64,000 nt of DNA, taken from contig NZ_BOOP01000001.1 of the NCBI RefSeq assembly GCF_016863295.1, positions 434,001 through 498,000 on the forward strand, written 5' to 3'. Below are positions 1 to 64,000 of this stretch, in pieces. How positions within the stretch are numbered: position 1 is the first letter of the stretch; every line of letters starts with the position of its first letter. Made by a program: the position numbers and the translations under genes. Source of the stretch: Planotetraspora phitsanulokensis (GTDB taxonomy: Bacteria > Actinomycetota > Actinomycetes > Streptosporangiales > Streptosporangiaceae). The notes below the pieces were generated by a model. It made no database searches. It saw nothing but the letters and a program-made list of their open reading frames with translations, and was not told the DNA's origin.

Positions 1-2165
1 GCGTATCCGTGGCGCTTGTCGGTGACGAAGCCGCGGTTGATCGCGTGGGTCCTCCCGCCGCTCCGCCAGGTGAACTCCAGGTCGGCGGCCTCCTTGAAGT
101 AGTCCACCGACTTGAGGCTCACGCGCTGGTAGCCGGGGAAGCGTGAGGGATACGACCTCTCCTGGGCCTTCCAGTCCTTCACCGCGTCGGACTTGGGCGT
201 GCTGGTCATGCCGATCTGCAGAACGGCGCCGGGCTCGGGGCCGCGGAACCAGATGTTGGAGCCGTCGCGGCGGTCGACCTTCCAGCCGTCGGGCAGGCCG
301 ATCGAGAAGCCCGTCTTGTCCTTGTAGCGGTGCCAGCCGTCCGGGACGCCCGCGGCCTTCGAGGCCGCAGGCGAGGGCGAGGCAGGCGGCTTGGTGGACG
401 AGGACGGCTTGTCGGAGGGTGCCGCCGCCGGCGTTCCGCCGGCGCCCTCCGCGGGTGACGCCTTCTCGCCGGCCGGCCCGCCTGAGGCGCGCTCTCCCTC
501 CTGCAGCCCGAGGTATCCGCCGATGGCGGCGATGATCAGCAGCACAGGGATCGCGACCAGGGCCCATTTGACCGGGGGAAGAGCGCGCCACCGCTCCGCG
601 AGGCCGCCGGGCGCGGACGCCTGCCACGCCGTCCCCTGCTGGGTGGGGGCGGGCACGGGCTCGCCCCACCCCGGCCGGCCGCCCCAGTCGGCGGCGGCCG
701 GCTCCGTCCACTGCCTCGGCGCCTGGTTCAGGCGGCTCTCAGCGGTCTCCTGCGGCGGCACGGCCCCGTGGGGGAGGTCGTTCGCCGGAGCGGGCTCGTG
801 GGTCTGCAGAGGGAACGAGGGGAGCCCCGGAGAGGCGCCGCGAGAGGGGGAGGTCGCGGGCGGCGCGGGATGTGAGGAGGGCGAGCCCTCCGGATCGCGT
901 GGGGGCGCGGGATCAGCCGAGGGCGCGGGACGGGCCTGGGATGCGGGGCGGGCCTGGTTCGCGGGGCGCGGTGCCGGCCCGGCCGGGGCCGGGGCCCGGC
1001 TTCCGGTCTCCGGCGCCCCGCGTGGAACGGCCCGAGTCGGCGGCATCTCCCCGGCCTCGGGTTCCGGGGTGTCCTCCGGCTCCGCGCGGGAGTCCTCGGA
1101 CACGGGCGAGCCGGGATCCGTCGCGCTGTCCGGGTCCGTCTGCTCCGGCGACGCGGGCCCGGCCGCGTCCCCGTTCGCGTCCGGGGCGGGTCCGGAGGAT
1201 TCGCCCGCCATGGGGCCGCCGGCGGGGTCCGGCCGGTCCGACGACGCCTCAGGCGCCGGGGCCTGCTCCGCGGACGGCCGGCGCGCCGGTGGCGCGGCGC
1301 GCCCGCCAGGAGGGACGACCTCGGGCAGGGTGGGAGGCGGCGTGACGGGAGCGGGGCGCGACGCCTCCTTGAGCAGCCGGGCGATCTCGTCGTAGCCGGG
1401 CCGGTCCTCGGGTTCCCTGGCGAGCAGCCGGATCAGCACCGGCCCCAGCCGCCCGGCGCGGATCGCGGGTGCGGGGTCGTCGGTGAGGACGGCGTGCATG
1501 GTCGCCATGGCCATGCCCCGGTCGTGGGGCGGCTTGCCCTCGACGGCGGTGTAGAGCGTCGCCCCGAGCGACCACAGGTCGGACTCGCGCTGCGCGGGGC
1601 CGCCACGAAGGCGCTCCGGGGGGATGAACGCGGGGGTGCCCACGATCCCCGTGCGCGTCATGGTGGAGTCGGCCTCGAGGCGCGCGATGCCGAAGTCGGT
1701 CAGCACGACCCGCCCGTCCTCGGTGAGCAGCACGTTCTCCGGCTTGACGTCACGATGGAGCACGCCCTGGGCGTGGGCGGCCCGCAGCGCGTCCAGGATC
1801 TGCAGCCCGATCTCGGCCGTCCGCTCGGGGGACAGCGGCCCGTCCTCCCGGATCGTCTGGCCGAGGGACCGGGAGATCACGAGCTGCATGATGATCCAGG
1901 GGCGGCCGTCCTCCTCGATCACGTCGTGGACGACGACCACGTTCGGGTGGGTCAGTCGCCCCGCGGCCCGCGCCTCGCGCATGGTCCGGCGGTTGAGATC
2001 GCTGAGCTCGTCGCCCATCGCGCTGTCGTAGCGGACCTCCTTGACCGCGACGGCGCGATCGAGCAGCTGGTCATGGGCCCGCCAGACGACTCCCATGCCC
2101 CCGCGGCCGATCGGCTCCTCGAGGTGATACCGGCCTCCGACGAGCCGGCCTTCCGCTTGCGGCAT
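1..2165 (-). CDS. Serine/threonine protein kinase, single-pass membrane type (C-terminus outside window)
   Basis: Transmembrane eukaryotic-type Ser/Thr kinase that phosphorylates cytoplasmic targets. Seen: glycine loop GRGGMG at residues 20-25, lysine K42, catalytic HRDVKPEN around 137-144 (D139), DFG at 157-159, GTPAFIPPE activation-segment end near 176-184. After the kinase lobe (to about 270) comes a roughly 260-residue Pro/Ala/Gly-rich linker, then one hydrophobic segment (AIPVLLIIAAIGGYLGL) near 535, then an extracytoplasmic domain running off the left edge, so about 720 residues are visible and the stop is missing. The ATG is supported by a strong GGAGGAG Shine-Dalgarno just upstream. 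It is divergent from the aromatic leader. The external domain resembles no sensor I recognise (no PASTA repeats seen), so the ligand is unknown. The kinase call itself is secure. Confidence 0.95.
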   Translation of the reverse strand, partial: MPQAEGRLVGGRYHLEEPIGRGGMGVVWRAHDQLLDRAVAVKEVRYDSAMGDELSDLNRRTMREARAAGRLTHPNVVVVHDVIEEDGRPWIIMQLVISRSLGQTIREDGPLSPERTAEIGLQILDALRAAHAQGVLHRDVKPENVLLTEDGRVVLTDFGIARLEADSTMTRTGIVGTPAFIPPERLRGGPAQRESDLWSLGATLYTAVEGKPPHDRGMAMATMHAVLTDDPAPAIRAGRLGPVLIRLLAREPEDRPGYDEIARLLKEASRPAPVTPPPTLPEVVPPGGRAAPPARRPSAEQAPAPEASSDRPDPAGGPMAGESSGPAPDANGDAAGPASPEQTDPDSATDPGSPVSEDSRAEPEDTPEPEAGEMPPTRAVPRGAPETGSRAPAPAGPAPRPANQARPASQARPAPSADPAPPRDPEGSPSSHPAPPATSPSRGASPGLPSFPLQTHEPAPANDLPHGAVPPQETAESRLNQAPRQWTEPAAADWGGRPGWGEPVPAPTQQGTAWQASAPGGLAERWRALPPVKWALVAIPVLLIIAAIGGYLGLQEGERASGGPAGEKASPAEGAGGTPAAAPSDKPSSSTKPPASPSPAASKAAGVPDGWHRYKDKTGFSIGLPDGWKVDRRDGSNIWFRGPEPGAVLQIGMTSTPKSDAVKDWKAQERSYPSRFPGYQRVSLKSVDYFKEAADLEFTWRSGGRTHAINRGFVTDKRHGY

Positions 2166-2266
2166 CTGATCTCCTCCCGAACCCCAAATCGTCCCACGGA
2201 TGGCAAATGGTTCGACCAGACCACGCGGTGTCATCTATCCGTATTTCGAAATATGAGACAGATCAT

Positions 2267-2296
2267 TTCAATCTCGCGAAGCGTGGCTGGTAGGGT
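2267..2296 (+). promoter_or_regulatory. Promoter of the aromatic leader peptide / DAHPS-CM gene
   Basis: A -10 hexamer TAGGGT (2291-2296) ends 7 nt before the leader ATG at 2304, so transcription should start at or next to that ATG. The best -35 match is TTCAAT at 2267-2272 with an 18-nt spacer. Surrounding DNA (2200-2290) is noticeably AT-rich for this genome. Confidence 0.5.
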
Positions 2297-2303
2297 CGCA
2301 GGC

Positions 2304-2363
2304 ATGGTCAGGTATCACGTGTTTACGCAGCCGGCTCCGGGAGGGCCGGTCGCGCGTTCGTGA
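2304..2363 (+). CDS. Putative 19-codon leader peptide (Tyr/Phe) of an attenuator
   Basis: Short ORF encoding MVRYHVFTQPAPGGPVARS. Codon 4 is TAT (Tyr, 2313-2315) and codon 7 is TTT (Phe, 2322-2324); both are rare codons in such a GC-rich genome. No Shine-Dalgarno is present, but the ATG falls where transcription is predicted to start, so it would be read from a leaderless RNA. It ends 25 nt before an intrinsic terminator and about 100 nt before a gene for a chorismate-mutase fusion. Position, composition and the following terminator fit a leader peptide that senses charged tRNA-Tyr or tRNA-Phe. Not shown: that it is translated, or that stalling changes termination. Confidence 0.6.
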   Translation: MVRYHVFTQPAPGGPVARS

Positions 2364-2388
2364 ACTAGCGATCACCTGGAGCCGGCTG
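2328..2388 (+). other. Long-range RNA stem between leader ORF and terminator
   Basis: Eleven bases inside the leader ORF (2328-2338, CAGCCGGCTCC) are perfectly complementary to 2378-2388 (GGAGCCGGCTG), immediately before the terminator stem. A competing small hairpin (2331-2335 with 2345-2349) uses the same left arm. The left arm begins just after the Phe codon, so a ribosome stalled on Tyr or Phe would change which stem forms. How this affects the adjacent terminator is unclear, since the two stems abut rather than overlap. Confidence 0.5.
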
Positions 2389-2418
2389 AAGGCAGAGACG
2401 CCATGTCTCTGCCTTTTT
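2389..2418 (+). terminator. Intrinsic terminator in the 5' leader (attenuator)
   Basis: Perfect 11-bp stem AAGGCAGAGAC (2389-2399) with GTCTCTGCCTT (2405-2415), a 5-nt loop, and a T run at 2414-2418. It lies between the leader peptide and the structural gene, downstream of the predicted promoter, so it should terminate transcription before the gene unless relieved. Confidence 0.8.
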
Positions 2419-2465
2419 CGTTGTCGACGAGCCGGCGCGGACGGCCGGCCCACCAAGGAGCGGAC

Positions 2466-3410
2466 ATGTCGCAGGCGACACAACTCGGCCGCCGTGCCGT
2501 ACGGATCGGGACGTTGACCATCGGGGACGGCACGCCCGTCGCCGTGATCGGCGGTGACGACGCCAGATGGGTGAGCCTGCGCGGCCACCACGGCCGGAGC
2601 ACCGCGGAGGAGATCATCGGGACGGCCAGAGCCGGGTGTCCGGGACCGCTGCTCGTCGAGCCGTTCTCGGCCGCGGACCTGGGCGCGGTGGCCGCTCAGG
2701 CCGACGGGGTCGTGGTCGGCGCCGCGTGGATGCAGGACTTCCGCCTGGTCCAGGCGGTGGCCCGGATCGGGCTGCCGGTGGTGGTGCAGCGCGGCCCGGC
2801 GGCCACGCTGGAGGAGTGGCTGGCCATCGCGGACTACTGCGCGGCCGAGGGCAACGACCAGGTGGTGCTCTGCGAGAGCGGGAGCCGTACCCACCTGGGC
2901 GGCACCACGCTCGACCTGGGGCTGATGCGGGAGGCGGCGGAGCGTTCCGGCCGGCCCGTGCTCGCCGACCTGGGAGACGACCCCGCGCTCGCTTCCGCGG
3001 CCGTCGCCGCCGGCGCCGACGGGCTGCTGCTCGCGTCCGACGCGTCCCCGGAGACGGCCGAGGAGGCGCACGAGGCCGCCACCGTCGTCGGCGCGGTGGT
3101 GCGGCAGGAGGCCCCCGGCACCGTCGTCGCCGCCCGGGCCGCGATCGACCGGGTGGACGCGGCGCTGGCGACCCTCCTGGAGCGCCGGATCGCCCTGGCG
3201 GGGACCGTGCAGCGGCTCAAGCCCGTGGGCGGCTTCCGGGGACGCGACATGGACCGCGAGCGCAGGCTCGTCGCCGCGATGGCGCGGCGGGCGCCGAGCC
3301 TGGGTGAGACCCGGCTCGCTCCGGTGATGAACGCGGTGATCGAGGCGGGCCTGCGTGTCGCGGAAGAGCGGCTTCATGCCGCTGACCTGGCGCCTTCCGA
3401 CTGCGGATAG
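2466..3410 (+). CDS. Chorismate mutase fused to a degenerate DAHP-synthase-like domain
   Basis: 314 residues. Residues about 11-215 align with class I DAHP synthases of the AroA/AroG-beta type: a VVVQRGPAATLEEW stretch (106-119) corresponds to the family's LLKRG-SATIEEW, and GNDQVVLCESGSRT (129-142) to GN-ILCERGIRT. The catalytic features are gone: no KPRTS segment, Lys to Gln in the KRG motif, DLGD instead of DPSH, and no GPC motif. Residues about 222-303 are an AroQ-type chorismate mutase with R224, R240/R241, K252, D261 and E265 in the expected places, so chorismate to prephenate is the likely reaction (Phe/Tyr branch). The DAHPS-like part is probably structural or allosteric. Start chosen at ATG 2466 behind AAGGAG (2455-2460); an earlier ATG lies inside the terminator. 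Expression is probably controlled by the leader upstream. Confidence 0.8.
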   Translation: MSQATQLGRRAVRIGTLTIGDGTPVAVIGGDDARWVSLRGHHGRSTAEEIIGTARAGCPGPLLVEPFSAADLGAVAAQADGVVVGAAWMQDFRLVQAVARIGLPVVVQRGPAATLEEWLAIADYCAAEGNDQVVLCESGSRTHLGGTTLDLGLMREAAERSGRPVLADLGDDPALASAAVAAGADGLLLASDASPETAEEAHEAATVVGAVVRQEAPGTVVAARAAIDRVDAALATLLERRIALAGTVQRLKPVGGFRGRDMDRERRLVAAMARRAPSLGETRLAPVMNAVIEAGLRVAEERLHAADLAPSDCG

Positions 3411-3518
3411 GATCTGAATCACCTGAGTCCCACGGGTTCGCGATCACGCGTAGGCTCTGATCCGCAGGGCGCACGGCGTGCCGAGCGACCCGGAGAGCGC
3501 GGCTGGAGTGGGGGTCTC

Positions 3519-6500
3519 ATGGGTGATTCGTTTGTACATCTGCACGTCCACACCGAGTACTCGATGCTCGACGGGGCGGCCCGGCTGAAGCAGATGTTCA
3601 AACACGTGAGCGATCAGGGCATGCCCGCGATCGCGATCACCGACCACGGCAACATGCACGGGGCCTATGACTTCTACAAGCAGGCCACCGGCGCCGGGGT
3701 GAAGCCGATCCTCGGCATCGAGGCGTACGTCGCGCCCGACTCGAGGTTCCAGAAGAAGCCGGTCGTGTGGGGTGAGCCCCACCAGAAGAGCGACGACGTC
3801 TCCGCGGGCGGCTACTACACCCACATGACGATCTGGGCCAAGAACCGGGTCGGCCTGGGCAACCTCATGCGGGTCAGCTCCCGGGCGTACACCGAGGGGT
3901 TCGTCCGCAAGTGGGCCCGGATGGACCACGATCTCCTGGCGGAGCACTCCGAGGGCCTGATGGCCACCACCGGCTGCCCCTCCGGCGAGGTGCAGACGCG
4001 GCTTCGCCTGGGCCAGTACGACGAGGCCGTCAAGGCCGCCGCGAAGTTCCAGGATCTGTTCGGGAAGGACAACTACTTCCTGGAGATCATGGACCACGGG
4101 CTCGACATCGAGCGGAGGGTCAGGGACGGCCTGATCCGGATCAGCCGCGAGCTGAACATCCCCCCGCTGGTCACCAACGACTCCCACTACACCTACGAGC
4201 CGGACGCGGCCAGCCACGACGCCCTCCTGTGCATCCAGACCGGCAAGCAACTGTCCGATCCGGACCGGTTCAGGTTCGACGGCAGCGGCTACTACATCAA
4301 GTCGGCCGACGAGATGCGCGCCGTCGACTCCTCCGACATCTGGCAGGAGGGCTGCCGCAACACCCTGATGGTCGCCGAGAAGGTCGACCCCTCGGACATG
4401 TTCGGTTACAAGAACCTGATGCCGAGCTTCCCGATGCCCGAAGGGCAGACCGAGGAGGAGTTCTTCCGCGAGACGGTGTGGGCGGGCATGCGGCGTCGCT
4501 ACCCGGACGGCTTCGACGACGAGCGCCGGGAGCGCGCCGAGTACGAGATGGGCATCATCCTCCAGATGGGGTTCCCGTCCTACTTCCTCGTGGTCGCGGA
4601 CTTCATCATGTGGGCCAAGGAGAACGGCATCCGGGTGGGGCCGGGACGTGGCTCCGCGGCCGGCTCGCTGGTCGCCTACGCGATGGGCATCACCGACCTC
4701 GACCCGATCCCGCACGCCCTGCTGTTCGAGCGGTTCCTCAACCCCGAGCGCGTGTCCATGCCCGACGTCGACATCGACTTCGACGAGCGCAGGCGCGCCG
4801 ACGTGATCAGGTACGTCACGGAGAAGTGGGGCGCCGACAAGGTCGCCATGATCGCGACCTTCGGCACGATTAAGGCGAAGGCCGCCATCAAGGACGCCGC
4901 CCGCGTCCTGGGACACCCGTACGCGCTGGGCGACAAGGTGTCCAAGGCGTTCCCGCCCGCCGTGATGGGCAAGGACATCCCGCTGTCGGGGATCTTCGAC
5001 AAGGACCACCCCCGCTACAACGAGGCCGGCGAACTGCGCCGGCTGTACGACGAGGACGTCGACGTCAAGGCGACGATGGACCTCGCCAAGGGCCTGGAGG
5101 GCCTGATCCGGCAGACCGGCGTGCACGCCGCCGGCGTCATCATGTCGGCCGAGTCGCTCGTCGACAACGTCCCGATCATGCGCCGGGACTCCGACGGCGC
5201 GATCATCACGCAGTTCGACTATCCGACCTGCGAGACGCTCGGCCTGCTGAAGATGGACTTCCTCGGCCTGCGCAACCTCACGATCATCGACGACTGCCTC
5301 AAGATGATCGAGCTCAACGGCAACGAGCCGATCGACCTGCTCAAGCTGCCCCTCGACGACCGCATCACCTACGAGTTGCTCGGCCGCGGCGACACGCTGG
5401 GCATCTTCCAGCTCGACGGCGGCGGCATGCGCTCCCTGCTGCGCATCATGCGCCCCGACAACTTCGAGGACATCTCGGCCGCCCTCGCGCTCTACCGGCC
5501 GGGTCCCATGGGCGCCAACTCGCACACGAACTACGCGCTGCGCAAGAACGCCCAGCAGGAGATCACCCCCATCCACAAGCAGCTCGAGGAGCCCCTCAAG
5601 GAGATCCTCGACACGACCTACGGCCTGATCGTGTATCAGGAGCAGGTCATGGCCATCGCGCAGAAGGTCGCGGGCTACTCTCTGGGCGGCGCCGACCTGC
5701 TCCGCCGCGCGATGGGCAAGAAGAAGAAGTCCGAGCTGGACAAGCAGTTCGAGTTCTTCGAGAAGGGCATGCAGGACAACGGCTTCTCGGCCGAGGCGAT
5801 CAAGTCGCTGTGGGACATCCTGCTGCCGTTCTCCGACTACGCCTTCAACAAGGCCCACACCGCCGGGTACGGCCTGGTCTCCTACTGGACCGCCTACCTC
5901 AAGGCCAACTTCCCGGCCGAGTACATGGCCGCGCTGCTCACGTCCGTCAAGGACGACAAGGACAAGTCGGCGCTGTACCTCAACGAGTGCCGCCGCATGG
6001 GCATCAAGGTCCTCCCGCCGGACGTCAACGACTCCGACTTCGACTTCACCCCGCGGGGCACCGACGTCCGCTTCGGCCTGTCGGCCATCCGCAACGTCGG
6101 CGGCAACGTGGTCGACGGGATCATCGGCGCCCGCAAGGAGAAGGGCCGGTTCACCGACTTCAAGGACTTCCTGCGCAAGGTCCCCGCGATCGTCTGCAAC
6201 AAGCGCGTCATCGAGTCCCTGATCAAGTCGGGCGCGTTCGACTCGTTCGAGCACGTCCGCAAGGGCCTGCTGATGGTCCACGAGCAGGCCGTCGACGCGA
6301 TCATCGACATCAAGAAGAACGAGGCGATCGGGCAGGACTCGCTGTTCGGCGCGGTCGACGGGGCCGAGGACCAGACCTTCGACGTGCAGATCCCGCCGGG
6401 GGAGTGGGACAAGACCACCCTGCTGCAGTTCGAGCGGGAGATGCTCGGGTTGTACGTCTCGGACCACCCGCTGCTCGGTGTCGAGCACATCCTCGCGTCC

Positions 6501-7040
6501 GGCGCCGACTGCTCGGTGGCCGCGCTGCAGTCCGAGGACCGTCCCGACGGCCAGATCGTCACCGTCGGAGGCCTGCTTTCCGGCCTGCAGCGGAAGGTCA
6601 CCAAGAAGGGCGACACCTGGGTCCTCACCATGCTGGAGGACCTGGAGGGCGCCATCGAGGTGATGATCTTCCCTTCGTCCTACCAGCTGTGCGCGACGAT
6701 CCTCGCCGAGGACGCGATCGTCTTCGTCAAGGGCCGGATCGACAAGCGGGAGGACGTCGCGAAGATCATCGCGATGGAGGTGACCGCGCCGGATCTCACG
6801 GCCGAGACCGGCGGCCCGCTCGTCGTCAGCCTGCCCGTGGCCCGCTGCACCCCGCCCGTCGTCGGCCGCCTCAAGGAGGTCCTGACCACCCATCCGGGGA
6901 CGACGGAGGTGCATCTTCAGGTGCACAACGGGCCGCGGACCACGGTCATGCGCCTCGACGACCGGCTGCGGGTCACCCCCTCGCCGGCCCTCATGGGTGA
7001 TCTCAAGCAACTGCTCGGCCCGGCCTGCCTCGGAGCCTGA
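3519..7040 (+). CDS. dnaE: DNA polymerase III alpha subunit
   Basis: 1173-residue catalytic subunit of the replicative polymerase. An N-terminal PHP domain opens with FVHLHVHTEYS (residues 5-15) and TDHGNMHG. The polymerase palm carries PDVDIDFDE at about 415-423, holding two of the three catalytic aspartates, and GPGRGSAAGS just before it. A helix-hairpin-helix region and an OB-fold follow in the last 350 residues. Length and the PHP metal-binding histidines fit the actinobacterial DnaE1 type. A GGAG at 3505-3508 precedes the ATG. It stands 108 bp after the chorismate mutase gene and before a MerR regulator. A large open frame on the opposite strand is a GC-bias shadow. Confidence 0.98.
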   Translation: MGDSFVHLHVHTEYSMLDGAARLKQMFKHVSDQGMPAIAITDHGNMHGAYDFYKQATGAGVKPILGIEAYVAPDSRFQKKPVVWGEPHQKSDDVSAGGYYTHMTIWAKNRVGLGNLMRVSSRAYTEGFVRKWARMDHDLLAEHSEGLMATTGCPSGEVQTRLRLGQYDEAVKAAAKFQDLFGKDNYFLEIMDHGLDIERRVRDGLIRISRELNIPPLVTNDSHYTYEPDAASHDALLCIQTGKQLSDPDRFRFDGSGYYIKSADEMRAVDSSDIWQEGCRNTLMVAEKVDPSDMFGYKNLMPSFPMPEGQTEEEFFRETVWAGMRRRYPDGFDDERRERAEYEMGIILQMGFPSYFLVVADFIMWAKENGIRVGPGRGSAAGSLVAYAMGITDLDPIPHALLFERFLNPERVSMPDVDIDFDERRRADVIRYVTEKWGADKVAMIATFGTIKAKAAIKDAARVLGHPYALGDKVSKAFPPAVMGKDIPLSGIFDKDHPRYNEAGELRRLYDEDVDVKATMDLAKGLEGLIRQTGVHAAGVIMSAESLVDNVPIMRRDSDGAIITQFDYPTCETLGLLKMDFLGLRNLTIIDDCLKMIELNGNEPIDLLKLPLDDRITYELLGRGDTLGIFQLDGGGMRSLLRIMRPDNFEDISAALALYRPGPMGANSHTNYALRKNAQQEITPIHKQLEEPLKEILDTTYGLIVYQEQVMAIAQKVAGYSLGGADLLRRAMGKKKKSELDKQFEFFEKGMQDNGFSAEAIKSLWDILLPFSDYAFNKAHTAGYGLVSYWTAYLKANFPAEYMAALLTSVKDDKDKSALYLNECRRMGIKVLPPDVNDSDFDFTPRGTDVRFGLSAIRNVGGNVVDGIIGARKEKGRFTDFKDFLRKVPAIVCNKRVIESLIKSGAFDSFEHVRKGLLMVHEQAVDAIIDIKKNEAIGQDSLFGAVDGAEDQTFDVQIPPGEWDKTTLLQFEREMLGLYVSDHPLLGVEHILASGADCSVAALQSEDRPDGQIVTVGGLLSGLQRKVTKKGDTWVLTMLEDLEGAIEVMIFPSSYQLCATILAEDAIVFVKGRIDKREDVAKIIAMEVTAPDLTAETGGPLVVSLPVARCTPPVVGRLKEVLTTHPGTTEVHLQVHNGPRTTVMRLDDRLRVTPSPALMGDLKQLLGPACLGA

Positions 7041-7099
7041 TCTCCGGGCTCGATCTTCGGGCTTGAGGTTCCAGCGGCTGGAGGGTGCAGGCTGATCGT

Positions 7100-7996
7100 G
7101 TGAGCGAGGAGACACGGCTCTACACGATCGGGCAACTCGCTCGCCGTACGGAGCTTTCCGTACGGACGATCCGTTTCTGGTCCGACATCGGCCTGATCCC
7201 TCCGGCCGGCCGGTCCGCCGGCGGGTACCGCCTCTACGACGCCGAGGCGGTGACCCGCGCCGACCTCGTCAGGACCCTGCGCGATCTCGGCATAGGGCTG
7301 GAGTCCGTCCGGGAGATCCTCCTGCGGCAGGCCTCCGTGGCGGAGGTGGCGCAGGCCCATGTCAGGGCGCTGGACGCGGAGATCCGCACCCTGCGGCTGC
7401 GCCGGGCCGTGCTGCGCACGGTCGTCGAGCGCGGCGGCACGACCGAGGAGACGTTGCTGATGCACAAACTGGCCCTGCTGTCCGTGCGCGAACGCCGGCA
7501 GATCATCGATGACTTCGTCGACCGGGTGACCGCCGGCGTCGACCTCGACGCCGACGCCGCGGTCATCGCGCAATGGATGCGCGAACTGCCCGACGACCCG
7601 GCCCCCGAGCAGGTGGACGCCTGGATCGAGCTCGCCGAGCTCGTCGGCGACGAGGACTTCCAGCTCACGATCAGGCGGCTGGTGGTCGGGGGAGCGGAGG
7701 GACGGCCCGAGTCCGCGTACGACGTGCGGGCGTCGGTCGTCCGGTTCGCGGGACGTGCGCTGGCGGAGGGGGTGGAGCCAAGCTCGCCGGAGGGCAAGGC
7801 CGTCCTCGACCGCATCGTGGCTCCCGATCTGCCGGCTCCCTCACGCGCCGAGCTCCGTCAGTGGCTGGAACCGCTGGCGGACGCCCGGGTGGAGCGGTAC
7901 TGGCAGTTGCTGGACGCCGTGAACGGCCGGGAGCCGTCCCCGCCGGCCGTACCCGCTGTGGAGTGGGTGGTCGCCGCGCTGCGAGTGCACGGCTGA
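7100..7996 (+). CDS. MerR-family transcriptional regulator
   Basis: About 298 residues. The N-terminal winged helix-turn-helix is typical of MerR (LYTIGQLARRTELSVRTIRFW, then GLIPPAGRS and GGYRLYD), followed by a coiled-coil dimerisation helix around residues 60-110. The C-terminal 180 residues form an effector-like region with no motif I recognise (many Asp/Glu, a run VDLDADAAV); no cysteine cluster for metal sensing is seen. GTG at 7100 is preferred; another in-frame GTG at 7085 sits too close to the GGAGG at 7080-7084. Target genes are unknown. It converges on the penicillin-binding protein gene. Confidence 0.85.
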   Translation: MSEETRLYTIGQLARRTELSVRTIRFWSDIGLIPPAGRSAGGYRLYDAEAVTRADLVRTLRDLGIGLESVREILLRQASVAEVAQAHVRALDAEIRTLRLRRAVLRTVVERGGTTEETLLMHKLALLSVRERRQIIDDFVDRVTAGVDLDADAAVIAQWMRELPDDPAPEQVDAWIELAELVGDEDFQLTIRRLVVGGAEGRPESAYDVRASVVRFAGRALAEGVEPSSPEGKAVLDRIVAPDLPAPSRAELRQWLEPLADARVERYWQLLDAVNGREPSPPAVPAVEWVVAALRVHG

Positions 7997-8010
7997 AGCC
8001 GGCCCTCGTG

Positions 8011-8073
8011 CCTGATCACGGCAGGCGGCCGCGCAGGTCAGTGGGCCTGATCGCGAACATGTGCATGATCACG
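8011..8073. repeat. Intergenic GATCAC-type repeat at a convergent gene junction
   Basis: CCTGATCACGGCAGG (8011-8025) and GTGCATGATCACG (8061-8073) are members of a short repeat family also present near 32600-32744, 55021-55108 and 56938-56979. Here the second copy overlaps the last codons of the penicillin-binding protein ORF, so the repeat seems to have been captured as C-terminal coding sequence. Confidence 0.6.
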
Positions 8074-10608
8074 CCCAGAGTGGGCGCCGCCGGGGTTCCT
8101 GCTCGTGTTTTCTCGTGGTGGTCTGGGCGCGTCTCCACGCTGGCCTCTGTTCGTGCCCCCCTGTGGGGCTCGGTTCGTGCCCTGGGGGTGAGCCTGGGGG
8201 GCTCTGTGGGCGGGCCTGTGCCTTTCCTCGTGTGAGGCGCCGGGCCGGCCTGCGCGAGGACCGGTGTGCGGGGCGCGGCGGCGGTCGTGCCGGACGTCGG
8301 GGCGCCCTGCGTGGGGGGCGCCATGCCATCGGTCCGGCCATCCGCCCGGCCAGTCGCCGTGGCGGCCGCGCGGCCCTGCCCCGGCGCCGCCGTCGCGGCC
8401 CATGGGCCCGTCGCCCGTGGCCGGGTCAGTGCCTTCCCAGGCGTCCCCTCTGTCGCGTCCGCGGTCCCCATCCCTGCCCCGGTCTCCGTCCCGGCCTCTG
8501 CGCCGGTCATCCTGCTCCTGGGCCTCCCTCAGGCCCGGGGTGAAGCCTCCGCCGAACCGCGCCATGTCCGGAGGGACGAATCCGGACGGCTCGATGTGCC
8601 GCAGGGCGGCGGACATGGAGTCGACCCAGATCGGCCCGGGCAGGGAGGCGCCCTGCACGGCGCCGTAGGACTGGCCGCCGATCTCGACGCCAGTGAGCGG
8701 GTAGCGGTAGGAGCCGCGGATGTCGCCGACGCTCACGGCCGCGGCGAGGTTGGGCGTGTACCCGGCGAACCAGGCCGAGGTGTAGCCGTTGTTCGTGCCG
8801 GTCTTGCCCGCCGCCGGCCGTCCGATCGACTGGCCGCGCATCGTCCCCTGGGTGAAGACGCCCGAGAGCACGTGGTTCACGGCGTCGGCGACCTCGGGGT
8901 CGAGCGCCTGCGTGCAGCTCGGCGGAATCTGCGTCCGGCTACCGTCCCGCTCCACGATGTCGGTGATCGCCATCGGCTGGCAGTAGCGCCCCCGCGCGGG
9001 GAACGTCGCGAAGGCGGCGGCCACCGTGGTGGGGTCCATCTCGTTGACCCCCAGCGTGAACGTGGGGACCTCCTGCAGCGGCTTGCCGTCGGCCCGGGTG
9101 ATGCCGAGGGCCTTGGCCGTCTTCACGACGTTGCACAGCCCGACAGCCTGCTCGAGCTTCATGTAGAAGATGTTGACCGACTTCCAGGTGCCCAGTTCCA
9201 GGCTGTACGGCCCGCCGCTGCCCTCTCCGCTCGCGTTGAAGATCGTGGCCGACGGGTCGTTCACCGGCTTGCCCGAGCAGTCGCGAAATCCACTCGAGGG
9301 CACGAAGGAACCCGGAGTCTGGAAGCCCTCACCGAACCGCCAGCCCTGCGACAAGGCCGTGGCCAGCGTGAACGCCTTGAAGGTCGACCCGGCCTGGAAA
9401 CCGTTGCCGCCGCCGTGCGCCCGGTCGGCCGGCAGGTTGTAGGTGGTGCTCGGGCCGGAGTTGCGGTTGCGCGGGTTGCGGCCGTACTTCTTGCTGGCGA
9501 CCATCGCCCTGATCAGCCCGGTGCCGGGCTCCACCATGGTCTCGGCGGCGACCTGGGAGTCCTCCGGGCTGACCCGTTCGGCGATCGCCTGCTGCGCGGC
9601 CTTCTGGGCGACCGGGTCGATCGAGGTCCACAGGGTGAGCCCGCCCCGCTGGAGGCGGCGCTCACGGTCGGCACGCGTGTAGCCGAACGCCGGGTTGTTG
9701 AGCACCTCGTGCTCCACGTAGACGCAGAAGAACGGGTAGGCGCTGCCGCCGCAGCCTCCGGGCTCTCCGCGCATGCGCAGCCCGAGCGGGGTCGCCGCCG
9801 TCGACCTGTCCGTCTCCGGAGTGATCATCTTCAGGTCGGCCATCCGGTCCAGCACGAGGTTGCGCCGCTCCAGCAGCCGCGCCTGCTCCTGGTCGCCGAG
9901 CGAGGGATCGGTGTCGGACGGCGTGCGCACGGCGCCCGCGAGGGTGGCGGCCTGGGCGAGCGTCAGATCCGCCGCGTCGGTGTCGAAGAACCGCTCCGCC
10001 GCCGCCTGCACGCCGAAGGCCCCCGCGCCGAAGTAGGCGATGTTGAGGTAGCGCTCCAGGATCTCCTTCTTGGAGTACTTCTTCTCCATCGCCAGCGCGT
10101 ACCGCAGCTCGGTGATCTTGCGCTGGATGTTCTTGACGCGGGCGAGCGTGCGCTCGTGCTCCGACTCGGCCTGGGTGAGCATGATGTTCTTCACGAGCTG
10201 CTGGGTCAGCGACGAGCCGCCCTGCTTGATCCCGCCGGCCTGCGTATTGGTGATGAGTGCCCGGAGGGTGCCCTTGATGTCGAGCCCCCCGTGCTCGTAG
10301 AAGCGGGAGTCCTCGATGGCCACGATCGCCTGCTGCATGGCGGGGGCGACGTGGTCGAGCGCCACCGACTGGCGGTTCTGGTAGTAGAACTGCGCGATCT
10401 GCGTGCCGTTGCGGTCGAGGAGCCGGGTCATCTCCGGGAGCGGCTCCTCGCGCGGGGGCGCGGGCAGGTCGGTGAAGGTGGACGCGACGCCCTTCGTGGC
10501 GACTCCGGCCCCGCCGACGAACGGCAGGGCCATTCCCGCGACCAGGACGCCTCCCAGCGCACCGGACAGACCCAGCGCGACGGCGGCGCTGCGGAGGCGA
10601 GAGGTCAC
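8038..10608 (-). CDS. Class A penicillin-binding protein (transglycosylase/transpeptidase)
   Basis: 856-residue bifunctional peptidoglycan synthase. An N-terminal anchor (about 8-35) precedes the GT51 transglycosylase domain with IEDSRFYEHGG (98-108, catalytic Glu) and GGSSLTQQLVKN (130-141). The transpeptidase domain shows GSTFK (S408, K411), SVN near 480 and KTG near 608. From about residue 690 the protein becomes an Arg/His/Gly/Pro-rich low-complexity tail of roughly 165 residues with RGRDGD repeats, ending inside an intergenic repeat. GTG start; no clear Shine-Dalgarno. It lies 52 bp downstream of murA on the same strand, so the two are probably co-transcribed, linking precursor synthesis and polymerisation. 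The tail may be genuine disordered sequence or the result of a frameshift; the enzyme call is secure. Confidence 0.95.
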   Translation of the reverse strand: MTSRLRSAAVALGLSGALGGVLVAGMALPFVGGAGVATKGVASTFTDLPAPPREEPLPEMTRLLDRNGTQIAQFYYQNRQSVALDHVAPAMQQAIVAIEDSRFYEHGGLDIKGTLRALITNTQAGGIKQGGSSLTQQLVKNIMLTQAESEHERTLARVKNIQRKITELRYALAMEKKYSKKEILERYLNIAYFGAGAFGVQAAAERFFDTDAADLTLAQAATLAGAVRTPSDTDPSLGDQEQARLLERRNLVLDRMADLKMITPETDRSTAATPLGLRMRGEPGGCGGSAYPFFCVYVEHEVLNNPAFGYTRADRERRLQRGGLTLWTSIDPVAQKAAQQAIAERVSPEDSQVAAETMVEPGTGLIRAMVASKKYGRNPRNRNSGPSTTYNLPADRAHGGGNGFQAGSTFKAFTLATALSQGWRFGEGFQTPGSFVPSSGFRDCSGKPVNDPSATIFNASGEGSGGPYSLELGTWKSVNIFYMKLEQAVGLCNVVKTAKALGITRADGKPLQEVPTFTLGVNEMDPTTVAAAFATFPARGRYCQPMAITDIVERDGSRTQIPPSCTQALDPEVADAVNHVLSGVFTQGTMRGQSIGRPAAGKTGTNNGYTSAWFAGYTPNLAAAVSVGDIRGSYRYPLTGVEIGGQSYGAVQGASLPGPIWVDSMSAALRHIEPSGFVPPDMARFGGGFTPGLREAQEQDDRRRGRDGDRGRDGDRGRDRGDAWEGTDPATGDGPMGRDGGAGAGPRGRHGDWPGGWPDRWHGAPHAGRPDVRHDRRRAPHTGPRAGRPGASHEERHRPAHRAPQAHPQGTNRAPQGGTNRGQRGDAPRPPRENTSRNPGGAHSGRDHAHVRDQAH

Positions 10609-10660
10609 GGCTTATCAGTGCGACGCGGCGGAGTGTCGCAAACTCCGTCCGCGAAAAACT

Positions 10661-11983
10661 TTACGATCCCCTGCTGATCTTCAACCCGAGTGAGGTGAAC
10701 TGCTCGAACGGCCGGTGGTAACCCCGTTCGATGTGGTTGACCCCCCGCAGCGTGGAGGTGCCCTCGGCCACCGCGGCCGCGAGCACGGCCGAGAACCCCG
10801 CCCGGATGTCGGGCAGCATCACGTCGGCGCCGCGCAGCTCGGACACGCCGCGGACCACGGCGGAGTGCTTGGCGTTGGTGTCGTGGTAGCGGCAGGCGGG
10901 GCCGCCCAGGCACTGCGCGAAGACCTCGATCTCGCAGCCCATCTTCTGCAGGGCGGGCACGTAGACCAGGCGGTTCTCGAAGACCGTCTCGTGCAGCACC
11001 GACATGCCCTCGGCCTGCGTGAACAGCACCATCAGCGGCGTCTGCCAGTCGGTCATGAAGCCGGGATGCGTGTCGGTCTGCACCGCGGCGGCACGCAGGC
11101 CGTCCGGCGCCGAGGCTGTCAGCCAGTCGTCGTTGATCTCGAACCGGGCGCCCATCCGAGCCAGGGTGGTGATGGCGGTCACCAGGCGGTCCTGCGGGCA
11201 GCCGTGCACCCGCACCTCGCCCCTCGTGACGAGCCCCGCCACCAGGTAGGAGAACGCCTCGATGCGGTCGCCGGCGAGCCACGTGGACGCGCCGTGCAGG
11301 CGCTCGACGCCCTCGATGACGATGCGCCGGTCGGGGCTGAGCTCGATCATCGCGCCCATCCGCTGGAGGAACAGCGCGAGCTCGACCACCTCCGGCTCCA
11401 TGGCGGCGCCCTTGATGACCGTCTTGCCCTCGGCGAGCACGGCGGTCATCAGGATCGTCTCGGTCGCGCCGACGCTCGGGTAGGGCAGCGTGATCCTGCT
11501 TCCGCGCAGGCGGTTCGCCTTGGCCGTGATCCCGGTCTCGCCGACCTCGATCTCGGCGCCCATCGACCGCAGCGCCTCCACGTGGAAGTTGACCGGGCGC
11601 CGCCCGATGGGGTCGCCGCCGACCAGGGGGACGAACGCCTCACCCGCCAGGTGCAGCAGCGGGCCGAGCATCAGGATCGGGATGCGGTTGAGCCCGGTGT
11701 ACTCCTCCGGGACGCGGGGCCTGATCTCGTCGCTCCGCTCGATGGTGATCTCCCCGGGGGTGATCTCCACGTGGATGCCGAGCGCCTCCAGCATGGCCGC
11801 GGTCAGACCGACCTCGCCGACCTCGGGGGCGTTGTGCAGTGTGCTCGGGCCGTCTCCCAACATGGCCGCGACCATGTGCTTGGACACGGCGTTCTTGGAC
11901 CCGCGCACCTCGACGTCACCCCGGAGGGGACCCGAGGGGTCGATCCGCCACACCTCTTCGCGGCCATTGCCTTGCACGCTCAC
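10661..11983 (-). CDS. murA: UDP-N-acetylglucosamine 1-carboxyvinyltransferase (MurA)
   Basis: 440 residues. First committed step of peptidoglycan precursor synthesis: enolpyruvyl transfer from PEP to UDP-GlcNAc. EPSP-synthase fold with the family opening GPLRGDVEVRGSKNAVSKH (about residues 19-37). The catalytic loop reads VGGDPIGRRPVN: the position of the fosfomycin-reactive Cys115 (E. coli numbering) is Asp, as in mycobacterial MurA, so fosfomycin insensitivity is expected. The GTG start at 11983 is chosen because GAGGAG sits 5 nt upstream. Actinomycetes often carry two MurA copies and this may be the second; that cannot be judged from the window. Likely operon with the downstream class A PBP. 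Confidence 0.92.
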   Translation of the reverse strand: MSVQGNGREEVWRIDPSGPLRGDVEVRGSKNAVSKHMVAAMLGDGPSTLHNAPEVGEVGLTAAMLEALGIHVEITPGEITIERSDEIRPRVPEEYTGLNRIPILMLGPLLHLAGEAFVPLVGGDPIGRRPVNFHVEALRSMGAEIEVGETGITAKANRLRGSRITLPYPSVGATETILMTAVLAEGKTVIKGAAMEPEVVELALFLQRMGAMIELSPDRRIVIEGVERLHGASTWLAGDRIEAFSYLVAGLVTRGEVRVHGCPQDRLVTAITTLARMGARFEINDDWLTASAPDGLRAAAVQTDTHPGFMTDWQTPLMVLFTQAEGMSVLHETVFENRLVYVPALQKMGCEIEVFAQCLGGPACRYHDTNAKHSAVVRGVSELRGADVMLPDIRAGFSAVLAAAVAEGTSTLRGVNHIERGYHRPFEQFTSLGLKISRGS

Positions 11984-12049
11984 ACCTACTCCTCGCCGGT
12001 GGCTGGTGAAGCACAAGGGTATCGGGGCTTTCTCCGATCACCATGTAGG

Positions 12050-12055
12050 TACCAT
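12050..12055 (+). promoter_or_regulatory. Predicted -10 for a leaderless transcript
   Basis: TACCAT ends 7 nt before the GTG at 12063 and no Shine-Dalgarno is present, so the mRNA would begin at the start codon. Confidence 0.4.
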
Positions 12056-12062
12056 CTGGACG

Positions 12063-12551
12063 GTGCGGCATTTGAAGGGCAATCTGACAACATTGGTCAC
12101 GACCGTCCTCGTCCTGGTCCTGCTCGGGGTGGCGGCCGGATTCGTGTGGTCGGCGGTCGCGCCGCCCACCCAGTACGTCCTGACCGACATCGGGCCGCAG
12201 CCGGCGGATCTCGAAGGTCAGTCGCTCATCGCCGCGGACGGCTGGTTCGCCGTCATCGGCGCGGTGTGCGGCCTCGTCTGCGGCGTCGTGGCCTACCTTC
12301 TGTCGCGTGCCCGGCCCGTTCCCGCCGTCTTGGGCATCGCCGGCGGCGGGCTGCTGGCCTCCTACGTCGCGTCACTGGTCGGGAGTTCGGCGAAGGGAAC
12401 GATCCAGGCCTCCGCGGCGGGCGGGCTGACCACGTCCACGTCGCTCGGCCTCACCGCGCACGGCGTGCTGTTCGCCTGGCCGGTCGTGGCCACGGGGGTC
12501 TTCTGGATCCTCGAGTTCGTGCTGACCTACCGGCTGCGCGGAGACGCCTGA
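12063..12551 (+). CDS. Four-helix membrane protein, DUF2567-like
   Basis: 162-residue integral membrane protein with about four hydrophobic segments (residues 10-32, 62-82, 88-108, 134-156) and a 25-residue polar stretch after the first. Composition and layout resemble actinobacterial DUF2567 proteins, but this is a recollection of the pattern, not an alignment. The GTG start is supported by a -10 hexamer 7 nt upstream. It is divergent from murA (80 bp between starts) and its 3' end overlaps the end of the convergent amidase gene by 25 bp. Function unknown. Confidence 0.65.
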   Translation: MRHLKGNLTTLVTTVLVLVLLGVAAGFVWSAVAPPTQYVLTDIGPQPADLEGQSLIAADGWFAVIGAVCGLVCGVVAYLLSRARPVPAVLGIAGGGLLASYVASLVGSSAKGTIQASAAGGLTTSTSLGLTAHGVLFAWPVVATGVFWILEFVLTYRLRGDA

Positions 12552-13948
12552 GCCCCGGGGAGCTCCGGCATCCTTCGCCAGGTGCCCGTCGCCCGTTCGA
12601 ACGCGTGGCCCAGTCGCAGGACGTCGACGTCGGCCCACGGCCTTCCGACGATCTGCACGCCGACGGGCAGCCCTCCGGAGGTGAACCCGCAGGGCACCGA
12701 CATGGCCGGCGCGTGGAGCACGCTGATCCAGTAGCAGGACCGCATCCACGCCAGGTAGTCGGGCATCGGCGTGCCGTCGATCTCCAGGACGTAGGGGTCC
12801 TCGACGGGGAACGGCGGCACCTGGCTGACCGGCGCGATCAGGAAGTCGTACTCGCCGAAGAAGGCGTTCATCCGGTGGAACAGGCCGGTGCGCAGCCGCT
12901 CGGCCCGGGCGAGGTCGGCTCCCGTGACCGTGCGGCCCTGTTCCACGTTCCACGTGACGTTGGGTCCCGCCTCCGGCAGGTCGCCGAGCGCGAGGGCGTA
13001 GTACCACGAGCGGTAGATCCGGAAGGCGTCCTCGGCGTCGGACAGGTCGAGGGCGACCTCCTCCACCGTGGCGCCGAGGCCCGTCAGCACGCCCACGGCC
13101 TGCGCGGTCACCCGTGCGGTCTCCGGGTCGACCGGCAGCCCGCCGAGGTCGGGGCTGAACGCGATCCGCGCGCCCGTGAAGTCACGCTCCAGGGAGCCCG
13201 CGAAGACCGAGCCGTCCTCCCTGATCGCGTACGGCGAGGCCGGGTCGAAGCCCGCGATGCCGCTCATGAACAGCGCCAGGTCGGCCACCGTGCGCGCCAT
13301 GGGGCCCGGCACCGAGAGCGTGTACCAGGCCGCGCTCGCCGACGCCGAAGGAACGCGCCCGGGGGTCGGCCGCAGCCCCGTGACGTTGCAGAAGGACGCG
13401 GGGTTGCGCAGGGATCCGCCCATGTCCGAGCCGTCCGCCAGGGGCACCATGCGGCCGGCCAGCGCGGCCGCTGCGCCGCCGCTGCTGCCGCCCGCGCTCC
13501 TGGACAGGTCGTAGGGGTTGCGGGTCGCCCCGAACACCTCGTTGACCGTGTGCGACCCCGTGCCGAACTCGGGGGTGTTGGTCTTGCCGATCATGATGCC
13601 GCCCGCGTCCCTGACCCGGCGCACCAGCAGGTCGTCCTGGTCGGGCACGTGGCCGGCGAAGACGCGTGAGCCGTACGTCGTCCTGACCCCGGCCGTGTCG
13701 ACCAGGTCCTTGTGCGCGACGGGGAGCCCGTGCAGCGGGCCGCGCCAGTGGCCGCGCGCCAGGTCGGCGTCGGCCTGCGCGGCCTGGTCGAGCGCCCGAT
13801 CGGCCACCAGTGTGACGATGGCGTTGAGCCGGTCGCCGACCTCGTCGATCCGTCGCAGATGCGCCTCGATGAGCTCCACGGCGCTCACCCGCCGCTCGCG
13901 CAGCAGCGCCGACATCTCCGTCGCGGTCAGCTCGACCAGTTCGGTCAC
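12527..13948 (-). CDS. Amidase (amidase-signature family)
   Basis: 473-residue hydrolase of carboxylic amides. The Ser-cisSer-Lys triad is visible: Lys in AHKDLVDTAG, cis-Ser in the glycine-rich SAGGSSGGAAAALA, and nucleophile Ser in DMGGSLRNPASF. Length fits the family (about 450-500). Cytoplasmic, no signal peptide. The substrate cannot be told: GatA, indole-acetamide hydrolase and aryl-acylamidase relatives share these motifs, and no gatB or gatC is nearby, so a tRNA amidotransferase role is unlikely. GTG start behind GGGGAC. Confidence 0.9.
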   Translation of the reverse strand: MTELVELTATEMSALLRERRVSAVELIEAHLRRIDEVGDRLNAIVTLVADRALDQAAQADADLARGHWRGPLHGLPVAHKDLVDTAGVRTTYGSRVFAGHVPDQDDLLVRRVRDAGGIMIGKTNTPEFGTGSHTVNEVFGATRNPYDLSRSAGGSSGGAAAALAGRMVPLADGSDMGGSLRNPASFCNVTGLRPTPGRVPSASASAAWYTLSVPGPMARTVADLALFMSGIAGFDPASPYAIREDGSVFAGSLERDFTGARIAFSPDLGGLPVDPETARVTAQAVGVLTGLGATVEEVALDLSDAEDAFRIYRSWYYALALGDLPEAGPNVTWNVEQGRTVTGADLARAERLRTGLFHRMNAFFGEYDFLIAPVSQVPPFPVEDPYVLEIDGTPMPDYLAWMRSCYWISVLHAPAMSVPCGFTSGGLPVGVQIVGRPWADVDVLRLGHAFERATGTWRRMPELPGAQASPRSR

Positions 13949-14028
13949 GTTCGTCCCCGTTCCGTGTGTCCTTCGCTACGAGTCTCGGGTGGGGGAGCGG
14001 CCGTCGGCGATGGCAACAGTCGACAGGC

Positions 14029-14526
14029 TCAGGCCTTCGCGATGGGGGCGGTGACCGCCTGCGTGAGCCGTACGAGATTGGCCGGGGCCGTCTCGATCTG
14101 CAGTCCGCGGCGGCCCGCGGAGAAGTAGACGGTCTCGAAGCCGAGCGCCGACTCGTCGACCACCGTGGGCAGCCTCTTGCGCTGCCCGAGCGGGCTGATG
14201 CCGCCGACGACGTAGCCGGTGACCCGCTCCACCTTGACCGCGTCCGCCATGGCCGCCCGCTTGCCCTTGAGCGCCGCGGCGAAGGCCTTCAGGTCCAGTT
14301 TGCCCGCCACCGGGACCACCGCGACGGCGAGGCCCGCCTCGGTCTCCGCGACCAGCGTCTTGAAGATCCGCTCGTACGGCACGCCGAGCGCGTCGGCCGC
14401 CTCCTCGCCGTACGCCTGGGCGTTCGGGTCGTGGTCGTAGGGGTGGAGGGTGAACTCCGCCTTCGCCTGCGTCAGCGCGACGGTCGCCGGAGTTCCCTGG
14501 CCGCCCTTGCCCTTGGTCTTGCTCAC
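14029..14526 (-). CDS. ybaK: YbaK/EbsC-type Cys-tRNA(Pro) deacylase
   Basis: About 165-residue aminoacyl-tRNA editing protein that removes Cys mischarged onto tRNA-Pro. Seen: GTPATVALTQA near the N-terminus, VFKTL-like FKTLVAE, and GGISPLGQRKRLPTVVDES, the conserved core carrying the substrate-binding Gly-Xaa-Ser-Pro loop. The GTG at 14526 is chosen because TAGTCT (14534-14539 on the opposite strand) ends 7 nt upstream with no Shine-Dalgarno, matching the leaderless pattern of other genes here; an upstream in-frame ATG at 14577 would place that -10 inside the gene. Divergent from the secreted ThuA-ricin gene. Confidence 0.9.
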   Translation of the reverse strand: MSKTKGKGGQGTPATVALTQAKAEFTLHPYDHDPNAQAYGEEAADALGVPYERIFKTLVAETEAGLAVAVVPVAGKLDLKAFAAALKGKRAAMADAVKVERVTGYVVGGISPLGQRKRLPTVVDESALGFETVYFSAGRRGLQIETAPANLVRLTQAVTAPIAKA

Positions 14527-14533
14527 GCCGGAC

Positions 14534-14539
14534 AGACTA
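14534..14539 (-). promoter_or_regulatory. Predicted -10 of ybaK (leaderless)
   Basis: TAGTCT on the minus strand ends 7 nt before the ybaK GTG. Confidence 0.4.
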
Positions 14540-14584
14540 GCGATCCGCACGGCCCCGACCTTCTCCTTACCGCGCATTTCACAT

Positions 14585-14616
14585 GACTTGACTCAAGTCG
14601 GCAGAGAACAGATCAT
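14585..14616 (+). promoter_or_regulatory. Promoter and 15-bp palindrome upstream of the ThuA-ricin gene
   Basis: TTGACT (14588-14593) and GATCAT (14611-14616) are spaced 17 nt and could be -35 and -10. A perfect palindrome GACTTGACTCAAGTC (14585-14599) covers the -35, an ideal position for a repressor operator. The cognate regulator is not evident. Confidence 0.45.
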
Positions 14617-14695
14617 CATCCTTGATCCGGTCATCGCCGTGCCCGTAGGCGGACGGGCCCCGTTCCTGCCGGACGCCGTCATCGAACGAAGGACC

Positions 14696-16006
14696 ATGCA
14701 CATGACCAGGCACGACATGGGGGTGACGCGTACGTGGACCCGGCTGCTCGCCGTGTTCGCCGTCGCGCTGGGGCTCGCCGCCGTCCCCGCCCACGACCCC
14801 GCGCGGGCGGCCGCCGCCCCGCAGTTCAAGGTGCTCGCCTTCTACAGCGGCACCTGGGACGCGGCCCACATCGACTTCACCAAAGAGGCGAACCAGTGGT
14901 TCCCTCAGGCCGCCGCGCAGAACGACTTCTCCTACACCGCGACCACCGACTGGAGCCGGCTGAACGCCGCCACCCTCGCGCAGTACCAGGTCGTCATGTT
15001 CCTGGACGACCTTCCGCAGACCGCCGCGCAGCGGTCGGCGTTCGAGCAGTACATGCGGGGCGGCGGGGCCTGGATGGGGTTCCACGTGTCGGCGTTCAAC
15101 ACCAACCCGCAGAGCTGGTCGTGGTACCACAACGAGTTCCTGGGAACCGGGGCGTTCAGGTCCAACACGTGGGGCCCGACCGCGGTCACCGTCCGCAACG
15201 AGGGCGGCGCCGGGCATCCGACCACGGCGCGCCTGCCCGGCACGTTCACCTCGTCGGTGAGCGAGTGGTACAGCTGGAACAACGACCTGAGGAACAACCC
15301 CAACATCAAGATCCTCGGGTCGATCGACCAGTCGAGCTTCCCGGTCGGGACGGACCCCAACCAGACCTGGTACAGCGGCTACTACCCGATCATGTGGACG
15401 AACAAGAACTACAAGATGGTGTACGCGAACTTCGGGCACAACGCCATGAACTACTCGACCAACACCCGGTTGTCGTCCACGTTCGCCAGTGACACCCAGA
15501 ACCGGTTCGTCGTCGACAGCCTGCTGTGGCTGGGCGGGGGGAGCACTCCACCTCCGCCGTCGGACACGATCTCCCCGACGGCGTGGTACGGCCTCGTCGG
15601 CCGCGCCAGTGGCAAGTGCGTCGACGCGCGGGCGGCCGCCACGGCCAACGGCACCGCCGTCCAGCAGTACACCTGCAACGGCACACTCGCCCAGCAGTTC
15701 CAGGTCCAGCCGACCAGTGGCGGGTTCGCGCGGCTGAACAACCGCAACAACCCCGCCCAGGTGATCGACGTGACCGGCGTGTCGACGGCCGACGGCGCCC
15801 CCCTCCAGCTCTGGGCGTACGGCGGGGGCGGCAACCAGCAGTGGCAGGCCGTCTCGGAAGGTGGCGGCTACTACCACTTCGTCAACCGCCTCAGCGGCAA
15901 GTGCCTGGACGTGCCCGGCGCCTCGGCGTCCGACTCCGTCCAGCTCCAGCAGTACACGTGCAACGGCACGGCCGCGCAGTCGTTCCAGCTGTCCCAGAAG
16001 GGGTAG
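14696..16006 (+). CDS. Secreted ThuA-like protein with C-terminal ricin-B lectin domain
   Basis: 436 residues. A Sec signal peptide (residues 1-40, RTWTRLLAVFAVALGLAAV then Ala-rich cleavage region) precedes a ThuA/trehalose-utilisation-like flavodoxin-type domain (about 44-275: FKVLAFYSGTWDAAHIDF, QVVMFLD, HNEFLG, HPTTARLPG). A short Pro/Ser linker (280-290) leads to a ricin-type beta-trefoil (CBM13, about 296-436) with three repeats, each with GKCVD or GKCLD and Q-W/Q-F signatures. ThuA-domain secreted proteins in actinomycetes are associated with carbohydrate use, and the lectin implies binding to a polysaccharide; the catalytic activity, if any, is unknown. ATG at 14696 follows GAAGGA; another ATG is 6 nt later. 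Confidence 0.88.
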   Translation: MHMTRHDMGVTRTWTRLLAVFAVALGLAAVPAHDPARAAAAPQFKVLAFYSGTWDAAHIDFTKEANQWFPQAAAQNDFSYTATTDWSRLNAATLAQYQVVMFLDDLPQTAAQRSAFEQYMRGGGAWMGFHVSAFNTNPQSWSWYHNEFLGTGAFRSNTWGPTAVTVRNEGGAGHPTTARLPGTFTSSVSEWYSWNNDLRNNPNIKILGSIDQSSFPVGTDPNQTWYSGYYPIMWTNKNYKMVYANFGHNAMNYSTNTRLSSTFASDTQNRFVVDSLLWLGGGSTPPPPSDTISPTAWYGLVGRASGKCVDARAAATANGTAVQQYTCNGTLAQQFQVQPTSGGFARLNNRNNPAQVIDVTGVSTADGAPLQLWAYGGGGNQQWQAVSEGGGYYHFVNRLSGKCLDVPGASASDSVQLQQYTCNGTAAQSFQLSQKG

Positions 16007-16192
16007 CCGTACGCACACGGTGATCGCCGGGCGGCCGGGCCGTACGCGCCCGTCCGCCCCGGCTCACCGGGAGGGTCACTGAGCATGTGGCATCGACAAA
16101 CCGGCATAGATCATAAAAATGGGAGAAATCTCTTTTTGCGAAACACGGCGTCCCGCATAGTGGGCAGAACGGGATCTGTCGCTGGTCATCCG

Positions 16193-16198
16193 TAGACT
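16193..16198 (+). promoter_or_regulatory. Predicted -10 of the his operon (leaderless)
   Basis: TAGACT ends 6 nt before the hisD GTG; no Shine-Dalgarno is visible and no convincing -35. The rest of the 198-bp gap (16007-16204) holds only an AT-rich patch around 16116-16140. Confidence 0.4.
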
Positions 16199-16204
16199 AA
16201 GACG

Positions 16205-19177
<2,973 letters not shown>

Positions 19178-19178
<1 letters not shown>

Positions 19179-19330
19179 TGACGCTCGCGTCAGGTGGCAT
19201 GATCTTCATTGGGCTCTTCCTCCTCGGAGGGGTCTACTCCGCCATACGGCAGAAGCTCAAGGTGCTCGCGGCGCTGACCGGAATCGGAGCCGCGCTGGCG
19301 ATCACGGCAGGGGTGATGTGGTGGCAGTAG
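19178..19330 (+). CDS. 50-residue membrane protein inside the his operon
   Basis: Small [13 protein letters not shown]...GVMWWQ, 50 residues with two hydrophobic segments (about 6-22 and 29-47) separated by a basic turn (IRQKLK). Its ATG overlaps the hisB stop (TGA/ATG share one base) and its 3' end overlaps the start of hisH by 10 nt, so it is locked into the operon by coupling on both sides. A similar short membrane ORF between hisB and hisH is something I would expect in related actinomycetes, but I cannot confirm it here. Function unknown; possibly a small scaffold. Confidence 0.75.
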
Positions 19331-19959
19331 ACAGACGTGTCGTGATCCTCGACTACGGATCGGGCAACCTCCGCTCGGCGGAGCGCGCGCTGGCCCGGGT
19401 GGGCGCCGACGTGACGGTGACCGCCGACTGGGACGCCGCGCTCGAGGCCGACGGGCTGGTCGTCCCCGGCGTCGGGGCCTTCTCCGCCTGCATGGAGGGA
19501 CTCAAGAGCGTCCGCGGCGACCAGATCGTGGGACGCCGCCTCGCGGGCGGGCGCCCGGTGCTCGGCATTTGCGTCGGGATGCAGATCCTGTTCGAGAAGG
19601 GCGTCGAGCACGGCGTCCACACCGAGGGCTGCGGCGAGTGGCCCGGCACCGTCGAGCGCCTCGACGCGCCCGTGCTCCCGCACATGGGGTGGAACACGGT
19701 CAACGTGCCGTCCGGCAGCGTGCTGTTCGACGGGATCGAGGCGGGCACCCGCTTCTACTTCGTCCACTCCTACGGCGTGCGCGACTGGCGGCTCACGGCC
19801 GGCCCCGGTTTCAACCAGCCGCTGGTCACCTGGGCCGAGCACGGCGTGCCGTTCGTCGCGGCCGTGGAGAACGGGCCCTTGTCGGCCACCCAGTTCCACC
19901 CCGAGAAGTCCGGCGACGCCGGAGCGGCGCTGCTGGCCAACTGGCTGCGCACGTTGTGA
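19321..19959 (+). CDS. hisH: Imidazole glycerol phosphate synthase, glutaminase subunit
   Basis: 212-residue class I glutamine amidotransferase that supplies ammonia to HisF. Nucleophile C84 is in [10 protein letters not shown]; the His-Glu pair is in FHPEKSG near 193-196. [11 protein letters not shown] is the family opening. Two tandem GTG codons (19318, 19321) could start it; 19321 is preferred, with AGGGG about 7 nt upstream. Partner hisF is 1.5 kb downstream in the same operon. Confidence 0.96.
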
Positions 19960-19993
19960 GCGGGCCGAGCCGGCGGCCGGGACGGGAGACACG

Positions 19994-20332
19994 ATGAGCA
20001 AGGAGCGGGCCAGGCGGAGGGCGGAGCGCGAAGCCGAGCGCGAACGCCTCGCCGCCGCTCGCGCCGTGCGCGAGGCCAGAGCGGCCAGGCGGCGCGAGCT
20101 GCGCGGCCGCGTCACCGCGGTGTTGCCGCGGCCGGTCCGCGTGGCCAGGCAGCAGGGCCGGCTCGCGCGGCGGCGCCGCACCGAGAACGGCGTTCTCGTG
20201 CTGTTGTGGTTCATCGTCCAGGTGATCGCCTGGATCCTGCTCGACGGCTGGATGGCCCGGCTCGGCGTCCTGATCTTCTCCATTCTGCTGATGCCCGTGC
20301 TCGTCACCATCGTCTTCGACCGGAGGTCGTGA
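19994..20332 (+). CDS. Arg-rich coiled-coil membrane protein in the his operon
   Basis: 112 residues: a highly charged Arg/Glu/Ala helix (residues 1-60, probably coiled coil and cytoplasmic) followed by two adjacent hydrophobic segments (about 66-84 and 88-107). Sits 34 bp after hisH and 3 bp before priA, so it is transcribed with the his genes. No named family recognised; the layout (basic helix plus membrane hairpin) would tether something to the membrane. ATG follows GGGAGACACG. Confidence 0.8.
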   Translation: MSKERARRRAEREAERERLAAARAVREARAARRRELRGRVTAVLPRPVRVARQQGRLARRRRTENGVLVLLWFIVQVIAWILLDGWMARLGVLIFSILLMPVLVTIVFDRRS

Positions 20333-20335
20333 CCC

Positions 20336-21061
20336 ATGTCGCTCGTATTGCTCCCTGCCGTGGACGTCGCGGACGGCCAGGCGGTCCGCCTGGTGCAGGG
20401 TGAGGCCGGGACGGAGACCTCGTACGGCGATCCGCTCGCCGCGGCGCTGGCCTGGCAGGAGGCCGGTGCGGAGTGGATCCATCTGGTCGACCTGGACGCG
20501 GCGTTCGGCCGGGGTGACAACCGTGCGTTGCTCGCCTCCGTGGTCGGTGCCCTGGACGTGCAGGTCGAGTTGTCAGGGGGCATCCGGGACGACGCCTCGC
20601 TCGAGGCGGCCCTGTCCACCGGTTGCCGCCGCGTCAACATCGGCACGGCCGCGCTGGAGGACCCCGCCTGGTGCGCCAAGATCATCGCCGAGCACGGCGA
20701 CAAGATCGCGGTTGGGCTCGACGTCCGGGGGACCACCCTCGCCGCGCGCGGCTGGACCCAGGAGGGCGGCGACCTGTGGGAGGTCCTCGACCGGCTGGAG
20801 TCCGAGGGCTGCCCCCGCTACGTCGTCACCGACGTGACCAAGGACGGCACCCTGCGCGGCCCCAACCTCGACCTGCTCCGCGACGTCTGCGCCAGGACCG
20901 ACCGGCCGGTGATCGCCAGCGGCGGCGTGTCCTCGCTCGACGACCTGCGCGCCCTGTCCACCCTCGTCCCCGAGGGCGTCGAAGGCGCAATCGTCGGCAA
21001 GGCCCTGTACGCCCAGGCGTTCACGCTGGAAGAGGCACTCGCGGCGGTGAGCGGCCGATGA
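20336..21061 (+). CDS. priA: Bifunctional phosphoribosyl isomerase PriA (HisA/TrpF)
   Basis: 241-residue (beta-alpha)8 isomerase acting on ProFAR (histidine) and, in actinobacteria, phosphoribosylanthranilate (tryptophan). Seen: [18 protein letters not shown] with D10, [10 protein letters not shown] with S80, [17 protein letters not shown] with the PriA-type Trp140, and [16 protein letters not shown] with the second acid. The Trp-containing loop is a PriA signature rather than plain HisA. No trpF is present beside trpCBA in this window, which fits dual use. GGAGG at 20322-20326 precedes the ATG; the stop overlaps the next start. Confidence 0.95.
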
Positions 21062-21465
21062 GCGAGCACGTCACCTTCACCCGGATCTCGTCCGGCGGTC
21101 CCTGGGAGGACCGGTACGGCTACGCGCGCGCGGTCGTCGCGGGCCCGCACATCTTCGTTTCCGGATGCACCGCCACCGTCGGCGGGGAGATCCAGCACGT
21201 CGGCGACGCCTACAACCAGACGCTGACGGCGATCTCCATCGCCCTCGACGCGGTGGAGAAGGCGGGCGTGTCCGTCTCCGAGGTCGTCCGCACGCGCCTT
21301 TACGTCGTGAACGCCGACGACTTCGAGGCCGTCGGGCGGGCGCACGGCAAGGTGTTCGGCACCGTACGGCCCGCCTGCACAAGCGTCCAGATCGCGGGGC
21401 TCGTGGACCCGCGCATGCTGGTGGAGGTCGAGGTAGAGGCCTATCGGGGGGAGAGGTCGCCATGA
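21058..21465 (+). CDS. RidA-family protein
   Basis: 135-residue YjgF/YER057c/UK114 protein, probably an enamine/imine deaminase or relative. Seen: [52 protein letters not shown] and [25 protein letters not shown], where the family's active-site Arg is usually in the last stretch (R-x-x-x-x... region). ATGA overlaps on both sides place it in the his operon between priA and hisF. RidA proteins remove reactive enamines made by PLP enzymes, which would fit hisC nearby. Confidence 0.9.
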
Positions 21466-22232
21466 CCGTCGCGGTGCGGGTCATCCCCTGCCTGGACGTG
21501 GACGCCGGGCGGGTCGTCAAGGGCGTCAACTTCGAGAACCTGCGTGACGCGGGCGACCCGGTCGAGCTCGCGAGCCGCTACGACGCCGAGGGCGCCGACG
21601 AGCTGACGTTCCTCGACATCACCGCGTCGTCGGGCGAGCGGGAGACCATGCTCGACGTGGTCCGCCGTACGGCCGAGCAGGTCTTCATCCCGCTGACCGT
21701 CGGCGGGGGGATCCGGGCGGTCGACGACGTGGACCGGCTGCTGCGGGCGGGCGCCGACAAGGTGGGCATCAACACCGCGGCCATCGCGCGGCCCGAACTG
21801 CTCACCGAGGCGTCGCGGCGGTTCGGCTCCCAGTGCATCGTGTTGTCCGTCGACGCCCGCCGGGTCGTCGACGGGCCGCCCACGCCCTCCGGCTTCGAGG
21901 TGACCACCCACGGCGGACGCCGCGGCACCGGTCTCGACGCCGTGGAGTGGGCCGCGCGGGGCCAGGAGCTCGGCGTGGGGGAGATCCTGCTCAACTCGAT
22001 GGACGGCGACGGCACCAAGGCGGGCTACGACCTGGAGATGCTCAGGGCCGTGCGCGCGGCGGTGACGGTCCCGGTGATCGCCTCGGGCGGCGCGGGACGG
22101 CTGGAGGACTTCCCGCCGGCCGTCGAGGCGGGGGCGGACGCCGTGCTCGCCGCCTCGGTGTTCCACTTCGGCCAGCTCAAGATCCACGAGGTGAAGGAGA
22201 CGCTGCGGGCCGCGGGTCATCCCGTCCGCTGA
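21462..22232 (+). CDS. hisF: Imidazole glycerol phosphate synthase, cyclase subunit
   Basis: 256-residue TIM barrel that condenses PRFAR with HisH-derived ammonia, giving IGP and AICAR. Catalytic D11 in [10 protein letters not shown] and the second Asp in IVLSVDARR are present, as are LTVGGGIR and the phosphate loop VIASGGAGR. Last gene of the cluster; hisI is 15 kb away. A stem-loop at 22346-22372 follows. Confidence 0.97.
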
Positions 22233-22345
22233 GCGCCCGGCGGAAAAGGCGGAAATGCTCTTTACCGCTGGGGGAGTTTGAATTCCGCGCGGCGGCGATC
22301 CGGCCCGTGCGGCGATTCCCGGAAATTCGCCGAATATGCGAGAAC

Positions 22346-22372
22346 ACGGCCTCCAGATTCACTGGAGGCCGT
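22346..22372. terminator. Stem-loop between convergent hisF and secreted-protein gene
   Basis: Eleven-bp perfect stem (ACGGCCTCCAG with CTGGAGGCCGT) and 5-nt loop. No immediate T run, but the position between two convergent genes suggests bidirectional termination. The rest of 22233-22438 shows nothing else. Confidence 0.6.
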
Positions 22373-22438
22373 ATCCGTATTCATGTGACGCTTTTTCCGC
22401 GGCGCTTGGTTTCACTCACCGCGTGCCGTGCGGGTGCG

Positions 22439-22879
22439 TCACTCGCCCTGTTCCTCGCTCTGCTCCGACCAGCGGTGCCGGGGCTCCGCGATCGGCGTTT
22501 CGGACTCGTCCCGCATGGACTGCTCCTGCATGGGCGTGCCGGTGAGGGACTCCTCCCGCATGGACTCCTCTCGCGAGGTCTCCTCGGGAATGTTGCCCGC
22601 CTGCTGCTCGGACTCCTCGGATTCCGTGGACTCTTCGTCCACCGGGTCGTGGGTCCGCATCCGGTCCTGCGGCATGCCGGAGACCGAACTGGACGAGGAC
22701 TCGGACGCGGTTCCGATGTTGGCGCCGATGTTGGTTCGGATGTCGGTGCCGGACGCCGTGTCGGCGACCGACGAGCTTCCGGGGTCGTGCGTGGCGGCCT
22801 CGGCCGTCTGCGCGGCCCCGAAGGCGATGGCGGGAAGGAGTGCCAGACCCAGAAGAGCTGGGAGACGCTTTCCGTTCAT
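22439..22879 (-). CDS. Secreted acidic Ser/Glu-rich protein
   Basis: 146 residues: signal peptide (MNGKRLPALLGLALLPAIA, cleavage near AQTAEA-A at about 27) followed by a wholly hydrophilic, Ser/Glu/Met/Thr-rich, probably disordered mature part. The C-terminal third contains irregular near-repeats (EESMREES, REESLTG, QEQSMRDES). No cysteines, no known domain. ATG at 22879 follows AGGAGAAAAC. Codon use matches neighbours. Function unknown; net strong negative charge could suit cation or surface binding, which is speculation. Confidence 0.8.
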   Translation of the reverse strand: MNGKRLPALLGLALLPAIAFGAAQTAEAATHDPGSSSVADTASGTDIRTNIGANIGTASESSSSSVSGMPQDRMRTHDPVDEESTESEESEQQAGNIPEETSREESMREESLTGTPMQEQSMRDESETPIAEPRHRWSEQSEEQGE

Positions 22880-23042
22880 GTTTTCTCCTATCCGATCAGG
22901 GCCGTTGGAACGGCGATCGGGGATTTGCCCTTCCATCGTCGGCCCGGGCATCGAATCCCGTCTAGGCGAATCAACCGGAAATAGAGTGAACCGAACGGTA
23001 TTGCATTCCACGCGCTGACGATTCGTTGTCCTTTCCCCCTGA

Positions 23043-24068
23043 TTAGGAGGTGGCGATTTGCGCGGCCGTCGACTCTCTGACGACCAGCGTCGGCTGGAAC
23101 ATGATCTGCTGGTGGGTGTGGCCCTCGGGGTTGTCGCACTCGTCGAGCAGCAACTGGGTGGCGATGCGGCCGAGCCGGTACGTCGGCTGGGTGATCGAAC
23201 TGAGCGACACGGCTGAGGCGGCGGCGAAGTCGATGTCGTCGTAGCCGATCAGCATCACGTCGCCGGGCACGCGCACCCCGGCCTGGAGCAGCCCGCGCAG
23301 CAGGCCCAGAGCCAGCAGGTCGTTGGCGCAGAACACGGCGTCCGGCAGCGCTCCCGACGACAGCAGGGTCTCGGCCGCCTCCTGCCCGCACGCGGCGTTC
23401 ATGCTGGTCACCGTCAGCTCGGCGAGCGCGATCGCCGGGTCCAGTCTCGCCTGCAGCACGGCCTGCCGCGCGCCTTCCAGGCGCTCCTGGCACTGCCGGA
23501 TGGACGAGGGGCCGCTCACGTAGACGACGCGGCGGGCTCCCCGCTCGAGCAGGTGGGCGACCGCGAGCCGGCCGCCGGCCACGTCGTTGACGGCCACCGA
23601 GCACTGGTCGGGCCGGTGGGCCGGGTGGTCGACCAGGACGAGGTTGATGCCGCGCTCCCGGATGCGGTCGAGCGGGACCGGGTCCTCGCCGGACGGAGTG
23701 ATCAGCACCCCGCGCACCCGCTGCTCGGACAGGACGAGCAGGTTCCGCTCCTCCTTCGCGGGGTTCCCCGCCGAGTTGCCGAGGATCACCGCGTAGCCGA
23801 GCTCGCTCGCCATGTCCTCGACCCCGGTGACGACATCGGTGAAGAAGGGGTTGCCGATGTCGATGACGGACAGCCCGATGGTCCTGCTGTGCCCGGCCCG
23901 GAGCGACGACGCGGAGCCGTGCCTGACGAATCCCAGCTCGCGTACGGACCGCTGGACCCGCTCGCGGGTCGCGGCGGCGACCTTCTCCGGGCGGTTGAGC
24001 ACGTTGGAGACGGTGCCGGGGGAGACGCCGGCGTGCGCCGCGACCTCCTTGATGCCGATCGGGTTCAT
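23043..24068 (-). CDS. LacI-family transcriptional regulator
   Basis: 341 residues. N-terminal LacI helix-turn-helix (IKEVAAHAGVSPGTVSNVLN, residues 5-24) with hinge helix, then a periplasmic-binding-protein-like effector domain (TIGLSVIDIGNPFFTDVV, LVLVDHPAH, IGYDDIDFA). Binds a small ligand, usually a sugar; the ligand is not evident. -10 TTTAAT (24076-24081) ends 7 nt before the ATG, so the mRNA is probably leaderless. Located downstream of a glutamine-synthetase-like gene on the same strand, separated by a tandem repeat block. Confidence 0.93.
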   Translation of the reverse strand: MNPIGIKEVAAHAGVSPGTVSNVLNRPEKVAAATRERVQRSVRELGFVRHGSASSLRAGHSRTIGLSVIDIGNPFFTDVVTGVEDMASELGYAVILGNSAGNPAKEERNLLVLSEQRVRGVLITPSGEDPVPLDRIRERGINLVLVDHPAHRPDQCSVAVNDVAGGRLAVAHLLERGARRVVYVSGPSSIRQCQERLEGARQAVLQARLDPAIALAELTVTSMNAACGQEAAETLLSSGALPDAVFCANDLLALGLLRGLLQAGVRVPGDVMLIGYDDIDFAAASAVSLSSITQPTYRLGRIATQLLLDECDNPEGHTHQQIMFQPTLVVRESTAAQIATS

Positions 24069-24075
24069 CGAGCCG

Positions 24076-24081
24076 ATTAAA
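24076..24081 (-). promoter_or_regulatory. Predicted -10 of the LacI-family gene
   Basis: TTTAAT (5 of 6 to TATAAT) on the minus strand, 7 nt before the start codon. Confidence 0.45.
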
Positions 24082-24113
24082 ACGGAGCCACGGGGCCCCG
24101 CGCCAGCCCGGAG

Positions 24114-24281
24114 CGCCCCTTTCTACGAGGCTCGCGCCGGCCTGGGGCGCCCCTTTCCACGAGGCTCGCGCCGGCCTGGAGCGCCCCAGCCCGGACCGCC
24201 CCTTTCCTCGAGGCTCGCGCCGGCCTGGGGCGCCCCTTTCCACGAGGCTCGCGCCGGCCTGGAGCGCCCATTTCCACGAGG
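24114..24281. repeat. 34-bp direct tandem repeats between lacI-type and GS-like genes
   Basis: Four near-identical 34-bp units (24114-24147, 24148-24181, 24197-24230, 24231-24264) of the form CGCCCCTTTC..CGAGGCTC.., with a 15-bp truncated unit between the second and third (24182-24196) and a partial fifth (24265-24281). Units differ at two or three positions, with an alternating GGGG/GGAG end. No spacers, so not CRISPR. It lies in the 268-bp gap between two same-strand genes. Confidence 0.9.
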
Positions 24282-24336
24282 GAGGGCTCGTCCCGCCCAC
24301 GCCCTTCCCCGGCCGGCGCGCGGGGACGGCGCGGGC

Positions 24337-25740
24337 TCAGAACGCGCGCAAATGCTGGAAGGTCTCGAACGCGACGTCCCGGTCGGCGAAGTCCGCGGCC
24401 TCCGACCGTTTGACGGCCAGGTAGGCGGCGCTCCGCAACGGCCCCAGGGCGTCCATGAGGAGCCGGTCGGCCTCCAGCGCGTCCAGCGCCTCCGCGAGGG
24501 TGGCGGGGAGTCGCTCGCAGCCCAGCCGGGCACGCGCCTTCTCGGTCAGCGTGTGGGGATCCACCATGACGGGCTTGCCGGGGTCGAGCTCCCGCCGGAT
24601 GCCGTCCAGTCCCGCGTGGAGGACGGCGCCGAGCGACAGGTAGGGGTTGGCCGACGAATCCGAGGGCTTGATCTCGAGGTTCGTCGAGGCCTCGACGTTC
24701 CCGCTCATGGGCGAGCAGATCCGGACCGCCGCCTCGCGGTTGTCCGGGCCGTAGCAGGCGTACGCGCCGGCCCAGCTGCGGGGCTGGAGGCGCCGGTAGC
24801 TGTTGACGCTGGGGCTGGTCAGCGCCACGAGGCCGGGCAGGTGGGCGAGGACGCCCCCGATGAAGCGGCGGCCCAGCGCGGACAGGTCGCCCTTGCCGTC
24901 GGCGAACAGGTTGTGCTCCAGATCGGCGTCCCACAGGGAGACGTGCAGGTGGGCGCCGTTGCCCGGCTGGTCGGCGATCGGCTTGGGCGCGAGCGAGGCC
25001 CACATCGCCATCCGGAAGGCCACACCCCGGACGGTCTCCCGGTAGATCACGTGGTTGTCGGCGGCCTTGAGCGCGGTCGTGGGCCTGATGGACAGCTCGT
25101 GCTGGCCGGCGCCCAGTTCGGGGTAGTAGTGCTCGATCGGCAGCCCCTGAGCCTCCAGGGCCCGTACGAGCGCCATGGTGTAGTCGTGGGCGAGGTCGAA
25201 ACCGGCCGCGGCGTAGCACAGGCTGTCGTCGATGGGCACGAGCCGGTCGGGGCCGCCGGTCGGATCGGGGAGTCTGCGGCCGAGCGTGAACTCGGGTTCG
25301 AACGCCGCGACGGGGGTGAGGCCCTCGGCGCCGAGCAGGGCCACGGCGTCCTTGAGGAACGTCCGCGGGCAGGCGGCCCACGGGCTCCCGTCGAGCTCCT
25401 GGAGATCGGAGAGCATCGCGGCGGCGCCGGACGCGTAGGGGAGCGGGACGAAGGTCGCCGGATCGGGGACGATGCGGACCTCGCCCACGGGACCCATGCC
25501 CTCGACCGGCTGGAGCCGGTCGAGCATGGACATGGCCATCATCGCCACCGTGTGGCCGATGCCCGTGCCGAGCCGTTCGGAGAGGCGGGAGCGCCCGGCG
25601 GCCTTGCCGCGGATCACTCCGCCGTGGTCGGCATAGAGGAATCGGACCAGTTCGATGCCGTCGACCTCGACGCGTTCGAGGACTCTGCGGGCGACGGGAT
25701 CGAGTTGTCGAGCGTCGGCGGCACTGTGGCGGTCTCCCAT
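24337..25740 (-). CDS. Glutamine-synthetase-like ligase (possibly gamma-glutamylpolyamine synthetase)
   Basis: 467 residues. GS catalytic fold: FEPEFTLGRR (first metal Glu), ELGAGQHELSIRP, GNGAHLHVSLWD (ATP/metal His), NREAAVRI and EIKPSDSSANPYLSLGAVLHAGLDGI. These match the glutamate-amine ligase branch (PuuA, GlnA3/GlnA4 types) at least as well as housekeeping GS. With a Pot-type importer 5 kb away, a role in gamma-glutamylation of polyamines or other amines is plausible, but the substrate is inferred from context only. ATG at 25740 has only a weak GGCAGG upstream; earlier in-frame starts lack better sites. Confidence 0.88.
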   Translation of the reverse strand: MGDRHSAADARQLDPVARRVLERVEVDGIELVRFLYADHGGVIRGKAAGRSRLSERLGTGIGHTVAMMAMSMLDRLQPVEGMGPVGEVRIVPDPATFVPLPYASGAAAMLSDLQELDGSPWAACPRTFLKDAVALLGAEGLTPVAAFEPEFTLGRRLPDPTGGPDRLVPIDDSLCYAAAGFDLAHDYTMALVRALEAQGLPIEHYYPELGAGQHELSIRPTTALKAADNHVIYRETVRGVAFRMAMWASLAPKPIADQPGNGAHLHVSLWDADLEHNLFADGKGDLSALGRRFIGGVLAHLPGLVALTSPSVNSYRRLQPRSWAGAYACYGPDNREAAVRICSPMSGNVEASTNLEIKPSDSSANPYLSLGAVLHAGLDGIRRELDPGKPVMVDPHTLTEKARARLGCERLPATLAEALDALEADRLLMDALGPLRSAAYLAVKRSEAADFADRDVAFETFQHLRAF

Positions 25741-25875
25741 CCTGCCTGCGTAACACGCGAGGGCCGCCGGTGGAAGGGCCGCCACGCCACCGCGCCGCCT
25801 TTTCGGCGCGGTGACGAGGGTGGAGACGGGACCAGGTGTGCGGAATCCCCTTCGGCACACCCGGCCGGGATCACA

Positions 25876-26037
25876 TCACTGCAGGACCGTCGTGAAGAAG
25901 GTGGCGAGACGGGTGGCGCCGGTGTTCACCATGTCGAAGGCGCCGTTCACGGCGCCGGCGGCCGCGCGCGGCTGGTTGTAGAGGTAGAAGACCACGAACG
26001 CGATGGCCGCGTACGTAAGAACCTTCTTGACCTGCAT
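25876..26037 (-). CDS. 53-residue membrane protein (twin A)
   Basis: MQVKKVLTYAAIAFVVFYLY... One hydrophobic segment (residues 6-21) then an amphipathic C-terminal half ending RLATFFTTVLQ. It is clearly paralogous to the gene 138 bp upstream: shared pattern KK..TY..AFV.FYL..QP.AAA.AV.G.FD.V.TGA.RL..FFTT. Good Shine-Dalgarno (GGAGG, 8 nt before ATG). Function unknown; too short for a transporter, possibly a small regulator or stress-related membrane peptide. Confidence 0.8.
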   Translation of the reverse strand: MQVKKVLTYAAIAFVVFYLYNQPRAAAGAVNGAFDMVNTGATRLATFFTTVLQ

Positions 26038-26175
26038 TGGGGGGCCTCCTGCAGTCAGTTTCCCGGCTGTTTGTACCCGGCGACACGGAAGATCATAACT
26101 AGCCGGGAGGCCACGAGCCCCTACCATCCCATCCGCTGAGAACGCGGAAGGGCTCAGCTGAGATCGCGGCCGGGC

Positions 26176-26340
26176 TCAGCCGCTCACAAGCGTCGTGAAG
26201 AACGACGACAGCCGCTCGGCCCCGGTGGAGACCCCGTCGAACAGGCCCTTCACCGCCGCGGCGGCGGCCGTGGGCTGCGTGAACAGATAGAAGATGACGA
26301 ATGCGACCACCACGTAGGTGATTATCTTCTTGGCGTTCAT
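26176..26340 (-). CDS. 54-residue membrane protein (twin B)
   Basis: MNAKKIITYVVVAFVIFYLF..., about half identical to twin A over its full length, with the same layout: basic N-terminus, single membrane helix (6-21), Ala-rich linker, amphipathic tail ending SSFFTTLVSG. GGAG precedes the ATG. The two tandem copies face the same way and probably arose by local duplication. No named family recognised. Confidence 0.78.
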   Translation of the reverse strand: MNAKKIITYVVVAFVIFYLFTQPTAAAAAVKGLFDGVSTGAERLSSFFTTLVSG

Positions 26341-26426
26341 CGGGGCTCCAACCATGAGGCGCTGCCCTCATGCTGCCGCATCATGCCAAGGTTATGCGTG
26401 ATTTCCGTCTAGATCGATTTACCGTG

Positions 26427-27059
26427 TCACATGCCCAGACGGGTCTCGCGCAGCCGCCGCACCGCGTCGGCGTCGCCCTCGAAGGTCACCCGGGCGTGTT
26501 CCCCCCGCCCGAAGGCGAACAGGATCAGCTCGCCGGTGTCCCCGGTGACGACCGCCTCGGGCGTGGCCTTCTTGGCCACGACCTCGCCGCCTGCGGTGCG
26601 CCGGAACACGACGCCCACCGGCGACTTGCGCATGAAGAGCCGGGCGCCGCTCTTGAGCTGCTGCCACAGGGCCTCCTCCGACTCCGGAGGCAGCTCGCGG
26701 GGCTCCCAGCCGGGCTGGGCCCGCCTGACGTCCTCGTGGTGGACGAACAGCTCGACGGAGTTGACGAGCCTGTCCAGCCCGGGAACCCGGTACGGGGACC
26801 AGATCGGCGGGCCCTGCCGTACGAACTGGACGAGCTGGGCGTACGGCCGGCCGTTCTTGAGATGGTTCTGGACGGAGCCGGTGTAGCCGGACAGGAAGCT
26901 CAGCGCGATGCCCCCGGCGGCGTCGGGGCGGCGCTCGCGGAGCACGAGATGCGCGGCGAGGTCGGCCGTCGTCCAGCCCTCGCAGAGCGTCGGAGCATCG
27001 GGGCCGAGTTCGTCCAGAGTCGTGGAGATGGCCGCACGTTCGTCCCGTACAAAACTCAC
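26427..27059 (-). CDS. TIGR03085-like protein (DinB/mycothiol-type fold)
   Basis: 210 residues. The N-terminal half has the DinB/maleylpyruvate-isomerase-like pattern ERAAISTTLDELGPDAPTLCEGWTTADLAAHLVLRE and the metal-site region VNSVELFVHHEDVRRAQPGW, matching the actinobacterial TIGR03085 family as I know it. Such proteins are thought to use mycothiol or a metal, but no activity is assigned. The GTG start has no Shine-Dalgarno; TAGGCT (27067-27072, minus strand) ends 7 nt upstream, so leaderless translation is likely. Confidence 0.85.
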   Translation of the reverse strand: MSFVRDERAAISTTLDELGPDAPTLCEGWTTADLAAHLVLRERRPDAAGGIALSFLSGYTGSVQNHLKNGRPYAQLVQFVRQGPPIWSPYRVPGLDRLVNSVELFVHHEDVRRAQPGWEPRELPPESEEALWQQLKSGARLFMRKSPVGVVFRRTAGGEVVAKKATPEAVVTGDTGELILFAFGRGEHARVTFEGDADAVRRLRETRLGM

Positions 27060-27066
27060 GGGGGGC

Positions 27067-27072
27067 AGCCTA
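27067..27072 (-). promoter_or_regulatory. Predicted -10 of the TIGR03085-like gene
   Basis: TAGGCT on the minus strand ends 7 nt before the GTG at 27059. The remaining gap to the divergent ABC gene (27073-27272) shows no other clear signal. Confidence 0.4.
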
Positions 27073-27272
27073 GTCCCGACCGCCCTCTGTGATCACCAGG
27101 CAGGCCAAGGAATAATTCAGTTGATCGTGATGATAAGGAATATCTAGGACTAAAGGCTTGGTGTGGCGTCGGTCGGGAGGCCGATCCGCGCGCGCGCCGG
27201 GGTAGGTAACGTCCGATTCGCTGGCGCTCGGACCGGGCGGCCAGATGGTCCCCGATCGAGAGGAAACCCGGC

Positions 27273-29093
27273 GTGCCGTCGAATGACTCCCCCGCGCGCC
27301 CGAACAGATCCGTCATGGCCCGTGGGCTGCGGGTCATCGGCACGGCGATCAGGGCGGAGCCGCGCATCTTCACCGGCGCGGTGCTCGCTAGCGCGGTCTA
27401 CGGCATCATGACCGTCGGATCCTCGTGGGCGCTCGGCCGGGCGACGGACGACGTCGTCCTTCCCGCCTTCCGCGATGGCCGGTTCCACACCGGCGCGCTG
27501 GTCGGCGCGGCCCTGCTGATCGTCGGCGTCGCGGTGCTGAAGGCCGCCGGTGTCATGGGCAGGCGGATCCTCGCCGGAGTGATGCAGTACCGGATGCAGG
27601 CCCGCTCCCGGCGCGCGGTGACCCGGCAGTATCTGCGACTGCCGCTCGCCTGGCACCACCGGCATCCGACGGGTCAGCTGCTGTCCAACGCCAACTCCGA
27701 CGTCGAGGCCGCCTGGGCGCCGCTCGCGCCGCTCCCGATGGCCGTGGGCGTCATCGTGATGCTCGTGACGGCGGCAGGGGCGATCCTGCTCATCGACCCC
27801 GTCCTCGCCGTCGTCGGCTTCCTGATATTTCCGGCTATCGCCGTACTGAACCTGATCTACCAGCGCAAGCTGTCCCCCCTCGCGATGCGCGCGCAGCAGC
27901 TCAGGGCCGAGGTGAGCGAGGTCGCGCACGAGAGCTTCGACGGCGCGCTCGTCGTGAAGACGCTCGGCCGGGAGGACGCGGAGGCCCGCAGGTTCCAGGC
28001 GCGCGCCGACCAGTTGCGCGACGCCAACGTCGCCGTCGGCCGGGTGCGCGGGCTGTTCGACCCGCTGCTCGAGGCGCTGCCGACGATCGGCGTGCTGGCC
28101 GTGCTGCTGGTGGGCGCGATGCGGCTCGAGGCGGGCGACGTCGTCGCCGGCGACCTCATCCAGGTCGCCTACCTCTTCACGCTCCTCGCGTTCCCCGTCC
28201 GCGCGCTCGGCTGGGTGCTCGCCGAGCTTCCCCGCAGCGTCGTCGGCTGGACCCGGGTGCAGGACGTCCTCGACGCCACCGGGTCCATGGAGTACGGCAC
28301 GGCCGGCCTGGCCGGCGACAGCCCCGCGGGCGTCCGGGCCGACGGGGTGACCTACGGCTACCTTCCCGACGCCAGCGTGCTCACCGACGTGAACTTCGCG
28401 GTGGAGCCGGGCCGCACCGTCGCCGTCGTCGGGCCGACGGGCTCGGGCAAGTCCACGCTCACCCTGCTGCTCGGACGGCTGATCGACCCCGACGACGGCG
28501 CCGTGCGGATCGACGGGACCGACGTGCGCGAGGTCGCGCGGGGCGGCGTCAGCGACGCGGTGGCCCTGGTGCTCCAGCAGACGTTCCTGTTCGACGACAC
28601 CGTCCGCGGCAACATCACGCTGGGCTGGGACATCCCGGACGAGACCGTGTGGGCGGCCCTGCGCCTGGCGCAGGCCGACGGGTTCGTCAGCGCCCTGCCG
28701 TCCGGGCTGGACACGCGCGTCGGCGAGCGGGGCACCTCCTTGTCGGGCGGGCAGCGGCAGCGGATCGCGCTCGCGAGGGCGGTCGTCCGCAAACCCCGGC
28801 TGCTCATCCTCGACGACGCCACCTCCAGCGTGGACCCCCAGGTGGAGAAGCGCATCCTGCACGGCCTGCGCGAGGGCGCGGCCGGCTCCACGGTGATCGT
28901 CGTGGCCTACCGGATGGCGACGATCGCCCTGGCGGACGAGGTCGTCTACCTGGAGCACGGCAGGGTCACCGACCAGGGCCCGCACGAACTGCTGCTGGCG
29001 CGCTGCGAGGGCTACCGGGCCCTGGTGACCGCCTACGAGCGCGAGGAGGCCGAACGGGCCGCGCTCGACACCGACGAGGAGATCGTGGCATGA
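27273..29093 (+). CDS. ABC exporter half-transporter, degenerate ATP site (subunit 1)
   Basis: 606 residues: six-helix type I exporter domain (about 25-310) then NBD (about 350-590). Walker A GPTGSGKST, signature LSGGQRQR and Walker B LLILDDATS are present, but the catalytic Glu after Walker B is Asp (D515) and the H-loop His is Tyr (Y546, VVAYRMAT). This is the pattern of the degenerate half of heterodimeric exporters. The partner is encoded next, with a 4-nt ATGA overlap. GAGAGGA (27258-27264) precedes the GTG by 8 nt. Substrate unknown (multidrug, lipid or peptide all possible). Confidence 0.93.
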   Translation: MPSNDSPARPNRSVMARGLRVIGTAIRAEPRIFTGAVLASAVYGIMTVGSSWALGRATDDVVLPAFRDGRFHTGALVGAALLIVGVAVLKAAGVMGRRILAGVMQYRMQARSRRAVTRQYLRLPLAWHHRHPTGQLLSNANSDVEAAWAPLAPLPMAVGVIVMLVTAAGAILLIDPVLAVVGFLIFPAIAVLNLIYQRKLSPLAMRAQQLRAEVSEVAHESFDGALVVKTLGREDAEARRFQARADQLRDANVAVGRVRGLFDPLLEALPTIGVLAVLLVGAMRLEAGDVVAGDLIQVAYLFTLLAFPVRALGWVLAELPRSVVGWTRVQDVLDATGSMEYGTAGLAGDSPAGVRADGVTYGYLPDASVLTDVNFAVEPGRTVAVVGPTGSGKSTLTLLLGRLIDPDDGAVRIDGTDVREVARGGVSDAVALVLQQTFLFDDTVRGNITLGWDIPDETVWAALRLAQADGFVSALPSGLDTRVGERGTSLSGGQRQRIALARAVVRKPRLLILDDATSSVDPQVEKRILHGLREGAAGSTVIVVAYRMATIALADEVVYLEHGRVTDQGPHELLLARCEGYRALVTAYEREEAERAALDTDEEIVA

Positions 29094-30904
29094 CCGCCGT
29101 GACAGAGGAGACGACCACCACCGGCGAAAGGCCCGGCGGCCTCCAGGCCGCCGAGCGGACGGCGTTCGAGACGATCCGGCACGGCCTGCGGCTGTCGCCC
29201 GAATTCCGCGTCGGACTCGCGGGCACGGTGTGCCTCGCCGTGCTGGCGACCCTCGGCAAGGTCATCGTCCCCATCGCCGTGCAGCAGGTGATCGACCGCG
29301 GGCTCGGCGGAGGCGTGCCCGACGTCCCGTTCATCCGCAACGCGACCGCTCTGTGCGCTGTGGCCGTCCTGCTGACGGCCCTGTGCGGCTACCTCATGAA
29401 CGTCAGGCTCTACAGGTCGACCGAGTCGGGCCTGGCCACCCTGCGGGGCAAGGGCTTCCGCCACGTCCACGACCTGTCGGTGCTCACCCAGAACACCGAG
29501 CGGCGCGGCGCTCTGGTCTCGCGGGTGACGAGCGACGTCGACCAGATCAGCACGTTCATGCAGTGGGGTGGGCTGCTCGTCATCGTCTCGCTCGGGCAGC
29601 TGATCGTCGCGACCGTGCTCATGGCGGTCTACTCCTGGCAGCTCACCCTGCTGGTCTGGGTGTGCTTCCTGCCGCTGGTGATCGCCCTGCCACGGTTCCA
29701 GCGGCTGGTCGCCCGGGCGTACATCCGCGTCCGCGAGCGGACCGGAGACGTCCTCGCCGGGGTCAGCGAGTCGGTCGTCGGCAGCGCCGTCATCCGGGCC
29801 TACGGCTCGGAGGACCGCACGTCCGCTCGGATCGGCGCCGCGGTGGACGAGCAGCGCAAGGCGCAGACCCGGGCCCAGCAGATCATCGGGTTCACGTTCC
29901 CGATCACCGAGCTGGTCGCCGCCGTCGCCGTCGCGGGAGTCGTGGTGGCCGGTGTGGCGCTGGGCGTGTCCGGATCGATCACGCCGGGCAGGCTCATCGC
30001 GTTCCTCTTCCTGATCACCCTGTTCATCAGCCCGCTGCAGACCGCGACCGAGGTGCTGAACGAGGCGCAGAACGCCATCGCCGGGTGGCGGCGCATCCTC
30101 GGCGTCCTCGACACGCCCGCCGACGTCGCCGACCCGGAGAACGGCGCGACGCTGCCGCGGGGGCCGATCTCCGTGGAGTTCGAGAACGTCGGCTTCGCCT
30201 ACCCCGGCGGCGCCCCCGTGCTCCACGACGTGGCCGTGGAGATCGGGCCGCGTACCCGCCTCGCCATCGTGGGCGAGACCGGTTCGGGCAAGACCACGTT
30301 CGCCAAGCTGCTCACCCGGCTCATGGACCCGACCTCGGGCCGCGTCCTCGTCGACGGCGTCGACCTGCGGAACGTGCGGTTCTCCTCGCTGCGCGAACGG
30401 ATCGTGATGGTCCCCCAGGACGGCTTCCTGTTCGACTCCTCCCTCGCCGACAACATCCGCTTCGGGCGTCCGTCCGCGACCCTCGACGACGTACGGCTGG
30501 CCGTGACCGAGCTCGGCCTGTCCGACTGGGTCGAGGGCCTGCCCGCGGGCCTGGACACCCAGGTGGGCCAGCGCGGCGAGTCGCTGTCGGCGGGGGAGCG
30601 GCAGCTCGTGGCGCTCGCCCGGGCCTACCTGGCGGATCCCGATCTGCTGCTGCTCGACGAGGCGACCTCGGCGGTCGACCCCGCCACGGAGGTGCGGCTC
30701 GCGCGCGCCCTCGACGGCGTGACCCGGGGCCGCACCGCTGTCTCCATCGCCCACCGGCTGTCGACGGCGCAGGCAGCCGACGAGGTCCTCGTGTTCGAGC
30801 ACGGGCGCATCGTCCAGCGGGGGCCCCACGCCGTCCTGGTCGAGGAGCCCGGCGTCTACGCGGACCTGTACGCCTCCTGGACGTCGGCCACGCACTCCTC
30901 CTGA
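29090..30904 (+). CDS. ABC exporter half-transporter, consensus ATPase (subunit 2)
   Basis: 604 residues. Exporter domain with long N-terminal extension (1-35), then an NBD with Walker A GETGSGKTT, catalytic Glu in LLLLDEATS and H-loop SIAHRLST intact, but a noncanonical signature LSAGERQ. Together with subunit 1 this gives one competent site (its Walker motifs plus the LSGGQ of subunit 1) and one degenerate site. Its TGA abuts the stop of the convergent potC gene with no base between. Confidence 0.94.
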   Translation: MTAVTEETTTTGERPGGLQAAERTAFETIRHGLRLSPEFRVGLAGTVCLAVLATLGKVIVPIAVQQVIDRGLGGGVPDVPFIRNATALCAVAVLLTALCGYLMNVRLYRSTESGLATLRGKGFRHVHDLSVLTQNTERRGALVSRVTSDVDQISTFMQWGGLLVIVSLGQLIVATVLMAVYSWQLTLLVWVCFLPLVIALPRFQRLVARAYIRVRERTGDVLAGVSESVVGSAVIRAYGSEDRTSARIGAAVDEQRKAQTRAQQIIGFTFPITELVAAVAVAGVVVAGVALGVSGSITPGRLIAFLFLITLFISPLQTATEVLNEAQNAIAGWRRILGVLDTPADVADPENGATLPRGPISVEFENVGFAYPGGAPVLHDVAVEIGPRTRLAIVGETGSGKTTFAKLLTRLMDPTSGRVLVDGVDLRNVRFSSLRERIVMVPQDGFLFDSSLADNIRFGRPSATLDDVRLAVTELGLSDWVEGLPAGLDTQVGQRGESLSAGERQLVALARAYLADPDLLLLDEATSAVDPATEVRLARALDGVTRGRTAVSIAHRLSTAQAADEVLVFEHGRIVQRGPHAVLVEEPGVYADLYASWTSATHSS

Positions 30905-31702
30905 TCAGCGGGTGGTGGCCTCGCCGGACAGCCGCTGGGCCAGCCAGATCGGGACGATCGAGACGACGATGAGGGCGGCGGCGACCACGTTGACCACGGG
31001 GGCCTGGTTCGGGCGGAAGAGGTTCTCGAAGATCCAGATGGGCAGGGTCCTGACCCCCGCCCCCGAGGTGAACGTGGTCACGATGATCTCGTCGAACGAG
31101 AGCGCGAAGGCCAGCAGGCCGCCCGCGAGCAGCGCCGACCGCATCATCGGGAACGTGACGAGGCGGAACGTGGTGAACGTGTCGGCGCCCAGGTCGGCCG
31201 ACGCCTCCTCGAGCCCGAGCCCCATGCGGCGCAGGCGGGCCAGCACGTTGTTGTAGACCGTGACCACGCAGAAGGTGGCGTGCCCGACGATCACCGTCAG
31301 CATGCCGAGGGGGACGCCGAGGACCGTGTGGAAGGTGTTGCTCAGCGCGATGCCCGTCACGATCCCCGGAAGCGCGATCGGCAGCACGATCAGCAGCGAG
31401 ACGGTGTTCTTGCCGAAGAACCGGTACCGCTGCACGGCGAAGGCGGCCATGGTGCCGAGGACCAGGGCGATCACGGTGGCGCCGAGCCCCGCCTGGACCG
31501 AGGTCCACAGGGCGTCGCGGACCCCGCTGGAGTTCCACGCCGACCGCCACCACTGGAACGTCAGCCCCGGGGGCGGCCACCCGAAGGTGCGGTCGGCGTT
31601 GAAGGAGTTGAGGATCACCACGGCCAGCGGCACGTAGATGACGCCGAGGCCGGCGACCAGCGCGACCCTGAGCAGCAGGCGGGCCGGACGGGAAAGGTTC
31701 AC
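30905..31702 (-). CDS. potC: Spermidine/putrescine-type ABC permease (PotC)
   Basis: 265-residue inner-membrane permease of the CysTW/PotC type, six hydrophobic segments, with the EAA loop LEEASADLGADTFTTFRLVTFPM. Opening LGVIYVPLAVVILNSFNA is typical PotC. GTG start overlaps the potB stop by 4 nt. Last gene of potA-potD-potB-potC. Polyamine specificity is inferred from family; relatives carry other amines or opine-like compounds. Confidence 0.9.
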   Translation of the reverse strand: MNLSRPARLLLRVALVAGLGVIYVPLAVVILNSFNADRTFGWPPPGLTFQWWRSAWNSSGVRDALWTSVQAGLGATVIALVLGTMAAFAVQRYRFFGKNTVSLLIVLPIALPGIVTGIALSNTFHTVLGVPLGMLTVIVGHATFCVVTVYNNVLARLRRMGLGLEEASADLGADTFTTFRLVTFPMMRSALLAGGLLAFALSFDEIIVTTFTSGAGVRTLPIWIFENLFRPNQAPVVNVVAAALIVVSIVPIWLAQRLSGEATTR

Positions 31703-32574
31703 AGATTCTCCAGGGCGCCGGTACGGCGGACGGCCGCGAGGTAGACCAGCATGATCACGACCGGCACCGTCGCGACGGCTGCGGCGAACGGGAGGTTGTT
31801 GGCCGCGCCGATGTTGTCGTAGACGACGTTGCCGATGAGCTGGGACTTGCCGCCGACGATCTTCACGGTGATGTAGTCGCCCAGCGACAGCGAGAACGTG
31901 AAGATCGAGCCCGCGACGACGGCCGGGAAGGTCAGCGGCCACACCACGGTCCGGAACGTCCGCCAGCCGCGGGCCCCGAGGTCGCCGGACGCGTCCAGCA
32001 GGGCGTTGGGCAGCCGCTCGAGGCCGGCGTAGATCGGCAGGATCATGTACGGCAGCCAGAGGTAGGAGAGGGTCGCGATCGTCGCGGTCAGGCCGTACCC
32101 CCAGCCGAGGATGCCGTCGGACGACAACAGCACCCGCCAGGCGTACGCCTTGAGCAGGTAGGAGGCCCACAGCGGGGTGAGGACGAGGATCACGAGCCAC
32201 CGCTGCGCCCGCGGCGAGGCGAGCTTGGCCATCGCGAACGCCATGGGAAAGGCGATCACCAGGTCGATGACCGTCACCGCGGCGGCGACCCCCACCGAGC
32301 GCAGGGCGACCGTCCGGTAGACGTCGCCGGAGACGAGGTCGTGGAAGTTGGCCCAGGTGAAGACCTTGACCAGGTCGCCGGTGAAGGTGTCGGTCGACCA
32401 GAACGCGGTCACGAACAGGGCGGCGAGGGAGCCCAGGTAGGCCAGCCCCAGCCAGGCGAGGGGAGCCGACAGCAGCAGCGACAGCCGTACCCGGGCGTGT
32501 CTGTGCAGGAAGGCCGCCACCCCCCGCCGCAGCCCCGTGGCCTGCGCGTCCCCCATAGCGGCACCAGCCGTCAT
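31699..32574 (-). CDS. potB: Spermidine/putrescine-type ABC permease (PotB)
   Basis: 291 residues, six membrane segments, LVILVLTPLWASYLLKAYAW and the EAA loop LLDASGDLGARGWRTFRTVVWPL. ATG at 32574 has AGGGA as a modest Shine-Dalgarno; another ATG lies 18 nt later. It is separated from potD by 183 bp of inverted repeats, unlike the tight coupling to potC. Confidence 0.9.
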   Translation of the reverse strand: MTAGAAMGDAQATGLRRGVAAFLHRHARVRLSLLLSAPLAWLGLAYLGSLAALFVTAFWSTDTFTGDLVKVFTWANFHDLVSGDVYRTVALRSVGVAAAVTVIDLVIAFPMAFAMAKLASPRAQRWLVILVLTPLWASYLLKAYAWRVLLSSDGILGWGYGLTATIATLSYLWLPYMILPIYAGLERLPNALLDASGDLGARGWRTFRTVVWPLTFPAVVAGSIFTFSLSLGDYITVKIVGGKSQLIGNVVYDNIGAANNLPFAAAVATVPVVIMLVYLAAVRRTGALENL

Positions 32575-32600
32575 GCGTCCCTACTTTCCATGTCTTCTTG

Positions 32601-32744
32601 CCGTGATCACGCACACATTCGTGTGCGGCCCCTCTGACCTGCCCCACCCTCTGGCGTGATCATGCACTCGATGACCGCGTGCATGATCACGCTCGAGGTT
32701 GAGACTGGTCAACGGGCCTGCGCCCGAACCTGTGCATGATCACG
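32601..32744. repeat. Inverted-repeat cluster between potD and potB
   Basis: Perfect 13-bp inverted repeat CGTGATCATGCAC (32655-32667) and GTGCATGATCACG (32679-32691) with an 11-nt loop; a further right-arm copy at 32732-32744 and a related CCGTGATCACGCAC at 32601-32614 next to a GCACAC/GTGTGC hairpin. The left arm can pair with either right arm. The block lies inside the pot operon, so it would be transcribed into stable RNA hairpins. Confidence 0.85.
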
Positions 32745-32757
32745 GCCAAGAGGGGGG

Positions 32758-33984
32758 TCAGCCCTTGATCTCGGTCCAGGCTCGGGTCCACTCCGAATAG
32801 TCGGTGCACTTGACGTCCGTACGGCCGTCCAGGCACTGGGCGATCGGCGTGGTCCAGTAGTGGACCTTGGAGAAGTAGGCCTCGTCCTGAGCGTGGTAGG
32901 TGTCGCAGAACGTCTTGTCGGACGTCTCGTCACACGCCTTGGCGTTGGACGGGGCCTCGCCGAACCACTCCGCCACCTGGGCGTTGGCCTTGGGGGAGAT
33001 GATCCAGTCCATCCACTTGTACGCGCAGTTGGGGTGCTGGGCCTTGGCCGCGACCATCCAGGTGTCCGACCAGCCGGTCGAGCCCTCCTTGGGCAGCGTC
33101 ACCTGGACCGGGGCCTTCTCGGCCTCGGTCAGGTTGGCGATGACCTGCCAGGTCGTCCCCACGACGGTGTCGCCGCTCTTGAAGCTCTGGACCGCCTTGG
33201 TGTAGTCGGACCAGTACTCGCCGACGTTCGCCTTCTGCTGCTTGAGCAGGTCGACCGCCGCCTGCAGCTGCTTGTCGTCCAGCGCGTACGGGTCCTTGAT
33301 GCCGAGCTCAGGTTTGGCCGACATGAGGTACAGCGCCGCGTCGGCGATGTAGATCGGCGAGTCGTACGCCGTCACGTGCCCCTTGTACGGCGAGGCGGGG
33401 TCGAACACGACGCCCCACGAGTCCGGCGGCGTCGTGACCTTGTCCGTCCGCCACATCAGGAGGTTCGCGCCGCGGCCGTGCGGCACGCCGTAGGCCACCC
33501 CGTTGACGGAGTTCCACGGCTTGAGCTTGAGGCCCTCGAACACGTCCTTGTAGTTGGGGATGAGGTCGGTGTTCACCGGGGCGACCGTGCCCGAGGCGAT
33601 CAGCCGCAGCGAGGCGTCGCCCGAGGCGGACACGGCGTCGTACTCGCCGGTCTTCATCAGGTTGAACATCTCGTCCGAGGTGCCGGCGGTCTTGGTGTTG
33701 ACCTTGCAGCCGGTGGCCTCCTCGAAGGGATGCACCCAGTCGACCTTCGGGTCGTTGGAGCCGTCCTCGGCGTAACCCGCCCAGGCCACCAGGTTGACCT
33801 GGCCCTCTCCCTGCCCGAGGGACTTCAGCGCCTCGATCTTGGGCGGGGTGAAGCCGGTGCTTCCCGGCGCGGGGGCCGAGCCCGTCGTCGACGAGCCGCC
33901 GCCGCACCCCGCCACGGCGGCGAGCGCCAGCGCGGCGGTGGCGATCAGACTGTGCCGGCCGATGCGCCGGTGGGGGGATCTCAT
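32758..33984 (-). CDS. potD: Polyamine-type ABC substrate-binding lipoprotein (PotD)
   Basis: 408 residues. Lipoprotein signal with lipobox LAAVAGC (C27), a Gly/Ser/Pro tether, then a PotD/PotF-type binding fold (VNLVAWAGYAEDGSND, AVSASGDASLRLIASG, YGVPHGRGANLLMW). Ends with cysteine-rich C-terminus (CDETSDKTFC, CLDGRTDVKC), likely two disulfides. AAGGAGAACCC precedes the ATG. Delivers substrate to PotBC; the exact ligand is not determined by the sequence. Confidence 0.9.
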   Translation of the reverse strand: MRSPHRRIGRHSLIATAALALAAVAGCGGGSSTTGSAPAPGSTGFTPPKIEALKSLGQGEGQVNLVAWAGYAEDGSNDPKVDWVHPFEEATGCKVNTKTAGTSDEMFNLMKTGEYDAVSASGDASLRLIASGTVAPVNTDLIPNYKDVFEGLKLKPWNSVNGVAYGVPHGRGANLLMWRTDKVTTPPDSWGVVFDPASPYKGHVTAYDSPIYIADAALYLMSAKPELGIKDPYALDDKQLQAAVDLLKQQKANVGEYWSDYTKAVQSFKSGDTVVGTTWQVIANLTEAEKAPVQVTLPKEGSTGWSDTWMVAAKAQHPNCAYKWMDWIISPKANAQVAEWFGEAPSNAKACDETSDKTFCDTYHAQDEAYFSKVHYWTTPIAQCLDGRTDVKCTDYSEWTRAWTEIKG

Positions 33985-34049
33985 GGGTTCTCCTTGTTCG
34001 ATGACGGTTCATGACGCGCCGCGCGGTGTCGGGACGCCGCGCGGCGGGG

Positions 34050-35126
34050 TCATGGGTGTGCCGCTTCCCGGGGCGCGGCCTCGCTCACGTCCGGGCTGTC
34101 CGCGATCGCGAACTCGTGCCGGCGGTGCCACACGAGACTGACCCTGGTGCCCCGCAGGCCCATGACGTCCATGGACGAGACCTGCAGGTTCTGCTGCAGG
34201 GCGATCAGGCGCCCGCCGGCGTCGAGGTCGACGACGAAGCGGGTCGCGGGCCCGGCGTAGACCACCTCGGACACCGTTCCCGCGGCGCTGTGCTCGTCCG
34301 GCCCGGCGCTCTCGCCGTCGCCGCCGACCACCCGCAGCTTCTCCGGGCGGACGCTGTAGGTCCCCTCCTTGCCGAGGACGGCCCGTGCCGCCTCGCCGGA
34401 GATCAGGTTCGAGGTGCCGACGAATCCGGCCACAAACGCGCTCGCCGGCCGCTCGTAGATCTCGGCGGGGGTGCCGATCTGCTCGATCCTGCCCTGGTTG
34501 AACACCGCGACCCGGTCGCTCATCGTGAGCGCCTCCTCCTGGTCGTGGGTGACGAACAGGAACGTGATGCCGACCTCGCGCTGGATCGCCTTCAGCTCGA
34601 TCTGCATCTCCTCGCGCAACTTGAGGTCGAGCGCGCCGAGAGGCTCGTCGAGCAGGAGCACGCGGGGGCGGTTGACGAGGGCGCGGGCGAGCGCCACGCG
34701 CTGACGCTGGCCGCCCGACAGCTGGGCCGGTCGCCGTTTCTCGAAGCCTTCGAGGCGCACCGTGCGCAGGGCCTCCAGGGCGCGCTCCCGGCGCGGCGCC
34801 CGGGCCACCTTCTTCACCCGCAGGCCGTACTCCACGTTCTCCAGCACGCTCATGTGCGGGAACAGGGCGTAGTCCTGGAACACGGTGTTCACGTCGCGCT
34901 CGAACGGCGCGAGCCGGGTGACGTCGCGGCCGGCCAGTTCGACCGTCCCGGCCGTCGGTGACTCGAATCCGGCGATCATCCGCAGCACGGTCGTCTTGCC
35001 CGAACCGGACGGCCCGAGCATCGCGAAGAACTCCCCGTCGGCGACGTCGAGATCCACGCCGGCGACCGCCTCGACGCTGCCGAAGGTCTTGCGCAGGCCG
35101 CGGAGGCCGACTGCTTGGTCTGGCAT
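34050..35126 (-). CDS. potA: Polyamine-type ABC transporter ATPase (PotA)
   Basis: 358 residues. Walker [10 protein letters not shown], signature LSGGQRQR, Walker [13 protein letters not shown] and H-loop [12 protein letters not shown], then a C-terminal TOBE domain (from about 260). Start placed at the ATG of MPDQAV (35126) because a promoter with -10 TATGTT ends 7 nt upstream and no Shine-Dalgarno exists; an ATG 12 nt earlier would lie inside that -10 region. First gene of the pot operon, divergent from a GntR regulator. Confidence 0.93.
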
Positions 35127-35132
35127 GGCCGA

Positions 35133-35162
35133 AAACATATGGGGTTAAATGTTTCCCGTAAA
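35133..35162 (-). promoter_or_regulatory. potA promoter with overlapping inverted repeat
   Basis: On the minus strand: -35 TTTACG (35157-35162), 17-nt spacer, -10 TATGTT (35134-35139), 7 nt to the potA ATG. An inverted repeat AAACAT (35133-35138) / ATGTTT (35149-35154) covers the -10 and spacer, suggesting a repressor site, plausibly for the divergent GntR protein. Confidence 0.55.
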
Positions 35163-35285
35163 GGCCCGGACCGGATTCACCGTGTTAACTTCTGGCGCAG
35201 CGGAACGCCGGCCCGGGGATGGCGTGGCCGACAGGGGGTTGATCGGCTCCCTCTCAGCTGGGACGGCGAAGGCGGTGGGGACGGC

Positions 35286-36029
35286 ATGGTGGTGAACGCC
35301 GCCCGGCTCGCCGTCTTCTCGCCGGTGGACAGCACCGCCCGGGTCGAGGCCGTGGTCCGCCGTCTCGCGGACGCGATAGCCGTCGGCCTGCTCGCCGACG
35401 GGGAGCAGCTTCCCAGCGAGGCCGAGCTGGCCGCGAGCCTCGGCGTCTCGACGGTCACCCTCCGGGAGGCCCTCATGGCCCTGCGCCAGCAGGGGATGGT
35501 CGAGACCCGGCGCGGCCGCGGCGGCGGCAGCTTCGTGCGGGCTCCCGCCGAGATCGACGTGGCCACGCGGCTGCGCCTGATCGCTGTCGACGAGTTGCGC
35601 GATCTGGGGGACCACTACACGGCCATCGCGGGAGCGGCGGCGCGGCTGGCCGCCCAGCGATCTCTGCCCTCCGACGTCGCGCCGCTGTGGCGCTCCCTCG
35701 ACGAGATGGCCGCCGTCGCCGCGCGGGTGGCGCCTGGCATGATCGCCCAGCTCCGGAGGCTCGACGGCCGGTTCCACATCGAGGTGGCGGCCGCCTCGCA
35801 GTCCGCACGACTCACTCAGGAGGAGATCCGGTTACAGGCCGACATCGGACCTCTGCTCTGGCTTTCTCACGAGGCGCTCGGCGGGCACGATGAGATGGCC
35901 GCCCAGCACCACGCCATCGCCCGCGCCATCGAGAGCGGCGACGGCGACCAGGCCAGAGCCCTCGCCGAGCGGCACGTGCTCGACGCGATCGACCATCTCA
36001 TCGAGCTTCGGCTGGGGCTCGAGGAGTAA
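35286..36029 (+). CDS. GntR/FadR-family transcriptional regulator
   Basis: 247 residues. N-terminal winged helix with the GntR signature LPSEAELAASLGVSTVTLREALMALRQQG, then an all-helical FCD-like effector domain (ITAIAGAAARLAAQ..., RRLDGRFHIEVAAAS, QHHAIARAIESGDGDQARALAERHV) with the usual Asp/His metal positions. Divergent from potA and probably its regulator. The ATG at 35286 is the first plausible start; weak GGTGGGG upstream. The cache-domain gene follows 3 nt after its stop. Confidence 0.9.
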   Translation: MVVNAARLAVFSPVDSTARVEAVVRRLADAIAVGLLADGEQLPSEAELAASLGVSTVTLREALMALRQQGMVETRRGRGGGSFVRAPAEIDVATRLRLIAVDELRDLGDHYTAIAGAAARLAAQRSLPSDVAPLWRSLDEMAAVAARVAPGMIAQLRRLDGRFHIEVAAASQSARLTQEEIRLQADIGPLLWLSHEALGGHDEMAAQHHAIARAIESGDGDQARALAERHVLDAIDHLIELRLGLEE

Positions 36030-36032
36030 GAA

Positions 36033-36755
36033 ATGATCACAGATGTGGGCGCCGGGCCCCACAGCCAGGCCGTCACGGAGGCGCTCACCCGCGTGGCCGA
36101 CGCCGTAGAGGGCGTGTTCGGCACTCTGCGCGAGGTGCGCGACGCGTCGGCCCGGTGCGTACGGCGCCGCGGCCGCCCGCCGGTCGCCGCCGACCTCGCC
36201 GGGCTCCGGCCGTTGTTGTGGGCGCGGCTGACCGGCAACGGCGTCGCCGCGCTCATCGCGGGCATCGGGTTCATCGCCGCGCCCGGCCTGCTCGCCGACG
36301 CCCACTGGTACCTCGAGTGGTGGCAGGAGCACCCCGCGGGCGCCCCGGTCCAGTTGCTGCGCGACCTCGACCCCTCGAGCAGCGCCTTCTACGACTACAC
36401 GCACTGGGACTGGTACACCGGCCCGCTCTCCGGCGCCGAGCGCACCATCTGCGGGCCGTACGTCGACTATCTGTGCACGGACGAGTACAGCCTCACGCTC
36501 TCGGTGCCGGTCGTCCTCGACGGCGCGTTCGTCGGCGTCGCGGCGGCCGACGTGTTCGTCCGCCGATTCGACGGCGCGGTGCTCCCCGCGCTGCGAGAGA
36601 TCCCCGCCCCGGCGTTCCTCGTCAACGCGAGCGGCCGGGTGGTCTCGTCCAACACCGTGCGGTGGATCGCCGGGTCGCTCTACCGCGGCGGCGAAGGCTT
36701 CGCCGTACGGCCGGTGCGGGATCTCCCGCTGTCCCTGGTCACGGCCGGGGTGTGA
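36033..36755 (+). CDS. Cache (PDC-type) sensor-domain protein without membrane anchor
   Basis: 240 residues with the cache-domain pattern WYLEWWQEHPAG, FYDYTHWDWYTGPL, ICGPYVDYLCTDEYSLTLSVPVVLDGAFVGVAAADVFV. No signal peptide, no transmembrane helix and no output domain, which is unusual: cache domains normally sense ligands outside the cell. Its Shine-Dalgarno GAGGAG overlaps the end of the GntR gene, so it is co-translated with that regulator. A cytoplasmic ligand-binding partner for the regulator or transporter is a reasonable guess. Confidence 0.8.
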   Translation: MITDVGAGPHSQAVTEALTRVADAVEGVFGTLREVRDASARCVRRRGRPPVAADLAGLRPLLWARLTGNGVAALIAGIGFIAAPGLLADAHWYLEWWQEHPAGAPVQLLRDLDPSSSAFYDYTHWDWYTGPLSGAERTICGPYVDYLCTDEYSLTLSVPVVLDGAFVGVAAADVFVRRFDGAVLPALREIPAPAFLVNASGRVVSSNTVRWIAGSLYRGGEGFAVRPVRDLPLSLVTAGV

Positions 36756-36876
36756 ACCGTTTTCCGGAAAGATCTCCTGCTACGGAATACTCACGATCAC
36801 GGCAATAAGCGATTAGTTCCTGATCAATTAAGTTATGTGTCCTTATATGCGACTTTGGCCGTCGTGGGGGCACTTA

Positions 36877-37401
36877 ATGAGTCCAGGTGACTGGTTCCAA
36901 GCGGTGTCGGCCGTCGTGGTCGTGGTCGCACTCGTTCTGAACGTGATGCAATTACGCGCGCTCGGCCGGCAGAACATGTCACTGGCGACGTCGTTGCACC
37001 AGACGCTCGTCCAGGCGAACACCAGCTCCCGCGCCATGTTCTTCTGGCGCGATCCCGGCCTGCTGGCGTGGCACCTGTCCCATCGGGGCTACGGGTCCTC
37101 GACGCGCAGGAAGAACCAGAAGAGGCTCTACATCATCGTTGAGATCGAGCTCCACGAGTTCAACTATCTGAATTACAGAGCGGGGCTCCTGCCGGAGCAC
37201 GTCTGGGCCGCGTGGAAAAAGGTGCTGGAGGCGGACTTCGCCGTTCCCGAGTTCAGGGAAATGTGGTCGGCCGCGCGCCCGTTCTTCGCTCCGCCGTTCG
37301 TCGCCTACGTGGACACGCTCCTTTCCGGGCCGCTTCGATCCGAACGGGGCGTGGCACCGGACACACATTTCTTTTCACGGGTGTTCCACCGGGCCCGGTG
37401 A
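36877..37401 (+). CDS. Membrane-anchored hypothetical protein
   Basis: About 174 residues: one N-terminal hydrophobic segment (residues 6-24, [20 protein letters not shown]), then a cytoplasmic aromatic/basic domain ([73 protein letters not shown]). Resembles actinobacterial proteins of unknown function with a helical domain after a single anchor; no family assigned. ATG at 36877 has GTGGGGG upstream; an in-frame ATG at 36835 would add 14 residues. The preceding 120 bp is AT-rich for this genome. Confidence 0.7.
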
Positions 37402-37525
37402 CCGGACAAGGCGGCGGAAATGCCGGACCGGGGCACGGGCCGCGCTCTGGTGATGCGCTGGTCGGCGAAGGACAGCGAGCACCTCCTCACGCCCCTGGCC
37501 TGACGGCCCCCGAAGCCCGGTGCGG

Positions 37526-37531
37526 CAGAAT
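37526..37531 (+). promoter_or_regulatory. Predicted -10 of hisI (leaderless)
   Basis: CAGAAT ends 7 nt before the hisI ATG; no Shine-Dalgarno. The rest of 37402-37525 shows no clear signal. Confidence 0.35.
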
Positions 37532-37538
37532 TGGGCAC

Positions 37539-37889
37539 ATGGCACTCGATCCGAAGATCGCCGGACGGCTGAAGCGCGCCGCTGACGGGCTCGTGCCCGC
37601 GATCGTGCAGCAGCACGACACCGGCGAGGTGCTGATGCTCGCCTGGATGGACGACGAGGCGCTGCACCGCACCCTCACCACGGGCCGGGCGACCTACTGG
37701 TCCCGCAGCCGCGGGGAGTACTGGGTCAAGGGCGACACCTCGGGTCACGTGCAGTGGGTCAGGCACGCCGCGCTCGACTGCGACGGCGACACGATCCTGC
37801 TCAAGGTGGACCAGGTGGGGGCCGCCTGCCACACCGGCGACCGCACCTGCTTCGATGCGGACGTGCTCGAGGTAAGCGAAAACGCATGA
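37539..37889 (+). CDS. hisI: Phosphoribosyl-AMP cyclohydrolase
   Basis: 116 residues, monofunctional (no HisE part). Third step of histidine synthesis. Family core [55 protein letters not shown] and [10 protein letters not shown] supply the zinc and magnesium ligands. Apart from the other his genes by 15 kb and linked here to trp genes; its stop overlaps the next start (ATGA). Confidence 0.96.
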
Positions 37890-38575
37890 CCACTCGGAAC
37901 GTGACGCCCGTGCCCGGCCAGGCTCGTACGGCACGGCGGTCGCTCGCGGTCTGGCTGATCACGTGCGCGGTGGGCGCCGGGCTCGTGCTGGTGGCCGCCG
38001 GGCGCACGTGGGCCACGGTGACCCTGCAGTCGCAGACCGGCGCGCCCGGCCCGGCCGAGGTGGCAGTCACGGGCGGCGAGATCGCCGCCTCTCTCACCCC
38101 GGCCACTCTCGCGGCGCTGGCGGCCGCGGTCGCCGTGCTCGCCACCCGCGGCCTGGCGAGGCGGGCGATCGCCGTGGTGATCGCCCTGTGCGGCCTCGCG
38201 GTCGCGGCGGCGAGCTGGACGGGGACGGGATCGGAGGCCATCGCCGCCGCGGCGCGCGAGCACGCGACGTCGGCGATGATGTCCAGCGGCGCACCCGTCT
38301 CGGAGTCACCGGTGTGGGCGTGGCCCGTGCTCTCCATCGCCGGCGGTCTCGTTCTGCTGGCCGCCGGAGTGGCGGCGGTCGTCTGGGGCGCGAGGTGGCC
38401 CGGCATGTCGGGCCGGTACGACCGGGCCGGCGGCGACAGCCGTACCGGATCGGCCGGCGAGGGACGGCGAGGCGCACGTCCCAGGAAGGTCACGGGCGAG
38501 AGGGCGATGTGGGAGGCCCTCGACGAGGGCGCCGACCCGACCCTGGAACCGCGGCAGTCCCACGACGACGCCTAG
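37886..38575 (+). CDS. Trp-region membrane protein (TIGR02234-like)
   Basis: 229 residues with four hydrophobic segments (about 18-40, 67-87, 93-113, 146-168), a short extracytoplasmic loop after the first ([10 protein letters not shown]) and a basic cytoplasmic tail ending [12 protein letters not shown]. This layout matches the Trp biosynthesis-associated membrane protein found beside trp genes in actinobacteria. Function unknown. In relatives trpE commonly precedes it, but here hisI does. Confidence 0.85.
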
Positions 38576-38687
38576 CGCTGTTTCCGGCTCATATCACAAC
38601 TTGTCTGCAACCCTTCAGGTTTCCTCCTGATCAGGCGTCGCCGTCGCTATGCTTCCGGCCGCAACGAGTGATCTCAGGGGAGCACAA

Positions 38688-39089
38688 ATGAGCTACGGAA
38701 ATCAGCCGGGTGACACGGGGGGCCACGGGACGCCGCCGCCCGGCGGAGGGTACGGCCCCCCCGGCGGGAACTACCCTCCCGGCGGGTACCCCCCTCCGGG
38801 CGGATACGGCGCGCCTCCGACGCCGCCGAACAACCATCTGGTCATGGCGATCGTCACCACGATCCTCTGCTGCCTGCCGCTGGGCGTCGTGTCGATCGTC
38901 TTCGCCAGCCAGGTCAACTCCAAGTGGGCCATGGGCGACTACCAGGGGGCCGTCGCGTCCTCGGAGTCGGCCAAGAAGTGGTGGATCGCGGCGATGATCT
39001 CGGGCCTCGTCGTGGCCGTGCTCTACATCATCCTGGTCGTGGTGGTCGGGATCAGCATCGGCACCTCCTCGTACAACTCGTCATACTGA
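38688..39089 (+). CDS. CD225/dispanin-family membrane protein
   Basis: 133 residues: Gly/Pro/Tyr-rich cytoplasmic N-terminus (1-45), then two hydrophobic segments (about 49-72 and 103-126) flanking the CD225 signature CCLPLGVVSIVFASQV and the amphipathic A-SSESAKKW stretch. Prokaryotic dispanins have no settled role. AGGGGAGCACAA precedes the ATG. TATGCT (38648-38653) may be a -10. The next gene, a DUF2752 protein, begins 4 bp later and probably works with it. Confidence 0.88.
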   Translation: MSYGNQPGDTGGHGTPPPGGGYGPPGGNYPPGGYPPPGGYGAPPTPPNNHLVMAIVTTILCCLPLGVVSIVFASQVNSKWAMGDYQGAVASSESAKKWWIAAMISGLVVAVLYIILVVVVGISIGTSSYNSSY

Positions 39090-39093
39090 CGGC

Positions 39094-39525
39094 ATGACGG
39101 AGATCGTCCCCGCGCGGCGGGGGGTGGACCGGCTTCGGTCCGTGCTCCCGCCGCTCGGAGTGGCGGCGCTCACGGGTGCGGCGTTCGCGTACGTGAGCGC
39201 CGTCGACCCGAATCAGCCCGGTCACTATCCGACGTGCCCGTTCCTGTTCCTCACCGGGTTCTACTGCCCCGGGTGCGGCGCCCTCCGGGCGATGCACGCA
39301 CTGGGACACGCCGACCTGGTGTCCGCTCTCGGATTCAATCCGTTCGCCGTCGCCACCCTCCCCTTTCTTGTCTTCTGGTGGGGGCGATGGGCGTTACGAT
39401 CATGGCAGGGACGGCCTGTGCGGACGAGCCTTGCGCACCCCGCGTACATCTGGGCGCTGTTCGTCGCCGTGATTCTTTTCGGGGTGCTCCGTAATACACC
39501 TTTTGGTCAATTCCTCGCGCCCTGA
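39094..39525 (+). CDS. DUF2752 membrane protein
   Basis: 143 residues with three hydrophobic segments and the family's signature GFYCPGCGALRAMHALGHAD around residues 55-74, carrying a CxxC pair next to a membrane helix. Often adjacent to dispanin or TM2 genes. Possibly metal- or redox-related; unproven. Starts 4 bp after the dispanin stop. Confidence 0.88.
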   Translation: MTEIVPARRGVDRLRSVLPPLGVAALTGAAFAYVSAVDPNQPGHYPTCPFLFLTGFYCPGCGALRAMHALGHADLVSALGFNPFAVATLPFLVFWWGRWALRSWQGRPVRTSLAHPAYIWALFVAVILFGVLRNTPFGQFLAP

Positions 39526-39613
39526 CGAGACCCAGTGGCGGAGCGGCGCGAGCCGGGCCGATAGCATCGCAAGGCAAGACAGGGAGCGCAGCCGACCGGA
39601 GGGACCCTTACGC

Positions 39614-39673
39614 GTGAGCGAGCGGACTGGTATTTCGCGCGGGATCCGAGCCGAGGGCGAGGAGGACGCGTGA
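39614..39673 (+). CDS. Possible 19-codon ORF coupled to trpC
   Basis: GTG at 39614 opens [19 protein letters not shown] and its TGA overlaps the trpC GTG (GTGA). GGAGGG lies about 10 nt upstream. It has no Trp codon, so it is not a tryptophan attenuator; if translated it would only couple ribosomes into trpC. Could be chance. Confidence 0.3.
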
Positions 39674-40488
39674 GTGTTCTCGAGGACATCATCCTGGGTG
39701 TGCGAGAAGACCTCGAGGAGCGGCAGCGGGCCGTGCCCATCGAGGAGCTCAAGGAGCGGGCGGCGCGCGCGCCGGGGCCCCGGGACGCGTACCCCGCGCT
39801 CAGAGGCGACCGGGTATCGGTGATCGCGGAGGTCAAGCGGTCGAGCCCCTCCAAGGGCGCGCTGGCCGCCATCGCCGACCCCGCGGCCCTCGCCGCCGAC
39901 TACGAGGCGGGCGGAGCCCACGTCATCAGCGTGCTGACCGAGCGGCGCAGGTTCGGCGGCACCCTCGACGACCTCGCCGCCGTCCGCGCGGCGGTGGACA
40001 TCCCCATCCTGCGCAAGGACTTCATCGTCACCTCCTACCAGTTGTGGGAGGCCCGGGCCTACGGCGCGGACCTCGCCCTGCTGATCGTCGCCGCCCTCGA
40101 GCAGAACGCCCTGGTGTCGCTCATCGAGCGGGCGGAGTCGATCGGGCTGACGCCGCTGGTCGAGGTGCACACCGAGGAAGAGCTCGACCGGGCGGCCGAG
40201 GCGGGAGCCAAGATCATCGGGGTGAACGCGCGGGACCTCAAGACCCTCGAGGTCGACCGCGAGGTCTTCGCCCGGCTGGCGCCCAAGGTGCCCGACGGCG
40301 TCATCAAGATCGCCGAGTCGGGCGTGCGCGGCCCGCACGACCTGCTCGCCTACGCCCGGGCGGGCGCCGACGCGGTGCTGGTCGGGGAGAGCCTCGTGAC
40401 GGGGCGCGACCCCCGGGCCGCCGTCAATGACCTGGTGACGGCCGGAGCGCATCCGGCCTCGCGACTGGACACGGGATCCGAGAGGTAG
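39670..40488 (+). CDS. trpC: Indole-3-glycerol-phosphate synthase
   Basis: 272 residues. Converts CdRP to indoleglycerol phosphate. TIM-barrel landmarks: [77 protein letters not shown] and [10 protein letters not shown]. Monofunctional, with no TrpF domain, consistent with PriA doing that step. GAGGAGGACGC precedes the GTG. trpB follows after 2 bp; there is no trpM-like gene between. Confidence 0.97.
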
Positions 40489-40490
40489 TC

Positions 40491-41765
40491 GTGACGGACA
40501 GCGTTCATCGAGGAGAGCACCTGACGGGGGCGGAAGGGGTCCTGATCACCCCCGCCGACCTGGTCGGCGGCGGTGTCAGGGGCGACGATCCCGACCTCCG
40601 CGGCAAGTTCGGCGTCTTCGGCGGGCGCTACGTGCCCGAGGCGCTGATCCCCGCGCTCGACGAGGTGGCCGCGGAGTACGAGAAGGCCAAGACCGACCTC
40701 GGCTTCATCCGTGAGTTCGACCACCTGCTGCGGACCTACGCGGGCAGGCCGACGACGCTCACCGAGGTGCCCCGCTTCGCGGAGCAGGCCGGCGGCGCGC
40801 GGATCCTGCTCAAGCGCGAGGACCTCACGCACACCGGCGCCCACAAGATCAACAATGTGCTGGGCCAGGCGCTGCTCACCAAGCGGCTCGGCAAGACCCG
40901 CGTGATCGCGGAGACGGGCGCGGGCCAGCACGGCGTCGCCACCGCCACCGCGGCCGCGCTGCTGGGGCTCGAGTGCGTCATCTACATGGGCGCGGTCGAC
41001 TGTGAGCGCCAGGCGCTGAACGTGGCGCGGATGAAGCTGCTCGGCGCCACCGTGGTTCCGGTCACCAACGGCAGCCAGACCCTCAAGGACGCCATCAACG
41101 AGGCCTTCCGCGACTGGGTCACCAACGTCGACCACACCCACTACCTGTTCGGCACGGTCGCGGGGCCGCACCCGTTCCCCGAGATCGTCCGCGACTTCGC
41201 CCGCATCATCGGGGTCGAGGCCCGCCGTCAGGTCCTCGAGCTCACCGGCAGGCTACCCGACGCGGTCGCGGCGGCCGTGGGCGGCGGGTCGAACGCGATC
41301 GGCATCTTCCACGCCTTCCTCGACGACGAGAGCGTCCAGCTGCACGGCTACGAGGCCGGCGGGCGCGGCGCCGAAACCGGCGAGCACGCGCTGACGCTGA
41401 CCATGGGAAGCATCGGCGTGCTGCACGGCTCCCGCACCTACGTCCTGCAGGACGAGGAGGGCCAGACGATCGAGTCGCACTCGATCTCGGCGGGCCTCGA
41501 CTACCCGGGCGTCGGTCCCGAGCACGCCTGGCTCAAGGACTCCGGCCGCGCCGTCTACCACGGCGTCACCGACGCCGAGGCGATGGAGGCCTTCTCCCTC
41601 CTCGCCCGGACCGAGGGCATCATCCCGGCGATCGAGTCCTCGCACGCCCTGGCGGGAACGCTCAAGCTCGGCCGTGAGCTCGGACCGGACGCCGTCATCC
41701 TGGTGAACCTGTCCGGCCGGGGCGACAAGGACATGGGCACCGCGATGAAGTACTTCAACCTCTGA
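40491..41765 (+). CDS. trpB: Tryptophan synthase beta subunit
   Basis: 424 residues. PLP enzyme joining indole and serine. PLP lysine K119 in [28 protein letters not shown] phosphate loop and [17 protein letters not shown] are present. About 35 N-terminal residues precede the usual [13 protein letters not shown] start. GTG start is 2 bp after trpC. Confidence 0.98.
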
Positions 41766-41785
41766 CATTTCGTAAAAGGCAACCG

Positions 41786-42580
41786 ATGACGACACTCCAG
41801 ACGGTCTTCGAGAAGGCCCGAGCCGAGAACAGGTCCGCGCTCGTCGGATACCTGCCCGCCGGCTTTCCCAGCAAGGACGGGGCCGTGGCCGCCGCGACGG
41901 CCATGGTCGAGGCCGGCTGTGACGTGATCGAGATCGGCCTGCCGTACTCCGACCCGCTCATGGACGGGCCCACCATCCAGGACGCGGTCCACCGGTCCCT
42001 GATGAACGGCACCCGCATCGGCGACGTGATGCGCACCGTCGAAGGGGTGGCCAAGTCCGGCGCGGCCACGCTCGTCATGACGTACTGGAACCCCGTCGAC
42101 CGCTACGGGGCCGAGCGCTTCGCGCGCGACCTGGCCTCGGCGGGCGGGACGGGGACCATCACCCCCGACCTCACCCCCGAGGAGTCCGAGCCGTGGCTCG
42201 CGGCGAGCAAGGAGGCGGGGATCGACACCGTCTTCCTCGTCGCGCCCAGCTCGCCGGACGAGCGGATCAGCCGGGTCGTCTCCTGCTGCACGGGATTCGT
42301 CTACGCGGCCTCGCTGATGGGCGTGACCGGTGCGCGGGAGTCCGTGGGCTCGGCCGCCGAGGGGCTGGTGAAGCGGACCAGGTCCCACACCTCGCTCCCG
42401 GTCTGCGTGGGCCTCGGCGTCGGCAACGGCCGCCAGGCGGCGGAGGTGGCGGCCTACGCGGACGGTGTCATCGTCGGCTCGGCCTTCATCCGGCGCCTCC
42501 TCGACGCGCCGGACGAGAAGTCGGGGCTCGCCGCGGTCCGCGAGCTCGCCGACGAGCTCGCACGGGGTGTCCGGCACTGA
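41786..42580 (+). CDS. trpA: Tryptophan synthase alpha subunit
   Basis: 264 residues. Cleaves indoleglycerol phosphate and channels indole to TrpB. Catalytic E49 and D60 are in VIEIGLPYSDPLMDGP at the same numbering as E. coli. Starts 20 bp after trpB with AAGGCAA upstream. Last trp gene; a structured region follows before the redox gene pair. Confidence 0.97.
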   Translation: MTTLQTVFEKARAENRSALVGYLPAGFPSKDGAVAAATAMVEAGCDVIEIGLPYSDPLMDGPTIQDAVHRSLMNGTRIGDVMRTVEGVAKSGAATLVMTYWNPVDRYGAERFARDLASAGGTGTITPDLTPEESEPWLAASKEAGIDTVFLVAPSSPDERISRVVSCCTGFVYAASLMGVTGARESVGSAAEGLVKRTRSHTSLPVCVGLGVGNGRQAAEVAAYADGVIVGSAFIRRLLDAPDEKSGLAAVRELADELARGVRH

Positions 42581-42607
42581 GGTGCATAAGGGGTCATGTC
42601 CGGCCCC

Positions 42608-42683
42608 TGTGACGGGTAAGGCCGGTAAAACCCCTGCTTACCGTGCTCTTATCCGTCACATGTTGTGCTGGTCCCGATATTGT
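42608..42683 (+). promoter_or_regulatory. mauE-dsbA promoter with nested inverted repeat
   Basis: -35 GTCACA (42655-42660), 17-nt spacer, -10 TATTGT (42678-42683). Just upstream and overlapping the -35 is a nested inverted repeat: TGTGACGGGTAA (42608-42619) with TTATCCGTCACA (42649-42660), 11 of 12 complementary, enclosing CGGTAA (42623-42628) with TTACCG (42638-42643). It could be a double operator or a terminator-like hairpin of the trp operon; no T run follows. Confidence 0.55.
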
Positions 42684-42716
42684 TCACCCGGGGTTGCCGA
42701 GCGGGACGAGGAGACG

Positions 42717-43286
42717 ATGGTTCAGTTGGCATCCGGCAGGCCGGTGTCGCATCCGTTACAGTCCGTGGTCAAGGCACTGTCCTGGGTGACGACCCTCGCG
42801 AGGCTCGTGCTCGGAATCTCGCTCTTCGTGGCGGGCGCGATCAAGATCGGCGCGCCCGCGGTGTCCGTCCAGGCGGTCAAGGCGTACCAGCTGTTGCCGG
42901 ACGCCATGGCCACGGTGGTGGGGCACGGGCTGCCGATCGCGGAGATCATCGTCGGGATCCTGCTTGTTCTCGGCCTGCTCACCAGGCCCTCGGCCATCGT
43001 GGGCGGTGTGCTGATGGTGGCCTTCATCATCGGCATTTCTTCGGCCTGGGCGCGTGGCCTGCGGATAGACTGCGGCTGCTTCGGCGGCGGCGGCACGGTG
43101 GGCGCGGACCAGGACCCCGGATACATCTGGGAGCTTCTGCGCGACGCCGGCTATCTCATCTGCGCCGCATGGATCATCTACAGGCCCCCCGGCCGGTTCG
43201 CGATGGACTCGGCGCTCGGTCTGTCCGGGTCACGCGACCCCGGCACGGCGGACGACGACGACGACGACGGCAGCGACATGGATTGA
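42717..43286 (+). CDS. MauE/DoxX-family redox membrane protein
   Basis: 189 residues with four hydrophobic segments; MauE-type features include ARLVLGISLFVAGAIKI, AYQLLPD and a conserved Cys pair in LRIDCGCFGGGG after the third helix. Acidic tail with a run of Asp. Likely passes electrons between the quinone pool and an extracytoplasmic thiol partner, the DsbA-like protein encoded next. ACGAGGAG precedes the ATG. Confidence 0.88.
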   Translation: MVQLASGRPVSHPLQSVVKALSWVTTLARLVLGISLFVAGAIKIGAPAVSVQAVKAYQLLPDAMATVVGHGLPIAEIIVGILLVLGLLTRPSAIVGGVLMVAFIIGISSAWARGLRIDCGCFGGGGTVGADQDPGYIWELLRDAGYLICAAWIIYRPPGRFAMDSALGLSGSRDPGTADDDDDDGSDMD

Positions 43287-43361
43287 CGAGGTCGCGGGCC
43301 CGCCGCGATCTCTTCGAGGCCGGTGCGTGATGGCCGGCGGAGCAGCCACGGGGGGGCTTGC

Positions 43362-44108
43362 GTGAGCAAGAGGGCAAGGGAGGCCTCGGCCAAAGCGCGG
43401 GTCGCGGCGCAGCGTGAGGCGGTCCGCAGGCAGGAGCAGCGCAAGCGGACGACCATGCTGACCACGATCGGCGTGATCGTCCTGATCGCCGGCGCGGTCA
43501 CCTGGTGGTCGGTGCGGCAGAGCGCGTCGGAGCAGGTCACGGGCCCGCTCGCGCCGATCGCGATGCAGCCCGACGGTTCGGTCGTCATGGCGCGGCCGGG
43601 CGTCACCTCGCCCGTGGTCGACGTCTACGAGGACTACCAGTGCCCGGCCTGCAAACAGCTGGAGCTGACCAGCGGGTCGACGCTGAAGAACCTGGCCGCC
43701 GAGGGCAAGGCCAAGGTCGTCTACCACCTGCTCACGATCTTCAAGCAGGAGCCCACGATGTCGAACTCGCTGCGGGCCTCCTCGGCGGCCCGCTGCGTGA
43801 CCGACGGCGCCCAATGGCTGGCCTTCCACGACAGGCTGTATCAGGAGCAGCCGGGCGAGACCACGGCCGGGTTCGCCATCGACGACCTGGTCCGGTGGGG
43901 CCGTGACGCCGGTGTCACGGCCCCGGACTTCGAGAGCTGCGTGCGGGGCCAGAAGAACGTCCCCGCGCATCAGCAGTACTCGACCCAGGTGATCGCCACG
44001 CAGAAGCTCGCAGGGACGCCGACCGTCATGCTGGACGGCCAGAGCCTGGGCACCACCGCGTTCGTGCCGAGCGCTCTGCGGGAGGCCGTTCTCGATGCGG
44101 CCAAGTGA
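43362..44108 (+). CDS. DsbA-like thiol:disulfide oxidoreductase, membrane-anchored
   Basis: 248 residues: basic coiled N-terminus (1-30), one membrane helix (32-50), extracytoplasmic thioredoxin fold with active site CPAC (94-97, DYQCPACKQLE) and cis-Pro loop GTPTVML, plus a second Cys pair position (SSAARC, FESCVRG). Introduces or shuffles disulfides in exported proteins; probable redox partner is the upstream MauE/DoxX protein. GTG start follows a G-rich stretch; upstream ATG-like codons lack support. Confidence 0.9.
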   Translation: MSKRAREASAKARVAAQREAVRRQEQRKRTTMLTTIGVIVLIAGAVTWWSVRQSASEQVTGPLAPIAMQPDGSVVMARPGVTSPVVDVYEDYQCPACKQLELTSGSTLKNLAAEGKAKVVYHLLTIFKQEPTMSNSLRASSAARCVTDGAQWLAFHDRLYQEQPGETTAGFAIDDLVRWGRDAGVTAPDFESCVRGQKNVPAHQQYSTQVIATQKLAGTPTVMLDGQSLGTTAFVPSALREAVLDAAK

Positions 44109-44159
44109 GCTTCGGTGCCTGTACTCCCGGGTGTGCACCGAGGGCGGGCGGACTTACGG

Positions 44160-44165
44160 TAACGT
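44160..44165 (+). promoter_or_regulatory. Predicted -10 of lgt
   Basis: TAACGT ends 8 nt before the lgt ATG; no Shine-Dalgarno. The same hexamer and spacing precede the lipoprotein gene at 58281. Confidence 0.35.
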
Positions 44166-44173
44166 CACGTGAC

Positions 44174-45448
44174 ATGCCACCCCTCGCCTCGATTCCCAGC
44201 CCGTCACAGGGCGTCTGGGATCTCGGCCCGATCCCGATCCGGGCCTACGCGTTGTGCATCGTGCTCGGCGTCATCGTCGCCGTCTGGATCGGCGAGCGCC
44301 GCTGGCGCGCCCGCGGCGGCGCGGCTGGGACCATCACCGATCTCGCCGTGTGGGCCGTGCCGTTCGGCCTGGTCGGCGGGCGTCTCTATCACGTCATCAC
44401 CGACTGGCAGCTGTACTTCGGGTCCGGCGCGCCCAACCGGCCGATAGACACGCTCTTCATCTGGAAGGGCGGGCTCGGCATCTGGGGCGCGATCGCGCTC
44501 GGCGCCCTCGGCGTCTGGATCGGCTGCCGCCGGCGCGGGATCTCCTTCACCGCGGTGGCCGACACGCTGGCTCCCGCGGTCGCGGTCGCCCAGGCCATCG
44601 GCCGGTGGGGCAACTACTTCAACCAGGAGCTGTTCGGCAGCCCGACCACCCTGCCGTGGGGTCTGGAGATCGACCCGGGCAGGCCGGGCGCGATCACCGG
44701 CGTGGAGACCTACCACCCGACGTTCCTCTACGAGTCGTTGTGGGACCTCGCCCTCGCCGGCGTGCTGATCCTGCTGGCCAGGCGCTTCACCCTGCGGCAC
44801 GGCAGGCTGCTCGCGCTGTACGTGGCGGGATACACCCTGGGCCGGTTCTGGATCGAGGGCCTGCGGGTCGACCCCGCGCACCACATCCTCGGGCTCAGGC
44901 TCAACCAGTGGACGTCGGTGGTCATCTTCCTCCTGGCCGTGGCGTACTTCTGGTACGCCAGGAACAGAACGAGCGAGGAGACCGTCGTCGCTCCCGGTGA
45001 GCCCGTGGACGGCGACCAGCCCGCGGCGGCCGGGAGCACGGATGCCTCCGACGCCGCCGACGAGGACGGCTCCGCCGCGGAGCGGGGAGACGGGTCCGAA
45101 TTAGCGGCCGGGCAGGCGAAGGCCGCCTTCACGAGCGAAGCGGTCGCAGAGACGGCGGGCGAGGCGGAGACCGGCTCCCCGGCGGACGGCGATGCCGACA
45201 CTGGTGCCGGTGCCGACGCTGACGCCGCCGCGGCCGAGGAGGACGGGGTCGACCCGGCGCACCTGCGGGATCAGGCGGACGAGTCCGACACCGCGCCCCC
45301 CGCGGCGGTTCCCGGCTCCGGCCCGGCGGACGAGGACGGCAAGGACGGTCAGGACGGTCAGGACCGCGAGGGCGGTCAGGACGGCGAGGACGAGGCACGG
45401 GCAGGCGAGGCGCAGGCCGTACCTGACCAGGAGGCCGGCCAGAGATGA
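44174..45448 (+). CDS. lgt: Prolipoprotein diacylglyceryl transferase
   Basis: 424 residues. Adds diacylglycerol to the lipobox cysteine of lipoproteins in the membrane. Seven hydrophobic segments and the Lgt signature GRWGNYFNQELFGSPT (143-158); also LVGGRLYHV. After about residue 285 an acidic Ala/Asp/Glu/Gly-rich disordered tail of about 140 residues extends the protein beyond the usual 280-300, a feature common in actinobacterial Lgt. Stop overlaps the next start. Confidence 0.96.
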   Translation: MPPLASIPSPSQGVWDLGPIPIRAYALCIVLGVIVAVWIGERRWRARGGAAGTITDLAVWAVPFGLVGGRLYHVITDWQLYFGSGAPNRPIDTLFIWKGGLGIWGAIALGALGVWIGCRRRGISFTAVADTLAPAVAVAQAIGRWGNYFNQELFGSPTTLPWGLEIDPGRPGAITGVETYHPTFLYESLWDLALAGVLILLARRFTLRHGRLLALYVAGYTLGRFWIEGLRVDPAHHILGLRLNQWTSVVIFLLAVAYFWYARNRTSEETVVAPGEPVDGDQPAAAGSTDASDAADEDGSAAERGDGSELAAGQAKAAFTSEAVAETAGEAETGSPADGDADTGAGADADAAAAEEDGVDPAHLRDQADESDTAPPAAVPGSGPADEDGKDGQDGQDREGGQDGEDEARAGEAQAVPDQEAGQR

Positions 45449-46164
45449 CCGAAGGCGGCTCCGGGGCGCGGGCCGAGATCCATCACCAGCATCGGGACGT
45501 CACCGGTGGGTGGCTCAGGCCGACCGTGTTCGGCGCGATGGACGGATTGGTCTCCAACTTCGCCCTGATCGCCGGTGTCGCGGGAGGGACCGCCGACACG
45601 AAGATCATCTCCTTGGCGGGCGTCGCCGGCCTCGCGGCCGGCGCGTTCTCCATGGCGGGCGGTGAGTACGTGTCGGTCGCGAGCCAGCGGGAACTGGCCC
45701 AGGCCGAGATCGACATCGAGCGCCGCGAGCTGGAGCGGCATCCTCAGTCGGAGGAGGACGAGCTGGCGCAGCTGTACGTGCAGCGTGGCGTGGAGCCGGA
45801 GACCGCTAGGGAGGTCGCCAGGCAGATCTCCCGCAATCCGGAGCAGGCGCTCGCGGTCCACGCGCGGGCGGAGATCGGCGTCGACCCGGGAGACCTGCCC
45901 TCGCCGGTCCTCGCGGCGGTCTCGTCGTTCGTCTCGTTCGGCGTGGGGGCACTCATCCCGCTCGTGCCGTACCTCGTGGGGCTGTCGGTCCTGTGGATTC
46001 CGGCGGCCGCCTCGATGGCCGCCCTGTTCGGCGCGGGCGCGCTGGTCTCGAGGGTGACCGCGCGGAGCTGGTGGTTCAGCGGCCTGCGCCAGCTGCTCGT
46101 CGGCGGGCTCGCGGCGAGCCTGACGTGGGGGCTCGGCACGCTCATCGGAGCCGGCGGTCCATGA
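45445..46164 (+). CDS. VIT1/CCC1-family membrane transporter
   Basis: 239 residues. VIT-type pattern RPTVFGAMDGLVSNFALIAGVAGG, AAGAFSMAGGEYVSVASQRELAQAEI, a cytoplasmic charged segment (RELERHPQSEEDEL) and three C-terminal membrane helices. Family members carry iron or manganese; direction and metal unknown here. Overlaps lgt upstream and the next gene downstream by ATGA, so one operon. Confidence 0.9.
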   Translation: MTEGGSGARAEIHHQHRDVTGGWLRPTVFGAMDGLVSNFALIAGVAGGTADTKIISLAGVAGLAAGAFSMAGGEYVSVASQRELAQAEIDIERRELERHPQSEEDELAQLYVQRGVEPETAREVARQISRNPEQALAVHARAEIGVDPGDLPSPVLAAVSSFVSFGVGALIPLVPYLVGLSVLWIPAAASMAALFGAGALVSRVTARSWWFSGLRQLLVGGLAASLTWGLGTLIGAGGP

Positions 46165-47093
46165 CCAGGCCCACGACCAAGAGAAGGCGCCGGACGTCCG
46201 GGTCCCGGGACAGAGACAGAGACAGGGACAAGTGGGCCGACTCGGCGCCGCCGGCCGAGTCGGGGATGACCGACCGTCAGCGGCGGATCCTGGTCTGGTC
46301 CGGGTCGATCGCCGCCGCCCTCGCGACCACGCTGGGCCTGGTCCTGCTGGCCAACTCGATCACCGGGGGCGCGCCCGCGCCGGACGAGCAGGGGTCCGAT
46401 CCCTTCGGGAAGGCCCGGCCCGACCTCTACCAGGCATGGCCGTCCCCCAAGCAGTTCGAGCCGATCGCCGACAGGAAGGCCGACGCGGCGCCGCTCACGG
46501 CCAAGGAGGTCTTCGGCGCCAAGACGCTCACGTCGGGCCGGATCGCCCTGAAGAAGGTCGGCAGCCAGTTGGACGGCAACTGCGGCGACACCGTGTGGGG
46601 CGGCCTGGCGGGAGCACTGGCGGACGCGGGCTGCGAGCAGGCCGTCCGCGGGCTCTACGCGACCGCCGACGGCTCGTACGTCGCCCAGTACACGATGTTC
46701 AACCTCGCCGACGTGAAAGCCGCCAACGCGCTCGTCGACGACCTCAAGGCCCTCCACCACGACGGCTGGGTGTTGCCGCTGGAGTCGGAGAAGGCGGGAT
46801 TCCAGGGATACACGGAGGCCAGCGGCCAGGCGATGGGGCACTTCGTCGGTCTCGCCTGGATCGGCCGCGCGGACGGAGCGGAGCCGGGAGGCAAGGACGA
46901 CTTCGTCACGCTCGGGCTGGCCGTCCGGGAGTCGGAGAAGGCGCTCTACCGCCGCGTGGTCGCGGTCGCCGGGCTGCCCGCCGCGCCCGCCGGAGGGGAC
47001 GAGACGGACGACACGGCCCAGCCGTCGGAGCCGCCGCCCAGCGAGCCCGGGTCCGAGGGCGGGGCCTCAGAAGCCCCTCCACCGGCCGCCTGA
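46161..47093 (+). CDS. Membrane-anchored hypothetical protein
   Basis: 310 residues: Arg-rich cytoplasmic head (1-40, RDRDRDRD), one membrane helix (about 43-64), then an exported domain (about 80-270; LTSGRIALKKVGSQLDGNCGD, ADAGCEQAVRGLYATADGSYVAQYTMFNL, ALHHDGWVLPL) and a Pro/Ser/Glu/Gly tail. Two cysteines in the exported part could form a disulfide, of interest given the dsbA-like gene upstream. No family recognised. Start overlaps the VIT gene stop. Confidence 0.82.
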   Translation: MTRPTTKRRRRTSGSRDRDRDRDKWADSAPPAESGMTDRQRRILVWSGSIAAALATTLGLVLLANSITGGAPAPDEQGSDPFGKARPDLYQAWPSPKQFEPIADRKADAAPLTAKEVFGAKTLTSGRIALKKVGSQLDGNCGDTVWGGLAGALADAGCEQAVRGLYATADGSYVAQYTMFNLADVKAANALVDDLKALHHDGWVLPLESEKAGFQGYTEASGQAMGHFVGLAWIGRADGAEPGGKDDFVTLGLAVRESEKALYRRVVAVAGLPAAPAGGDETDDTAQPSEPPPSEPGSEGGASEAPPPAA

Positions 47094-47179
47094 GAGGTCG
47101 GCGGGGGCCCAGGTCGTGTCGGACGCATCAGGCCCTCCTGTGCGCGGCCAGCAGGGCGCCTCGCCGCGTCGCCGCCGTC

Positions 47180-47202
47180 GGCCGGAGGCTTCCGCTCCGG
47201 CC
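47180..47202. terminator. Stem-loop between convergent genes
   Basis: Perfect 8-bp stem GGCCGGAG / CTCCGGCC with a 7-nt loop in the 177-bp gap between the anchored hypothetical and the BpsA-like gene. No T run; likely a GC-rich bidirectional terminator. Confidence 0.45.
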
Positions 47203-47270
47203 TCCTCCTCCGCCCGTGACGCGTCCGTCTGGATCCGCGCTCGCGACGGGGAGTGCGCGTCAGACCCTCC

Positions 47271-48830
47271 CTAGGGGAGCGTCCTCGACACCGCGGCGGC
47301 GAGCCCGGCGAGGCGGTGAAGGGGCAGTTCCAGGGCGGTGAGGTCGCGCGCCCACGGCGCGGCCTCCTCGACCGCCGCCCTGGCCTCCTTCCTGGTCAGC
47401 CCGGCCGTCTCGGTCAGGGCCTCACGCCAGGTGTTGGCCACCTTGCCGTGTGCGCTGTTGAGGACCCGCCGGACGATCCGCGCCGCGGCCCCGTCCGGGG
47501 GCGGCAGCCGTACGGCGTCGAGGACGGCCCCAGCGTCGGCAGGCCGGCACGTGACGTCGTAAACGGGCCGGACCGCCTCGGTCAGCGCTGACAGGTCATC
47601 CGGCCGGGCCGCGAGCAGGACGCGCACGTGCCCGGCCCGGGTCGCGAGCAGCAGCCGGGGGAGGGCCGTCTCCAGCCCGGCCGGCACGGCCACCGCCACG
47701 CGTTCGGGTGTGGCGGCGTACGGCTTGGCGAGCAGGGTGGACAGCCGCGTCCGGGGCACCTTCGGCAGCAGGTCGCGCGGCCACTCCCCGGCGAGCAGCG
47801 CGGGGGCGAACTCCGCCACGGCGTCCTCGCCGGCCGGTGCTCCCTCCGGAGAGGCGGCCTCGACGGACTGGGGGCCCTGGGTGTAGATCGCGGTCGCGAG
47901 CCTGTCCACGCGGGCCGCGACCGCGGGCCACGTCTTGGTCGTCGGCCGCAGGATGTAGAGATCGGCGGCGCTGCCGATGGCCTCCGCCCCGTCGTATCTG
48001 TTGAAGTCCGGAAATATCGCCTCATTGAGGAGATTGAGGTCGGACAGGGTGTTCTGGACCTTCAGGGCGAGCATGGGGGTGCGCTCGGACGCGCCGTAGG
48101 CCAGCAGGATGCGGCCGTGGTCGCGATCCCGCAGCCCCTCGGCCGCGCGGGCCACGAACAGGCCGATCCCCTCGGGCGTGTAGGGCGGATCGGTGATCGC
48201 CAGGTCGGCCTGCCCGCGCGCGGACGGGGCGAGGCCCAGGCGCAGGTCGGCCCAGCGGGTCCTGACGCCGAGCCCCTGGGCGTCGATGTAGCCGAGGATC
48301 CGCTCGTCGATGTCGACGACCGTCACCTCCACCTCCGGATGGAGCATCCGTACGGCGAGGGAGGTCAGGTCGTGGTCGCCCACGCAGAGCAGCCTGGCTC
48401 CCGGCAGCCAGAACCGGGTCCCGAGCAGCAGGGCCCGGCGCAGGACCGTGTCGGCGGTGGCCGAGACATGATCGAGGGTGTGCCTGCCCCGGGGAGCCTT
48501 GGCGATCAGCTCCGCCAGCCGCTCGTGGGTCTCGGCGTGCGCGCCGGCCAGGGCGGCGACCGGATCGGCTAGATCCGAAATATCGGAGCCGAGGGCGCCG
48601 TTATAGCGTGAGGCCCGATCGACCGGCAGCCGGAAGCGGTCGCCGCTGCGCTCAACGGGGAGCTCACGCAGCAGTGACTCGATGGAACGCCGTGACGTGG
48701 CGGTCTCCCGGACGAGATCGGCCAGGGTCCACCAGTCTCCGCCGCTGAGAAGGGTGAGGGCTCTGCGCAGACGGCGACTGTCCACGCCTGCCGAGGTCAG
48801 GAGTTGATCGATCGCCTCATGAGCCGTCAT
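47271..48830 (-). CDS. BpsA-like (bis-aminopropyl spermidine synthase family) protein
   Basis: 519 residues. N-terminal winged-helix-like part (20-70), then a Rossmann core with LLCVGDHDLTSLAV (147-160), VTVVDIDERILGYID (169-183) and ITDPPYT (212-218), followed by LLAYGASERTPM. This arrangement (GD-D-L-S, V-DID-R, DPPxT) is that of BpsA, which makes branched polyamines by aminopropyl transfer from decarboxylated SAM; a DNA or RNA methyltransferase is the alternative reading. About 180 extra C-terminal residues go beyond the archaeal length. -10 TACAGT ends 6 nt before the ATG, with no Shine-Dalgarno. Stands alone, divergent from gltB. Confidence 0.7.
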   Translation of the reverse strand: MTAHEAIDQLLTSAGVDSRRLRRALTLLSGGDWWTLADLVRETATSRRSIESLLRELPVERSGDRFRLPVDRASRYNGALGSDISDLADPVAALAGAHAETHERLAELIAKAPRGRHTLDHVSATADTVLRRALLLGTRFWLPGARLLCVGDHDLTSLAVRMLHPEVEVTVVDIDERILGYIDAQGLGVRTRWADLRLGLAPSARGQADLAITDPPYTPEGIGLFVARAAEGLRDRDHGRILLAYGASERTPMLALKVQNTLSDLNLLNEAIFPDFNRYDGAEAIGSAADLYILRPTTKTWPAVAARVDRLATAIYTQGPQSVEAASPEGAPAGEDAVAEFAPALLAGEWPRDLLPKVPRTRLSTLLAKPYAATPERVAVAVPAGLETALPRLLLATRAGHVRVLLAARPDDLSALTEAVRPVYDVTCRPADAGAVLDAVRLPPPDGAAARIVRRVLNSAHGKVANTWREALTETAGLTRKEARAAVEEAAPWARDLTALELPLHRLAGLAAAVSRTLP

Positions 48831-48836
48831 GCGGCA

Positions 48837-48842
48837 ACTGTA
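48837..48842 (-). promoter_or_regulatory. Predicted -10 of the BpsA-like gene
   Basis: TACAGT on the minus strand ends 6 nt before the ATG at 48830. Confidence 0.35.
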
Positions 48843-48984
48843 TCCATCGCGTCGACCAATGAAGATTCGCGAAGAGGACCCCCGGGGACTATTCCGGCAG
48901 GGTGCGGTAATCTCTACGTACCATAACCGCAGCAGGGCCAACGTCGTCCCTCTGGTTCGAACAGATGACGACGGGAGTGACTAG

Positions 48985-53508
<4,524 letters not shown>

Positions 53509-53520
53509 GGGGCACACCAG

Positions 53521-55005
53521 ATGGCCGACCCGAAGGGTTTCTTGAGGCACGGGCGCGAGCTGCCGGCGCGCCGTCCCGTCGACGTGCGCATCCGCGACTG
53601 GCGTGAGGTCTACGAGGACTTCTCCCGTCCGGCGCTCGCCAAGCAGGCGGCGCGCTGCATGGACTGCGGCATCCCGTTCTGCCACAACGGCTGCCCGCTG
53701 GGGAACCTGATCCCCGAGTGGAACGACCTCGTCTTCCGCGACGACTGGCGTGAGGCGATCGAGCGGCTCCACGCCACCAACAACTTCCCCGAGTTCACCG
53801 GCAGGCTGTGCCCGGCTCCGTGTGAGTCGGCGTGCGTCCTCGGCATCAACTCCGACCCCGTCGCGATCAAGCGGGTCGAGGTGGAGATCATCGACCGGGC
53901 CTTCGCCGAGGGCTGGGTCACTCCCCAGCCTCCGCTGGAGCGGACGGGACGGCGGGTCGCGGTCGTCGGCTCTGGCCCGGCCGGGTTGGCCGCGGCGCAG
54001 CAGCTCACCCGCGCGGGGCACGACGTGACCGTCTTCGAGCGGGCCGACCGGATCGGCGGCCTGCTCCGCTACGGCATTCCCGAGTTCAAGATGGAGAAGC
54101 GGCACATCGACCGCCGCATCGAGCAGATGGAGGCGGAGGGCACCCGGTTCCGCACGTCGGTCGACGTCGGCGTGGACGTCACCGTGGCCGAGTTGCGGGC
54201 GGAGTTCGACGCCATTGTGCTGGCGGGCGGCGCCACCGCGTGGCGCGACCTGCCGATGCCCGGCCGTGAGCTGGGCGGCGTCCTCCAGGCCATGGAGTAC
54301 CTCCCGCAGGCCAACCGGGTGCAGCAGGGCGACATCGCGGAGTCTCCGCACTCGGCGGAGGGCAAGCACGTCGTCGTGATCGGCGGCGGCGACACCGGAG
54401 CCGACTGCATCGGAACGGCGATCCGGCAGGGGGCCGCGTCGGTCACCCAGCTGGAGATCATGCCGAGGCCGCCGGAGGACCGGCCGGGCACGCAGCCGTG
54501 GCCGACCTACCCGATGTTGTTCAAGATGGAGAGCGCACACGAGGAACTCGAGGCAGGGGCGGGGGACCGGGTCTACGCGGTGTCCACGCAGGAGTTCCTC
54601 GGCGACGCCGAGGGCAACCTCAGGGCGCTGCGCGTCGTCGACGTCGAGGGACCGGGCGCCGGGTTCAGGCCGATCCCGGGCACCGAGCGGGAGATCCCCG
54701 CAGGCCTGGTCACCCTCGCCATGGGATTCGTCGGGCCGGAGAAGGGCGCGCTGCTCACCGGGCTGGCGGAGCTCGCCGGGGATCCGGACTCGTTCTTCGA
54801 CGCCCGGGGCAACGTCGCCCGGGGCAAGTCGTACGAGACGGCAGTGGACGGGGTGTTCGCCGCGGGCGACATGGGCCGCGGACAGTCACTGATCGTGTGG
54901 GCGATCGCCGAGGGCCGTTCCGCGGCCGCGGCGGTGGACCGGTACCTCAGCGGGCGGACGGCCCTTCCGGTCGCCATCGCGCCGACGGCCCGTCCGCTCG
55001 TCTGA
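53521..55005 (+). CDS. gltD: Glutamate synthase (NADPH) small subunit
   Basis: 494 residues. Electron-input subunit. Two N-terminal 4Fe-4S cysteine groups (ARCMDCGIPFCHNGCPLGN and LCPAPCESACVLG), FAD dinucleotide site VVGSGPAGLAAAQQL and NADPH site VIGGGDTGADC; ends with the flavin-binding AAGDMGRGQSLIVWAI. AAGGGG upstream of the ATG. Followed by a hairpin at 55021-55048. Confidence 0.98.
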   Translation: MADPKGFLRHGRELPARRPVDVRIRDWREVYEDFSRPALAKQAARCMDCGIPFCHNGCPLGNLIPEWNDLVFRDDWREAIERLHATNNFPEFTGRLCPAPCESACVLGINSDPVAIKRVEVEIIDRAFAEGWVTPQPPLERTGRRVAVVGSGPAGLAAAQQLTRAGHDVTVFERADRIGGLLRYGIPEFKMEKRHIDRRIEQMEAEGTRFRTSVDVGVDVTVAELRAEFDAIVLAGGATAWRDLPMPGRELGGVLQAMEYLPQANRVQQGDIAESPHSAEGKHVVVIGGGDTGADCIGTAIRQGAASVTQLEIMPRPPEDRPGTQPWPTYPMLFKMESAHEELEAGAGDRVYAVSTQEFLGDAEGNLRALRVVDVEGPGAGFRPIPGTEREIPAGLVTLAMGFVGPEKGALLTGLAELAGDPDSFFDARGNVARGKSYETAVDGVFAAGDMGRGQSLIVWAIAEGRSAAAAVDRYLSGRTALPVAIAPTARPLV

Positions 55006-55020
55006 CGCCAGGGCGACCCC

Positions 55021-55108
55021 GTGCGTGATCGTGGGGGCGATCACGTACGGGGAACCCCGCCGGCTCGCCGTGTCTCCGATGGTCAGGGTGAGTCTTTGCA
55101 TGATCACG
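55021..55108. repeat. GATCAC-type inverted repeats after gltD
   Basis: CGTGATCG (55024-55031) and CGATCACG (55038-55045) form a perfect 8-bp stem, extended by flanking GT/AC pairs to 55021-55048, right after the gltD stop; TTGCATGATCACG (55096-55108) is a further copy of the repeat core. Likely transcription termination or mRNA-end structure. Nothing else is evident in 55109-55260. Confidence 0.7.
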
Positions 55109-55276
55109 GCCGGACCTTTCGACGAAGAGGGGTAGGGTCCCGGAGCCTGTGCCAGGTCACGGTGACGAGGGCGATGGCCGTACAAAACGGGAAGTAATCC
55201 CTGCAGGGTGGTGGAATCGCGCGCTGAACGGCGTAGTGTCGCCGCCTGCCGAGGGGAACCCGGAGGGGGAGGATCG

Positions 55277-56914
55277 TTGAAATCACGGGGGCGTGTCGCG
55301 AGGGCACTCGTTTCGATCGCGCTGGTGGGTGTCGCGAGCGCGGCCACGGCCGGTGTCTCGATGCCGGAGGTCAAGTCGACCCCGTCGGCCACGGGCCGCG
55401 ACTACCTGGTCTTCTACGCCGACGGCGCTCGTGACACGACAGCACGCGCGGTCACCGCCGCGGGGGGCGTGGTCCGGTCGCGGGACGACAGGCTCGGCTA
55501 CCTCGTCGTGCGCGCGGCGGCTCCCGAACCGCTGGGGGAGATCTCCTCCGTCGTCGGCGTCACGCCCGACCTCCCCATCGGCTCCGTCGCCAACGCGCCC
55601 CTGGCCGGACCCCCGCCGAGGATGTCTGGTGGAGCGAACGCTGTGGCCGGCGAACCGCTGTCCGACCGCCAATGGGACATGAGAATGATCGGCGCCACCC
55701 CCACCGGGTCGTACGCCACGGCGCGGGCCAGCCATCAGGTGCTGGTGGGCGTCATCGACACGGGGATCGACGGCCGCCACCCCGACATCGCGCCCAACTT
55801 CAACCGGCAGCTGAGCCGCAACTTCGTCACCGACCAGCCGAACGACGTCAACGGCAAGAAGTTCGACGGCGCCTGCGAGGTGGCGGGCTGCAAGGACCCC
55901 GCCGACGTCGACGACGACGGGCACGGCACACACGTGGCCAGCACCATCGGCTCGCCGATCAACGGAATCGGCATCGCCGGGGTCGCGCCCGACGTTTCGC
56001 TGGTCAACCTGCGCGCCGGCACCGACTCCGGATACTTCTTCCTCAAGCCGACCATGGACGCCCTGGCCTACGCGGCGGACGTGGGCGTCGACGTGGTCAA
56101 CATGAGCTTCTACGTCGATCCGTGGACGTTCAACTGCACGGCCAACCCCCAGGACTCGCGGGCCGACCAGCTGGCCCAGCGGGGCATCCTCGCCGGCATG
56201 CGCAGGGCCGCCGCCTACGCGCACCAGCGCGGCGTCACCATGATCACCGCCATCGGCAACAGCGGCTCCGACCTCGGCAAGCCGAGCAAGGACGCGGCCA
56301 GCCCCGACTATCCGCTCGGCGCCGAGAAGGAGCGCACGGTCGACAACACCTGCCTCAACGTGCCGACCGAGCTTCCCGGAGTCATCGCGGTCTCGTCGGT
56401 GGGCCCGAGCGGCCTGAAGGCGGCCTACTCCGACTACGGGATCGAGCAGACCGACATCGCGGCGCCCGGCGGCGACGTCTTCGACAGCGGGACCTCCGTG
56501 ATCGGGGAGCGCAGGGAGATCCTCGCCGCGGCCCCGGAGGCCATGCTGCGGGCCGGGCACCAGATCGACGCCGCCGGCAATCCCGCCGACGCCTCCGTCG
56601 TGCGCGACTGCCAGGGGGGCTCGTGCTCCTACTACCAGTACCTCGAGGGGACCTCGATGGCCGCCCCGCACGTGACGGGCATCGCGGCGCTCATCATCAG
56701 CAGGTTCGGCGTGCCCGGCAAGGGCGGGTTGGCCATGGACCCGAACCAGGTGGAGAAGCTCCTGTACGCGTCGGCGACCCCGACGTCCTGCCCGACGCCG
56801 CGGGCCTTCAAGTACGGCACGGCCACGCAGACGTGTGACGGGACCAAGGAGAGGAACGGCTTCTTCGGCCACGGCATAGCCAACGCCGCCCGAGCCGCCA
56901 CCGTCACCCCCTGA
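55277..56914 (+). CDS. Secreted subtilisin-like (S8) serine protease
   Basis: 545 residues. Signal peptide (about 1-27, ALVSIALVGVASAATAG), an inhibitor-I9-like propeptide region (41-100), then the S8 domain with D161 (VGVIDTGIDGRHPD), H216 (DDDGHGTHVAS), oxyanion N328 (TAIGNSG) and S460 (GTSMAAPHV). Several cysteines suggest disulfides. TTG at 55277 is the best start, with GGAGGGGGAGGA immediately upstream; a GTG 69 nt earlier lacks a Shine-Dalgarno and would add a non-signal extension. Substrate unknown. Confidence 0.93.
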   Translation: MKSRGRVARALVSIALVGVASAATAGVSMPEVKSTPSATGRDYLVFYADGARDTTARAVTAAGGVVRSRDDRLGYLVVRAAAPEPLGEISSVVGVTPDLPIGSVANAPLAGPPPRMSGGANAVAGEPLSDRQWDMRMIGATPTGSYATARASHQVLVGVIDTGIDGRHPDIAPNFNRQLSRNFVTDQPNDVNGKKFDGACEVAGCKDPADVDDDGHGTHVASTIGSPINGIGIAGVAPDVSLVNLRAGTDSGYFFLKPTMDALAYAADVGVDVVNMSFYVDPWTFNCTANPQDSRADQLAQRGILAGMRRAAAYAHQRGVTMITAIGNSGSDLGKPSKDAASPDYPLGAEKERTVDNTCLNVPTELPGVIAVSSVGPSGLKAAYSDYGIEQTDIAAPGGDVFDSGTSVIGERREILAAAPEAMLRAGHQIDAAGNPADASVVRDCQGGSCSYYQYLEGTSMAAPHVTGIAALIISRFGVPGKGGLAMDPNQVEKLLYASATPTSCPTPRAFKYGTATQTCDGTKERNGFFGHGIANAARAATVTP

Positions 56915-56937
56915 CCTCGCCGCCCGCCCCCGGGGGT

Positions 56938-56978
56938 GTGATCGTGCCCAGGGGGGTGCCGAATCTGAGCATGATCAC
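56938..56978. repeat. GATCAC-type inverted repeat after the subtilase
   Basis: GTGATCGTGC (56938-56947) pairs with GCATGATCAC (56969-56978) over 10 bp with one G-U, 21-nt loop. Same family as the repeats near 8061, 32655 and 55098. Placed as a 3'-end structure. Confidence 0.65.
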
Positions 56979-57051
56979 GGGGGAAGGGTGAGTAGGAGTA
57001 CGGATGTCGTGAGGGAGGGGGCGATCTACCTTCGGGGGCGGAGGGCAGATC

Positions 57052-57426
57052 ATGATTTATCGCGTCATCTCGGAAGTCACCATGGTGGTCCACTTCCTGG
57101 TCATCGCCTACATCGGCCTGGGCGGCTTCCTGGCCTGGCGCAGGCCGCGCCTGATCTGGCCGCACCTGCTGGCCTGTGCCTGGGGCCTCGTCCAGCTCAC
57201 GGGCCTGGTCGAATGCCCCCTGACGGCTCTGGAGAACTGGGCGCGGGCCCACGCCGGAGAGCGCGGACTGCTCCCCGGCGGCTTCATCGACACCTACATC
57301 GAGGGCGTGGTGTACCCGGAGGCCTACATCACCCTCGTCCGGCTGGTCGTGGTGGCCGTGGTCCTGGCCTCGTGGGCAGGATTCCTCCTGGGGCGAAGGC
57401 GTCGTGCCCGCGCCGCCGGCGTCTGA
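57052..57426 (+). CDS. DUF2784 membrane protein
   Basis: 124 residues, four hydrophobic segments, with the family landmarks VVHFLVIAYIGLGGFLAWRRP and GLVECPLTALENWAR and the later Y-x-E-G-VVYPEAY. Function unknown. GGAGGGCAGATC precedes the ATG. Its TGA directly abuts the stop of the convergent lipoprotein gene (shared palindrome TGATCA). Confidence 0.9.
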   Translation: MIYRVISEVTMVVHFLVIAYIGLGGFLAWRRPRLIWPHLLACAWGLVQLTGLVECPLTALENWARAHAGERGLLPGGFIDTYIEGVVYPEAYITLVRLVVVAVVLASWAGFLLGRRRRARAAGV

Positions 57427-58281
57427 TCAGCCGCTCGGAATGCCGCAGGCGTCCTCGGCGTACGACAACATCGTCGCCTTCGTCTGGTCGGACGGGGTGG
57501 CGATCAGCCAGTAGGTCTGCCCCGCGCCCACGGAGCCCCAGACGGGGAACAGGTAGGCCTTCTTCGCCTCCGCGAACGCGTGCGCGTCGCAGCGCGCGGG
57601 CGTGACCTCCACCGGGATCTCCAGGCTCCGCACCCCCGGTTCGAGTACCACGACCGGATGGCGCCGACCCGACACGGGCCTGACGTTGAAGTGCGTGGTC
57701 CCGCCGAGGTCGTCGACGGTGACCGGTTCGTCGCCGTTCTTCCTCGTGACCAGAACGACCCCGGTCAGCACCTTCCCGGTGTGCGTCCAGGAATCGCCGA
57801 AAGTCACGTCGGCGGACTCCCGGAGGATGAAGGCCCCGCACTCGGCGTTCACCAGCCCGGTCAGCGTCGGGTCGGGATGCGGCACCACGAAGGTGACCTT
57901 CTCGAGCGGGCCGCCGCCCACCTGGATGTGGGCGATCACGGTCGCCGGCTTGACCGGGGGGATCCGCGCGGGGTCGCACCGGGCTTGGCCGTACGGGATG
58001 CGCAGGTCCGTGCGCGGCGTCTTGCCGAGCGTGGTGTCCACGCGCTCCGGCGCAAGTGTGGCGAACGACGCGGTGACGAGTTGAACGTCCTGGAAACGCA
58101 CCTTCGTGGTGCCGTCGTTGCGGACTGACACCTCGAGCGCGTGGTCCGCGTCGTCACTGCGCCACTGGTTGAGCGACACGGAAACTCCGGCCGGAGGCTT
58201 GTCCGATTCGGTAGTCTGAGCTGAGCATGCGGCCGCCACGACGAGCGCCGCGACGGCACCCGATGTCCGGATACGTCCCAT
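57427..58281 (-). CDS. Putative lipoprotein of unknown function
   Basis: 284 residues. Lipoprotein signal with Cys19 (LVVAAACSAQ), then two beta-rich parts: one with a VSVSLNQWRSDDADHALEVS strand run and FVVPHPDP, another with HFNVRPVSGRRHPVVV and VTPARCDAHAFAEAKKAYLFPVW. Four cysteines in the mature part. No family recognised. TAACGT (58290-58295, minus) ends 8 nt before the ATG; no Shine-Dalgarno. Confidence 0.82.
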   Translation of the reverse strand: MGRIRTSGAVAALVVAAACSAQTTESDKPPAGVSVSLNQWRSDDADHALEVSVRNDGTTKVRFQDVQLVTASFATLAPERVDTTLGKTPRTDLRIPYGQARCDPARIPPVKPATVIAHIQVGGGPLEKVTFVVPHPDPTLTGLVNAECGAFILRESADVTFGDSWTHTGKVLTGVVLVTRKNGDEPVTVDDLGGTTHFNVRPVSGRRHPVVVLEPGVRSLEIPVEVTPARCDAHAFAEAKKAYLFPVWGSVGAGQTYWLIATPSDQTKATMLSYAEDACGIPSG

Positions 58282-58289
58282 GCATGGTC

Positions 58290-58295
58290 ACGTTA
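58290..58295 (-). promoter_or_regulatory. Predicted -10 of the lipoprotein gene
   Basis: TAACGT on the minus strand, 8 nt before the ATG at 58281. Confidence 0.35.
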
Positions 58296-58377
58296 GGGCA
58301 CGCGGGTGATCACGTGAAGTCTCTGAACATTTGGCGACAGGTACGTGGGTCGTAACGAGCAAGTGGTCTGTACCAAT

Positions 58378-58383
58378 TAGGGT
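58378..58383 (+). promoter_or_regulatory. Predicted -10 of pyk (leaderless)
   Basis: TAGGGT ends 7 nt before the pyk GTG at 58391, identical in sequence and spacing to the -10 of the aromatic leader at 2291. Confidence 0.45.
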
Positions 58384-58390
58384 GGGGTTT

Positions 58391-59821
58391 GTGAGTCGTC
58401 GAGCAAAGATCGTCTGCACGCTTGGGCCCGCCACCTCCTCTCCGGAGCGTTTGCGCGAGCTCATCGCCGCAGGTATGAACGTGGCCCGTTTCAACCTCTC
58501 CCACGGCAGCCATGAGCTGCACAAGGAGGTGTTGGACCGGGTCAGGGCCGCCGCCGACGAGCTGGGGCAGGCCGTAGGCGTACTCGCCGACCTGCAGGGT
58601 CCCAAGATCCGCGTCGGCCGCTTCGCCTCCGGTCCCGTACGGCTCGGCTTCGGCGACGTGTTCACCGTCACCACCGAGGACGTCCCCGGGGACAGGGACA
58701 TCGTCTCCACCACCTACTCGGGGCTCCCCGGCGACGTGAACCCGGGTGACACGATCCTCGTGGACGACGGCCGCCTCAACCTCGAGGTGACCGCGGTGGA
58801 GGGCCCGCGCGTCGTCACGCGCGTCGTCATCGGCGGGATGATCTCCGACAACAAGGGGCTCAACCTCCCGGGCGTCGCCGTCAGCGCCCCCACCCTCACC
58901 ACGAAGGACGAGGCGGACCTGCGCTGGGCGCTCCGCACGGGCTTCGACATGATCGCCCTGTCGTTCGTGCGGACGGCTGAGGACGCCCAGGTGGTCCGCG
59001 ACATCATGGACGAGGAGGGCGTGCACCTGCCGCTCCTCGCCAAGATCGAGAAGCCGCAGGCGGTCGAGCGGCTCGAGGAGATCGTCGACGCGTTCGACGG
59101 CATCATGGTCGCCCGCGGCGACCTCGGTGTCGAGCTTCCGCTGGAGCAGGTCCCGATCGTCCAGCGCCGCCTCATCGAGCTGTGCCGCGAGAAGGCGCAC
59201 CCGGTCATCGTGGCGACCCAGATGCTCGACTCGATGATGAGCGCGCCGCGCCCGACCCGCGCCGAGGCCTCCGACGTCGCCTACGCCGTGATGGACGGCG
59301 CCGACGCGGTCATGCTCTCCGGCGAGACCTCGGTCGGCACCTACCCGATCGAGTCGGTCGCCACCATGGCCCGCATCGCCACCGCGGCCGAGGGCACCAC
59401 GCTGCACGCCACCCACCACCTCGACCGCCTGCCCGAGACCACCGGCGGCGCCATCGCGCGCGCCGCGGCCGAGGTCGGCGCGATCGTGGGCGCCAAGGCG
59501 CTGGTCGCCTTCACGATGTCCGGCGAGACCGCCCGCCGCCTGGCGCGCTACCGCTCGCCGATCCCGCTGCTGGCGTTCACCTCCAACCCGCAGGTCCGCG
59601 GCCAGCTCGCGTTGACGTGGGGCGTCGAGACCTTCGAGGTCCCGTTCGTGCACCACACCGACGACATGGTCCGCCAGGTCGAGGCGTCGCTGCTGGCCCT
59701 CGGCCACTGCGAGAAGGGCGACAAGATCGTCATCGTCGCCGGCTCCCCGCCTGGGAACCCCGGTTCGACCAACGCGCTGCGGGTGCACACGATCGGCTCG
59801 GCTGTCTCTCACAGCCGCTGA
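58391..59821 (+). CDS. pyk: Pyruvate kinase
   Basis: 476 residues. Last step of glycolysis, PEP plus ADP to pyruvate plus ATP. Landmarks: RRAKIVCTLGPATSSPE, MNVARFNLSHGSHE, DLQGPKIRVG, catalytic LAKIEKPQAVERL, MVARGDLGVELP, VIVATQMLDSMM and MLSGETSVGTYP. C-terminal regulatory domain complete (TMSGETARRLARYRSP). The GTG at 58391 starts the conserved region and is set by a -10 7 nt upstream; a TTG 60 nt earlier would extend through the promoter. A strong UUCG hairpin follows. Confidence 0.98.
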   Translation: MSRRAKIVCTLGPATSSPERLRELIAAGMNVARFNLSHGSHELHKEVLDRVRAAADELGQAVGVLADLQGPKIRVGRFASGPVRLGFGDVFTVTTEDVPGDRDIVSTTYSGLPGDVNPGDTILVDDGRLNLEVTAVEGPRVVTRVVIGGMISDNKGLNLPGVAVSAPTLTTKDEADLRWALRTGFDMIALSFVRTAEDAQVVRDIMDEEGVHLPLLAKIEKPQAVERLEEIVDAFDGIMVARGDLGVELPLEQVPIVQRRLIELCREKAHPVIVATQMLDSMMSAPRPTRAEASDVAYAVMDGADAVMLSGETSVGTYPIESVATMARIATAAEGTTLHATHHLDRLPETTGGAIARAAAEVGAIVGAKALVAFTMSGETARRLARYRSPIPLLAFTSNPQVRGQLALTWGVETFEVPFVHHTDDMVRQVEASLLALGHCEKGDKIVIVAGSPPGNPGSTNALRVHTIGSAVSHSR

Positions 59822-59834
59822 CCCCCTCCGCCCG

Positions 59835-59866
59835 GAAACGGCCACCGCTTCGGCGGTGGCCGTTTC
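59835..59866 (+). terminator. Terminator hairpin after pyk
   Basis: Perfect 14-bp stem GAAACGGCCACCGC / GCGGTGGCCGTTTC closed by a TTCG tetraloop, 14 bp after the pyk stop. The remaining gap to 60099 holds no other structure I can support. Confidence 0.8.
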
Positions 59867-60099
59867 GCGTGTGACCCCGGGGACTCCGGCGGTCGTTAGG
59901 GCGGTTGCGGCCGGCCCACCTCACGCCCAGCGTCTCCGGCGGCCGTCCGGGTGACCGGAGCCGGCCGTCCCGCGCGCGCGTGTGATCCCCGGTGGCCCGG
60001 GAAAACCGGTTGATCGCGGCATTCGCCTGATGAACCATGGCAGGTGCGAGTCGCCCGGTCCCGTTCCCCATGCGCCGGTGAGGAGTGCTGCGCCCGACG

Positions 60100-61890
60100 A
60101 TGCCTTCAGACGATGACGATCCAGGTGGGGCTCAGGGCGCCCGGCGGCTCTCGTGGCGCTCGCTGTGGCGGCTGAAGTCCTACCTCCGGCCGTACAACCG
60201 CGTGCTGATCGTGTCGTGGGTGGCCGCCTTCCTCGGCATCGCGGCGGGCACCGCCGTCCCGCTCGTGGGCAAACAGATCATCGACGGGCCCGTCGGCCAC
60301 GGCGACCTCGGGGGCCTCCTGCCGCTCGGCCTGCTCGCCCTCGTGCTCGGGATCGCGGAGGCGGTCCTCATCTTCATCCGGAGATGGTCGCAGGCCGGGC
60401 CGGTCCTCGGCCTGGAGACGGCGATCCGCGACGACCTCTACCGCCGGTTGCAGAGCCTGCCGATGAGCTTCCACGGTGAATGGCAGTCGGGCCAGTTGTT
60501 GTCGAGGGCGACTACCGACCTGTCGACGATCCGCAGGTTCCTCGGGTTCGGCGCGCTGTTCCTCGTCATGAACGTGCTCCAGCTCATCGCCGTCACCGTC
60601 GTCCTGTTCCACATGTACTGGCCGCTCGGCCTGCTCGTCGCGGTCTCAGCCGTGCCGATCGTCGTCCTGTCGCTGCGGTTCGAGAAGCGGTACATCGGCA
60701 TCTCCCGCCGGGTCCAGGACCTGCAGGGCGACCTGGCCACCCTGGTGGAAGAGGCGGCGGTGGGCATCCGGACGATCAAGGCGTTCGGCCGCAGCCGGCA
60801 CCTCTACGAGGGGTTCGACGAGACCGCCCGCGGGATCCACCGGACCTCCCTCGCCAAGGTACGGCTGGCCTCGCGGTTCTTCACCTTCCTCGAGGTGGTC
60901 CCGAACGTCACCCTGGCAATGGTCGTGCTGGTCGGCGCGCTCGCTGTCGCGCGCGACGCGCTCACGCTCGGCACCCTGGTGGCGTTCACGACCCTCGTGC
61001 TGCAACTCGTCTGGCCGGTCGCCTCTCTCGGCTACATCCTCGCGATGGGGCAGGAGGCCATGACCTCGGCCGACCGCGTCACCGAGGTGCTGGACACCGT
61101 CCCGGAGATCGTCGGCGGCACCGAGGTCGTCGAGCGCCCGCGCGGGCACCTCCGGTTCGAGGGCGTGGAGTTCCGCCATCCCGGCGCCGCGCGCCCGGTG
61201 CTGCGCGACGTCTGGCTGGACGTGCGGCCGGGGGAGACCGTCGCCGTCGTCGGCGCGACGGGCGCGGGGAAGACCACCCTCACCGCGCTCGTCCCGCGGC
61301 TGATCGACGTGACGGCCGGCCGCGTCACCGTCGACGGGTACGACGTCCGCGACCTGACCCTGCCCTCGCTGCGGTCGGTGGTCGCGACGGCGTTCGAGGA
61401 GCCGACGCTGTTCTCGATGAGCGTGCGGGAGAACGTCATGCTGGGGCACGGAGACGCCGGCGAGAACGAGATCCGGGAGGCGCTGGAGATCGCCCAGGCC
61501 ACCTTCGTGTACGACCTGCCATGGGGACTGGACACCCGGATCGGCGAGCAGGGGATGTCGCTGTCCGGCGGTCAGCGGCAGCGGCTCGCCCTCGCGCGCG
61601 CGGTCCTCGGAAAGCCGCGGATCCTCGTCCTGGACGACACGTTGTCGGCGCTCGACGTCGAGACCGAGGCGCTGGTGGAGGAGGCGCTGCGCCGGGTGCT
61701 CGCCGACGCGACCGGACTGGTCGTCGCCCACCGCGCATCGACCGTCCTGCTCGCCGACCGGGTGGCCCTGCTGCGCGACGGCACGATCCAGCACGTCGGC
61801 CGGCATGCCGACCTGCTCGCCACGGTCCCCGAGTACCGAGCGCTGCTCGCCCAGGACGCCGACCTCGACCCCGAGCAGGCGCTGCGATGA
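60100..61890 (+). CDS. ABC exporter half-transporter, degenerate ATP site (subunit 1)
   Basis: 596 residues. Six-helix exporter domain (about 30-315) then NBD with Walker A GATGAGKTT, canonical signature LSGGQRQR and Walker B ILVLDDTLSALD, where the catalytic Glu is Asp (D513). H-loop His is present (VVAHRAST). Paired by ATGA overlap with the next gene; together a heterodimeric exporter. ATG at 60100 has GAGGAG 14 nt upstream, rather far; a GTG at 60085 would overlap that site. Substrate unknown. Confidence 0.92.
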   Translation: MPSDDDDPGGAQGARRLSWRSLWRLKSYLRPYNRVLIVSWVAAFLGIAAGTAVPLVGKQIIDGPVGHGDLGGLLPLGLLALVLGIAEAVLIFIRRWSQAGPVLGLETAIRDDLYRRLQSLPMSFHGEWQSGQLLSRATTDLSTIRRFLGFGALFLVMNVLQLIAVTVVLFHMYWPLGLLVAVSAVPIVVLSLRFEKRYIGISRRVQDLQGDLATLVEEAAVGIRTIKAFGRSRHLYEGFDETARGIHRTSLAKVRLASRFFTFLEVVPNVTLAMVVLVGALAVARDALTLGTLVAFTTLVLQLVWPVASLGYILAMGQEAMTSADRVTEVLDTVPEIVGGTEVVERPRGHLRFEGVEFRHPGAARPVLRDVWLDVRPGETVAVVGATGAGKTTLTALVPRLIDVTAGRVTVDGYDVRDLTLPSLRSVVATAFEEPTLFSMSVRENVMLGHGDAGENEIREALEIAQATFVYDLPWGLDTRIGEQGMSLSGGQRQRLALARAVLGKPRILVLDDTLSALDVETEALVEEALRRVLADATGLVVAHRASTVLLADRVALLRDGTIQHVGRHADLLATVPEYRALLAQDADLDPEQALR

Positions 61891-63704
61891 CGGCCGACGC
61901 CTGGCGCGGGGTCGCGGCCGAGGACAAGGACCACATCCCCGAGACCGTCTCCCTTCTGCTGCGGACCCGCTCCCGCCGGCTGCTCGGCGATCTGCTGCGC
62001 CCGCACCGGCGGGCCATCGCGCTGCTGACCGCCGTCATCGTCGTGTCCAACGCAGCCGGGCTCGCCCTGCCGTACCTGGTGAAGACCGGCATCGACAGCG
62101 GGATCCCGCCGATGGCCGACGGGCGGGGCTCGGGCACGTTGCTGACGATCGTGGCGGCGATCGTGGGGGCCGCGCTGGTCCAGGCCGTCACCCGGCAGGC
62201 GTTCCTCCAGCTCGCCGGGCGGATCGGGCAGGACATCCTGCTCGAGCTGCGCCGCCGGGTCTTCACGCACTTCCAGAAGTTGTCGTTGTCGTTCCACGAG
62301 GGGTACACGTCCGGCCGGGTGATCTCACGGCTCACCTCCGACGTCGAGGCCATCGCCGAGCTGCTGGACTCCGGTTTCGACGGCCTGGTCACGGCGGTGC
62401 TCACGCTGTTCGGCACGGCCGCCATGCTGCTCGTGCTCGACGTCCACCTCGGCCTCGTCGCGCTGCTGCCGCTGCCCGTGCTGCTGCTGTTCACGCGCTG
62501 GTTCCGCCGGGAGTCGAGCGCCGCCTACCGCCGGACCCGCGAGACCGTCGCCCTGGTCATCGTGCACTTCGTGGAGTCGATGACGGGGGTCCGCGCCGTG
62601 CAGGCCTTCCGTAGGGAGCCGCGCAACCAGGAGATCTTCGAGAGGCTCAACGCCGACTACCGCCAGGCGAACACGCGCGGGGCGCGCCTCGTGGCGGTCT
62701 TCATGCCCGGCATCAAGCTCATCGGCAACGTCACCGTCGCCCTCGTCCTGCTGTACGGCGGATGGCTCGCGTTGCACGGCACGGTCACGGTGGGGGTGCT
62801 GGCGGCGTTCCTGCTCTACCTCCGCCAGTTCTACGAGCCGATGCAGGAGATCAGCCAGTTCTACAACGCGCTCCAGTCGGCCGGGGCCGCCCTCGAGAAG
62901 CTGTCCGGGGTGCTGGAGGAGCAGCCGGGCGTGGCGGAGCCGCGGCGGCCGCGGGAGCTGGCGCGGGCGAGCGGCGCGCTGCGCTTCGACGCCGTCGAGT
63001 TCGCCTACGGCGAGGGCCCGCGGGTCCTGCCCAGGATGGACCTGGAGATCCCCGCCGGCCAGACCGTCGCGGTGGTGGGGACGACCGGCGCGGGCAAGAC
63101 GACGCTGGCCAAGCTCATCTCGCGCTTCTACGACCCCGTGTCCGGCCGGGTCATGCTCGACGGCGTGGACCTGCGCGACCTGGACGAGGTCACGCTGCGC
63201 CGGTTCGTGGTCATGGTGACCCAGGAGAACTTCCTGTTCACCGGCACGATCGCGGACAACATCGGGTTCGGCCGCCCCGGCGCGCCCATGGAGGCGATCG
63301 TCGAGGCCGCCGAGGCGATCGGCGCCCACGAGTTCATCGCGGCCCTCCCCGACGGCTACCACACCCAGGTCGGCAAGCGGGGCGGCCGCATATCGGCCGG
63401 GCAGCGCCAGCTCGTCGCGTTCGCCCGTGCGTTCCTCGCCGACCCCGCCGTGCTGATCCTCGACGAGGCGACCTCGAGCCTCGACGTGCCGAGCGAGCGG
63501 ATGGTCCAGCGCGCGCTGCGGACCATCCTCGCCGACAGGACCGCGCTGATCATCGCCCACCGCCTGTCCACGGTGGAGATCGCCGACCGGGTGCTCGTCA
63601 TCGAGGGCGGGCGCATCGTCGAGGACGGCTCGCCGGACCGGCTCATCGAGAGGTCCGGCCGCTTCGCCCGGCTGCATCAGGCCTGGGTCGACAGCCTCGC
63701 CTGA
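61887..63704 (+). CDS. ABC exporter half-transporter, consensus ATPase (subunit 2)
   Basis: 605 residues. Exporter domain plus NBD with Walker A GTTGAGKTT, noncanonical signature ISAGQRQLV, catalytic Glu in LILDEATSSLD and H-loop IIAHRLST. Same division of labour as the pair at 27273-30904: LSGGQ in the partner, Glu and His here. Followed by a 16-bp tandem repeat and a strong terminator. Confidence 0.93.
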   Translation: MTADAWRGVAAEDKDHIPETVSLLLRTRSRRLLGDLLRPHRRAIALLTAVIVVSNAAGLALPYLVKTGIDSGIPPMADGRGSGTLLTIVAAIVGAALVQAVTRQAFLQLAGRIGQDILLELRRRVFTHFQKLSLSFHEGYTSGRVISRLTSDVEAIAELLDSGFDGLVTAVLTLFGTAAMLLVLDVHLGLVALLPLPVLLLFTRWFRRESSAAYRRTRETVALVIVHFVESMTGVRAVQAFRREPRNQEIFERLNADYRQANTRGARLVAVFMPGIKLIGNVTVALVLLYGGWLALHGTVTVGVLAAFLLYLRQFYEPMQEISQFYNALQSAGAALEKLSGVLEEQPGVAEPRRPRELARASGALRFDAVEFAYGEGPRVLPRMDLEIPAGQTVAVVGTTGAGKTTLAKLISRFYDPVSGRVMLDGVDLRDLDEVTLRRFVVMVTQENFLFTGTIADNIGFGRPGAPMEAIVEAAEAIGAHEFIAALPDGYHTQVGKRGGRISAGQRQLVAFARAFLADPAVLILDEATSSLDVPSERMVQRALRTILADRTALIIAHRLSTVEIADRVLVIEGGRIVEDGSPDRLIERSGRFARLHQAWVDSLA

Positions 63705-63708
63705 CACG

Positions 63709-63756
63709 CCTCCCGCCTGACCTGCCTCCCGCCTGACCTGCCTCCCGCCTGACCTG
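63709..63756. repeat. Three exact 16-bp tandem repeats
   Basis: CCTCCCGCCTGACCTG repeated three times without change, starting 5 bp after the ABC stop codon. Confidence 0.9.
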
Positions 63757-63826
63757 CGTCGCCGGACGCGCTCTGACGGGCCCTGCTCCTGGCACACCAG
63801 CGCCGCCGATGCCCCCGGGCACGCCT

Positions 63827-63859
63827 GTACGGCTCGCGCCTTCCGGGCGCGAGCCGTAC
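63827..63859. terminator. Bidirectional terminator hairpin
   Basis: Perfect 14-bp stem GTACGGCTCGCGCC / GGCGCGAGCCGTAC, 5-nt loop, extendable by a G-T and two G-C pairs. It lies between the convergent ABC operon and the gene entering from the right edge. Confidence 0.75.
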
Positions 63860-63886
63860 GGGCACGGGGTCCGCGGGATCCCGCAA

Positions 63887-64000
63887 TCAGCCGACCGGGA
63901 CCGGGTAGTCCTTGGCGAGGTCGGAGACCGCGGCCTCCTTGAAGACGACCGAGCCGCCGACCGCCGCCTTGTCGGGCTTGAGGATGTAGGACGCCCGGGA
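63887..64000 (-). CDS. C-terminal end of an unidentified gene
   Basis: 37 codons read in from the right edge to a TGA at 63887-63889 (ends DLAKDYPVPVG). The frame has the GC-rich third-position pattern of neighbouring genes and ends 27 bp before the terminator hairpin. Too short to name; SVVFKEAAVSDL hints at a small extracytoplasmic or enzyme C-terminus but nothing specific. Confidence 0.55.
   Translation of the reverse strand, partial: SRASYILKPDKAAVGGSVVFKEAAVSDLAKDYPVPVG

Follow-up and report, generated by a model that had tools for sequence, protein, structure and literature searches.

A candidate leaderless aromatic attenuator ahead of a chorismate-mutase fusion gene in Planotetraspora phitsanulokensis and other actinobacteria

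What is a 19-codon open reading frame doing between a promoter element and an intrinsic terminator, just ahead of a chorismate-mutase gene in an actinomycete? In E. coli, the pheL-pheA and trpL arrangements place a leader peptide with codons for the end product, and then an intrinsic terminator, before a biosynthesis gene. The question is raised by positions 2267-2465 of a 64,000-nucleotide stretch of the Planotetraspora phitsanulokensis genome (the window), which an earlier sequence-only reading had proposed to hold a leaderless attenuator sensing Tyr and Phe. The elements listed in Table 1 resemble the E. coli leaders in having end-product codons in a leader peptide and an intrinsic terminator (PMC11802643, in extract). 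Unlike them, the leader here lacks a ribosome-binding site, holds few control codons and shows no antiterminator that overlaps the terminator.

Table 1. Elements of the putative leader in the window, the gene behind it and the second leader of the same genome.
Feature	Position	Strand	Basis
-10 hexamer TAGGGT, 7 nt ahead of the ATG at 2304	2291..2296	+	sequence and conservation
Leader-peptide ORF MVRYHVFTQPAPGGPVARS, 19 codons, TGA stop	2304..2363	+	sequence; leaderless placement by conservation
Tyr codon TAT, codon 4, rare; optional in relatives	2313..2315	+	codon counts and comparison
Anchor Phe codon TTT, codon 7, rare; constant residue, putative sensing codon	2322..2324	+	codon table
Segment A, 5' arm of the long-range stem	2328..2341	+	folding, covariation
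Segment B, able to pair locally with A within the ORF	2343..2349	+	26-leader alignment
Segment D, 3' arm of the long-range stem, abutting the terminator	2375..2388	+	folding, covariation
Intrinsic terminator, perfect 11-bp stem (2389-2399 with 2405-2415), U run to 2418	2389..2418	+	
Two GCCGGC repeats, E at 2430-2436 and F at 2442-2449, past the terminator and ahead of the Shine-Dalgarno	2430..2449	+	
Putatively regulated gene, partial DAHP-synthase-like domain plus type II chorismate-mutase domain, 314 residues	2466..3410	+	
Second leader MRSFSFWYGDGPVRTDRLHVLR	L183 G000:C1:311100-312500; L335 G000:C1:311885-311921	- (L335)	

The -10 hexamer, the short frame with its TAT and TTT codons and the perfect terminator with its T run before the gene start are all where the sequence-only reading had placed them. 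The two codons are also as rare as it had claimed, TTT accounting for 13/442 Phe codons and TAT for 14/321 Tyr codons in the 34 long gene-like ORFs of the window. The stem said to join the ORF to the terminator exists as well, although folding makes it 14 bp long (2328-2341 with 2375-2388) rather than 11. The core of its segment A begins 8 nt past the first base of the Phe codon. The RNA from 2304 to 2424 folds with a z of -4.25, a stability equalled by 0 of 200 shuffles, and there is one terminator-like site between 1800 and 2800 where 0.1 would be expected. One aspect that counts against an attenuator is that the leader holds a single Tyr and a single Phe codon and no run of either. The -10 hexamer would put the transcription start at or beside the leader start codon, judging from its conserved placement. 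A sigma-70 scan did not find a promoter pair at the leader site because the scan also demands a -35, and the -10 call rests on conservation. Indeed, conservation is a stronger argument against chance than the folding and terminator statistics. As for the gene itself, the fusion protein covers only positions 162-306 of the 338 in the DAHP-synthase profile NF006421, a later portion of the enzyme. Since the first half is missing, its DAHP-synthase-like domain is probably not catalytic.

How widely is the arrangement conserved? When 60 genomes were searched with the protein of the fusion gene, 51 had matches, many to ordinary DAHP synthases, and 19 loci were taken as orthologues (L001-L019). The leader was found at 17 of these 19 by a TTTA-based expression, the two misses being read by eye. 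The misses, L015 and L018, are orthologous fusion loci in which no leader was seen, and they count against an attenuator. At L018 the leader seems to have been lost; the fusion start codon of that locus (genome G036) lies apparently close behind the conserved kinase-side intergenic region. With strict filters and a limit of E <= 1e-3, a covariance model built from 18 leaders (R1) matched 44/296 genomes of the class, which is a lower bound. In its own genome the model matched this site alone, besides two reverse-strand matches inside the same site (E 0.39 and 0.42). A 31-base leader pattern run over named genomes matched 89 stretches, 80 of which are listed. Among those listed are Actinomadura, Nonomuraea, Microbispora, Microtetraspora, Planotetraspora, Actinoallomurus, Sphaerimonospora, Spongiactinospora and similar genera, together with two metagenome assemblies (an Actinomycetes and a Thermomonosporaceae bacterium). 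A chorismate-mutase match follows within 900 nt on the same strand at 79 of the 80 listed loci, and the remaining locus has just 195 bases downstream. Related leaders stand ahead of chorismate mutase or DAHP synthase in eight sampled families (f1, f3, f5, f6, f21, f38, f39 and f47). In Streptosporangiales-type genomes, the setting in which the sequence-only reading had proposed to look, they precede chorismate-mutase genes; related elements extend far past that order and precede DAHP-synthase genes in other actinobacterial families. Its recurrence across many actinobacteria makes the arrangement very likely to be a switch sensing a shortage of Phe or Tyr.

The leaderless placement of the ORF has been borne out by the relatives. 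A TANNNT hexamer lies 5-8 nt ahead of an in-frame start in 39/39 leaders, as against 2/305 control windows, and the same pair is present in 79/79 listed named loci that have enough upstream sequence. These sets share some genomes and their counts are not summed. When the frame is not imposed, the ATG or GTG behind the -10 is nevertheless in frame with the Phe codon in 39/39 and 79/79, where chance would give one third, and the gap from the -10 to the start codon is 6-8 nt in both sets. TTTA was built into the selection of the named set, whose TTT codons are therefore not independent evidence. At the other end of the ORF, the stop codon lies 39 nt past the start of the Phe codon in 33/55 rows (one row, L119, is mis-anchored) and in 32/79 listed named loci, the others of which have it at 36, 42 or 33 nt. 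Leaderless peptides of this kind have a precedent in Streptomyces lividans, where short ORFs precede amino-acid genes, several with terminators. However, none of the eight leaderless peptides listed in the extract is for Phe or Tyr, unlike the one here (PMC8079986).

The RNA structure is conserved along with the start. Covariation was assessed in 26 diverse leaders with an alignment made without structure. The A:D stem and the terminator together have 93.5% standard pairs and a covariation score of 0.240, and two-sided compensatory changes occur in 14/21 of their pairs (34 cells). Together with the 17 of 19 loci above, this is a positive outcome of the orthologue comparison that the sequence-only reading had proposed as a check, and it supports that reading. 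None of 500 shuffles matched the pairing, the two-sided changes or the covariation score; 26/500 reached the number of further pair types, and slid controls scored lower throughout. Among the first 18 leaders, 10/24 pairs covaried. The A:D stem adjoins the terminator in the window and lies, by eye, within 0-4 nt of it in that set of 18. For the local A:B hairpin, 91.6% of cells are paired in the 26 leaders and its covariation was reached by 342/500 shuffles. In other words, A:B covariation beyond shuffles was not found in this set, which is a point against the attenuator. A three-base mini-hairpin between D and the terminator was also considered; it is visible by eye in many leaders, is missing in others and was dropped.

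One clue to what is sensed comes from the codons. These were tabulated for 37 chorismate-mutase and 21 DAHP-synthase leaders after close relatives were omitted (e.g., L002-L004, L061, L062, L064, L066-L070, L075, L076, L078, L080, L082-L085 and L088-L090, and further L104-L107, L110, L166 and L173). The rows retained are kin by descent and their counts are not independent events. A downstream check gave a chorismate-mutase match for 37/37 of the former and an AroFGH match for 14/21 of the latter; the remaining seven rows are short stretches ahead of genes that the protein search had located. Within the five codons ahead of the anchor Phe, Trp occurs in 0/37 chorismate-mutase leaders versus 18/21 DAHP-synthase leaders, and Tyr in 30/37 versus 21/21. 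The anchor itself is TTT in 37/37 and 19/21, respectively, with TTC in the other two, and Tyr is encoded by TAT in 26/31 and 26/27 cases. The listed named set has Trp in 0/79 and Tyr in 50/79. Of the two codons originally singled out, Phe is thus constant, whereas Tyr turns out to be optional, being present in 30/37 and 50/79 chorismate-mutase leaders. The Trp-less DAHP-synthase leaders (L074, L079 and L102) are all from family f21, and the chorismate-mutase leader at L007 has one Trp, located after the Phe. On this comparison the codon set appears to fit the enzyme's place in the pathway.

The DAHP-synthase leaders themselves are varied. Those of the AroFGH type contain WYAYF, WYWRF, YWRF, RYRYF, YFWF and similar motifs. 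In family f6 an AroFGH-type gene is present in 170/201 genomes, and a scan of the upstream regions found an aromatic ORF behind a -10 in 42/42 genomes looked at, along with one evident chance ORF (L315). By eye, no leader of this type was seen at L130, L134, L145, L147-L158 and L164; some of these show unrelated aromatic ORFs, and L137 is masked. The AroFGH genes that are free of an aromatic leader (L145, L147, L153, L157 and others of L130-L158) come from several f1 genera, and some have a GCGTTAG-G-TTT-like box upstream. A different DAHP synthase, type I-beta, is preceded by MQRNFWRFYGY-like leaders at L021, L022, L024, L025 and L030. P. phitsanulokensis has a second leaderless aromatic leader of its own before such a gene, MRSFSFWYGDGPVRTDRLHVLR, with TTT TGG TAT, a -10 and its own terminator, and an aromatic ORF of this kind was present in 11 of 19 upstream stretches read. 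With MRSFSFWYGDGPVRTDRLHVLR and MVRYHVFTQPAPGGPVARS in one genome, the entry to the pathway would have a leader with Phe, Trp and Tyr codons, and the branch one with Phe and Tyr codons. Directly behind the aromatic codons of MRSFSFWYGDGPVRTDRLHVLR is a sequence that looks complementary to part of this leader's terminator, namely the 5' half of its apical portion.

Could the RNA instead be a metabolite-binding riboswitch or a protein-binding motif, with the short ORF incidental? The stretches TTTA and GCCGG are invariant within the chorismate-mutase leaders, as such a motif might be. What is conserved, however, includes the frame, the start codon and the Phe, Tyr and Trp codons, and several DAHP-synthase leaders lose TTTA (e.g., TTTGCG, TTCGAG) yet keep Phe. 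Moreover, an Rfam search (riboswitches, T-box and named leaders) gave 0 matches at cut-off in the window and nine related loci. The two sub-threshold matches near the site have E values of 0.74 and 1, far under the cut-off and at the level of chance. We regard this explanation as highly improbable.

For phenylalanine and tyrosine operons, a published survey of RNA regulation in actinobacteria reported no conserved upstream structures (PMC1262725, in extract). In eight of the sampled families, by contrast, chorismate-mutase or DAHP-synthase genes are preceded by a conserved structure whose codons fit the metabolic branch. Among the papers listed by searches of open-access text, none has a title or displayed abstract on an aromatic leader ahead of chorismate mutase in actinobacteria. 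The leaders may also aid the engineering of aromatic precursor supply in antibiotic-producing actinomycetes.

The closest known relative is probably aroR, the leader of the aroF operon in Corynebacterium glutamicum. aroR encodes a Phe-Tyr-Phe leader, and aroF transcription is reported to rise under Phe limitation, with no effect of Tyr (PMC11802643, PMC4046766 and PMC7356990, in extract). The link comes from three f6 genomes of 2.3-2.7 Mb whose leaders, MRMWRFYF, MRNWRFYF and MSVQRFYF, have the same A:D stem and terminator and stand before an AroFGH DAHP synthase. The genes in those genomes begin with MTPPTSLEN or MSAPTSLAN, similar to the start of aroF as given by a C. glutamicum primer, and the genomes are probably Corynebacterium. 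The RFYF leaders, shared stems and aroF-like gene starts therefore tie the element to the published attenuator. The leader in the window is apparently homologous to aroR, a relationship that passes through the RFYF relatives rather than the C. glutamicum sequence itself. It resembles aroR in placing a peptide with Phe and Tyr codons ahead of an aromatic-pathway gene, and differs in having a chorismate-mutase fusion downstream and no Trp codons (as aroR is described in the extracts). As such, the element would add to the leaderless attenuators of the aroR type a member attached to chorismate mutase and free of Trp codons. A constant Phe with an optional Tyr would predict a response like that of aroR, to Phe and without an effect of Tyr.

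From the comparison of sequences, we are fairly confident in reading the element as an aroR-type attenuator that is leaderless, acts on transcription and senses through the ribosome. It would link expression of the chorismate-mutase fusion to the supply of charged tRNA-Phe, and Tyr would be a secondary signal. Transcription would start at or beside the leader ATG, and ribosomes would translate the 19-codon ORF with no binding site ahead of it. When TTT occupies the A site of a waiting ribosome, that ribosome should, from its likely geometry, cover the first bases of segment A. This would abolish the A:B pairing and also open the outer half of A:D, the stem flush with the terminator. The altered stem beside the terminator might then let RNA polymerase read through into the fusion gene. 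Conversely, with ample Phe-tRNA the ribosome would reach the stop codon, the stems would reform and the terminator would work. The proposed direction, with read-through rising under Phe shortage, is taken from aroR. The logic is preferred for its likeness to the three-hairpin model for ilvBNC of C. glutamicum: A:B would correspond to the local hairpin there, A:D to the flush one and the terminator to the terminator hairpin. In that model the antiterminator is the hairpin that directly adjoins the terminator (PMC11857589, in extract). According to the same source, the ilvBNC leader peptide starts at the first bases of the transcript and is followed by a local hairpin, a long-range flush hairpin and a terminator; the present leader would share this layout, with A:B as the putative local hairpin. 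However, ilvBNC senses branched-chain amino acids, and one GCC trinucleotide belongs to both its antiterminator and its terminator, whereas here the stem and terminator are adjacent and no conserved overlap was seen. A finding that counts against an attenuator is that changes to leader codons were without effect in the ilvB leader of S. coelicolor (PMC1262725, in extract).

Does a waiting ribosome do what is proposed? Constrained partition functions were calculated for 30 leaders in three states, namely ribosome-free, Phe-stalled and with the ribosome at the stop codon; L011 is absent from this modelling, its terminator search having given none. With TTT in the A site, A:B drops to 0-1.1 expected pairs and A:D keeps 2.6-7.0. 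The terminator is another matter. Its probability is 0.71-1.00 in all three states, which speaks against a classical antiterminator, and a conserved pairing able to open it was found in none of the modelled ribosome states. The sequence-only reading had remarked that such an antiterminator was not visible, and here it was correct. In 32 leaders cut in the terminator loop, mean pairing of the terminator 5' arm with upstream RNA is 0.28 when Phe-stalled, 0.45 when free and 0.50 at the stop. The lower value in the stalled state is thus the opposite of what a simple antiterminator requires.

A terminator that is stable in every modelled state is what one would expect if the locus were a conserved promoter making a constitutively terminated small RNA, its ORF a by-product that senses nothing. 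Such an RNA has little to say about a start codon that is always in frame with the Phe codon, the retention of rare codons, a codon set that fits the enzyme's position in the pathway, a covarying stem that extends into the ORF or the apparent homology to aroR, and we consider it very unlikely. What if the stem acts on the terminator by simply lying next to it? In this hypothetical scenario, one ancestral attenuator joined DAHP synthase or chorismate mutase in different lineages and had its codons retuned (Phe, Tyr and usually Trp at the entry; Phe and Tyr after the branch), and it switches the terminator through the flush stem without an overlapping helix. Taken in its entirety, we consider this less likely than not. 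If it is true, flush-stem remodelling would be a non-classical geometry for antitermination. The series of leaders is natural material for how attenuators open a terminator without an overlapping antiterminator.

Segment D may have a partner beyond the terminator. In 34 leaders its pairing with the post-terminator region has a mean z of -1.66 versus -0.53 for reversed sequence. D:E pairing within each leader averages -19.56 kcal/mol versus -17.98 for permuted partners, with 0/10000 permutations as low; the pairing is suggestive, and the permutation result is inflated because the leaders are kin by descent. This raises the prospect of translational attenuation, in which a stalled ribosome would free D to pair with E, a repeat resembling segment A, and this would block an E:F hairpin just upstream of the Shine-Dalgarno, with the terminator setting only the basal level. 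It would also suit some f6 leaders that have no separate U-tailed terminator and in which D itself is the 5' arm of a hairpin. However, E lies past the terminator and would be made only after read-through, and the reported effect of aroR is on transcription (PMC11802643, in extract). In addition, E:F is no better than controls (mean z -0.62; the region folds at a mean z of -0.67 and is under -1 in 11/34 leaders). This makes translational attenuation an improbable substitute for the transcription attenuator proposed above. The E:F hairpin ahead of the main ribosome-binding site, appealing by eye in several lineages, was rejected on those figures. The f6 leaders without a separate U-tailed terminator are of the MQRxYFWF type (L159, L161, L163, L165, L330 and L331), and their hairpin is GAGCCGG/CCGGCTC. 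Because D is its 5' arm, A:D and this hairpin are mutually exclusive there. Finally, at L103 the RNA some 10-60 nt past the terminator folds with a z of -6.7 into a hairpin holding the putative ribosome-binding site, before the DAHP-synthase start.
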